Assembly: GCA_009909005.1 (NCBI GenBank)
Contig: JAAAOG010000143.1
Coordinates: 1-45,992 of the forward strand
Reading direction: 5' to 3'
DNA from: Alphaproteobacteria bacterium
GTDB taxonomy: Bacteria > Pseudomonadota > Alphaproteobacteria > DSM-16000 > Inquilinaceae
Length of the DNA stretch: 45,992 bases
Below the pieces are notes generated by a model, which worked only from the letters and a program-made list of their open reading frames with translations, searched no databases and was not told the origin of the DNA. The translations under genes were made by a program, and so were the position numbers. Shown piece by piece: positions 1-45,992 of the stretch; position 1 is the stretch's first letter; every line of letters starts with the position of its first letter.

Positions 1-387
1 TTTCAGCGCGACGACCGGCAGACCCATTTTCAGGGCGAACTTCATCGCCTCGACGATCTTGGTCGCATGCATCTTGCCGAGCGTGCCCGCCGCCACGGTG
101 AAGTCCTGGGCGAAGGCGGCGACCTGCCGTCCGTCGACATAGCCGGTCCCAACGACCACTCCGTCCGCCGGCAGGTCCTTGTCGGCCATGCCGAAATGAC
201 GCGTGACGTGACGGATATGCGCGCCGATTTCCTGGAAGGTCTCCGGCTGGAACAGCCCGTTCAGCCGTTCGCGCGCCGTCAGCCGGCCCTTGTCGTGGAT
301 TTTCTGGACTTTGTCATCCCCGCCGGCGACGTGGATCGTCCGGCGACGGTCATAGAGCTGATCGAGCAGTTCTTTTGATATGGCCAT
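1..387 (-). CDS. Acyl-CoA carboxylase, carboxyltransferase (beta) subunit, 5' part only
   Basis: Biotin-dependent carboxyltransferase subunit that would move CO2 from carboxybiotin to an acyl-CoA such as propionyl- or methylcrotonyl-CoA. Only the first 129 codons are in the window and the frame is open to the left edge. It starts at ATG 387 (MAISKELLDQLYDRR). The segment KGRLTARERLNGLF is the family's N-terminal signature, followed by ADGVVVGTGYVDGR and FAQDFTVAAGTLGKMHA, which matches the first crotonase-like fold. The substrate cannot be told from this fragment; the N-terminus does not look like classical PccB. It is separated from pckG, on the same strand, by a terminator. No convincing Shine-Dalgarno is visible. 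Confidence 0.85.
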   Translation of the reverse strand, partial: MAISKELLDQLYDRRRTIHVAGGDDKVQKIHDKGRLTARERLNGLFQPETFQEIGAHIRHVTRHFGMADKDLPADGVVVGTGYVDGRQVAAFAQDFTVAAGTLGKMHATKIVEAMKFALKMGLPVVALK

Positions 388-477
388 GGAGCACCTGACG
401 AGGAAATCGGACCGGGCGGCGTGGGGGAGTACCCCGATCCCTTGCGGATGGTGGTGGTCGATTACACTGCAGAGGCC

Positions 478-496
478 TTTTGCGCAAGAGTGCAAT
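478..496 (-). promoter_or_regulatory. Possible TTGC-type operator upstream of the acyl-CoA carboxylase gene
   Basis: On the minus strand the sequence ATTGCACTCTTGCGCAAAA has two TTGC/GCAA-rich half-sites about 90 nt upstream of the carboxylase start. Short-chain acyl-CoA regulators of the PccR type in alphaproteobacteria use TTTGCAAA-like half-sites near carboxylase genes, and this is an imperfect match. The assignment is speculative. Confidence 0.2.
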
Positions 497-573
497 CGGG
501 ATCGCGCCGAAGATCGTTGCGATCGTGCCGGAGGCGGGGCCGGCCCGGTGGTCCGGGAGGCGGGGTTCGGGAC

Positions 574-605
574 GGAAAACCCGCGCCGCCGGATAACGGC
601 GCGGG
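574..605 (-). terminator. Rho-independent terminator of pckG
   Basis: A perfect 9-bp stem (580-588 CCCGCGCCG with 597-605 CGGCGCGGG) with an 8-nt loop lies about 57 nt past the pckG stop. Read on the minus strand it is followed directly by GTTTTCC, a short T-run. It separates pckG from the carboxylase gene. Confidence 0.7.
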
Positions 606-661
606 CTCAGGGTTTGGACGGGATGGGAAGATTCGCGCCGCCGAAGGCCCGGCGCCGCGGC

Positions 662-2506
662 TCAGGCCTCGCGGGCGAGACCCCATTTCGGCGGCGATCG
701 CCACAGGCGGGAGCGCAGCAGCTCGCGTTCGAAGATGAATTCCTTGGGCAGCCGGTCGAAGAAGCGGTCGAACAGCTCCTCGTGGGCATGCGCCTCTTCG
801 CCGCCGGGCCCGCGCTCGATCGCCATCAGGTCATGGAAGGTTTCCCGCGGGAAATTCAGGCCCTGCCATTTCAAATCGTCATAGCGGGGCATCCAGCCGA
901 TCGGGCTTTCGATGGCATAGCCGCGGCCATGCACCCGGTCGATGATCCAGGCCAGCACCCGCATATTCTCGCCGAAGCCGGGCCAGATGAATTTGCCGTC
1001 TTCGCCCTTGCGGAACCAGTTGACCCGGAAGATTCGCGGCGGATTGGGCAGTTTGCGGCCGACATTGAGCCAGTGGGTGAAATAGTCGGCCATGTTGTAG
1101 CCGCAGAAGGGCAGCATCGCCATCGGGTCGCGCCGCATCGCGGCCTGGCCGACGGCGGCGGCGGTCGCCTCGGATCCCATCGTGGCGGCCGAGTACACCC
1201 CGTGCGACCAGTTGAAGGCCTGAAAGACCAGCGGCATGTTGTTGCTCATCCGGCCGCCGAACAGGAAGGCCTCGATCGGCACGCCCGCGGGATCTTCCCA
1301 GTTGGGGTCGATGGTGGGGCATTGCGCCGCCGGCGCGGTGAATCGGGAATTCGGGTGGGAGGAGAGCCGGCCGCTGTCCGGGGTCCAGTCCTCGCCCTTC
1401 CAGTCGATCAGGTGGTCCGGCGGCTCCTTGGTCAGGCCCTCCCACCAGATGTCGCCGTCATCGGTCATGGCGACGTTGGTGAAGATCGAATTGGCACGGC
1501 AGGAGGCCAGGGCATTGGGGTTGGTTCGCTCCGACGTGCCCGGGGCGACGCCGAAGAACCCGGCTTCGGGATTGATGGCATAGAGCCGGCCATCCTCCCC
1601 CGGCTTGATCCAGGCGATGTCGTCGCCGACCGTGTAAACCTTCCAATCCTCGAAGCCCTTGGGCGGCACCATCATGGCGAAGTTCGTCTTGCCGCAGGCG
1701 CTCGGGAAGGCAGCCGCGACATAGGTCTTCTCGCCCTGCGGGTTCTCGACGCCGAGGATCAGCATGTGTTCGGCCAGCCAGCCTTCGTCGCGCGCCATGA
1801 CCGAGGCGATGCGCAGGGCGAAGCACTTCTTGCCGAGCAGGGCATTGCCCCCATAGCCGCTGCCATAGGACCAGATCGACCGCTCCTCCGGGAAATGGAC
1901 GATATAGGTGTTCTCCGGATCGCAGGGCCAGGGCACGTCCTCTTTCCCGCCGGTCAGCGGATAGCCGACCGAATGCAGGCACGGGACGAAATCGCCATTC
2001 GGGCCCAGCACGTCGAGCACCGGCTGCCCCATGCGCGTCATCAGCCGCATATTGGCGACGACGTAGGGCGAATCGGTAATCTCGATGCCGATATGGGCGA
2101 TATGCGAGCCCAGCGGCCCCATGCTGAACGGGATGACGTACATCGTCCGCCCCTGCATGCAGCCATCGAACAGACCGTGGAGCTTCGCCTTCATCTCGCC
2201 CGGCTCGGCCCAGTTGTTGGTCGGGCCGGCATCGTTCTTGTTCACCGAGCAGATGAAGGTCCGGCCCTCGACGCGGGCGACGTCTCGGGGGTCGGACCGG
2301 ACGAGATAGGAATTGGGCCGCTTTTCTTCGTTCAGCTTAAAGGCGGCGCCGGCCTCGATCATCAGCCGGCCCATGGCATCGTATTCAGAGTCTGAGCCGT
2401 CGCACCAATGGACCTGATCCGGCTTGCACAGCGTCACCATGTCGTTCACCCAGGCCAGCAGCCTGGCGTTTGTGGTTGTCCCGCCGGGAATGCCCGTGCT
2501 GGTCAT
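662..2506 (-). CDS. pckG: Phosphoenolpyruvate carboxykinase (GTP)
   Basis: Converts oxaloacetate plus GTP to PEP, GDP and CO2, the entry step of gluconeogenesis, in the cytoplasm. The 614-aa product has the length and motifs of the GTP-dependent family, not the shorter ATP-dependent one. It has the kinase-1a/P-loop [15 protein letters not shown] with the catalytic-region Cys in SACGKT, the kinase-2 region [14 protein letters not shown], and [18 protein letters not shown]. The GTP-binding part includes [25 protein letters not shown] 2506 is preceded by a strong GGAGGG at about 7 nt, so this start is well supported. It is a single-gene unit: an upstream regulatory gap on one side and a terminator at 574-605 on the other. 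Family membership is very secure. Confidence 0.97.
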
Positions 2507-2888
2507 ATCTTCCCTCCAGATACGGAATACTGCGTGCGAGTTCGCCTGTGGGCGACAAGGTGGCGACGGTCGGCATGAGCCGCAAAAATTTCCGCCATTG
2601 GATTGCCCGGGTGCAGGCAGGCGAACCGCCAGCCATGGGGGATGGAACGGTGCGAGGGCCCGTAAAGCCTGACGCGGCTGTCAAGGCGCTCCGGGCAGCC
2701 GACAGCAGACAACGGAAGACCGAAAGGCTTACCATCGCACGTTACGTCCGTCACTGCGCTGCACATTGATCTGAATCAGCCGCCAGGGTGCCCCCTCTAA
2801 CCGGCTGGAAATCCAATATCTGCCAGAGTGGCGGCTTGTCCGCGGGACCGCAAGCCAAAAGCCACAAAAGGTTTAGGGAGAAGGAGGG
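2507..2888. other. Intergenic region between gamma-glutamyltransferase and pckG
   Basis: This 382-nt gap carries no coding frame I would defend. It must hold the pckG promoter. A TTGACA hexamer on the minus strand lies at 2679-2684, but I see no convincing -10 at the right spacing. An FNR/FixK-like palindrome lies at 2766-2779 and is listed separately. Confidence 0.5.
2766..2779 (-). promoter_or_regulatory. FNR/FixK-like box upstream of pckG
   Basis: TTGATCTGAATCAG matches the FNR/FixK consensus TTGAT-N4-ATCAA at nine of ten defined positions. It lies about 260 nt upstream of the pckG ATG in a non-coding gap, so any effect would need a long leader. The match is seen directly; the function is inference, because one such box can occur by chance. 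Confidence 0.3.
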
Positions 2889-4442
2889 TCAGACCGTCGC
2901 GGCAGCACCGCCCCGGCGGGGGTCGCCATGGCCGTCGAGATCGCCGCGGCTGGTGCGGTGGACGGCGTGAACGCCGCCGAAGAACAAACTGCGGTCGGTC
3001 CAGAGCCGGCTCTCGCGGGCGGCAGCCCGGGCCGCTGCCACGGCCTCCTCGCCATAGCCGGGCTCGATGTCCAGGTGCTCGCCTTCCATATGCAGCCGCG
3101 GCGACTCGATTGCCCGATCCAGGGGCAGGCCGAAATGCAGCAGGTTGACAAGGACCTGCAGGATGGCCGAGCGGATGCGGTTCGATCCGCCGCTGCCCAG
3201 GACGGTCATGCCGCCCTCCGGCCGGACCACCAGGCTCGGCGCCATCATCGACGACATCCGGGTATCGCGTGGCCAGCCATGGAAACCGGCGGGGTTGAGG
3301 TCCTCCTCGCCCAGCATGTTGTTAAGAATGAACCCGTCGCCCGGGCGCATCATGCCGCAGCTTTCGCCATTGGTGACGGTCAGGGCGGCGGCGCCGCCGG
3401 CCTTGTCGATGACACTGATATGGGTGGTGCCGCGATAGGCCGCCGGGCCCGCCATGACCGCGTCCCGCCAGCGGGCGACCAGCCGGGGGGCGAGCAGGGC
3501 GGCTTCCAGCTCGGACCGGCCGGCGGCGAAGGAGACGGTGCGCCGCAGCCGATTGACCGTCGCCATGGCCGTGGCCAGCCTCTGCAGGTGGCGGGGCGAA
3601 TCGAACGCGGCGTCCTGCAGCGGCCGGCCGTCGAGCAGCGCCAGCGCCAGGGCGATGAGGATGCCGCCGGCCGATGGCGGCGGGTTGGTGAGAATGCGGG
3701 CGCCGGCGAACGGAGTTTCCAGGGGCGGGCGGACCTCGGCGCGGTACAATCTGAGGTCGTCGGCGGTGAGATGGCCGCCCGCCTCGCGGCAGGCGGCGGC
3801 GATGTTGCGGGCGATCTCGCCCTCATAGAACAGCCGCTCGCCCTCATGCGCCAGCGCATCGAGCGTCTCGGCCAAGGCCGGCCAGACGAAGCGTTCGCCC
3901 TCCCGGCACATGCCATCGGGGTCGGCGGCGCCGGCGAACAGGGCCCGGCAGGCCGGCGAGGCGCGCAGGATCGGCCCGACCACCTGCGCCAGATGCGCCT
4001 GCATGGCGCTGACCCGCGAACCGGCCTTGGCAAGCGTGATGCCCGGCGCGACGAGGCGGGTCATCGGCAGGCGGCAGAGATCGCGATGGGCGGCAAACAG
4101 GCCGCGGACAATGCCCGGGGTGGCGGCCGCGCCCAGGCCGATATGGAATTCCTGCGTGGCGGTGCCGAAATCCGCCAGGACCGGGCGGAAATCGATTTCC
4201 CCTTCCGGGCGTCGCTGCCGCGGCGTGTGCACGAAAAAGTCGTAGAGCCTCGCCGGTCCATCGGCCGGCCGTGCCAGCAGAAACCCGCCGCCGCCGAGAT
4301 TGGCGAGGATCGGCTCGGCCGTGCATGCAGCAAAAAAGGCGGCCAGCGCCGCATCCGCCGCCGTTCCGCCATCCTGGAGGATTTCGGTTGCGGCGGCGAC
4401 GGTCTCCGCGTGACCGGCCGCAACGGCGCCAAACCGACTCAT
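2889..4442 (-). CDS. Gamma-glutamyltransferase family protein (Ntn hydrolase)
   Basis: Gamma-glutamyltransferases cleave or transfer the gamma-glutamyl group of glutathione and related compounds after self-processing. From ATG 4442 the product is 517 aa. Family features: the N-terminal GAVAAGHAETVAAATEIL and GGTAADAALAAFFA, ANLGGGGFLLA, the processing site RGTTHISVID (nucleophile Thr near residue 337), NGESCGMMRPGDGFILNNMLGEED in the beta chain, and VLGSGGSNRIRSA. The frame is open upstream to 4556, but MSRFGAVAAGHAET is the natural family N-terminus. From either start I see no signal peptide, so this copy may act in the cytoplasm, unlike E. coli Ggt. The 3' end includes a Gly/Arg-rich tail. 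The substrate is unknown. Confidence 0.88.
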   Translation of the reverse strand: MSRFGAVAAGHAETVAAATEILQDGGTAADAALAAFFAACTAEPILANLGGGGFLLARPADGPARLYDFFVHTPRQRRPEGEIDFRPVLADFGTATQEFHIGLGAAATPGIVRGLFAAHRDLCRLPMTRLVAPGITLAKAGSRVSAMQAHLAQVVGPILRASPACRALFAGAADPDGMCREGERFVWPALAETLDALAHEGERLFYEGEIARNIAAACREAGGHLTADDLRLYRAEVRPPLETPFAGARILTNPPPSAGGILIALALALLDGRPLQDAAFDSPRHLQRLATAMATVNRLRRTVSFAAGRSELEAALLAPRLVARWRDAVMAGPAAYRGTTHISVIDKAGGAAALTVTNGESCGMMRPGDGFILNNMLGEEDLNPAGFHGWPRDTRMSSMMAPSLVVRPEGGMTVLGSGGSNRIRSAILQVLVNLLHFGLPLDRAIESPRLHMEGEHLDIEPGYGEEAVAAARAAARESRLWTDRSLFFGGVHAVHRTSRGDLDGHGDPRRGGAAATV

Positions 4443-4882
4443 GACCGGACGTCTCCCAACCGGCCCACAGCATAGAAGAGCCGGTAGCAACCCCGTCTCA
4501 CAGTTCCGTGCCCGCGTAATTTCGCCGCGCCCGGCCCTTGGTGTTCCGGCCACCAATGAACCGGCGAGTTTGTGGAGAAGACGCTGCCGCGATATTTGGA
4601 ATCGTTCGAGGGATTAACCACGCTGGCCTCGCCCAAGTTTGTCAATCTGTCCCTTGCCGGCCGGAAGCCGCGGGGATCATTCTAGCCGACAGGGTCACCT
4701 CTCGATATGACCCCGCCCGGCCGGCCTGCGACACCTCACGGGGGAGGGTGGCGCGAGGCCGGCCGGGTAAACTCCCCGAGCCCGGCCGCAACGGTTGTAA
4801 CGCGCGGCTCAGGTCGACCGCCATGGAAAAGCGCGGTCTCTGGGATGGGGCGGTCTCCGAGCGGGGCGGTCTCCGGGCACGC
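4443..4882. other. Intergenic region upstream of the gamma-glutamyltransferase gene
   Basis: The 440-nt gap lies between two minus-strand genes. A minus-strand TTGACA hexamer lies at 4640-4645, without a clear -10 partner. Near the right end the 13-mer GGGGCGGTCTCCG occurs twice (4847-4859 and 4863-4875, 16-nt period). I see no coding frame with family resemblance. Confidence 0.45.
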
Positions 4883-6268
4883 TCAGGGGAAGCCGACGAA
4901 CAGGGCGCGGCAGACATCGACATTGCGGTATTCCCGCTCGAAGCGGAATTCGTCGACGAAGCGGATGTCGAACAGGCATTCGCCGGGGTGATCGAACAGC
5001 GGCACCAGCATCTCCGCACCCGGCAGCAGCACCCCGCTGCTCAAGCGGTTGTGCTCCCAGCTATCGGACCAGACGGGCGAAGCGAAGATCGCCACCACGG
5101 CGCTGGTCCCGAAATTGCGCGCGACGAAGCCCGGCCGCGGCCCGGCGAGCGGTGGCGCGTCGCGGCCTCCGGGACCCGGCCCGGACCCGGCAACGGCCGG
5201 CGTCTCCGGCGGTCGCGGCGGCGGCGGTGCGATCTCGAACAGCTTGTCGCGCTCGTACGCGGTCAAGCGTCCGGTCTCCGCCCGCCCGAGGTCGCGCTGG
5301 AAGGCGCGAATGGCGGCGCGGGTGCCGGGCCCGAAGATCCCGTCGATTGCCATGCTGTAATGCCCGAGGGCCTGCAGCGAGGCCTGGACGTCCAGGCGTT
5401 CCGCCCGGCTCAGACTGACCGGCGGGTCGGGAGCCCGGGCCGCAGCCCTGCCGGGCTCGCCGGGTGTGTCCGGTCCGACCCCCTCCTCCGGCTCATCCGC
5501 CGCCGACCCGGCATTCTCCGGCGGCTCCGGTTCCGGCTCCGTAACGGTTTGCGGCAGCTCCCGCTCCAGGGCTGCGAGATCATCCAGCTGCAGCCGCGCC
5601 AGCCGGGCGAAGCGGCCGTCCGGATAGGCCTCGAGATAGTGCTCCAGGGCCTGCCGCCGTTGGTCCGGTCCTTCGAGTCGCTGGGTGCTCCGCCAGATTT
5701 CGAGTTCCAGGGCGGCGGGATCCGGACCCGGGCGTGGCCCGGGCGCGTCCTCCCCCGCCGCCTCCCCCGCCGCCTCCGCCTCCGCCTCCGCCTCCGTCTC
5801 CGTCTGGGACGCGCCGGCGCCCGGGGCGTCGTCCGGGCTGTCACCGGCCTCCGTCGCCTCGGTTTCGTCCGGGCAGTGCGCGGCAAGCCAGGCCGATATG
5901 GCGCGGTTGGCCGGCTCGGCGAGCCGGGCCGGATTGCCGGCCGCGTCGGCCCGCAGGTCGGGAATCAGCCGGGCCATCAGGTCGGCCGCGTCCGGCGCGC
6001 GACCGTCGAAACAGCCTGCGAGATCGCGGCCGGACGCTTGCTCCAGGTCGAGCATCGCCCGCAGATAGGTTGTACACTGGAAGGCGTCAAACTCGGCGGT
6101 CACGGCGCCGCCCAGTGCGCCTTCGCACCAGCCGAGCAGCTCGCGCGTCGTCACCTGGGCCCGCGCCGGCCCGGCAAGAGCCGGAAGAAGCAGGCCGGCC
6201 ATGCACAGGCCCGCCAGAAGTCGGGCCCTCAGGCCGCCGGACCGCGCGTTGAGGGTGGGAGCGGCCAT
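4883..6268 (-). CDS. Exported Rap1a-like / peptidoglycan-binding domain protein
   Basis: Function unknown. The 461-aa protein from ATG 6268 has a signal peptide (LLAGLCMAGLLLPALAGPARA, cleavage after about A37). Next is a four-cysteine domain (residues about 44-133; C48, C65, C86, C132) that resembles the Rap1a/Tai immunity-protein fold in cysteine spacing and pattern. An acidic Glu-Ala linker (about 134-187) follows, then a short helical TPR-like hairpin (QALEHYLEAYPDGRFARL) and a Pro/Glu linker. A PG_binding_1 domain (about 290-335; QALGHYSMAIDGIFGPGTR, AFQRDLG) and a C-terminal beta-rich domain with two Cys complete it. The start lies 4 nt after the stop of the upstream SUMF1-fold gene, so the two are surely co-transcribed. 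The Rap1a link is inference; the PG-binding call is strong. Confidence 0.75.
   Translation of the reverse strand: MAAPTLNARSGGLRARLLAGLCMAGLLLPALAGPARAQVTTRELLGWCEGALGGAVTAEFDAFQCTTYLRAMLDLEQASGRDLAGCFDGRAPDAADLMARLIPDLRADAAGNPARLAEPANRAISAWLAAHCPDETEATEAGDSPDDAPGAGASQTETEAEAEAEAAGEAAGEDAPGPRPGPDPAALELEIWRSTQRLEGPDQRRQALEHYLEAYPDGRFARLARLQLDDLAALERELPQTVTEPEPEPPENAGSAADEPEEGVGPDTPGEPGRAAARAPDPPVSLSRAERLDVQASLQALGHYSMAIDGIFGPGTRAAIRAFQRDLGRAETGRLTAYERDKLFEIAPPPPRPPETPAVAGSGPGPGGRDAPPLAGPRPGFVARNFGTSAVVAIFASPVWSDSWEHNRLSSGVLLPGAEMLVPLFDHPGECLFDIRFVDEFRFEREYRNVDVCRALFVGFP
5749..5805. repeat. GCCTCC hexanucleotide tract inside the linker of the PG-binding protein
   Basis: A tract of perfect and near-perfect GCCTCC/CCGCCT units encodes, on the minus strand, the Glu-Ala run of the linker (TETEAEAEAEAAGEAAGE). 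The 6-nt period keeps frame, so copy-number change would only lengthen or shorten the linker. Confidence 0.6.
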
Positions 6269-6272
6269 AGGA

Positions 6273-7880
6273 TCACCGCTCCGCCAGTTGTGCCTGCCAG
6301 GCCGGGCGGTCGACCCGGCCCTGGCGGCGATAGGCGGCGGCGTGCTCGACGAAGAGGCCGGCGAGGCGGGTGAGGGCCTCGCGGCCGCGGCCTTCCAGCT
6401 CGACGGCGAGCACGGCGTGCTGGGCGCGCAGCGTCTCGGCATCGAAATTCTCCGCCGCCGTAATCACCGTGTCGACATAGGCCGTCCAGTCCTCCTCCAC
6501 CGTCCCGGCAACCGTTTCGTAGCGCTCCAGCGCCTGGCGGGCCAGCGGCGATTCGGCATCCGCCCGCAGATAGGCATCGCGGATGGTTCGGCGCATGGCC
6601 AGAGCGGCCAGGTTTTGCCGCAGCGAGCCGGCCAGGAAGCCGCCGAGGCGCATCAGGCTGCGGGCCGTCCGGGCGGTGCGACCGGCACTCTCCTCGGTCA
6701 CCGTGCGCAGGGACACGGCAAGGCGCTCCAGCCCCTGCCGCCGCTCCGGGTCGTCGGTCGCCTGCGCCAGCCGGCCGATCTCCGCCAGAATGTCGGCGGC
6801 GGTGTCGCGGGCCGGGCCTCCCGCCTCATTGGCGCCGGCCAGGTCCGCCACCTCCCGGCGGATCTGGTTGACCCGGCCGAGCGAGGTGAGGGCCGGCGCC
6901 CCGATCGCCAGGCGGAAGCCGACATCGTCCGGCCGGTTGGGCGCGCCGTCGACGAAGGGCGGCAGCTCGCGCCGGAAGGCGGAGCGGATGGCATGGCGCG
7001 GCGTGCGGAAGCTGCCCCCCTTGATCAGGGTGCCGCCGGGCTGGCCGTGCAGCCGTCCGAAGCGGTTGAGGCGGAAGGGCTCCAGAACGATCTCCGCGGC
7101 GTTGCCGAGCATGTCGTGCAGCCCGAGCGGGTTGGGGGCCAGCAGGCCGGCCGGGTGCAGCCGGCCGCCTGCCGACTGCGATCCCTGGAACCAGACATGG
7201 CCCGGCATGCCGTCCGGCATCGGAAAGACCCGCTCCCGAAAGAGCGCGGCCGAGACGGCGAGGCCGCCGCGCGCCGCATATTCCCATTCCGCCTCGCTCG
7301 GCAGGCGGAGGAACCCGGCGACGCCGTCCTCCCGCGGCAGGGCCCCGGGTGCAGCCGCGTGCAGCCAGGTGGTATAGGTCTCGGCGAGGGCTTCGGCCTC
7401 CGACCGGGTCAGTCCGACGGCCGGACGGGTGTCGCGAATGGCCGGGGTGGGACAGGCGTGATCGTCGTTCCCGGCCGCCTCCAGCGCCGCGACCTGCAGC
7501 GCCGTCACCTCGTAGGCGCCGAGATAGTAGAGCCGCCGGGCCGGGTCCTCCCGATGGGTGAAGCCGCCGGCGACATGGGCGTAGCGCGGCATCTCGGCAT
7601 AGGCCTGGCCGGGGTCCTCGCCGCCGATGAGGATGCGGCGATCGTCGAGAAAGCCGGCCGCGGGAGTCTCCACCGGCCGAAAGGCCATGGCACCGCCGCA
7701 CGGCATGGGCAGCACAAGGTCACCGGCTCGCGGCTGCGGGTTGAACAGCCGCTCCGGCCAGGGCTCCGCAGCCTGCGCGCCGCGGCCGGTCTGTACCGCG
7801 AGCAGCAGCAGCACCGCGATCAGGGCGCGCCGGAAGGCCTGCCTCATCCGGCCATTTTCGGGAACGGGATGTTGTTTCAT
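6273..7880 (-). CDS. Exported SUMF1/formylglycine-generating-enzyme-fold protein without active-site cysteines
   Basis: A 535-aa protein from ATG 7880; ATG 7847 (MRQAFRRALIAV) is an alternative. It has a signal peptide (LIAVLLLLAVQTGRGAQA), a SUMF1/FGE-sulfatase fold domain (about residues 50-325) and a helical C-terminal part of about 200 aa. Domain motifs are YYLGAYEVTALQVAALEA, RLPSEAEWEYAARGG, NPLGLHDMLGNAAEIVLEP, GGSFRTPRHAIRSAFRREL and DDVGFRLA. The Cys pair that catalyses formylglycine formation would lie in the GGSF...R region, and no Cys is present there. The domain is therefore probably a binding or structural module (inference). The stop is 4 nt before the start of the PG-binding gene, so the two form an operon and probably act together in the periplasm. 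Confidence 0.8.
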   Translation of the reverse strand: MKQHPVPENGRMRQAFRRALIAVLLLLAVQTGRGAQAAEPWPERLFNPQPRAGDLVLPMPCGGAMAFRPVETPAAGFLDDRRILIGGEDPGQAYAEMPRYAHVAGGFTHREDPARRLYYLGAYEVTALQVAALEAAGNDDHACPTPAIRDTRPAVGLTRSEAEALAETYTTWLHAAAPGALPREDGVAGFLRLPSEAEWEYAARGGLAVSAALFRERVFPMPDGMPGHVWFQGSQSAGGRLHPAGLLAPNPLGLHDMLGNAAEIVLEPFRLNRFGRLHGQPGGTLIKGGSFRTPRHAIRSAFRRELPPFVDGAPNRPDDVGFRLAIGAPALTSLGRVNQIRREVADLAGANEAGGPARDTAADILAEIGRLAQATDDPERRQGLERLAVSLRTVTEESAGRTARTARSLMRLGGFLAGSLRQNLAALAMRRTIRDAYLRADAESPLARQALERYETVAGTVEEDWTAYVDTVITAAENFDAETLRAQHAVLAVELEGRGREALTRLAGLFVEHAAAYRRQGRVDRPAWQAQLAER

Positions 7881-8033
7881 CGAGTCCGCGTCTGGTGACC
7901 GGTACAACCTGGCGGCAACCTGTGCCCTCGCCATGGACATAGCATGGCACTTGTGTGGCGCCGAGCCCGGCACAAGCTTGCGGGGCGTTAGGCGGGCCGC
8001 CATGCTGGTCCGAACAGCCGCGAGGCCAGCACG

Positions 8034-8864
8034 ATGACCGACGATCCCGACCTCGACAGCCCCTTTATCGTCATGGTGGCGCCGAACGGCGCATATCTGA
8101 CGAAAGACGATCACCCGGCCCTGCCGCTCCGGCCGCAGGAAATCGCCAGGACGGCCGCCGAATGCCGCGAGGCCGGTGCCGCCATGCTCCACCTGCATGT
8201 GCGCGACGCCGCGGGCCGTCACCTTCTGAACGTCGATGCGTACGCCCAGACGCTGGATGCGGTTGCCGCGGAGGCCGGCCGGGACCTGCTCTGCCAGATC
8301 AGCACCGAGGCGGCGGGCCGGTATGGCCCGGAGGAGCAGATGGCGGTGGTGACCGAACTGCGGCCCGAAGCGGCCTCGGTCTCATTGCGTGAGCTGGTGA
8401 GCAGACCGGAGCGTGAAACGGACGTGGCGCGGTTCCTTCTTTGGGCGAGGACCGAGGGCGTACGCGTCCAGTACATTCTGTATGATGTGGCCGACGTTCT
8501 GCAGTTCAACGACTGGTGGGGCCGCGGGCTGATCCCCGGTCCGCGGCCCTTCGTGCTGTTCGTCGTCGGCCGCCGCCCGCCGGGGCCGCCCGGCCGGCCG
8601 CGCGATCTGGTGACGCCGCTCGGTCTGGCGGCACCGGAGGCGATGTGGGCGGTCTGCGCCTTCGGCCGGCTGGAAGGGGCATGCGCGTTGACGGCGGCGG
8701 CCATGGGGGGGCATAGTCGTATTGGTTTTGAGAACAATTTGCGTCTTGCCAATGGCGAGATTGCGCCGGACAACCGATCCCTGGTCGCACAGGCGGTCAG
8801 GGGCGGTATGGCGGTGGGGCGACCGATCGCCACGGCCGCTCAGGTGCGGGAGCTGCTGGTCTGA
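8034..8864 (+). CDS. BKACE-family (DUF849) beta-keto acid cleavage enzyme
   Basis: Members of this Zn-dependent TIM-barrel family condense a beta-keto acid with acetyl-CoA and split it to acetoacetate and a new CoA ester; the founding member, Kce, acts in lysine fermentation. The 276-aa product has the APNGA...DHPALP N-terminus, the metal-binding HLHVRD (H53, H55), QISTEAAGRYGPEEQM, and the C-terminal GHSRIGFENNL with the family Glu near residue 233. Its substrate cannot be told from sequence. It lies 131 nt upstream of a TAXI receptor gene on the same strand, so it may process the compound imported by that transporter (inference). ATG 8034 has a GAGG about 9 nt upstream. Confidence 0.88.
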   Translation: MTDDPDLDSPFIVMVAPNGAYLTKDDHPALPLRPQEIARTAAECREAGAAMLHLHVRDAAGRHLLNVDAYAQTLDAVAAEAGRDLLCQISTEAAGRYGPEEQMAVVTELRPEAASVSLRELVSRPERETDVARFLLWARTEGVRVQYILYDVADVLQFNDWWGRGLIPGPRPFVLFVVGRRPPGPPGRPRDLVTPLGLAAPEAMWAVCAFGRLEGACALTAAAMGGHSRIGFENNLRLANGEIAPDNRSLVAQAVRGGMAVGRPIATAAQVRELLV

Positions 8865-8995
8865 CCGGCGAACCGCCGAGACGTGCGCTTGGTGCGTTTC
8901 GACCGGGCCGGCCTGCGGCATCAACCTGCACCGCAGCCGGAGGTCGGTGACCGGCCCCCGGCTGGAAAGAAAATCGTGAGGAACGGAGGATCAGC

Positions 8996-9976
8996 ATGCA
9001 TAAGTTTGCAGCAACGGCCTGTGCAGTCGCCGTCATGGGCGGCATGGCCCTGTCGGGCAGCCCGGCCGTCGCCCAGTCCGACACGTTCGTGTCGATCGGC
9101 ACCGGCGGCGTCACCGGCGTCTATTACCCGACCGGCGGCGCCATCCAGCGCCTCGTCAATCGCGGCCGCGGCGAGCACGGCATCCGCGTGGCGGTGGAGA
9201 GCACGGGCGGCTCGGTGTTCAACCTGAATGCCATCCGCCAGGGCGAGCTGGATATGGGCGTGGCCCAGTCCGACCAGCAGTACAACGCCTTCAACGGCGT
9301 CGGGCCGTTCGAGGAGCAGGGCCCGTTCGAAGAGCTGCGTGCCGTCTTCTCGCTGCACGGCGAGCCGTTCACCGTCGTCGCCCGCGCCGATTCCGGCATC
9401 GAGACCTTCGAGGACCTGCCCGGTCATCGCGTCAATATCGGCAATCCCGGCTCCGGCCAGCGGGCCACCATGGAGCGGCTGATGGAGCTCTATGGCTGGA
9501 CCGAGGATGATTTCAGCCAAGTGTCCGAGCTGCAGTCGTCCGAGCAGTCGCAGGCGCTCTGCGACAACAATGTCGACGCCATCGTCTTTACGGTCGGCCA
9601 TCCGAACGGCTCCATCCAGGAAGCCACGACGACCTGCGAGGCGGTGCTGGTGCCGGTCGCGGGGGAGCTGATCGACGGCCTGGTCGAGGAGAATCCCTAT
9701 TACGCCTATACCGTCATTCCGGGCGGCATGTATGAGAACAATCCGGAGGATGTGCGGACCTTCGGCCCGAAGGCGACGCTGGTCACCTCGGCCGATCTCG
9801 GCAACGAGGTGGTCTACACCGTCGTGTCGGCGGTCTTCGACAATCTCGACGATTTCCGCCGCCTGCATCCGGCGTTCTCGACGCTGAACCCGGAGGAGAT
9901 GGTGCGCGACGGCTTGTCGGCGCCGCTGCATGACGGCGCGGCCGAGTATTTCCGGGAGCACGACCTGATCGATTAA
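8996..9976 (+). CDS. TAXI-family TRAP transporter solute receptor
   Basis: Periplasmic receptor that captures a substrate and delivers it to the fused TRAP permease encoded next. The 326-aa product begins with a signal peptide (MHKFAATACAVAVMGGMALSG, cleavage after about A26). The mature part starts with FVSIGTGGVTGVYYPTGG, the TAXI hallmark, followed by STGGSVFNLNAI, GELDMGVAQSDQQYNAFNG, and FEDLPGHRVNIGNPGSGQRATMERL. The start is fixed by CGGAGGATCAGC just before ATG 8996. A strong hairpin (10004-10031) separates it from the permease gene. The substrate is unknown; many characterised TAXI systems import dicarboxylates or amino-acid-like solutes. Confidence 0.95.
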   Translation: MHKFAATACAVAVMGGMALSGSPAVAQSDTFVSIGTGGVTGVYYPTGGAIQRLVNRGRGEHGIRVAVESTGGSVFNLNAIRQGELDMGVAQSDQQYNAFNGVGPFEEQGPFEELRAVFSLHGEPFTVVARADSGIETFEDLPGHRVNIGNPGSGQRATMERLMELYGWTEDDFSQVSELQSSEQSQALCDNNVDAIVFTVGHPNGSIQEATTTCEAVLVPVAGELIDGLVEENPYYAYTVIPGGMYENNPEDVRTFGPKATLVTSADLGNEVVYTVVSAVFDNLDDFRRLHPAFSTLNPEEMVRDGLSAPLHDGAAEYFREHDLID

Positions 9977-10003
9977 GCGCCCGGGCGAGCCGCTTTCCGG
10001 CCG

Positions 10004-10031
10004 GCGGGAGCGGGTAGCGACCCGCTCCCGC
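10004..10031 (+). terminator. Strong hairpin between TAXI receptor and permease genes
   Basis: A perfect 12-bp stem, GCGGGAGCGGGT (10004-10015) with ACCCGCTCCCGC (10020-10031), has a 4-nt AGCG loop. It starts 27 nt after the receptor stop and lacks a following T-run. It fits a partial terminator or RNA stabiliser that keeps receptor mRNA above permease mRNA (inference). Confidence 0.6.
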
Positions 10032-10149
10032 TCCGGCTTGGCGGCAATCCCGCTTTTCGGCTAGGGACAAATCTGGCACGACATTTGATTGCGCTGGCGT
10101 CCGGCGCGTCCGCTGGGGACGGCCCGGACACGGATGGCAGGGCGGGCGC

Positions 10150-12975
10150 ATGAGCGCGGAAGCACAAGCGAGAGAGTATTCCCAAACCGAGCTGGACGAT
10201 CTGGTCGCCTCGACGGACACCGGGGCCCGCCAGCCTGAGAGCCGGCTGATCGCCCGGCTGATCATCCTGGTCGCCTTTGCCTGGTCGCTCTTCCAGCTTT
10301 GGATCGCCTCGCCGCTGCGCTTCTATGATGTCTTCGGCATCGGCTTCAATCCGAATGACGCCCAGTCGCGGGCCATTCATCTGGGGTTCGCCGTCTTCCT
10401 CGCCTTCATGGCCTATCCGGCCTTCAAGCGTTCGCCGCGGCGCTATGTGCCGCTGCAGGACTGGCTGTTCGCCCTGGTCGGCGCCTTTTGCGCCAGCTAC
10501 CGCTTCTGGTTCTATGACGCTCTGGCGGCGCGGCCCGGCCTGCCGACCGAATTCGACATCGCCGTCTCGGTGGTCGGGCTGGTGCTCCTTCTGGAGGCGA
10601 CGCGGCGCTCGCTCGGGCCGCCGCTGATGGCCGTGGCCATCGTCTTCCTGCTTTATGTCTTCTTCGGCAATGTCCCCTGGCTGCCGGAGATGATCCAATA
10701 TCCCGGTGCCAGCCTGAACCGGGCCATGAGCCATCTCTGGCTCGAAGACCAGGGCGTCTTCGGCATCGCGCTCGGCGTTTCCACCAAGTTCGTCTTCCTG
10801 TTCGTGCTCTTCGGCTCGCTGCTGGAGAAGGCCGGGGCCGGCAATTACTTCATCAAGGTCGCCTTTTCCTTGCTCGGCCATCTGCGCGGCGGTCCGGCGA
10901 AGGCGGCGGTCGTGGCCTCCGGCATGACCGGGCTGATCTCCGGCTCGTCGATCGCCAATGTCGTCACCACCGGCACCTTCACCGTGCCGCTGATGAAGCG
11001 CGTCGGCTTTTCCGCCGAGAAGGCCGGGGCGGTCGAAGTGGCAAGCTCGGTCAACGGCCAGATCATGCCGCCGGTGATGGGGGCGGCCGCCTTTCTGATG
11101 GTCGAATATGTCGGGATTCCGTATATCGACGTCATCAAGCATGCCTTCCTGCCGGCGGTCATTTCCTACATCGCGCTTCTGTACATCGTGCATCTGGAAG
11201 CGCTGAAGAAGGACATGCAGGGCCTGCCGCGGCCGGGCGAGCCCCTGCCGGCGAAATGGTCGCTGATCGCCTTCGGCTTCACCGTCTCCTCGGTGCTGAT
11301 CATCGCCGGCGCGGCCTATTATGCCCTGGAGCTGGCGCGGCTGCTCGACGCGCCCGCTTGGGTCGTGCTGGCCGTCGGCGCCGTCTTCGCCGTCCAGGCG
11401 CTGGTCTTCCCGGTCGTCAAGCGGCGTCTGGCCGGCAGCCCGGCCGGGACCCGGATCGTCTCCGGCGGCGCGCTGGTGCTCTGCAATGTCGCGATCGGCG
11501 CCATCGGCCTGTATTACGGCATGGCGCTGATCCGCGAGACCTTCGGCGGAATGACCCCCTGGGTCATCGCCGCGGCGGTCGTCGGCATCTATGTCGGACT
11601 CGTCTGGTACGGCGCCCGCTATCCGGAGCTGGAGCTGGACGACCCGAACGCCCCGGTGGCCCGGCTGCCGGAGCCGGCGCCGACGGTCAAATCCGGCCTT
11701 CACTTCCTGTTGCCGATCGTCGTGCTGGTCTGGTGCCTGATGGTCGAGCGGCTGTCGCCGGCCCTCTCGGCCTTCTGGGCGACGTCGGTGATGATCGCCA
11801 TCGTCGTCACCCAGCGGCCGCTGTTCGCGCTGTTTCGCAAGGCCGGCCGCTCGCCGGTCGAGGCGGCCGGCGCCGGCTTCGTCGACCTGTTCAACGGCAT
11901 GGTCACCGGCGCCCGCAACATGATCGGCATCGGCATCGCCACGGCGACCGCCGGCATCATCGTCGGAACCGTGACCCTGACCGGCGTCGGCTTCGTCATG
12001 GCCAATTTCGTCGAGTTCCTGTCGCAGGGCTCGCTGGTGCTGATGCTGCTGCTGGTGGCGGTGCTCAGCCTCATCCTCGGCATGGGCCTGCCGACCACGG
12101 CGAATTACATCGTCGTCTCCAGCCTGCTGGTCGACGTGGTGGTGACGCTGGGGGCGCAGAGCGGCCTGGTCGTGCCCGCCATCGCCGTGCACCTGTTCGT
12201 GTTCTACTTCGGCATCATGGCCGATGTGACGCCGCCGGTCGGCCTCGCCTCCTTCGCCGCCTCCGCCGTGTCGGGCGGCGATCCGATCCGGACCGGGTTT
12301 ACGGCATTCTACTATTCGCTGCGCACGGCGGCGCTGCCTTTCGTCTTCATCTTCAACACGCAACTGCTGCTGATCGGCATCGAGGGCCCGGTGGAGCTGG
12401 TTCTGACGGTCGTCAGTGCCACGATCGCCATCCTCGTCTTCGCCGCGGCAACCCAGGGCTATTTCATCGCCCGCAGCCGGTTCTACGAATCGCTCCTGCT
12501 GCTGCTGGTGGCCTTTTCGCTGTTCCGGCCGGGATTCTGGATGGACATGATCTATCCGCCGGTGGAACGCGTCGATCCGGACCGGCTGATCGAGCTGGCG
12601 GCGGACGCCCCGCCCGGCGAAGACCTGAAAGTCGTCGTTGAACGCCGGGACTGGGAGGGCAATGTCGAAGAGGTGACCTTCAATCTCGATCTCGGGCCCC
12701 GCGGGCCGGGGGAGGAGCGGCTGCGCAATGCCGGCCTCGACTTCATCGACATCGGCGCCGAGCGGGTGACCGCCGAGCCGGTGATGATGGGACCGCTCGA
12801 CAATCCGGACTTCGACCCGGTGCTGGAGATCGAGCGCATTCTGGTGGAGGCCGACACGCCGCCCAAGGAACTGGTGTTCATTCCGGCCCTGGCGCTGCTC
12901 GGCGGGGTGGTCCTGCTGCAGCGCAACCGCAAGGCCCGGCAGGCGCAGCGGGCGGCCGGCACCGCCGCGGCCTGA
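10150..12975 (+). CDS. TRAP transporter permease, fused small and large subunits, with DUF3394-like tail
   Basis: Inner-membrane component that moves the receptor-delivered solute, driven by an ion gradient. The 941-aa product is a DctQM fusion. It has an N-terminal QM-small-type membrane block, then the large-subunit motifs LISGSSIANVVTTGTFTVPLM (near residue 260), SSVNGQIMPPVMGAAAFLM, LILGMGLPTTANYIVVSSLL and FYFGIMADVTPPVGLASFA (near 695). Compared with typical fused TAXI permeases of 600-720 aa it has an extra hydrophobic block around residues 375-490. It also has a C-terminal extension (about 800-941) resembling DUF3394, with a soluble stretch and a last membrane segment (LVFIPALALLGGVVLL). 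It is followed after 17 nt by a UspA gene. Confidence 0.94.
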   Translation: MSAEAQAREYSQTELDDLVASTDTGARQPESRLIARLIILVAFAWSLFQLWIASPLRFYDVFGIGFNPNDAQSRAIHLGFAVFLAFMAYPAFKRSPRRYVPLQDWLFALVGAFCASYRFWFYDALAARPGLPTEFDIAVSVVGLVLLLEATRRSLGPPLMAVAIVFLLYVFFGNVPWLPEMIQYPGASLNRAMSHLWLEDQGVFGIALGVSTKFVFLFVLFGSLLEKAGAGNYFIKVAFSLLGHLRGGPAKAAVVASGMTGLISGSSIANVVTTGTFTVPLMKRVGFSAEKAGAVEVASSVNGQIMPPVMGAAAFLMVEYVGIPYIDVIKHAFLPAVISYIALLYIVHLEALKKDMQGLPRPGEPLPAKWSLIAFGFTVSSVLIIAGAAYYALELARLLDAPAWVVLAVGAVFAVQALVFPVVKRRLAGSPAGTRIVSGGALVLCNVAIGAIGLYYGMALIRETFGGMTPWVIAAAVVGIYVGLVWYGARYPELELDDPNAPVARLPEPAPTVKSGLHFLLPIVVLVWCLMVERLSPALSAFWATSVMIAIVVTQRPLFALFRKAGRSPVEAAGAGFVDLFNGMVTGARNMIGIGIATATAGIIVGTVTLTGVGFVMANFVEFLSQGSLVLMLLLVAVLSLILGMGLPTTANYIVVSSLLVDVVVTLGAQSGLVVPAIAVHLFVFYFGIMADVTPPVGLASFAASAVSGGDPIRTGFTAFYYSLRTAALPFVFIFNTQLLLIGIEGPVELVLTVVSATIAILVFAAATQGYFIARSRFYESLLLLLVAFSLFRPGFWMDMIYPPVERVDPDRLIELAADAPPGEDLKVVVERRDWEGNVEEVTFNLDLGPRGPGEERLRNAGLDFIDIGAERVTAEPVMMGPLDNPDFDPVLEIERILVEADTPPKELVFIPALALLGGVVLLQRNRKARQAQRAAGTAAA

Positions 12976-12992
12976 GCCGGAAAGGTGCCACC

Positions 12993-13421
12993 ATGTTCCG
13001 CGACATCCTCCTCCCGGTCGATCTCAACCATGAGAGCAGCTGGCGCAAGGCCCTGCCGGTGGCGCTGAAGCTGGTCGAGACCTTCGGCGCCCGCCTGCAC
13101 CTGATGACCGTCATCCCGGATTTCGGCATGACCATCGTCGGGCAGTTCTTCCCCGAAGGCTATGAGGAGAAGGCGCTGGAGACCGCCCGCCAGGCCCTGC
13201 ATCGATTCGCCCAGGACCATGTGCCGGAAGATGTTGCGGTGCAGCATATCATCTGCCATGGAACGGTGTATGAGGAGATCATCCGGGAGGCCAAGGCGGT
13301 CGGCGCCGATCTTGTGGTGATGACCGCCCATCGGCCCGAACTCAGGGACTATCTGCTCGGGCCGAATGCGGCGCGGGTCGTCCGTCACGCCCCGGTATCG
13401 GTGATGGTGATCCGGGAGTAG
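12993..13421 (+). CDS. Universal stress protein (UspA fold), TeaD-like
   Basis: Small cytoplasmic nucleotide-binding protein, 142 aa. It shows FRDILLPVDLNHESSWRKAL at the N-terminus and ADLVVMTAHRPELRDYLLG-PNAARVVRHAPVSVMVIRE at the C-terminus, the region forming the ATP-binding edge in UspA proteins. This C-terminal pattern matches the UspA protein TeaD, which is linked to the ectoine TRAP transporter of Halomonas and modulates it. The gene begins 17 nt after the permease stop with AAAGGTG as Shine-Dalgarno. It is most likely a regulator of the transporter (inference from context and family). Confidence 0.92.
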   Translation: MFRDILLPVDLNHESSWRKALPVALKLVETFGARLHLMTVIPDFGMTIVGQFFPEGYEEKALETARQALHRFAQDHVPEDVAVQHIICHGTVYEEIIREAKAVGADLVVMTAHRPELRDYLLGPNAARVVRHAPVSVMVIRE

Positions 13422-13515
13422 CGGGCCGGGCCGGGGTGCGCCTGTCGAGGCTGGCCGGCGCGCCCGCCGCGTCCCATGTCCTTTCGAGGGAAGGCCGGAG
13501 TGTCAGAGCGGTTTC

Positions 13516-14271
13516 ATGGCCGACGCGATCGATTTGAGTGGTGTGCCGGCGGCAACGCTTCGCGAGATGCAGGGGGCGGCCGGGGAAGTCAAAGAGTGCC
13601 GGCGTGTGCTCGCCAAGACGGGCGACACGGTCCTGACCGAACTCTTGCGGGAGGAGAAGGATTTTCTGCCCTGGCGGCACTATCCGCTGGGCGACGTCTA
13701 TGACCCTGAGTTCCATGCACAGTATTACTACCATGCCCATCCGCTGGCCGAGCGGGCGGCGGGCGAGCATGGGCACTTCCATACCTTCGTCCGCCGGCTC
13801 GGCCTGCCGGACGAAGCCCGGCCGGCACCATTGCCCGACTACCGGCCGGCCAAGGACCCGAATGACGAGGTCTGCCACATCGTCGGCATTTCGATGGATC
13901 CCCAGGGCGAGGTCTTCCGCCTGTTCACCACCAATCGCTGGGTGACCGGCGAGACCTGGTTCCCGGCCGATGCGGCCCGCCTGGCGATCGATTGCTTCCT
14001 GATCGACCATGCCCGGCCCTCCTGGGTCCTGAACCGCTGGATCACCGCCCTGCTGCGCCTCTTCAAGCCGCAGATCGCCGGACTGCTGGCCGAGCGCGAC
14101 GAGACCATCCGCCGGCACCGCGAGGCCACACCCGACTCCAATGTCTTCGAAGACACCGAACTCGAGGTGACATCACAGCTGGCGGTTTCGGTGCCGCGGC
14201 AGATTTCCGCCGTGGAACGGGCGCTCAGCCGGGCGCGCCGCCGCCGCGCGCCGGTCAATCCGGCGTCGTAA
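13516..14271 (+). CDS. Conserved protein of unknown function (possibly DUF6969)
   Basis: The 251-aa soluble product has no signal peptide and no membrane segment. Distinctive stretches are HYPLGDVYDPEFHAQYYYHAH and GEHGHFHTFVRRLGLP (His-rich, could bind metal), CHIVGISMDPQGEVFRLFTTNRWVTGETWFPAD, and a basic C-terminus (SRARRRRAP). From memory this pattern belongs to DUF6969, a proteobacterial family; I am not sure. It follows the TRAP/UspA genes by 94 nt on the same strand, so it may share their transcript. Its last 17 nt overlap convergently with the cytochrome c gene. ATG 13516 has only a weak Shine-Dalgarno. Confidence 0.7.
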   Translation: MADAIDLSGVPAATLREMQGAAGEVKECRRVLAKTGDTVLTELLREEKDFLPWRHYPLGDVYDPEFHAQYYYHAHPLAERAAGEHGHFHTFVRRLGLPDEARPAPLPDYRPAKDPNDEVCHIVGISMDPQGEVFRLFTTNRWVTGETWFPADAARLAIDCFLIDHARPSWVLNRWITALLRLFKPQIAGLLAERDETIRRHREATPDSNVFEDTELEVTSQLAVSVPRQISAVERALSRARRRRAPVNPAS

Positions 14272-14755
14272 CGGCACGCAGATAGGCGATCAGCGCATCC
14301 AGATCGTCCTCGCGGCGGATGCCGGGAAAAGCCATGCGATTGCCCGGGATATACCCCCGCGGATCGCGCAGATAGGCGCGCAGCGTCTCTTCGTCCCAGA
14401 CGATGTCGGCCCTCCGCATTGCGTCGGAGTACCGGAAACCCTCGACGGCACCGGCCGCCCGGCCGAACAGCCCGACCAGATGCGGCCCGACCTTGTTCTG
14501 CCGCGCTGTGGCATTGTGACAGGCGGCGCAACGCCGGAAGACGTCGCGTCCCTCGGCGAACAGTGCGCGGTCCGGACCTGCAACCGCACTGGGCTGCGTA
14601 TCCGCGGCGCTCTCCGCGGCACCACTGTCCTCGCCACCGGTCCTTTCGGTCCGGTCGTCCCTCTCGCCCTGGTCGTCGCCGCCGTCACAGGCGGTGAGGC
14701 CGAATGCCAGGAGGGCCGCGAGGCAAAGGGCCCGTCTCCGCCTGCCGCCTAGCAT
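14255..14755 (-). CDS. Lipoprotein class I cytochrome c
   Basis: A membrane-anchored c-type cytochrome of 166 aa. The signal peptide ends in a lipobox LTAC with C23 as the lipidated residue. A Gly/Asp/Glu-rich linker (24-60) is followed by a class I haem domain with CAACH (C76, C79, H80), KVGPHLVGLFGR, and the axial Met in IPGNRMAFPG (M141). It acts as an electron carrier facing the periplasm. The start overlaps the end of the rhodanese gene in the sequence ATGCTAG, so the two are translationally coupled. The 3' end overlaps the converging gene by 17 nt. Confidence 0.92.
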   Translation of the reverse strand: MLGGRRRRALCLAALLAFGLTACDGGDDQGERDDRTERTGGEDSGAAESAADTQPSAVAGPDRALFAEGRDVFRRCAACHNATARQNKVGPHLVGLFGRAAGAVEGFRYSDAMRRADIVWDEETLRAYLRDPRGYIPGNRMAFPGIRREDDLDALIAYLRAVTTPD

Positions 14756-15228
14756 CGGGCGCAGGGCTCGATCGGCAGGCCGCGCGGCAGCCAGCCCGGT
14801 CCGTTGGGGCCGCCGGCCATGCCCTCGGCGATGTCGCGGACATTGGTGAAGCCTTGCCCGACCAGGAAATTATAGGCGAGTTGGGAGCGGTTGCCGGTCC
14901 GGCAGATCACCGCGATCGGGGCGCTGCGATCGCCGCCGACCGCTGCCAGAACGCCGTCGAGAAAGCCGGACGGCCCTTCGGGATCATGCAACGAGACGGC
15001 TTCCGCATCCTGCGGCAGGCCGGTGTCGCGCCATTCGCGCGGCGTGCGGACATCGATGATGAGCCGCTCGCCGGCCTCGGAAAGGGCATGGGCGCGGTCG
15101 GCCGCCACGGTCGCATGCTCGTCGGCCCGCGCTGCGACGCCGGACAGAAGCAGAAGGACGAAAACGAGCACGATACACGTGCCCAACGGTGCGAGGATTG
15201 AGGGACAGCGATCCGATCTCGCGTGCAT
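14749..15228 (-). CDS. Periplasmic rhodanese-like sulfurtransferase
   Basis: A single-domain rhodanese of 159 aa. ATG 15228 is chosen because AAGGAG lies 7 nt upstream; a longer frame to 15276 has no such site. A signal sequence or N-terminal anchor (GTCIVLVFVLLLLSGVAARA) is followed by IIDVRTPREWRDTGLPQDA and the active-site loop VICRTGNRSQ with the persulfide Cys109. Rhodaneses carry sulfane sulfur. Coupling to a cytochrome c suggests a role in periplasmic sulfur-compound or redox chemistry (inference). The first gene of the pair, it is divergent from a DUF2336 gene. Confidence 0.9.
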   Translation of the reverse strand: MHARSDRCPSILAPLGTCIVLVFVLLLLSGVAARADEHATVAADRAHALSEAGERLIIDVRTPREWRDTGLPQDAEAVSLHDPEGPSGFLDGVLAAVGGDRSAPIAVICRTGNRSQLAYNFLVGQGFTNVRDIAEGMAGGPNGPGWLPRGLPIEPCARC

Positions 15229-15394
15229 GCCGCAACTCCTTGGAAGTGAGCGGTTAATCACCGCGGCCAAAGACATGATTCAAGGTATGTTAACATTCCC
15301 TTGGCAGCGTGACAGGGACATCCGGCCCCCCGGGGAGCGGGGCGGTGCGGGACAGTTCGAGCCGAGCCATGGTTCTGCGGGGTATGGACAGGAC

Positions 15395-16516
15395 ATGACA
15401 ACCGATCTGACGCGGGATGACGTCGTGCGCTTGATGGAGGATCCGTCCCCGGAGGCGCGTGCCGATCTCGTCACCAAGGTCGCCGCCAAAATCAACGGGC
15501 ACGCCCTGACGAAGGAGCAATTCCAGATTGCCCTCGACATCGTCGAGATCATGGCGCGCGATGCCGCCGAGATCGTGCGCGAATCCCTGTCCGTCAACCT
15601 GAAGGCCTCGCGACAGCTGCCGCACAGTGTCGCCGTGCGCCTCGCCAGGGATGTCGACGCCGTCGCCCTGCCGATCCTGGAATTTTCCGAGGTTCTGGAG
15701 GACGAGGACCTCGTCGCCCTCGTTCAGGCGGTTCCGGAAACCAAGCAGCTAGCGATCGCCCGGCGCAATACCGTTTCCGAGGCGGTCGCCGATGCGCTGG
15801 TGCGGACCGACAACGAGAACGTCGTCGCAACGGTGGTTGCGAACGAGGGGGCGCAGATCGCGGAAAAGACGCTCAACCATGTGGTCGAGCGCTTCGGCGA
15901 CAAGGAATTCATCCAGGAACCGCTGGTCCAGCGGTCGAAGCTGCCGCTTACCGTGGCCGAGCGGCTGGTCAGCAAGGTCTCGGACCGGCTGAAGAGCTAT
16001 CTCGTGGCCCGCCACGATCTCTCGACCGACGACGCCTCGGAACTGGTGCTGCGGACTCGGGAGCGGGCGACCGCCCGCCTGCTCGGCAAGAACAGTGACG
16101 CGCTCGATATCGAACGGCTCGTCGAGCAGTTGGCGGTCAACAACCGGCTCTCTTCGTCGCTGATTCTGCGCACGCTGTGCATGGGCGACGTGCCGTTCTT
16201 CGAAGCGTCGATCGCGCGGCTGGCCGGCGTGCCGCTGATGAATGCCCGCATTCTCATCCACGATTCCGGGCCGCTCGGCTTCAAGTCGCTGTATCAGAAG
16301 AGCGGCCTGCCGGAATCACTCTTCCCCGCCTTCCGTCTGGCCGCCTCCGTTGCCATGGATACGGATTTCCGGGAGGCGGACTATGACCCCGAGAGCTACA
16401 GCCGGACGGTGCTCGAGCGCATTCTCACCCAGTGCGACGAGCTGAACGCCGACGACGCCGACTACCTTCTCCAGAAACTGCAGGACCTCGCGCCGCCGCA
16501 GCTGGCCGAGGCCTGA
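15395..16516 (+). CDS. DUF2336 domain protein
   Basis: A 373-aa soluble, all-helical, HEAT-like protein of unknown function, typical of alphaproteobacteria. It begins LTRDDVVRLMEDPSPEARADL, then QIALDIVEIMARDAAEIVRESL, followed by repeated helical pairs such as LVALVQAVPETKQLAIARR and NVVATVVANEGAQIAEKTL. This fits PF10098. ATG 15395 is preceded by ACAGGA. The frame is open further upstream but there it would run into the divergent rhodanese region. It shares a divergent intergenic region with the rhodanese/cytochrome pair and converges with the SAF oxidoreductase gene. Confidence 0.85.
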   Translation: MTTDLTRDDVVRLMEDPSPEARADLVTKVAAKINGHALTKEQFQIALDIVEIMARDAAEIVRESLSVNLKASRQLPHSVAVRLARDVDAVALPILEFSEVLEDEDLVALVQAVPETKQLAIARRNTVSEAVADALVRTDNENVVATVVANEGAQIAEKTLNHVVERFGDKEFIQEPLVQRSKLPLTVAERLVSKVSDRLKSYLVARHDLSTDDASELVLRTRERATARLLGKNSDALDIERLVEQLAVNNRLSSSLILRTLCMGDVPFFEASIARLAGVPLMNARILIHDSGPLGFKSLYQKSGLPESLFPAFRLAASVAMDTDFREADYDPESYSRTVLERILTQCDELNADDADYLLQKLQDLAPPQLAEA

Positions 16517-16560
16517 AGCCGGGACCGGGAAGGCCTCCGGCGCGCTCGTCCCGCTACGGC

Positions 16561-17913
16561 TCAGGGGGCGAGCAGGGGCCGGAAAGAGGCCTCGAACTGG
16601 CGGCGGACCCGGACGTCGAGGGCCCGTTCGTCGACGGAGACATGCGACCAGGTGATCAGGGCGTCGCGTGCGATCGGCTGGTTGAGCGTCACCTTGTGGG
16701 CGAGGCCGATCGGCAACCCGCCCGCTGCCAGGCTTTCTGTCGCGGGCACCAGCCGGCCATAGACCGTATAGCCGCCTTCGCCGTCCAGCCGCTCCCCGGC
16801 CGCCAGGTCGCGCTTCGCCATGGCCACGACGTCGGCGCGGAAGCCGGTCGGCGCGCCGGTCGGGCAGCGCATCAGCCCGACCGAGGCGACGCTGAAGCCG
16901 ACTTCAAGGCCGATCAGGTGATAGGGACGGTAGAGCGCGGCATAGCGGCCACTTTCGTCGGTCTTCATGCCGTAGTCGGCGAAGCAGCGCTCGACATACT
17001 CGTCGGCCGCCTCGATCACGACATACATGCCCCACCGCAAATCCTTGAACACGGGCCGCCCGTCGCGCTCGATCGACGATACCACCTCGACCGTCCCGCG
17101 ATGCGCCAGCTGTCCGCCGACGCTGCGCGGGCGCAGCAGGCGCGGCAGGTCGTCGACGCCGCAGGCCGGGAAGTTCAGCCCTTCCGGCTGGGGGGCGAGG
17201 TCGCATGCATTGGCGACGCAGGCAAGCTCGACCGCCGACTGGGTGCCGTCGACAAAGGTGTTGAAGACATGCGGGTTGAGGCCGCTTTCGGCGGCGCGGT
17301 CCTCGGGAATGCCGTAATATTCCCACACCCGCTCCGGTGTGGAATAGCGGTATTCCGGCCGGTACTTCATCCCCTTGCCGGCGCAGGTCACGGTAAAGCC
17401 GCTGGTCCGGGCCCAGTCGACCATCTCGGCGATCAGGGCCGGCTGGTCGCCATAGGCGAGGGAGTAGACCAGGCCGGTGTCGTTGAATTGCCGTGCCAGC
17501 CAGGGGCCGGCCAGCACATCGGCCTCGACCGTCACATTGATCAGGTGCTTGCCCGATTTCAGGCAGGCGAGCGCATGTTCGATCGCCGCCACCGGCCGAC
17601 CCGTGGATTCGATGACGACGTCGATCTGCGGTGATTCGATAATCGCCGGTCCGTCATCGGTGACATAGGTGGCGCCGGTGGTCAGCGCCGTCTCAAGGTC
17701 CGGCGCCGCATAGGCCTGGTGCGGCCAGCCCGTCAGCGCCATCGAGCCGCAGGCCCGGTCGACGCTGAGGTCGATCACCGCGGCGACATGGATGCCGCGG
17801 GTGCGCCGGGCCTGGGCCAGGAACATGGTTCCGAATTTGCCGGCACCGATCAGGGCCACGGTGAGCGGGCGGCCCATCTCCGCACGCTGTGCCAGCAGTC
17901 GACTGAAATCCAT
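16561..17913 (-). CDS. Homoserine-dehydrogenase-like oxidoreductase with C-terminal SAF domain
   Basis: The 450-aa product has an N-terminal NAD(P)-binding Rossmann fold (VALIGAGKFGTMFLAQARR), a middle catalytic-type region with VVIESTGRPVAAIEHAL, GKHLINVTVEADVLAG and YSLAYGDQPALIAEMVDWAR, and a C-terminal SAF-like domain (AKRDLAAGERLDGEGGYTVYG). This is the architecture of COG4091. These proteins are annotated as predicted homoserine dehydrogenases but the true substrate is not known to me. ATG 17913 has a good AGGGGGA site upstream. No aspartate-family genes lie nearby, so threonine/methionine synthesis is not supported by context. Confidence 0.82.
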   Translation of the reverse strand: MDFSRLLAQRAEMGRPLTVALIGAGKFGTMFLAQARRTRGIHVAAVIDLSVDRACGSMALTGWPHQAYAAPDLETALTTGATYVTDDGPAIIESPQIDVVIESTGRPVAAIEHALACLKSGKHLINVTVEADVLAGPWLARQFNDTGLVYSLAYGDQPALIAEMVDWARTSGFTVTCAGKGMKYRPEYRYSTPERVWEYYGIPEDRAAESGLNPHVFNTFVDGTQSAVELACVANACDLAPQPEGLNFPACGVDDLPRLLRPRSVGGQLAHRGTVEVVSSIERDGRPVFKDLRWGMYVVIEAADEYVERCFADYGMKTDESGRYAALYRPYHLIGLEVGFSVASVGLMRCPTGAPTGFRADVVAMAKRDLAAGERLDGEGGYTVYGRLVPATESLAAGGLPIGLAHKVTLNQPIARDALITWSHVSVDERALDVRVRRQFEASFRPLLAP

Positions 17914-18113
17914 GGGGCGTTTCCCCCTGTTGCCGCGATCGGCCGGGAACGGGCGGGCGCCGCGCGACCCGGCGAAGCAAAAATGCCTCCCACTATGCCT
18001 TCTACCACGAGACGGCGAGGCCGGGCCGCAGCGGATCCCTCTTCAGTCATGAGTTCAGGGCATGCCAGTCATGTCGAAGCCGGTGGCGGCGCCGGGCATG
18101 CGAAGAAACCGCG

Positions 18114-18148
18114 CAAGAAAAAGGGGAACGCCAGTCCCGGCGTTCCCC
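18114..18148 (-). terminator. Rho-independent terminator of glgP
   Basis: A perfect 10-bp stem (18123-18132 GGGGAACGCC with 18139-18148 GGCGTTCCCC) and 6-nt loop is followed on the minus strand by TTTTTCTT. It lies 25 nt past the glycogen phosphorylase stop and is the best intrinsic terminator in the window. Confidence 0.9.
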
Positions 18149-18172
18149 CAAGCTGTTCGACCGTCAGGCCTG

Positions 18173-20686
18173 TCAGGCCAGCGGCTTCACGTTCCAGATT
18201 TCCTGGGCGTAATCCATGACCGTCCGGTCAATGGAGAACTTGCCCATATTGGCCGTGTTGATGATGGCCTTGCGGGTCCACTCCTCGGGATCCTTGTAGA
18301 GCGCATCGACCTGGTCCTGGCATTCCATATAGGCGCGATAGTCGGCCAGAAGCAGGAAGTGGTCGTTGCGGTCGATCAGCGTTTCCCAGATCGGCAGGAA
18401 GCGGGCGGGGTCATCCGGCGAGAAATAGCCGCCGCGGATCATGTCGAGGACCTGCTTCAGCTCCTGGTCGGCATTATAGGCTTCCCAGGCGGAATACTGG
18501 CCGCCATAGCGCAGCTCCGCGGCTTCTTCCGCCGACAGGCCGAAGAAGAAGATGTTCTCCTCCCCGACTTCCTCGGCGATCTCGATATTGGCGCCGTCGC
18601 GGGTCCCGATGGTCAGTGCGCCGTTCAGCGAGAACTTCATGTTCCCGGTGCCCGAGGCTTCGGTGCCGGCCGTGGAGATCTGCTCGGACAGATCGGCGGC
18701 CGGGATGATCTTCTCCGCATTCGAGACGTTGTAGTTGGGAATGAAGAAGACCTTCAGCCGGCCGTCGACCTGCGGGTCGTGATTGACGATGTCGGCGACA
18801 TTGTTGATCAGGTTGATGATCACCTTGGCCAGGTAATAGGCCGGTGCCGCCTTGCCGGCGAAGATGACCGTCCGCGGCACCCAGTCGGCCGTGGGGTTCG
18901 CCTTGATGCGGTTGTAGCGGGTGATCACCTGCAGCACGTTCAGCAGCTGGCGCTTGTACTCGTGCATGCGCTTGACCTGCACGTCGAACATCGTGTCGAC
19001 GTTCATCTCCATGCCGAAGCGCTTGACGTACTCGACGAGCCGCACTTTGGCCTGACGCTTGGCGTCCTGGAAGGCCTTGCGGAACTTCTTGTCTTCGGCC
19101 AGCGGCACCAGGTGATGCAGTTCGCCGAGATGGGTGATCCACTTGTCGCCGATACGGGACGTGATCAGCTCGGCCAGCGGCATATTGGCCTGGCGCAGCC
19201 AGCGCCGCGGCGTGATGCCGTTGGTCTTGTTGGTGATCTTGTTCGGCATGAAGGCGTGGAGGTCGGTGAAGATGGTCTTCTTCATCAGCTCCGTATGGAT
19301 CGCGGCGACGCCGTTCACCTTGTGGCTGCTGATGAAGGCCAGATGGCCCATCCGCACGCTCTTCTCGCCTTCCTCGCTGAAAATGGACAGCCGGCGCATC
19401 TGCTCGAAATCGCCGGGATGCTTGTGCATCACATCCTGCAGGAAGCGGTGGTTGATATCCTGAATGATGCGCAGATGGCGCGGCAGCATCTGCTCGAACA
19501 GCGAGGCCGGCCAGATCTCCAGCGCCTCCGGCAGCAGCGTGTGGTTGGTGTAGGAGAAGGTGCGGCCGGTGATGTCCCAGGCGGTCGCCCAGTCGAGCCC
19601 GTGCTCGTCCAGCAGAAGACGCATCAGCTCGGCAATGCCGACCGCCGGGTGGGTGTCGTTCAGCTGGATCGCCACCTTGTCCGGCAGCCCGCGGATATCG
19701 TCATGGGTGCTGAGATAGCGCCGGATGATGTCCTGCAGGGACGCGCTGCAGAAGAAGTACTCCTGCCGCAGCCGGAGCGCCTTGCCCTCATAGGTGCTGT
19801 CGTCGGGATACAGCACGCGCGACAGCGTCTCGGTCTCGGAGCGATGGTGCACCGCTTCGATATAGTTGCCGCGGTTGAAGCGCTTGAGGTCGAAGTCGCG
19901 CGGGCTCTTGCCCTTCCAAAGCCGGATATGGTTGACCGCCTTGCGGCCATAGCCGGGGATGAGGAGGTCATGGGCGACCGCCAGCACTTCTTCGGTATCC
20001 ACCCAGTGGACCCGCAGATTGCCCTTGTCGTCCTGGAATTCGACGCAGCGGCCGAAGAAGCGGATGGGGTAGCTGAATTCCGGCCGTTCGAATTCCCAGG
20101 GATTGCGGTAGCGCAGCCAGTTGTCCGGGAATTCGACCTGCTCGCCCCGCTCGTCGATCATCTGGCGGAACATGCCGAAATCGTAGCGGATGCCGTAGCC
20201 ATAGCCCGGAATTTCCTGGGTCGCCAGGGAGTCCATGATGCAGGCGGCAAGCCGGCCGAGGCCGCCATTGCCCAGCGCCGCTTCGGCCTCCTGCTCGCTG
20301 AGGCGCTCCAGGTCGAGGTCGAATTTCCGGCCATAGGTCTTGCCGAACTCCTCCTCGAGCTCCGACAGGACCTGGTTCATCATATCGTACTGGCCGATAT
20401 AGATGAGGTTGTTGATCAGCGAGCGGCCGATCAGGAATTCCAGCGAGAAGTAATAGACGCGCTTGGTATCCTGGTCATAGGCGCGGCTGAAGGTATTCAG
20501 CCAGTCGTCGACCAGCTCGTCGCGCACGGTCTGGGCAATGGCATGATACCAATCCAGGTCGGTCGTCGTCTGGGGATTCTTGCCGACCGTGTGCTTCAAA
20601 TGGGCGAGGATCCGCTGCTTCAGTGTCTCGACGTCGGTTTCGGCCGTCGTTGTCGCGGGCGGGGGTGTTGCTATCGGCTTGTCCAT
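18173..20686 (-). CDS. glgP: Glycogen phosphorylase
   Basis: Releases glucose-1-phosphate from glycogen by phosphorolysis, with a PLP cofactor, in the cytoplasm. The 837-aa product matches the family's length. Motifs in order: YYFSLEFLIGRSLINNL, EAALGNGGLGRLAACIMDS, QLNDTHPAVGIAELMRLL, NKTNGITPRRWL, VQVKRMHEYKRQLLN, and the PLP-Lys signature EASGTGNMKFSLNGALTIG. ATG 20686 (MDKPIATPPP) has AGGAG about 10 nt upstream and is preferred over a longer frame to 20803. It is divergent from phosphoglucomutase, which takes its product onward. Other glycogen genes (glgA, glgB, glgC) are not in this window. Confidence 0.97.
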   Translation of the reverse strand: MDKPIATPPPATTTAETDVETLKQRILAHLKHTVGKNPQTTTDLDWYHAIAQTVRDELVDDWLNTFSRAYDQDTKRVYYFSLEFLIGRSLINNLIYIGQYDMMNQVLSELEEEFGKTYGRKFDLDLERLSEQEAEAALGNGGLGRLAACIMDSLATQEIPGYGYGIRYDFGMFRQMIDERGEQVEFPDNWLRYRNPWEFERPEFSYPIRFFGRCVEFQDDKGNLRVHWVDTEEVLAVAHDLLIPGYGRKAVNHIRLWKGKSPRDFDLKRFNRGNYIEAVHHRSETETLSRVLYPDDSTYEGKALRLRQEYFFCSASLQDIIRRYLSTHDDIRGLPDKVAIQLNDTHPAVGIAELMRLLLDEHGLDWATAWDITGRTFSYTNHTLLPEALEIWPASLFEQMLPRHLRIIQDINHRFLQDVMHKHPGDFEQMRRLSIFSEEGEKSVRMGHLAFISSHKVNGVAAIHTELMKKTIFTDLHAFMPNKITNKTNGITPRRWLRQANMPLAELITSRIGDKWITHLGELHHLVPLAEDKKFRKAFQDAKRQAKVRLVEYVKRFGMEMNVDTMFDVQVKRMHEYKRQLLNVLQVITRYNRIKANPTADWVPRTVIFAGKAAPAYYLAKVIINLINNVADIVNHDPQVDGRLKVFFIPNYNVSNAEKIIPAADLSEQISTAGTEASGTGNMKFSLNGALTIGTRDGANIEIAEEVGEENIFFFGLSAEEAAELRYGGQYSAWEAYNADQELKQVLDMIRGGYFSPDDPARFLPIWETLIDRNDHFLLLADYRAYMECQDQVDALYKDPEEWTRKAIINTANMGKFSIDRTVMDYAQEIWNVKPLA

Positions 20687-22733
<2,047 letters not shown>

Positions 22734-23073
22734 ATGCCCGGATACGCGCCGGCCGGATTTGCGGGCCGGGTCCGGCCATATTGACCGAAGCAGAGGACTG
22801 CAACGCACAAATCTGCGATGCAGTCCCTTGCCTTCGCCCCATGCCGCGACTATCACTTGCGGTCACCGGCCGACGGGCGGGTCGGATCGCCGATTTCGGC
22901 TGTGCGTCGCGGTTCTCGACGGGTCCTGCCGGCGGCAAGATATCCCCGCCATGGATGAGGATCGCCGTGCAGGCGGGCCGCCGCCCGCAGGCGGACCTTC
23001 CCGATTGGCCGGGTCGAGGATTAAGGACAAGCGGGCTGCCCGCACCTTTGCTTTCTTGGGAGCTTTGAGAGGG
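22734..23073. other. Intergenic region pgm / transketolase
   Basis: This 340-nt gap has no defensible gene. It starts with a hairpin (listed separately) and must contain the transketolase promoter. I could not pick a -35/-10 pair with confidence. Confidence 0.4.
22795..22826 (+). terminator. Hairpin downstream of pgm, possible terminator
   Basis: GGACTGCA (22795-22802) pairs with TGCAGTCC (22819-22826). Inside, CGCA and TGCG pair across an A-A mismatch, giving 12 bp with a 6-nt loop. The following CCTTGCC has no real T-run, so termination would be weak or factor-assisted. Confidence 0.4.
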
Positions 23074-25104
23074 ATGTTGAAGAGCAACCTGGCCGCCGTC
23101 GAAACGCCGGGCGTCGAGCCCGGCCACGACGATCTGGCGAATGCCATCCGCTTCCTCGCGATCGATGCGGTGGAAGCGGCGAATTCCGGTCACCCGGGCA
23201 TGCCTATGGGGTTTGCCGACGTCGCCACCGTGCTCTTTACCCGATTTCTCAAGTTCGACCCGCTCGATGCCGACTGGCCGGACCGCGACCGCTTCGTCCT
23301 GTCGGCTGGCCATGGCTCGGCCCTGCTCTATGCCTGCCTCTACCTGAGCGGCTATCCCGACACCACGATCGATCAGATCCGCAATTTCCGCCAGCTCGGC
23401 AGCCGCACCCCGGGCCATCCCGAATACGGCCTGCTGCCGGGGGTGGAGACGACCACCGGGCCGCTGGGCCAGGGCCTGACCAACGCCGTCGGCATGGCGC
23501 TGGCGGAGCGCATGCTGGCCGCACGGTTCGGCAGCGAGGTTGTCGATCACTATACCTATGTCGTCGCCGGCGATGGCTGCCTGATGGAGGGGATCAGCCA
23601 GGAGGCGATCAGCTTTGCCGGGCACATGAAGCTCAACAAGCTGATCGTTCTGTTCGACGACAACGAATCGTCGATCGACGGCCCGACGGCGCTGGCCGAA
23701 TCGGACGACACCCTGTTGCGCTTCCAGGCCTGCTGCTGGAACGCGGTGCGGGTCGACGGCCATGACCCGGAGGCGATTTCCGAGGCCATCGCCCAGGCCC
23801 GGCGCAGCGACAAGCCGACCCTGGTCGCCTGCCGCACCATTATCGGCCGTGGCGCCCCGAACAAGGGCGGCACCGTCGCCACGCACGGCGCGCCGCTCGG
23901 CAAGGAGGAGGCGGCGGCCACCAAGGCGGCGCTCAACTGGACCAGCGCGCCGTTCGAGGTTCCGGAGGCCACGATCGACTTCTGGCGTACCGCCGGGGCG
24001 CGCAACCGGCATGTGCGGGAGGCCTGGCTGCGGCGGTTCGAGGCGATGGACCCGGAAAAGCGGGCGGCCTGGGACGCCTTTCACGATCGCGGCGCACCGC
24101 CCGGGCTCGACCGGCTGCTCGACAGCTTCAAGAGCCGGCTGGCGGATGAGCGCCCGGCCTGGGCGACCCGCAAGTCGGGCGGCGAGATGCTGAAGCTGCT
24201 GACCGAGACCTATCCGCAGCTGATCGGCGGCTCGGCCGACCTGACCGGCTCCAACCTGACCAAGACGCCGGCGACCACGCCGATCAGCGCCGCCGATTTC
24301 GGCGGCCGCTACATTTATTACGGCGTCCGCGAGCACGCCATGGCGGCGATGATGAACGGCATCGTGCTGCATGGCGGCTTCATCCCCTATGGCGGCTCGT
24401 TCTTCACCTTCACCGACTATTGCCGCCCCGCCATCCGCCTGTCGGCGCTGATGCACCTGCGGGTCATCTACGTGATGACCCATGATTCGATCGGGATCGG
24501 GGAGGACGGCCCGACCCACCAGCCGGTCGAGCAGCTGGCGGCGCTGCGGGCCATCGCCGATATCGATGTCTTCCGGCCGGCCGACGCCATCGAGACGGCG
24601 GAATGCTGGGCCCTGGCGCTGCAATCGACCCGCCGGCCTTCGGTGCTGGTCCTGACCCGGCAGTCGGTCCCGGCCGTGCGGGTCGCCCACGATACCGAGA
24701 ACCTGTCGGCCCGCGGCGGCTATGTCCTGGCCGAGGCGGAAGGCCCGCGCGACGTGACGCTGATCGCCACCGGCTCGGAGGTCCACCTCGCCGTCGCCGC
24801 GCGCAAGGCGCTGCGGGAGGAGGGAATCGCCGCCGCCGTCGTCTCGCTGCCCTGCTGGGAGAAGTTCGATGCGCAGCCCAAGGCCTATCGCGAGGCGGTC
24901 CTGGGCGACGCGCCACGGGTGGCGGCCGAGGCCGCCTCGACCTTCGGCTGGACCCGCTATGTCGAATCGGAGGACGACGTGATCGGCCTGCGCAGCTTCG
25001 GCGTCGCCGGGCCGGCTCCGGCGCTGTTCGAGCATTTCGGCATCACCGCCGACGGGATCGCCGAGCGGGCGCGGGGGCTGGTCGCAGCGCGGCGCGGCGC
25101 TTGA
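23074..25104 (+). CDS. tkt: Transketolase
   Basis: Thiamine-diphosphate enzyme that transfers two-carbon ketol units in the non-oxidative pentose phosphate pathway (and in the Calvin cycle where present). The 676-aa product has [55 protein letters not shown], the ThDP-binding [19 protein letters not shown], and the catalytic [23 protein letters not shown] 23074 is directly preceded by TTGAGAGGG. The frame is open upstream but that part has no family resemblance. Its stop overlaps the proposed start of the epimerase gene, so both pentose phosphate enzymes are translated as a pair. Confidence 0.97.
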
Positions 25105-25772
25105 CCGCGGCGCCCGGTCCGGTGCCGGTCAAGATCGCCCCATCCATCCTCTCGGCCGATTTCGCGCGGCTGGGGGAGGCGGTCGCCGCCGTCGACGCGG
25201 CCGGCGCCGACTATATCCATATCGACGTGATGGACGGGCATTTCGTCCCGAACCTGACCATCGGCCCCGGCGTGGTCAAGGCGCTCCGCCCGTGGAGCGC
25301 CAAGCCCTTCGACGTGCACCTGATGATGGCGCCGGTCGACCCGTATGTGCAGGCCTTTGCCGAGGCCGGCAGCGACATCATTACCGTGCATGCCGAGGCC
25401 GGCCCGCATCTCGACCGCACGCTGCAGCACATCCGCGGGCTCGGCAAGCGGGCCGGAGTGGCGCTCAACCCGGCGACGCCGGTCTCGGCACTCGCCCATG
25501 TGCTCGACCGCATCGACCTGGTGCTGGTGATGACGGTCAATCCCGGCTTTGGCGGGCAGTCGTTCATCCCGGCGATGACCGCCAAGATCGCCGAGGCCGC
25601 GGCGCTGATCGGCGACCGGCCGGTCGAACTCGAGGTTGACGGCGGCATCACGCCCGAAACCGCCGGGGCCGTGGCGGCCGCCGGAGCGAATGTGCTGGTC
25701 GCCGGTTCGGCCGTCTTCGGCACTGAATACTATGAGAGGAACATCCGCGCCCTTCGCAATTCGGTCGGTTAG
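25101..25772 (+). CDS. rpe: Ribulose-phosphate 3-epimerase
   Basis: Interconverts ribulose-5-phosphate and xylulose-5-phosphate, supplying transketolase. TIM-barrel motifs are all present: [67 protein letters not shown] and [12 protein letters not shown]. The start is not fixed by a Shine-Dalgarno. TTG 25101 overlaps the transketolase stop in TTGA and gives 223 aa; GTG 25122 would give 216 aa. Both keep the whole fold. I prefer the overlapping TTG because it suggests translational coupling. Confidence 0.94.
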
Positions 25773-25867
25773 CCCGCGCCGCTTGCGCCTATACGCTTTC
25801 CTAAGGAACCGGTGGTTAGGGTTGTCCCCGTCCGGAAAGTCGTAGAGCGGTGCGAGGAAAGTGCGTA

Positions 25868-26203
25868 ATGCGCGATGAGTCCTGTGCAAATCTTGCCGAG
25901 CGGCGGCGTGAATCCCGCCTTCCCGTTCTCGTTATGGCCGAGGTCAGGGCCGATGGGCTCTCGGTACTGGCGCGGGTGTACAACATCTCGCCCGGCGGGG
26001 CGCTGCTCAGTCCGGTGGCCGGGCTCAGCTGCGGCATGGCCTGCCAGGTGCGGCTGCCGGGCTATGGCAGCGTGACAGCCCGGGTTGTCCGGACCACGGC
26101 CGACTCGATGGGGATCGCCTTCGACGCCGTCGAGGGGGAAGGGGCGGGCGACCCGGATCAGGTCTTCCACCGTGTCCGCCACGGCCAGATTCGCAGAGGC
26201 TGA
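25868..26203 (+). CDS. PilZ domain protein (probable c-di-GMP receptor)
   Basis: A 111-aa single-domain protein. The PilZ c-di-GMP-binding motifs are visible: ERRRESRLPV (RxxxR) near residue 12 and YNISPGGALL (N/DxSxxG) near residue 40, followed by beta-strand-rich sequence. ATG 25868 is chosen because GAGGAAAG lies about 8 nt upstream. No effector domain is attached, so it probably signals by protein contact. It follows rpe by 95 nt and converges with the nuclease-like gene 26 nt further on. Confidence 0.88.
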   Translation: MRDESCANLAERRRESRLPVLVMAEVRADGLSVLARVYNISPGGALLSPVAGLSCGMACQVRLPGYGSVTARVVRTTADSMGIAFDAVEGEGAGDPDQVFHRVRHGQIRRG

Positions 26204-26229
26204 TGGAGTCGGCCCTGCCGGTCTCCGGA

Positions 26230-27300
26230 TCAGATGCCGGCAAGGTCCTTGAGCGACTGCTCCACCTTCTGATTGGTTTCCTTGTGGTTCAGCGCCTTGT
26301 TGAAGCCGGAGCTGATCACCCGGGCGTTGCTGTAGGCGTTCGAGCCGGCCCCGCTGCGCGCCATGCTGTGATCCACCTCGGCCTGATAGTCGGAGGAGGC
26401 CGGCATCAGATGCCGGACTTTTTCATAAGGCGTCAGGCCGTACATATCGCTGTCCATGTAGCCGCGGTACCGCACGACGTTCATCTTGAGGATGAACATG
26501 GCCTGCTCGTGGGAGAATTTGGTAACGTTGTTGATGCCGCCTGAAAGATGGGGCCCACCAAGCAATTCGTATTCCTTTGGGAAATTGAAATATATGAAAT
26601 CGAGGACCGCATAGGGGCGTGAAAAATAAAAGGCGTCCTTCTGCTTCTTCACGGTGAAATCAATATTCTTGGGATTCAGGCCGCCGACCTGCAACTCCTT
26701 TCTTATTCCCGAAGACTGCGCTTGCAGTTCCACGGACCAATTCGCCTGCTCCATCGCATCCTGGCGCCTTTGCAGCAGAGGGCCCGCCAGATTTATGAAA
26801 TCATCAGGTTTCATGTAGAATGCCGTCGGCGGCGGATGAAGCAGCAGAATATCCCTGGCCAGGCTTTGCGGCAGGGCGCCGCCGCGTTTGGCGGCGACCT
26901 TGATCAGGAACTTGTCCGGGATCGGCGTCTGTTTGTCGGCATAGGAGACCGATATCTCAAGATCGACTGCCCTGCCGTGGTAATTCAAATGTTCTTTGAG
27001 CGGCGTCTCAAACTGCACCTGCCAAGCGCCAGCGGCAGAATTGAAGCCGCCATACATCGGCACGAGGTTGCCCGTGCTCTCCGGGCCACCGAATTGCAGG
27101 CCGATCAGATGCCCGCGCTCGGTATGAAGCGGCCGGTCGTTGACGAGACCGGTCCGGGAATGCAGCGCCAGCGGCTGAACCGAGCCGTCCCGGGGCGTCG
27201 GGTTTTTTGGCAGGATGACGTCGGTCGCCTGCACGCCGACGACGCGCAGACGTGTCTCGGTATTATACTGGTAAAATCCGACAAGCGGCTTGAACTCCAT
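26230..27300 (-). CDS. Putative nuclease with two His-Me-finger-like motifs (RGH...N...E and HNH-like)
   Basis: The 356-aa product from ATG 27300 (GAGAGG 5 nt upstream) has no overall match I recognise. Near the N-terminus, ERGHLIGLQFGG (H64), GNLVPM (N78), FN (N87) and QFE (E98) follow the pattern of DNA/RNA non-specific beta-beta-alpha-metal endonucleases such as Endonuclease_NS_2. The last 50 residues carry a second pattern, AEVDHSMARSGAGSNAYSNA then N334 and K340, which looks like an HNH motif (D310, H311, N325, N334). The middle (110-300) is unassigned. No signal peptide, membrane segment, Rhs repeat or secretion marker is seen. The gene is clearly less GC-rich than its neighbours, suggesting acquisition by transfer. 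Toxin, effector or DNA-processing roles are all possible. Confidence 0.6.
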   Translation of the reverse strand: MEFKPLVGFYQYNTETRLRVVGVQATDVILPKNPTPRDGSVQPLALHSRTGLVNDRPLHTERGHLIGLQFGGPESTGNLVPMYGGFNSAAGAWQVQFETPLKEHLNYHGRAVDLEISVSYADKQTPIPDKFLIKVAAKRGGALPQSLARDILLLHPPPTAFYMKPDDFINLAGPLLQRRQDAMEQANWSVELQAQSSGIRKELQVGGLNPKNIDFTVKKQKDAFYFSRPYAVLDFIYFNFPKEYELLGGPHLSGGINNVTKFSHEQAMFILKMNVVRYRGYMDSDMYGLTPYEKVRHLMPASSDYQAEVDHSMARSGAGSNAYSNARVISSGFNKALNHKETNQKVEQSLKDLAGI

Positions 27301-27342
27301 CCCGGCCTCTCTCGGCAGCACCGGCCAAATTTTAACTGTACT

Positions 27343-27374
27343 TAATTAGGGTTTGAAGCGCCAGACAATGTCAA
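27343..27374 (-). promoter_or_regulatory. Possible promoter of the nuclease-like gene
   Basis: On the minus strand TTGACA (27369-27374) is followed by an AT-rich TAATTA (27343-27348). The 20-nt spacer is longer than the ideal 17, so the pairing is doubtful. The AT-rich patch is conspicuous in this GC-rich window and lies about 45 nt upstream of ATG 27300. Confidence 0.3.
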
Positions 27375-27520
27375 CCGTCTTTCTTTAGGGGAAAATCTGC
27401 AGATCGCGATCTCAGCCCCATACCGGAAAAATCTGCAATTCATGGTTGATCGTGCGGCTGACCAAACTGCCTGATTTCGTGTCTCGGCATTCCCGGCGGT
27501 CCGGTTACGGCCGCGGCGCC

Positions 27521-27540
27521 GGGGGTCCGGACGGGCCCCC
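27521..27540 (-). terminator. GC-rich hairpin downstream of the TonB receptor gene
   Basis: GGGGGTCC (27521-27528) pairs with GGGCCCCC (27533-27540) with one G-T pair and a 4-nt loop, about 55 nt past the receptor stop. No T-run follows on the minus strand, so it is only a weak terminator candidate. Confidence 0.3.
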
Positions 27541-27594
27541 CGTGCGGCCGGTCCGGCCAACCATCCGCGGCGATCTGGGGGGCTGCCCCGGCTT

Positions 27595-29499
27595 TTAGAA
27601 GGTCAGCGACAGGCCCCCGAACCCGGAGATGCCGGCGGTGCCGAAGCCCAGCGCTTCCTGATAGTCCTCGTCGAACAGGTTCTCGACCCGGGCGAAGGCG
27701 ATGAGATTGTCGGTCAGACTGTAGGAGGCCGTCACGTTGACAACGGTATAGGGATCGAGCCGGTCGTCATTGTCCGAGTCATTGAACTGTTCGCCGACAT
27801 AGCGGATCTCGCCGACCAGGGACAGGTCCTCGGTCGGCTGGATGTCGATGATCGAGGTCAGGCTGTGCTGCGGCCGGCGGCGCAGCTCCAGCCCGGTGGT
27901 GCGGTCCTCGGTCTCCAGGAAGGTGTAGCTGACGTCCCAGAGCAGCCAGTCGACCGGTGCCGCCGAGACCGCCAGCTCGATGCCCCAGGTCCGGGCCTCG
28001 GCGACATTCTCGAAGCGCGAGCCGCTGAACTGGATGAGGTTCTCGAAGTCATTGAAGAACCCGGTGGCCGACAGGGTCAGGCGATTGTCGAACAGTGCCT
28101 GCTCGATGCCGGCATCGACGCCCAGGCTGGTCTCGGTCTCCAGGTCGGGATTTGGTTCGGTGACGAAGGTGAAGCCGCCGAAATCGATGGTGAAGCTGTC
28201 GAACAGTTGGAAGATGGTCGGCGCCCGGGCGGCGGTGCCGACGCTGGCGCGCAGGGTGGTGCCGGTCTCGGGCATCGCATAGGCCCCGGTCACCCGCCAG
28301 GTCGGCTCGGTGCCGCCGGCCTCGAAATCGTCGACCCGGCCGCTGGCGGTCAGCACCAGCCCGTCCAGCGGTTCGACCCGCACCAGGCCGAAGCCGAAGA
28401 CGGTGGTCAGCGCTTCGTCGAAGCGCTGGCCCGGGTCCGGTCCGCCGACATCCTCGCCCTCGCCCTGTTCCTCTTCCACGCCGGCCCCGCCGATCAGCGT
28501 CCAGCGCTCGCCGAGCGCATATTCGGCGCGCAGATCGCCCTCGAAGCGCCGGCCGGTGAACAGGCTGGTGCGCCCGGGCTCGACCACCTCGCGGTCGGTG
28601 TTGGAGGCGGAAAAACTGGCGCGGGTGATGAGCGCTCCGTCCAGGCCGGCATGCTCCAGCGAGAACCGGCCATAGCCGAGGTCGAGGGTGGTCTCGCCGA
28701 TCCGCTCCTCCGCCGCAGCGATGTCGAGCTCGGCATTGTTGCGGATATAGCCGCCGGCGAGCTCGGCGCTCAGCGTGGGCGTGAGGTCGGCCGTCGCCCG
28801 GCCGGTCAGGTTGACCGCCTGGGTGCTGTCGTCCTCGGTGAAGCCGAAATCCTCATCGCGGCGGGAAAAGCCGTTGGTGGTCAGCCCGGCGGCGTTCAGG
28901 CCATAGGCGAGCCGGCCGAAAGACCCCGCGATGGTACCGGAGCCGCGGATGGTGTCGAAGGAGCCATATTCGCCGGTCAGCCGGCCGGAGGGCGGGCCCT
29001 CGCCGACGCCGGTGGTCAGGCTGATCACGCCGCCCATGGCGTCGCTGCCATAGAGCGCGCTCTGCGGGCCGCGCAGCACCTCGATGCGCTCGATCCCGGT
29101 GGTCAGCAGGCCGGCGAAGTTGAAATCGCCGGCGGCGCTGGACGGATCGTTCAGCTCGACCCCGTCGAGCCGCACCTGCACCTGGCCGCTTTCGGCGCCG
29201 CGCAGGCGGACCACCGACTCACTGCCGAAGCCGCCGCTTTGGGTGGCGGTCAGGCCGGGGACGCGGCGCAGCACGTCAATGGTCGAGTATTGGCGTGAGC
29301 GCCGGATTTCCGCCTCGCCGATCACCGTCACGGCGCTGCCGGCCTCGGTCGCCGGCTCCGGCCGGCCGGTCGGCGTGACGACGATCGGGTCGAGGGTGAA
29401 GCCGGGGCCGGCGACCGGCTGGGCGACGGCGGAGGCGGTCACGGAAAGGGCGGCGGCGAAGGCGGCGGCCGCGGTGGTCCGGGCGGTTTGAGAGGACAT
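27595..29499 (-). CDS. btuB: TonB-dependent outer-membrane receptor, BtuB-like (vitamin B12)
   Basis: A 22-strand beta-barrel with plug domain that takes up corrinoids with TonB energy. The 634-aa product has a signal peptide (cleavage after about A26), a TonB box LDPIVVTPT (about 36-44), the plug motifs STIDVLRRVPGLTA, VVRLRGAESGQVQVRLDGVELND and ERIEVLRGPQSALYGSDAMGGVI, and a C-terminal barrel strand ending in Phe (GGLSLTF). The size and plug are typical of BtuB. The B12 assignment rests on similarity and on the surrounding cobalamin genes. It is divergent from cbiB. I found no cobalamin riboswitch directly upstream. Confidence 0.85.
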   Translation of the reverse strand: MSSQTARTTAAAAFAAALSVTASAVAQPVAGPGFTLDPIVVTPTGRPEPATEAGSAVTVIGEAEIRRSRQYSTIDVLRRVPGLTATQSGGFGSESVVRLRGAESGQVQVRLDGVELNDPSSAAGDFNFAGLLTTGIERIEVLRGPQSALYGSDAMGGVISLTTGVGEGPPSGRLTGEYGSFDTIRGSGTIAGSFGRLAYGLNAAGLTTNGFSRRDEDFGFTEDDSTQAVNLTGRATADLTPTLSAELAGGYIRNNAELDIAAAEERIGETTLDLGYGRFSLEHAGLDGALITRASFSASNTDREVVEPGRTSLFTGRRFEGDLRAEYALGERWTLIGGAGVEEEQGEGEDVGGPDPGQRFDEALTTVFGFGLVRVEPLDGLVLTASGRVDDFEAGGTEPTWRVTGAYAMPETGTTLRASVGTAARAPTIFQLFDSFTIDFGGFTFVTEPNPDLETETSLGVDAGIEQALFDNRLTLSATGFFNDFENLIQFSGSRFENVAEARTWGIELAVSAAPVDWLLWDVSYTFLETEDRTTGLELRRRPQHSLTSIIDIQPTEDLSLVGEIRYVGEQFNDSDNDDRLDPYTVVNVTASYSLTDNLIAFARVENLFDEDYQEALGFGTAGISGFGGLSLTF

Positions 29500-29600
29500 C
29501 GTCGAGATCTATCCTTGTCGGTGATGACACCCCGTCACGTCAGTGTCCCGGGGCTGGGAGCGGCAGGATCGCGACCCTGCCGAAGGGTCGGGAGGCGGTC

Positions 29601-30575
29601 CTGCCGGAACTTCTGAGTTTCCAAGAACGGTGCTGGCTGCTGCTGGCGGCGCTGGCCCTGGATGCGCTGGTCGGCGATCCGGACTGGCTGTGGCGACGCC
29701 TGCCGCACCCGGCGGTGCTGATGGGCCGGGCGGTCGGCCGTCTCGACAGGGCCCTCAACCAAGAGGCGCATGGCGAGCGCCGGCGCCGGCTGGCCGGCCT
29801 GCTGGCGGTGCTGGCGCTGCTCGCCATGGCGGTCGCGGCCGGGCTCGGGCTGGCTTGGGCCGCCGCTCAGATGCCGCTCGGCTGGCTGCTGGAAATCCTG
29901 GTCGTCGCGGTCCTGCTGGCCCAGCGCAGCCTGTTCGCGCATGTCGGCCGGGTTGCGGCCGGCCTCGAAAGGTCGCTGGAGGATGGCCGGCAGGCGGTGG
30001 CGATGATCGTCGGGCGCGACCCGGCCGTGCTCGACCGGGCCGGCGTCGCCCGCGCGGCGATCGAATCGGCGGCCGAGAACTATTCCGACGGCGTGGTGGC
30101 GCCGGCCTTCTGGTATCTGCTGCTGGGCCTGCCGGGCATCCTCGCCTACAAGGCGATCAACACCGCCGACAGCATGATCGGCCATCGCACGCCGCGGCAC
30201 CGGGCCTTCGGTTGGGCGGCGGCGCGGGTCGACGACGTCCTGAATCTGGTGCCGGCGCGGCTCTGCCCGCTGCTGATCGCGCCGGCCGCCCTGCTGGTGC
30301 GGCGGCGGGACGGCGGCCCATGGCGGGCGCTGCGGGCGGCCTGGCGCGATGCCGGCAGCCACCGCTCGCCCAATGCCGGCTGGCCCGAGGCGGCGATGGC
30401 CGGCGCCCTCGGCCTCGCCCTGGCCGGCCCGCGCCGCTATGGCGAGGGCTGGGTCGACGACGCCATCCAGAACGAGGGCGGCGACCGCCACGCCACGCCG
30501 GACGACATCCGCGCCGCCATCCGCCTGCTGGCCATTGCCGGCGCCCTCGGCGCTGCGGTTTTGTTGGTCCTGTAA
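29601..30575 (+). CDS. cbiB: Adenosylcobinamide-phosphate synthase (CbiB/CobD), apparent CTG start
   Basis: Inner-membrane enzyme that joins adenosylcobyric acid with the (R)-1-amino-2-propanol arm (or its phosphate). The 324-aa product has LDALVGDPDWLWRRLPHPAVLMG, IESAAENYSDGVVAPAFWYLL, AYKAINTADSMIGHRTPRHRAFG, ARVDDVLNLVPARL, GSHRSPNAGWPEAAMAGAL, and several membrane segments. The conserved GDP...PHP start of the family lies upstream of the first GTG (29715), and no ATG, GTG or TTG occurs in frame before it. CTG 29601 is in frame and has GGGAGG 5 nt upstream, so I propose it as the start. It is divergent from btuB and convergent with cobQ. Confidence 0.88.
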   Translation: MPELLSFQERCWLLLAALALDALVGDPDWLWRRLPHPAVLMGRAVGRLDRALNQEAHGERRRRLAGLLAVLALLAMAVAAGLGLAWAAAQMPLGWLLEILVVAVLLAQRSLFAHVGRVAAGLERSLEDGRQAVAMIVGRDPAVLDRAGVARAAIESAAENYSDGVVAPAFWYLLLGLPGILAYKAINTADSMIGHRTPRHRAFGWAAARVDDVLNLVPARLCPLLIAPAALLVRRRDGGPWRALRAAWRDAGSHRSPNAGWPEAAMAGALGLALAGPRRYGEGWVDDAIQNEGGDRHATPDDIRAAIRLLAIAGALGAAVLLVL

Positions 30576-30576
30576 A

Positions 30577-30622
30577 GGAGCGCGGGCATCCTGCCCGCAA
30601 GCGGCCAGGATGGGCGTGCTCC
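30577..30622. repeat. REP-like palindromic unit, copy A
   Basis: A 46-nt imperfect palindrome starts GGAGCGCGGGCATCC and ends GATGGGCGTGCTCC. It contains an internal CGGGCATCCTGCCCG hairpin and the core GCGGCCAGGATGG shared with copy B. It starts right after the cbiB stop and could stop transcripts from both converging genes. Confidence 0.6.
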
Positions 30623-30630
30623 ATAGGCCC

Positions 30631-30678
30631 GGAAGCGCGGCCGTCCCGCGCGCAAAGCGGCCAGGATGGCCGCGCTCC
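30631..30678. repeat. REP-like palindromic unit, copy B
   Basis: A 48-nt unit, GGAAGCGCGGCCGTCC to GATGGCCGCGCTCC, shares the core GCGGCCAGGATGG and the GGAGCGCGG/CCGCGCTCC ends with copy A 8 nt away. It ends 4 nt before the cobQ stop codon. Dispersed-repeat status needs the rest of the genome. Confidence 0.6.
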
Positions 30679-30682
30679 CAGT

Positions 30683-32167
30683 TCACGCGATCGGTCCGGC
30701 CGCGGCAAGGAGCGCCTCGACATCGACGGTCTGTTGCAGAAGGTCGGCGAGGCCGTCGAGCGCGCGGGTGACCGAGGCGTCATAGTCGAGATCGGCGGCC
30801 GGGGCGGCCCCCAGGCTTTCCAGGATGGCGCGGCGCAGCGGGTCCGAGGCGAAAAAGCCGTGGACATAGCAGCCGGCGACCCGGCCGTCGGCCGAGCGGG
30901 CGCCGTCGAGCCGCATCTCGCCCTCCGGCGCCTCCAGCAGCACCAGCGGCCGGGCACAGTCCGGCCCGATGGTGCGGCCCATATGCATTTCATAGCCGCG
31001 GAGCGCACAGCCGCTCGGCACGTGGCAGCCGGTCACCTCCAGGAGCGTCTTGTCGCCGGCCATGACCGTCTCGACATCCAGCAGCCCCAGACCGGGCACC
31101 TCACCCGGCGCCCCGTCGACGCCGTCGGGATCGCGCAGCACCGTGCCCAGCATCTGATAGCCGCCGCACAGGCCCAGCACATGGCCGCCGCGCCGGACAT
31201 GCGCGGCGAGGTCGACATGCCAGCCCTGGGCGCGGAGGAAGGCGAGATCGGCGAGGGTGGATTTCGATCCGGGCAGCAGCACCAGATCGGCGTCAACCGG
31301 CAGCGGCCGGCCGGGCGCCACGAAGTCGACCGAGACCGACGGCTCCAGCGACAGCGGGTCGAGATCGTCGAAATTGGCGATGCGGGACAGCTGCGGTACG
31401 GCGACCTTGACGGCCGCCTGGCCTGAAGACGGCGCGCGCGTCCGGATCTCCATGGCGTCCTCGGCCGGCAGGCCGGCGGCGCCGTCGTAATGCGGGACGA
31501 TGCCGAAACAGGGCCAGCCGGTATGCTCGCCGATGATCCGCACCCCGTCGGCGAACAGGGTGGGGTCGCCGCGCATCTTGTTGATCAGATAGCCCCGGAT
31601 CCGGGCCTTCTCGGCCGGCGCGATGACCGCGGCGGTGCCGACCAGGCTGGCGATGACCCCGCCGCGATGGATGTCGGCGACCAGCACCACCGGCACGCCG
31701 GCGGCCTCGGCAAAGCCCATATTGGCGATGTCGCCGGCTCGGAGATTGACCTCGGCCGGGCTGCCGGCGCCTTCGACCAGCACCAGGTCGGCCCCGGCCG
31801 CCAGCCGGCGGAAGCTGTCGAGCACCACCGGCAGCAGGCTTTCGCGTTGCGCCAGGTAGGCGCGCGCCGACAGGCTCTCCCGGCGCCGGCCCTGGACGAT
31901 CACCTGGGCGCCGGTCTCGGCCTCCGGTTTCAGGAGGATCGGGTTCATGTGGACGGAGAGCGGCACCCCGGCGGCCCGCGCCTGCAGCGCCTGGGCCCGG
32001 CCGATCTCGCCGCCATCCGCCGTGACCGCGGCATTGTTCGACATGTTCTGCGGCTTGAACGGCCGCACCGCCAGCCCGCGCCGGGCGAACAGGCGGCAGA
32101 GGCCGGCGACGATCAGCGACTTGCCGACGTCCGAGCCCGTCCCCTGGATCATCAGCGCCCGCGCCAT
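30683..32167 (-). CDS. cobQ: Cobyric acid synthase
   Basis: Glutamine-dependent enzyme that amidates the b, d, e and g side chains of adenosylcobyrinic a,c-diamide. The 494-aa product has the N-terminal P-loop domain ([55 protein letters not shown]) and a C-terminal class I glutamine amidotransferase-like domain with the nucleophile Cys in [28 protein letters not shown] before it, and the His in [11 protein letters not shown]. It starts 6 nt after the cobO stop and is the last gene of the run cobW-cobN-cobO-cobQ. Confidence 0.96.
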
Positions 32168-32173
32168 GGCGGC

Positions 32174-32812
32174 CTAGAACTCCACGCCCATCTGCGCCTT
32201 CACCCCGGCGCGGAAGGGGTGCTTGACCATGGTCATCTCGGTGACCAGGTCGGCGGCCTCGATCAGCGGCTCCTTGGCGTTGCGGCCGGTGATGATGACG
32301 TGCGTCATCTCCGGCCTGGCGGCGAGGGTCTCCAGCACCTCGTCGAGCGGCAGGTAGTCGTAGCGCAGGACGATGTTGAGCTCGTCGAGCAGGATCATCC
32401 GGTAGTCCGGGTCGGCGATCATTTCTTTGGCCGCGTTCCACGCCGCTCGGGCGGCGGCGAGGTCCCGCTGCCGGTCCTGGGTCTCCCACGTAAAACCCTC
32501 GCCCATCGAGCGGATGGTGCAGAGGTCGGGGAAGCGGCCCAGGACCTCGCGTTCGCCGGTCTGCCACCTGCCCTTGACGAACTGGACGACGCCGACCTTC
32601 ATGCCGTTGCCGAGCGCCCGGAAGACCATGCCGAAGGCGGCCGTCGACTTGCCCTTGCCCTTGCCGGTATGGACGATGACCAGCCCCTTCTCGATGGTCT
32701 TGCCGGCGACGATCTTGTCGCGTGCCGCCTTTTTCTTGGCCATCTTCTCGGCGTGGCGCCGGTTCAGCTCGTCCTGGTCTTCGGATGGCACCGGGTCTGT
32801 TTCGTTGGTCAT
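32174..32812 (-). CDS. cobO: Corrinoid adenosyltransferase
   Basis: Transfers the adenosyl group of ATP to the cobalt of cob(I)yrinic acid a,c-diamide (CobO/CobA/BtuR family). The 212-aa product has the ATP-binding loop VIVHTGKGKGKSTAAFGMVFRA near residue 45, VVQFVKGRWQTGE, ILLDELNIVLRYDYLPLDEV, and THVIITGRNAKEPLIEAADL, and ends KAQMGVEF. ATG 32812 has GGGAGAG about 8 nt upstream. It lies between cobN, across an 89-nt gap with a palindromic repeat, and cobQ, 6 nt away. Confidence 0.96.
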   Translation of the reverse strand: MTNETDPVPSEDQDELNRRHAEKMAKKKAARDKIVAGKTIEKGLVIVHTGKGKGKSTAAFGMVFRALGNGMKVGVVQFVKGRWQTGEREVLGRFPDLCTIRSMGEGFTWETQDRQRDLAAARAAWNAAKEMIADPDYRMILLDELNIVLRYDYLPLDEVLETLAARPEMTHVIITGRNAKEPLIEAADLVTEMTMVKHPFRAGVKAQMGVEF

Positions 32813-32831
32813 GGTTTTTCTCTCCCTACCC

Positions 32832-32900
32832 GGTCATTCCCGCGCAAGCGGGAATCCAGTGTCGCCGGTTTGCTGGATGCCCGCTTCCGCTGGCATGACA
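32832..32900. repeat. REP-like inverted repeat between cobN and cobO
   Basis: Two arms, GTCATTCCCGCGCAAGCGGG (from 32833) with AATCCAG, and CTGGATGCCCGCTTCCGC with TGGCATGAC, are inverted copies of each other with mismatches. Each arm can also form its own small hairpin. The CATTCCCGC...GCGGGAATCCAG type is a widespread dispersed palindrome in GC-rich proteobacteria. It sits inside an otherwise tight operon. Confidence 0.65.
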
Positions 32901-32901
32901 T

Positions 32902-36684
<3,783 letters not shown>

Positions 36685-36701
36685 CGGCTCGGCGGGCGCT
36701 C

Positions 36702-37802
36702 TCAGCCGGTCAGCAGGGCGGTGGCGGCCGCGCGGTCCATGCCGGTGGTGCCGATGACCACCAGCCTGGTGCCGCGCGCCTCGCCCGGCTTCCAGGGCCG
36801 GTCGAAATAGTGCTCGACCCGGCCGCCGACGCCCTGGATGACGCCGCGCATCGGCTTGCCGGGCACGTCGACAAAGCCCTTGACCCGCAGCACCCGGCGG
36901 TCCTCCAGAACCCGGCGGGCGCGCATGGCAAGCGCCGGCAGATCGGCAGCGGGCTCCAGGGCGACCGAGAAGGACGTGAAATCGTCATGGTCGTGGTCGT
37001 CGGCGCCGTCATGCTCGGAGGGCCGGTTGGCGAGGTCGCTCTCCGCCGCGGCGCCGAGGCCGAGCAACACCTCGGCGGCGATGCGCCCATGCTCGGCCGG
37101 CACCATGCCGATGCCGGGGCGCATCAGCGGATCGAGCAGCCGGCGCACGCTGTCGATATCGCCGTCCGGCAGCAGGTCGGCCTTGTTGAGGATGACCATG
37201 TCGGCCGCGGCCAGCTGCTCCTCCAGCAGCTCGACCAGCGGGCTCTCATGGTCGAGCGCGGCATCGGCCCGGCGCTGGCGGTCGACGGCGTCCGGGTCGG
37301 CGGCGTAGCGGCCATCGGCCACCGCCGCCGCATCGACGACCGCGATCACCCCGTCGACGGTGGTGCGGGTCTGGACCGGGGGCCATTGGAAGGCCTTGAT
37401 CAGCGGCTTGGGCATGGCGAGGCCCGAGGTCTCGATGACGATGTGCTCGGGCGGCGCGGGCCGGTCGAGCAGCGCCGTCATGGTCGGCAGGAAATCGTCG
37501 GCCACGGTGCAGCAGATGCAGCCATTCGCGAGCTCGACGATATCGTCCTCGCCGCAGCTGGCCTCGCCGCAGCCCTTCAGGAGTTCGCCGTCGACGCCCA
37601 TCTCGCCGAATTCGTTGATGATCAGCGCCAGGCGCCGGCCCCGGGCATTGGCCAGCAGGTTGCGGATCAGCGTCGTCTTGCCCGAGCCGAGGAAGCCGGT
37701 GACGATGGTCGCCGGGATGCGCCGGGCCTGGCGGGCGGCGGGCAGCGGGCGCCGCGCCGGGTTGGCGAGGCTGGTGCGTGCGGTGATTGGTCTCTGGTCC
37801 AT
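36702..37802 (-). CDS. cobW: CobW-family GTPase (cobalt delivery protein)
   Basis: G3E-family GTPase metallochaperone, thought to deliver Co(II) to CobN. The 366-aa product from ATG 37802 has the P-loop VTGFLGSGKTTLIRNLL (about 34-50), the metal-binding ELANGCICCTVADDF, VIETSGLAMPKPL, VILNKADLLPDGD, and a His/Asp-rich stretch (EHDGADDHDHDDF) likely to bind metal. The C-terminal CobW_C domain follows. The leader is long and contains a cobalamin riboswitch; a hairpin at 37809-37839 overlaps the likely ribosome-binding GGGGG. This is the first gene of the probable cobW-cobN-cobO-cobQ operon. Confidence 0.95.
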   Translation of the reverse strand: MDQRPITARTSLANPARRPLPAARQARRIPATIVTGFLGSGKTTLIRNLLANARGRRLALIINEFGEMGVDGELLKGCGEASCGEDDIVELANGCICCTVADDFLPTMTALLDRPAPPEHIVIETSGLAMPKPLIKAFQWPPVQTRTTVDGVIAVVDAAAVADGRYAADPDAVDRQRRADAALDHESPLVELLEEQLAAADMVILNKADLLPDGDIDSVRRLLDPLMRPGIGMVPAEHGRIAAEVLLGLGAAAESDLANRPSEHDGADDHDHDDFTSFSVALEPAADLPALAMRARRVLEDRRVLRVKGFVDVPGKPMRGVIQGVGGRVEHYFDRPWKPGEARGTRLVVIGTTGMDRAAATALLTG

Positions 37803-37808
37803 GGCGAG

Positions 37809-37839
37809 CGCCCCCAAAAGCCGGGCCGGGCGGGGGGCG
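37809..37839 (-). promoter_or_regulatory. Hairpin masking the cobW ribosome-binding site
   Basis: CGCCCCC and GGGGGCG (37833-37839 and 37809-37815) form a 7-bp stem. The GGGGG arm is the only Shine-Dalgarno-like sequence, 8 nt upstream of cobW ATG 37802. It fits the translational OFF state of the riboswitch upstream. The pairing is seen; the role is inference. Confidence 0.5.
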
Positions 37840-37946
37840 ATGCGGGCACAGGGTCGCGCGGGGCAGGCCGAAGCGAGGGACTCCGGCCGCAGGCGGTCGC
37901 CGGCGCTCCTCCGGTACACCCCGCCCGGACAGATAGCGTGTTCATC

Positions 37947-38128
37947 GGCTGGCAGGTTTCCTGGCTCGCGGGTCGTCGCCGGCCGATCCGCCTTCCCAAC
38001 GCGCGGGCTTTCGATGGCCAGGGCGTCAGTGGCACAGTGGATCGGCGGCTCGCCGCTTACAGTTGCGGGGGCAGCCCCGGTCTTTCACCGGATTCCCTCG
38101 GAAGGCCCCGCGGACGGGGCATCCAACC
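37947..38128 (-). ncRNA. Cobalamin riboswitch upstream of cobW
   Basis: On the minus strand all landmarks of the B12 aptamer appear in order: P1 GGTTGG (38123-38128), GAGGGAATCCGGTGAAAGAC, CGGGGCTGCCCCCGCAACTG, TAAGCGG, CCACTG, GGGAAGGCGG, the B12 box GAGCCAGGAAACCTGCC (box at 37951-37966), and P1' CCAGCC (37947-37952), which pairs with GGTTGG. About 145 nt separate it from the cobW start. It should repress cobW and the following cob genes when adenosylcobalamin is abundant. Confidence 0.95.
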
Positions 38129-38162
38129 AATGGATAATCGGTAAGCCTTGAAAGCATCGCCG

Positions 38163-39167
38163 TCAAGCGCCGGCCGCGCCGGGACCGGTTCGCAGCGCCT
38201 GCTCCACGCGCTCGAAATCCCGGTCCGAGCCCGGCACGCCGAAGCGCAGCCGCCGTGGGTGGTCGTGAAAGCGGCGGGTCCAGATGCCGGCCCGGGCAAG
38301 ATGGTCATGGACGGCAGCGGCTTGATCGCTCTCGACCAGGCGGAAGAGGGTGGTGCCGCCGGCGACGGACAGGCCGGCCGCCGCCAGCATGCGGTCGAGC
38401 CGGCCCGCCCGCCGCGCCAGATCGCGGCGCGCCGCCTCGATCCAGGCATGGTCGGCGAGGGCCGCGGCGCCGATATGGAGGGCCGGCCCGGAGACCGCCC
38501 AGGGACCCAGCATCGCCTGGAGTCGGTCGGCAAGCACAGGCGGGCCGAGGGCGAAGCCGAGCCTGAGTCCCGCCAGGCCGAAGAACTTGCCGAAGGAGCG
38601 CAGCACGACGAGCCCGGGTTCGGCCGCCGCGCCGGCCAGGCTGATCCCGGGTACCACATCCGCGAAGGCCTCATCGACGACCAGCAGGCCGCCGGCAGCC
38701 CGCATCCCGGCCGTTGCGGCCAGCAGCGCCTCCGGCTCGCGGCGGGAGCCGTCCGGGTTGTTCGGGTTGACCGCCACGATGACCCGGGCGTCGCCGGTCT
38801 CAAGCAGGCCGGTCACCGGCCGCACGGGACAGCCGGACCGGCGCCAGACATGGGCATGCTCGCCATAGGTCGGGGAGAGGATGGCCACCGGCCCGGCCTC
38901 GATCAGCAGCGGCAGCAGCTGGATCAGCGCCTGGGTGCCCGGCGCCGCAACCACCCCCGCCTGCGGCGCAACGCCATAGGCCGACCGTGCGGCGTCGCAG
39001 AGCCGGCCCTCGGCGTCGGCCTGCGGCAGGGCCCGCCAGACACGGTCCGGCAGAGCCGGCACCGGGTAGGGCACCGCGTTGATGCCGGTCGACAGGTCGA
39101 GCCAGCCCGCCGCCGGCGCGCCATAGGCCCGCGCCGCCTCCGCCAGATTGCCGCCATGCGGGATCAT
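38163..39167 (-). CDS. cobC: Threonine-phosphate decarboxylase (aminotransferase-fold)
   Basis: PLP enzyme that decarboxylates L-threonine-O-3-phosphate to (R)-1-amino-2-propanol phosphate, the arm used by CbiB (CobC in Pseudomonas, CobD in Salmonella). From ATG 39167 the product is 334 aa. It begins MIPHGGNLAEAARAYG, the usual family start, then WLDLSTGINAVPYPVP, APGTQALIQLLP, NPNNPDG, LLVVDEAFADV and the PLP-Lys RSFGKFFGLAGLRLG. The frame is open to TTG 39302 and ATG 39221 is also possible, but the extra residues have no family resemblance. It lies upstream of the riboswitch, so it is expected to be transcribed separately. Confidence 0.93.
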   Translation of the reverse strand: MIPHGGNLAEAARAYGAPAAGWLDLSTGINAVPYPVPALPDRVWRALPQADAEGRLCDAARSAYGVAPQAGVVAAPGTQALIQLLPLLIEAGPVAILSPTYGEHAHVWRRSGCPVRPVTGLLETGDARVIVAVNPNNPDGSRREPEALLAATAGMRAAGGLLVVDEAFADVVPGISLAGAAAEPGLVVLRSFGKFFGLAGLRLGFALGPPVLADRLQAMLGPWAVSGPALHIGAAALADHAWIEAARRDLARRAGRLDRMLAAAGLSVAGGTTLFRLVESDQAAAVHDHLARAGIWTRRFHDHPRRLRFGVPGSDRDFERVEQALRTGPGAAGA

Positions 39168-39417
39168 GCGAAAGGCGGGGCCATCGCGTTCGGGTTCCTG
39201 TTCGGGATGCGGTGCATCCATAATCCAGGGGTCGAGGTCGCGTGTCGGGAACGGCACATCCGGCGCATAGGGTAGCAGGCGAAACGGCGGGCGCAATGCC
39301 AACGGACGACACCGTCACCGCCTCGTTGCCGGCGGAGCCGATGGCGGCCATGCGCAACGCGTCAACGCCGTCAATGCCGGACAGCCGCTGCCGCGATTCC
39401 CCGCGGCGACGGCCATG

Positions 39418-40137
39418 TCAGAGCGGCTCGGCGCCGTTTCGCGTCAGCCGGAGGGTGCGGGTGGCGAGCCGGTCGATCGTCCGCCGGTCGTGCGACACGA
39501 TCACCATCGCCTGGCCGAGGGTGCCGAGGAGGTCGATCATGCGCTCTTCCGCCTCTTCGTCGAGGCCGTTGGTCGGCTCGTCCAGCAGCAGGGCGTCGGG
39601 CTGCATCGCCAGCACGGCGGCCAGTGCGACACGCCGCTTTTCGCCGCCCGACAGCCGCCAGGTGATGCGGTCCTCGAAGCCCGCGAGCCCGACCATGTCG
39701 AGCATGTGCCCGGTGATCGCCGCCGCTTCGGCGCGCGAGGCGCCGAGATTGAGCGGCCCGAAGGCGACGTCCTCCCCCACCGTGGGACAGAACAGCTGAT
39801 CGTCGCTGTCCTGGAACAGCAGGCCGACCCGCCGCCGGACCTCGCGGAAGTCACGCTCGCGTCGGCGCGGCTGCCCGAAAATGCTGACCGTTCCGGCAGA
39901 CGGCGTCAGCAGGCCGACGATCACGTGCAGCAGCGTCGATTTGCCGATGCCGTTGGCGCCGGTCAGGCCGATGCGCTCGCCGGGGTGCACGGCCAGATCG
40001 ACGTCGCGCAGGACGGCCCGGCCGTCGTCGCGGACCATGTGGATGCCGTCGAGCTGGATCAGCGGGCCAGCGTCCGGCAGGGCCCTCTTCAGCCGGCCGG
40101 CTGCCGCCGGGGGCGACATGTCTACCATGAACCCCAT
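39418..40137 (-). CDS. cbiO: CbiO-type ABC transporter ATPase (cobalt/ECF importer), lone
   Basis: ATP-hydrolysing subunit of an energy-coupling-factor importer, most likely for cobalt given the neighbours. It has Walker A GLTGANGIGKSTLLHVIVGL, the Q-loop LLFQDSDDQLFCPTVGEDVAFGP (the DQLF pattern is typical of CbiO/EcfA), the signature WRLSGGEKRRVALAAVLA, Walker B DALLLDEPTNGLD, and the switch His in VIVSHDRR. ATG 40137 is chosen (GGTGG about 5 nt upstream); ATG 40128 and GTG 40152 are also possible. The partner membrane proteins CbiM, CbiN and CbiQ are absent from both sides, which is unusual. Co-directional with cobC after a 250-nt gap. Confidence 0.9.
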   Translation of the reverse strand: MGFMVDMSPPAAAGRLKRALPDAGPLIQLDGIHMVRDDGRAVLRDVDLAVHPGERIGLTGANGIGKSTLLHVIVGLLTPSAGTVSIFGQPRRRERDFREVRRRVGLLFQDSDDQLFCPTVGEDVAFGPLNLGASRAEAAAITGHMLDMVGLAGFEDRITWRLSGGEKRRVALAAVLAMQPDALLLDEPTNGLDEEAEERMIDLLGTLGQAMVIVSHDRRTIDRLATRTLRLTRNGAEPL

Positions 40138-40272
40138 TCTACCCACCCGCACACCCTCAAGGCGAGTCCGGTCAATAGCCCAAGGGCTGCGTCCCGCGTT
40201 CTCGGGGACAAGCGTGCTGGACGGGCGGGTTTCCGGGTGGTTTTATTTTCGGCGATTCTCCCGACCAGCCGG

Positions 40273-41634
40273 ATGGTGCCGCCCGTGCCTGCCTTGCGCT
40301 TCGCTCTTGCCGCTTTGCTGATCCTCCTCGCGGCCCTGCCGGGGCAGGCGGAGCCGCGCGACCGCGCCACGGAGCTCGCCTTTCGCCTGCCCGAACCTCC
40401 GCCGGCGCGGCCGCGGCCGGTCGAAGACCCGCGCCTCGCCGTCGCCGCTCCGCCGGAACGCTGCGAAGGCGGACCGCCGATGCTGCGGTTTTCCACGCCC
40501 GTTGCGGCGGAGAGCGAGATCGTCATCGCCGCGGTCGGCGACGTGCTGCTGCATGGCAGCCTGCAACGCCAGGCCTTCGCCTATCCGGACGGCTTCCGCA
40601 GCCTCTGGGCGGCCGTCGAGCCGGTGCTGGCCGGCGCCGATCTCGCCTATGCCAATCTCGAAGGGCCCATCGCCGCCGGCGTGACCAAGATTGGGTCGCT
40701 GGTCGACACCCCCGTCGACCGCTTCGACGACTGGGTCTACAGCAGCTATCCGATGTTCAACTATCATCCGGCGCTGGCGACGGCCCTGGCAGCCAGCGGT
40801 GTGGACGTGGTCTCGACCGCCAACAACCATTCGCTCGACCGATTCGCCGTCGGCGCCGATCGCACCATCGAAGCGGTGTCCGGGGCCGGGCTGGCCTTCA
40901 CCGGCACGCGGCCTGCCGACCGGCCGGACCATCCATGGTACGCCCTTACCGAGGCGGGCCCCTACCGCATCGCCTGGCTGGCCTGCTCCTACAGCACCAA
41001 CGGCATTCCCGATCCGCACGACCAGGTGCTGCTCTGCTACGAAGACGAGCATACGGTGCTGAGCCGGATCGTCAGGCTGAGCCGCGATCCGGCGGTCGAT
41101 GCGGTGGTCCTGACGCCGCATTGGGGCGGGGAGTACACCCACCACCCGCATCCCCGGCAGCAAGCACTCGGACGGGCGGCGCTGGAGGCCGGGGCGACGG
41201 CGGTGATCGGCAGTCACCCCCACGTCATCCAGCCCTGGGAACGGTATGTCAGCCGCGACGGTCGCGAGGGCTTCATCCTTTATTCGCTGGGCAATTTCGT
41301 CAGCGGCCAGCGGGAACTGCCGCGGCGTACCGCGATCGTGCTGCTGCTCGGCCTGGCGGAAGGCGCCGACGGCCGGCTGGCCGTGGCCGGGGCGCGCTAT
41401 CTGCCGATCCGCTTCAACTTCGCCGGCGGGGCCGACGGCCGCACGCTGGGCACCGAGCCTGTCACCGCGGCGGCGGACCATGGCTCGCTCGGCCTGCTGG
41501 CCCGGCTGCTCCACCCCGGCAATGCGGTCTCGCTGGCGGACCGGATGACGACGGTGGACGCCTGCACGCCCCGCCTGACCACGGTCGCCGGGGCGGAGGA
41601 AGAGCCGGCCGGCCCGCCGGTGCTGCTCGACTGA
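40273..41634 (+). CDS. CapA-family (PGA_cap) exported metallophosphoesterase-like protein
   Basis: The 453-aa product has a signal peptide (ALRFALAALLILLAALPGQA) and a CapA domain of the calcineurin-like fold. Motifs: IAAVGDVLLHGSLQ, DLAYANLEGPIAAG, DVVSTANNHSLDRFAVGADR, VVLTPHWGGEYTHHPHPRQQ, AVIGSHPHVIQPWE, and LYSLGNFVSGQ. CapA/PgsA proteins take part in poly-gamma-glutamate export or capsule formation, but the partner genes (pgsB, pgsC) are absent here. A function in polyglutamate synthesis is therefore not supported, and it could be an unrelated periplasmic hydrolase. ATG 40273 is divergent from cbiO; the gene converges with the CoxG-like gene 18 nt away. Confidence 0.88.
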   Translation: MVPPVPALRFALAALLILLAALPGQAEPRDRATELAFRLPEPPPARPRPVEDPRLAVAAPPERCEGGPPMLRFSTPVAAESEIVIAAVGDVLLHGSLQRQAFAYPDGFRSLWAAVEPVLAGADLAYANLEGPIAAGVTKIGSLVDTPVDRFDDWVYSSYPMFNYHPALATALAASGVDVVSTANNHSLDRFAVGADRTIEAVSGAGLAFTGTRPADRPDHPWYALTEAGPYRIAWLACSYSTNGIPDPHDQVLLCYEDEHTVLSRIVRLSRDPAVDAVVLTPHWGGEYTHHPHPRQQALGRAALEAGATAVIGSHPHVIQPWERYVSRDGREGFILYSLGNFVSGQRELPRRTAIVLLLGLAEGADGRLAVAGARYLPIRFNFAGGADGRTLGTEPVTAAADHGSLGLLARLLHPGNAVSLADRMTTVDACTPRLTTVAGAEEEPAGPPVLLD

Positions 41635-41652
41635 CGGTGCCGGGACGAACGC

Positions 41653-42273
41653 CTAGCTGAAGGCGTAGATCAGCAGCCCCACCAGAAGGATCACGCCGCC
41701 GATCCAGACGAGGGGGCTGAGGCCGCGGCGGCCTTCGCTCTCGCCGGCCGGCGGCGGCAGTCCGGGCCGCGCGGGCGGCGGGAGGGGTTCGGTCTCGATT
41801 GCCTCTTCGCCGACCGGCGCGGGCACCGGCTCGGCCGGCGCCACCAGCCCGCTGAAGCGGCTGAAGAATTCGTCGGCAATTTTCTTCGCGGTGGCGGCGA
41901 TCAGGCGGGCGCCGATCTGTGCCAGCTTGCCGCCGACATTGGCGTGCAGGTCGTATTTCAGGAGGGTGGCACTGCCCTCCTCCAGTAGGGTGATGGTCGC
42001 CCGGCCCTTGGCGAAGCCGGCGGCGCCGCCCTTGGCCTCGCCGGAAACGGTGTAGCGCTCCGGCGGGTGGACATCGGACAGCGTCATGGTGCCTTCGAAG
42101 CGCGCCTTGACCGGCCCGACCCGGGCCAGCATCTTGCCGGCCATCTCGGTTTCCGAGCGCTTCTCCAGGGTCTCGCACCCTTCGATGCATTGCCGCAGCA
42201 CCGCCGGGTCGTGCAGGGCCTGCCAGACGTCTTGGCGCGGCGCCGCGATGCGGTATTCGCCCGACATGTCCAT
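41653..42273 (-). CDS. CoxG-like SRPBCC protein with C-terminal membrane anchor
   Basis: A 206-aa protein with a START/SRPBCC fold of the CO dehydrogenase subunit G type (residues 1-145: MSGEYRIAAPRQDVWQALHD, CIEGCETLEKRSETEMAGKM, RVGPVKARFEGTMTLSDV, HANVGGKLAQIGARLI). A Pro/Glu linker and one C-terminal membrane segment (SPLVWIGGVILLVGLLIYAFS) follow. CoxG recruits CO dehydrogenase to the membrane in CO oxidisers, but no molybdenum hydroxylase genes are present here. It lies 90 nt downstream of the second TRAP permease on the same strand, so it probably belongs to that transcript. Its role is unknown. Confidence 0.87.
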   Translation of the reverse strand: MDMSGEYRIAAPRQDVWQALHDPAVLRQCIEGCETLEKRSETEMAGKMLARVGPVKARFEGTMTLSDVHPPERYTVSGEAKGGAAGFAKGRATITLLEEGSATLLKYDLHANVGGKLAQIGARLIAATAKKIADEFFSRFSGLVAPAEPVPAPVGEEAIETEPLPPPARPGLPPPAGESEGRRGLSPLVWIGGVILLVGLLIYAFS

Positions 42274-42363
42274 GACGGTGGTCCTCTCGATGCCGGCCCG
42301 GGCGTCCGTCGTGCGCGACCCCGGCCAAGACGGTAATCCGGTTCGCGCGCGGGCGTCAAAGCG

Positions 42364-44511
42364 TCATGTCACGGCCGCCCGGCCGGTCGGCCGGCGGCGG
42401 GTGAGCACGACCAGGGCGATCAGCGCGGCTGCTGCGGCGAGATGCGCCGCCGGGCCGATCGGTGCGAACAAGGCGACGGCAAGGCCGGCCAGCACGGCCC
42501 GCAGCGGCCAGGAGACGGGGGCCTCCAGATGCCCCTCGATGGCGCCGATGGCGGCGTAGAGGCCAAGCACCCCAAGCGCGAAGATCTCGAACGCGACGAT
42601 CGGTTCGGGGCTGAGGAAGGGCGTATAGGCGAAGAGCAGCGGCACCAGGTACAGCGCCTTGGCGATCTTCCAGGCCGTGAACCCGGTCGCCATCGGGCGG
42701 GTGCGGGCGATGGCGGCGGCGGCAAAGGCGGTGAGGCAGACCGGCGGGGTGACATTGCTGTCCTGGCTCAGCCAGAAGATGATCATATGGGCGGAGAGCA
42801 GGGCGGTGGTCAGGACCGCCGGGTCCAGGGTCTGGCGCAGCACCTGCTCGCTCATCGCCGGCGGCACCAGGGCCAGCAGCTCGGCCGCGGCGCTGCGGCT
42901 CATCGGCTCACCGAGTTCGGCGAGGCGCTCGGGGGCCACCAGCATGAACACCGCCCGGGCGCTCTCCGGCACCGCGCCGGCGGCGAAGGCCTGGATCAGC
43001 TCGGCCCGGGCAATCAACTCGAACAGGGCCGGAGCGGAGAGCGTCGCCAGGACGATATAGGCGGCGGTCACCGGCAGTCCCATGCCGAGGATCAGCGACG
43101 CCAGCGCCACCAGAACGATGGCGATCAGCAGGCTGCCGCCGGCCCAGTCATTGATCATCAGCGAAAAGGTGTTGCCGATGCCGGTGGTGGCGATCACTCC
43201 GACGATCAGGCCGACCGCGACCAGCAGGACCGCCGTCATCACCATGTTGCGGGCGCCAAGCGCCAGAGCGTCGAGGATCGCCCGCGGCCCCATCGGCCGC
43301 GGGGTCAGCCAGCTCGACACCACGACGGTCGCCATGGCGAAGGCGGCGGCATAGGTCGGGGTGAAACCGTAGACCAGCAGGCCGATCAGCACCGCCAGCG
43401 GCAGGAGGAAGGGCAGCCCGCCTTCCCGGAGCACCGTCTTCAGCGGCGGCGCGCTGCCGGGGTCGACGGTCAGGCCGCGTTTGCGGGCCTCGATCCGCAC
43501 ATAGAACCCGACCCCGAGGAAGTACAGCAGCGCCGGCAGCAGGGCGACGCCGACAATGTGGAAGTACGGGATCTCCGTCATATTGGCCATGACGAAGGCG
43601 CCGGCCCCCATGATCGGCGGCATCAGCTGGCCGCCGGTGGAGGATGCGGCCTCGACCCCGGCGGCAAAGCGTGCCGGGAAGCCGGATTTGCGCATCAGCG
43701 GTATGGTGATGACGCCGGTGGAGACGGTGTTGGCGACGGCCGAGCCCGAGATCGTGCCGGTGAGGCCGGAACCGATGACGGCGACGAGGCCCGGACCGCC
43801 GACCATGCGGCCGGCCAGCGCCCGGGCGAGGTTGATAATGAAGTCGCCGGCGCCGGACTTGATCAGGAAGGCGCCGAACAGGATGAACATGACGACATAG
43901 GTGGAGGAAATCCGGGCGATCGTCCCGAACATGCCGTCTTCATTGTAGACGCTGCGCTGCAACAGCAGCTCCAGCGTCAGGCCCGGGAAGTGCAGCGGCC
44001 CCGAAAGGTACTGCCCCCACCAGACGACATAGGTCAGCGCAACGACGATGATCGCCGGGATGATCCAGCCGGTCGTCCGCCGGGTGAAGTCGAGGGCGAT
44101 CAGGATCAGGCCGAGGCTGACGACATAATCCAGCCCGGTGTACTGGAAGCCGCGGGCGGCCAGGGCGCGCTCGCCGACAAGGACGTACGTCACTCCGGCG
44201 ACCAGGAGTACGGCGAGGAGAATGTCGAGGGCCAGGACGCCGCGATGGCGCGCCGTGCCGCCGGGCCGGAAAGCCGGGTAGATCAGGGCGCAGAGCAGGC
44301 CGAAGCCGGCGAAGTGCACTGCCGCGATGGTCAGCTCGGCCAGCGTGGCAAAGGTGTTGAACCAGAGATGCGCCAGGCTGATCGCCACGCCCGCCCAGTA
44401 GACGATGCCCGCGGACCAATGGTCGGGCGGCCGGGTCTTCTCGGACCGATCCGTGTCGAGATCGGCATCCCGGGCGGGCACGTCCGAAGACGCGGCGGGT
44501 GAAGCGGTCAT
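42364..44511 (-). CDS. TRAP transporter permease, fused small and large subunits (second system)
   Basis: Integral membrane part of a second TAXI TRAP importer. The 715-aa DctQM fusion shows the large-subunit motifs GSGLTGTISGSAVANTVSTG, ASSTGGQLMPPIMGAGAFVM, LASLILGMGLPVTAAYIVLATL, and SQDSNVTPPVCLTAFAAAAIA. Between the last two, around residues 500-562, lies a soluble, charged insertion (PESARAVFMLVAPERLAELG and onward) not present in the other permease of this window. There is no DUF3394 tail. Its start is 80 nt after the receptor stop, with a hairpin between. Confidence 0.94.
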   Translation of the reverse strand: MTASPAASSDVPARDADLDTDRSEKTRPPDHWSAGIVYWAGVAISLAHLWFNTFATLAELTIAAVHFAGFGLLCALIYPAFRPGGTARHRGVLALDILLAVLLVAGVTYVLVGERALAARGFQYTGLDYVVSLGLILIALDFTRRTTGWIIPAIIVVALTYVVWWGQYLSGPLHFPGLTLELLLQRSVYNEDGMFGTIARISSTYVVMFILFGAFLIKSGAGDFIINLARALAGRMVGGPGLVAVIGSGLTGTISGSAVANTVSTGVITIPLMRKSGFPARFAAGVEAASSTGGQLMPPIMGAGAFVMANMTEIPYFHIVGVALLPALLYFLGVGFYVRIEARKRGLTVDPGSAPPLKTVLREGGLPFLLPLAVLIGLLVYGFTPTYAAAFAMATVVVSSWLTPRPMGPRAILDALALGARNMVMTAVLLVAVGLIVGVIATTGIGNTFSLMINDWAGGSLLIAIVLVALASLILGMGLPVTAAYIVLATLSAPALFELIARAELIQAFAAGAVPESARAVFMLVAPERLAELGEPMSRSAAAELLALVPPAMSEQVLRQTLDPAVLTTALLSAHMIIFWLSQDSNVTPPVCLTAFAAAAIARTRPMATGFTAWKIAKALYLVPLLFAYTPFLSPEPIVAFEIFALGVLGLYAAIGAIEGHLEAPVSWPLRAVLAGLAVALFAPIGPAAHLAAAAALIALVVLTRRRPTGRAAVT

Positions 44512-44535
44512 CGATGTGCCGAAGGCCGGCCGGCG

Positions 44536-44567
44536 GGGAGACGTACGGGTCCAGGCGTACGCCTCCC
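44536..44567 (-). terminator. Hairpin between second TAXI receptor and permease genes
   Basis: GGGAGACGTACG (44536-44547) pairs with CGTACGCCTCCC (44556-44567) with one A-C mismatch and an 8-nt loop, 25 nt past the receptor stop. Like the hairpin at 10004-10031 it lacks a T-run and sits at the same place in the operon. Confidence 0.5.
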
Positions 44568-44591
44568 GGTCAAGCCGGGCCCTGGGACCGG

Positions 44592-45626
44592 TCAGGGCCG
44601 CAGGCGGTCCGGAATGTCGATGCCGGCTTCCTCGTAATAGCGCAACGCCCCGGGATGCAGCGGCAGGGGCAGGCCGGCCAGGGCGCCGTCCAGCGACATG
44701 GCGGTGGTGGCCGCGTGGATGTTGTGCAGGAAGGGCAGGTTCTCGTAGATCGCCCGGGTGATCTGGTAGACCGCCTCTTCATCGACAGAGGCATTCACGG
44801 CCAGCAGGTTCGGCTGGGCGATGGTGCGCACATCCTCCGGCTGGCCGGGATAGGTGCCCGCAGGGATCACATAGGCCGTCCACAAATCGAAGCCCTGGTC
44901 GGCGGCGGCAATCTGTTCGTCGGTGAAGGACAGGATGACCGCCTCTTCGCCGACCGCGGCCTTCAGCCGGGTCATGGCGCCCACCGGCACGCCGGCGGCG
45001 GTGTTCAGGGCATCGATATTGCCGTTCTGGAAGGCGTCGGCGCTCGGGCTGTAGCCGATAAAGGCGACGTCGAAGAACGCTTCGGGGTCCTCGATGCCGA
45101 GCCCGGCCAGCAGATGCCGGTTGGAGCCTTCCGTGCCGGAATTGCGGGCGCCGATGGCGAACCCATGGCCCTCGAGGTTCATCAGGTCATCGATCGTTCC
45201 GCTCTCGACATAGTCGTCGCGGACGGTGAAATGCTCGACGTTCTGCCAGAGCATGGTGATGGCGCGCAGGTCTTCCTGTGCACCCATCGGTTCCACCGGA
45301 CCGGTCCCCTGGCGGGCGTGAGCGCCCCAGAGGCCCTGGAGAATGGCGAACTGTGCCTGGTCTTCGGCGAGAAGGCGGATGTTTTCCCCCGATCCGGCCG
45401 AGGTGATGGCCGACATCGAGATACCGTGCTGCGGCTCCAGCTTCACCGCCACCAGCGTGGCGATGGCAACTCCCACCGGGTAATAGGTTCCGCCGGTGCC
45501 GGCCGTGGCCAGGAGATAGGAGCGGTCCGCGTCCTGTGCGGCGCCCGGGGACGGCATGGCCAGCGCGGCAGCGGCGATTCCCAGGGCGGCCAGGACGGTG
45601 CGCAAGGGGCGGCGGGGCGGTGTCAT
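44592..45626 (-). CDS. TAXI-family TRAP transporter solute receptor (second system)
   Basis: Periplasmic receptor of the second TRAP importer. From ATG 45626 it is 344 aa, with AGGAGG 8 nt upstream fixing the start. The signal peptide (LRTVLAALGIAAAALAMPSPGAA) is cleaved after about A30. The mature part shows LLATAGTGGTYYPVGVAIATL, the TAXI hallmark, SAGSGENIRLLAEDQAQFAILQG, IDDLMNLEGHGFAIGARNSGTEGSNRHLL, and AYVIPAGTYPGQPEDVRTIAQPNLL. It is only distantly similar to the first TAXI receptor, so the ligands probably differ. First gene of the unit receptor-permease-CoxG-like. Confidence 0.95.
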   Translation of the reverse strand: MTPPRRPLRTVLAALGIAAAALAMPSPGAAQDADRSYLLATAGTGGTYYPVGVAIATLVAVKLEPQHGISMSAITSAGSGENIRLLAEDQAQFAILQGLWGAHARQGTGPVEPMGAQEDLRAITMLWQNVEHFTVRDDYVESGTIDDLMNLEGHGFAIGARNSGTEGSNRHLLAGLGIEDPEAFFDVAFIGYSPSADAFQNGNIDALNTAAGVPVGAMTRLKAAVGEEAVILSFTDEQIAAADQGFDLWTAYVIPAGTYPGQPEDVRTIAQPNLLAVNASVDEEAVYQITRAIYENLPFLHNIHAATTAMSLDGALAGLPLPLHPGALRYYEEAGIDIPDRLRP

Positions 45627-45803
45627 GGGTCGATCCTCCTTGTCCGAATTCTCTTGGTCTGATTCTCTTGACGCCGCCGCCGGGACGTTTTCGAGCCCGT
45701 CGAAGCGACGCTGATTTTTCCTGTCTCGCAACGGCTTCCCGGTGTCAAGCCGCATCATCCCGATGCCCGGCCGGGACCGAAAGCCATCAACTTGAAACAA
45801 TCT

Positions 45804-45831
45804 TTGACTCCCCGGAACCTTTCGCCATAAT
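45804..45831 (+). promoter_or_regulatory. Sigma70-like promoter at the right edge
   Basis: TTGACT (45804-45809), a 16-nt spacer, and CATAAT (45826-45831) match the -35 and -10 consensus at five of six positions each. Transcription would start near 45838, about 40 nt upstream of the small ORF at 45877. It is the best-looking promoter in the window. Confidence 0.55.
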
Positions 45832-45876
45832 CGCCGCTCGATTGTGTCCGCGTGGACTCACAAGAGCGAGGGCGTC

Positions 45877-45969
45877 ATGAGGGCGTCAGGGGCGCGCGTC
45901 GGTGCCGAGTGGACGCACCGGCTCCTGGTGATCGTGTTTTTCGTCGTCCTGGCCGATTCCAGGGGGTGA
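45877..45969 (+). CDS. Possible 30-aa membrane peptide, translationally coupled to the next gene
   Basis: ATG 45877 has GAGGG 5 nt upstream and encodes 30 residues with one hydrophobic segment (LLVIVFFVVLADSRG). Its TGA overlaps the ATG of the next frame in the sequence TGATG. A correctly placed promoter, a Shine-Dalgarno and the coupled stop-start favour real translation, either as a leader or as a small protein. I do not recognise it. Confidence 0.35.
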   Translation: MRASGARVGAEWTHRLLVIVFFVVLADSRG

Positions 45970-45992
45970 TGGTCCACGCGTTGGGCCATGGC
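45969..45992 (+). CDS. Start of an unidentified gene running off the right edge
   Basis: Only eight codons (MVHALGHG) are present from ATG 45969, which overlaps the stop of the small ORF. Too little is left to say what it encodes. Confidence 0.3.

What the first reader, a model, noticed from the sequence alone, without database searches (positions are those of the whole stretch)
26230..27300. Protein with two separate nuclease-like motifs in a less GC-rich island
Near the N-terminus RGH (H64), N78, N87 and E98 follow the DNA/RNA non-specific endonuclease pattern. The last 50 residues show DH (310-311), N325, N334 and K340 in an HNH-like arrangement. The middle 190 residues match nothing I know. 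Base composition differs visibly from all neighbours and no cognate immunity or secretion gene is adjacent. It could be a novel toxin, effector or DNA-processing enzyme with two His-Me-finger centres, or one active and one decayed centre.
Basis: partly seen in the sequence, partly recalled or inferred. Interest (0 to 1): 0.6.

Follow-up and report, generated by a model that had tools for sequence, protein, structure and literature searches.

The report
Two-nuclease type VI effector-like protein
This lone gene encodes a 356-residue protein with two different, apparently intact nucleic-acid-cutting centres, and some of its scattered relatives sit directly behind the loading genes of a bacterial injection machine, so it is most likely an injected weapon with two blades.

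Summary
Residues 10-133 are Pfam Endonuclea_NS_2 (46 bits, cut-off 27). Residues about 262-340 are a DHNNK-like HNH domain: no Pfam hit alone, but 98.6% by profile comparison. Six relatives share the order nuclease, middle, HNH: three Polyangium and three MAGs (Acetobacteraceae, Acidobacteria, Nitrospinaceae). H64, N78, N87, E98 and N334, none demanded by the search, are kept in 7 of 7; K340 is not. Neither centre looks decayed.

In two Polyangium loci the gene follows a DUF4123 adaptor gene behind VgrG, the usual place of a type VI secretion (T6SS) cargo effector. All 7 carrier genomes have TssB (background 56/318 and 78/280). No immunity gene was found beside any copy. The window copy is solitary and GC-poor.

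Best reading: a T6SS cargo effector with two His-Me-finger nucleases in tandem; in the window an orphan, probably horizontally acquired gene. Delivery and activity are inferred. Both domain types are known; I found no description of the fusion. New variant of a known kind.

The parts
26230..27300 (-). whole gene, 356 aa, two-nuclease protein P0001
   Evidence: ORF and translation; single match in its genome
26902..27273 (-). first nuclease domain, residues 10-133, NucA / Endonuclea_NS_2 type; H64, N78, N87, E98
   Evidence: Pfam PF13930, 46.2 bits, cut-off 27; residues kept in 7 of 7
26536..26880 (-). middle region, residues 141-255, no Pfam match; carries the RPYAVLDF stretch with A231 and D234 invariant
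   Evidence: no family hit; conserved in the family
26281..26517 (-). second nuclease domain, residues 262-340, HNH of DHNNK-like type; D310, H311, N321, N325, N334
   Evidence: profile-profile 98.6% with HNH C-termini; predicted beta-beta-alpha at 307-338; N334 kept in 7 of 7 without being in the search pattern
27306..27313 (-). possible ribosome-binding site GAGAGAGG, 5 nt before the ATG
   Evidence: read from the sequence; inference

Best explanation
[quoted passage not shown] In the Polyangium relatives it would be loaded by the DUF4123 adaptor onto the VgrG-PAAR spike and injected into another cell, where it degrades DNA and/or RNA. In the window genome the gene lies alone, away from any spike gene seen, and was probably acquired horizontally; it would have to use the genome's own T6SS in trans. 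Shown: domain make-up, conservation, genomic linkage in relatives, T6SS genes in the carrier genomes. Inferred: loading, delivery, nuclease activity, target.
For: N domain: Pfam NS_2. C domain: HNH by profile-profile comparison and a predicted beta-beta-alpha; one relative, Polyangium L024, passes both Pfam cut-offs in a single protein (NS_2 44.2/27, HNH_4 22.6/22). Same three-part order in 6 further loci. Nine catalytic positions identical in 7 of 7, five of them not demanded by the search pattern. In L067 and L069 the gene directly follows an FHA-DUF4123 gene (E 9e-33 and 1e-31) with VgrG upstream; L067 also has PAAR (E 3e-19); L069 has convergent C70-peptidase-like and DUF2169 (E 7e-43) genes downstream. 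DUF4123 and DUF2169 are named T6SS adaptors in PMC10433429 (passages). TssB in 7 of 7 carrier genomes, against 56 of 318 in the window's class and 78 of 280 in the class of the acidobacterial carrier (both counts include one carrier). Window genome: TssA, TssB, two TssC, TssE, TssF, TssG on one contig. [quoted passage not shown]
Against: The window copy is not linked to any T6SS gene; for the Acetobacteraceae, Acidobacteria and Nitrospinaceae copies one neighbour each was scanned and none is a T6SS gene, the rest seen only as ORF layouts. So direct linkage rests on one genus, whose loci are not independent. No immunity gene was seen beside any copy, unusual for an antibacterial nuclease effector. 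The TssB comparison covers few independent lineages, and members of the window's own family often have TssB (3 of the 4 family members listed). No eCIS_core protein in the window genome, but 4 of 7 carriers have one, so another injection system is not excluded there. The N-terminal fold could not be modelled; Foldseek has no match below E 0.001. The Nitrospinaceae MAG copy has an in-frame stop in the first domain.
Confidence: 0.68

Rival explanations
1. The window copy is an orphan relic: a once-delivered effector gene, acquired by horizontal transfer, that is no longer delivered or expressed here.
For: Solitary, GC-poor, no adaptor, spike or immunity neighbour; no match in the other 16 genomes of its family examined; the Nitrospinaceae copy carries an in-frame stop.
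Against: The frame is open over 356 codons with all nine catalytic positions intact, a plausible ribosome-binding site is present, and the genome has a T6SS cluster.
Confidence: 0.17
2. A cytosolic house or defence nuclease: a stand-alone chromosomal enzyme that processes or destroys incoming DNA, not a delivered effector; the Polyangium linkage would be a local recruitment.
For: Four of five lineages have the gene outside any T6SS locus seen; no immunity gene; classical HNH and NucA clades also occur outside toxins (PMC3482391 section 21).
Against: No PADLOC match up to E 1; T6SS in 7 of 7 carriers; DUF4123 directly upstream in L067 and L069; DHNNK clade largely restricted to toxin systems.
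Confidence: 0.12
3. An effector of another injection or secretion route (for example an extracellular contractile injection system), with T6SS presence coincidental outside Polyangium.
For: eCIS_core proteins in 4 of 7 carrier genomes; two HNH-type relatives of the C-terminal domain, L033 and L038, carry eCIS_core.
Against: No eCIS_core match in the window genome, the acidobacterial or the Nitrospinaceae carrier; no eCIS_core in the family proteins scanned (L024, L027, L042).
Confidence: 0.05

Closest known systems
Tox-NucA / Endonuclea_NS_2 toxins such as EsaD (EssD) of Staphylococcus aureus and RhsA of Dickeya dadantii (named in PMC9990079, passages)
   Same: First domain: Pfam match and H, N, N, E residues; EsaD is the best PDB sequence match of the family profile (E 8e-7) and the first Foldseek match (probability 0.90, E 0.04)
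   Different: In those toxins the domain is a C-terminal tip behind a trafficking region (recalled); here it is N-terminal in a short protein and followed by a second nuclease; no immunity gene found adjacent
Tox-DHNNK and related HNH toxin tips (PMC3482391, passages and section 21); here seen as HNH C-termini of other proteins, L032, L035, L039-L041, L043
   Same: DH, N, N, N in register; profile-profile 98.6%
   Different: The K is not kept in register in this family, and the domain is fused behind a NucA domain and a middle region
DUF4123-dependent T6SS cargo effectors (adaptors Tec/Tap; PMC10433429, passages)
   Same: Gene order VgrG, (PAAR), DUF4123, effector in Polyangium L067 and L069
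   Different: Two nuclease domains; no adjacent immunity gene found; window copy unlinked
TseTBg, a T6SS effector with dual DNase and RNase activity (mentioned in PMC11148199, passage)
   Same: Idea of two nucleic-acid targets in one effector
   Different: There one Tox-REase-5 domain has both activities; here two separate His-Me-finger domains

Membership tests
Endonuclea_NS_2 / Tox-NucA | Profile score above the curated cut-off | tested here: met
   46.2 bits, cut-off 27; 6 of 7 members of alignment A2 match up to E 1
Endonuclea_NS_2 / Tox-NucA | Residues GH, N, N, E (PMC3482391) | tested here: met
   G63-H64, N78, N87, E98 in P0001; H, N, N, E in 7 of 7, G63 in 4 of 7 (F in the Polyangium copies)
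Endonuclea_NS_2 / Tox-NucA | beta-beta-alpha-metal fold at H64 | tested here: inconclusive
   residues 1-92 below pLDDT 50; Foldseek's first match is EsaD but E 0.04
HNH / Tox-DHNNK | DH, N, N, N residues (PMC3482391) | tested here: met
   D310, H311, N321, N325, N334 in 7 of 7; the first four were demanded by the search pattern, N334 was not
HNH / Tox-DHNNK | K residue of the motif | tested here: inconclusive
   K340 in P0001; 0 of 6 relatives have K in that column, some have K at other nearby positions
[quoted passage not shown]
   Predicted strand 307-311, strand 326-330, helix 331-338, block pLDDT 71-87; a prediction, with VIA-align Z only 4.3 and 4.2 to McrA HNH enzymes
HNH / Tox-DHNNK | Pfam HNH score above cut-off | tested here: inconclusive
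   P0001: no hit; L024 22.6 bits, cut-off 22, L027 21.6, just under
T6SS cargo effector | T6SS-dependent delivery (the defining feature) | not testable with these tools
   needs secretion or competition assays
T6SS cargo effector | T6SS genes in the same genome | tested here: met
   TssB in 7 of 7; TssA, B, C, E, F, G in the window genome
T6SS cargo effector | Encoded beside adaptor and spike genes (typical, not defining) | tested here: inconclusive
   Met in Polyangium L067 and L069; not met in the window nor, with one neighbour scanned each, in the other three copies
Antibacterial effector-immunity pair | Cognate immunity gene adjacent | tested here: not met
   No candidate beside the window gene; no neighbour frame shared across lineages at E 1e-4. 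A fast-diverging or distant immunity gene could be missed
Anti-phage defence proteins in PADLOC | Match to a PADLOC model | tested here: not met
   0 families up to E 1

The most novel reading that the evidence does not exclude
A widely scattered family of T6SS effectors with two nucleases that is kept without any adjacent immunity gene: the protein is latent in its producer and switched on only after delivery, or is aimed at eukaryotic cells, and the two centres divide the work between substrates, for example DNA and RNA or the two DNA strands.
Probability: 0.3. Interest if true: 0.7.

Novelty: new variant of a known kind. Interest (0 to 1): 0.5.

Why it matters
Toxic nucleases of bacteria usually come singly and with a dedicated antidote (recalled). 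A conserved pair of nucleases of different subfamilies in one short effector, with no antidote gene found next to it in five lineages, makes two questions directly testable: whether the two centres act on different substrates or back each other up, and how a cell survives making such a protein. The DUF4123-linked Polyangium copies give a handle on delivery.

Tried and rejected
Close relatives of the single sequence: exact-peptide scan of genome contigs (0 relatives); viral contigs with the C-terminus (0); plasmids (0); phages (1 record, NucA part only, E 6e-3); 398 genomes of the phylum (2 at E 1e-3: itself and one NucA-only stretch); 385 of the class (10 at E 0.1: itself and 9 weak partial matches); 17 of the family and of the order (itself only). 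With alignments: viral contigs (1 NucA-only; 0; 1 on the same contig; 0 with the HNH alignment). With the family profile: 282 genomes of the Polyangium phylum (2: the known carrier and one NucA-only) and 250 of the acidobacterial class (3: the known carrier and two NucA-only); there at most 7 or 8 candidates per genome were scored. So the full-length family appears rare.

The HNH pattern scan of viral contigs gave 3 false matches; an NS_2 pattern scan gave 0. The HNH pattern scan of genome contigs gave 33 loci: 19 I read as HNH-type, 14 I dropped as a metallo-hydrolase-like motif, by eye from the HxDVDH-type context (recalled, not by a call).

Single-sequence folding gave pLDDT 32 and was discarded. 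NCBIfam gave IscB at E 0.13 and PHROGs two weak hits on the C-terminus, one endonuclease VII; read only as hints of HNH. A phmmer search of the last 77 residues against the PDB gave one irrelevant match at E 1.6. L074 (NucA-only) misaligned onto the HNH part and was dropped before folding. A signal of homing or mobility was looked for only as repeats and tRNAs: no tRNA, only short repeats. The joint chance of 0.009 for TssB in three lineages assumes independence and uses the window's class as background for the Acetobacteraceae MAG; no background was measured for the Polyangium and Nitrospinaceae groups. Searches for a printed NucA-HNH fusion or two-nuclease effector: (open-licence library only); the passages and the one section read describe none, though PMC3482391 mentions a very long toxin with multiple toxin domains.

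Full report
WHAT IS THERE. The gene runs from 27300 down to 26230 on the minus strand and encodes 356 aa. It has one match, itself, in its 4.2 Mb, 230-contig genome. GC is 0.575 and GC3 0.745, z -3.1 and -3.4 against ten other window genes. On the lower side lie a convergent PilZ gene, ribulose-phosphate epimerase, transketolase and phosphoglucomutase; on the upper side a TonB receptor and cobalamin genes. No tRNA was found in the window.

FIRST CENTRE. Residues 10-133 match Pfam PF13930 (46.2 bits, cut-off 27). The best solved-structure match of the family profile is the nuclease EssD/EsaD (E 8e-7). H64, N78, N87 and E98 correspond to the GH, N, N, E residues printed for Tox-NucA in PMC3482391 (passages).

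SECOND CENTRE. P0001's last 74 or 200 residues give no Pfam hit. A degenerate DNA pattern for VDHx7GxNx(Y/F)xNAx(V/I/M) in genome contigs gave 33 loci, of which I read 19 as HNH proteins. The C-termini of six of these (alignment A4) match Pfam HNH_4, HNH_5 and HNH in 6 of 6 members up to E 1, match Cas9 HNH chains (best E 4e-5), and align with the family profile at 98.6% probability. D310, H311, N321, N325, N334 and K340 in P0001 read DH, N, N, N, K as printed for Tox-DHNNK (passages), but the K is not kept in register in relatives.

THE FAMILY. Six of the 19 loci share the whole order with P0001: L024, L036 and L048 (Polyangium), L042 (Acetobacteraceae MAG), L027 (Acidobacteria MAG) and L047 (Nitrospinaceae MAG); identity to P0001 is 23-31%. 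A profile search of the seven carrier genomes gives one full-length match in each (E 2e-103 to 8e-156; the members were in the profile, so this shows extent, not independent homology), and six further partial matches in three of them. On a seven-row alignment H64, N78, N87, E98 and N334, which the pattern did not demand, are identical in 7 of 7; so are D310, H311, N321 and N325, which it did demand; A231, D234 and N274 are also invariant. Between the three Polyangium copies dN/dS (NG86) is 0.13-0.40 in the N part, 0.10-0.15 in the middle and 0.08-0.16 in the C part. The Nitrospinaceae MAG copy has one in-frame stop in the first domain: a pseudogene or an assembly error.

STRUCTURE. With a 19-row alignment AF2 reached mean pLDDT 55.7, pTM 0.53; the HNH part shows strand 307-311, strand 326-330, helix 331-338 (block pLDDT 71-87); residues 1-92 are below 50. 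Foldseek's first two matches are EsaD chains (best probability 0.90, E 0.04), followed by NucA and EndA nucleases among unrelated chains; none is below E 0.001. VIA-align 2 puts ScoMcrA (Z 4.3), EcoKMcrA (4.2) and a Cas8-HNH chain (3.5) at the top, with an unrelated chain also at 3.5. This agrees with two His-Me fingers but proves neither.

THE T6SS LINK. In Polyangium L067 the order on one strand is VgrG, PAAR (E 3e-19), FHA-DUF4123 (E 9e-33), then the effector; if it begins at the MRFTGDQ methionine, its ATG overlaps the DUF4123 stop. L069 has VgrG, FHA-DUF4123 and effector in the same order, followed on the other strand by a C70-peptidase-like and a DUF2169 gene. PAAR was scanned in L067 only; L068 was seen only as an ORF layout. 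DUF4123 and DUF2169 are described as T6SS adaptors in PMC10433429 (passages). TssB is present in 7 of 7 carrier genomes, against 56 of 318 and 78 of 280 (some of them weak) in two reference classes. The window genome has TssA, TssB, two TssC, TssE, TssF and TssG on one contig; no VgrG was among the ORFs scanned there, and I could not search the rest. eCIS_core, the mark of another injection system, is in 4 of 7 carriers but not in the window genome.

NO IMMUNITY GENE. Beside the window gene no coding-like frame of 45 aa or more other than PilZ and TonB lies adjacent, save a 50-codon frame at 27446-27598 (which left out frames with a weak codon-position signal). Among all stop-to-stop frames of 45 aa or more within 2.5 kb of the seven copies, none resembles another across lineages at E 1e-4; Polyangium-Polyangium pairs were left out of that listing. 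Immunity proteins diverge fast, so a lineage-specific one could be missed.

MECHANISM. Most likely a T6SS cargo effector that is loaded by a DUF4123 adaptor where one is present, injected, and then cuts nucleic acid at two centres. Each general base is a histidine (H64, H311) with nearby Asn, Glu or Asp residues positioning a metal; this is known chemistry of the superfamily, inferred here. Why two centres, and why no antidote, is open; latency in the producer or a eukaryotic target would fit. The window copy looks like an orphan, horizontally acquired member.

NOVELTY. Both domains and the delivery route are known kinds. The conserved NucA-middle-HNH fusion, in five lineages and without an adjacent immunity gene found, did not turn up in the searches. 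I rate it a new variant of a known kind, interest 0.5.

Noticed in passing
L038:5-1723 (minus), Methylococcaceae MAG: A protein with an eCIS_core domain (E 5e-8) and two successive HNH motifs (pattern at residues 390 and 502 of the frame): another doubling of HNH nucleases, in an injection-system-type protein.
   Followed up: partly
L076:5924-7813 (minus), window genome contig C103: One 629-aa frame matches TssB (47.7 bits) and then TssC (206.7 bits), a fused sheath-like protein beside a VIT/VWA protein and apart from the main T6SS contig; weak TssB matches in similarly long frames occur in other carrier and acidobacterial-class genomes.
   Followed up: partly
L075:9124-12316 (plus), window genome contig C29: Two TssC (VipB) genes in a row behind TssB in the T6SS cluster.
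   Followed up: no
L021 (Lachnospiraceae MAG), L030 (Clostridiaceae), L049 (unnamed MAG): Proteins of about 300-330 aa, rich in cysteine by eye, with an HNH-type motif close to this one and no Pfam match up to E 0.01.
   Followed up: no
L013:2458-5316, Streptococcus phage YS771: Two genes close together, annotated 'YeeE protein' and 'type IV secretion protein Rhs', both give NucA-type matches to the first domain.
   Followed up: no
window 26203-26544 (plus): A 113-codon frame begins at the last base of the PilZ frame and runs antisense over the HNH part; probably spurious.
   Followed up: no
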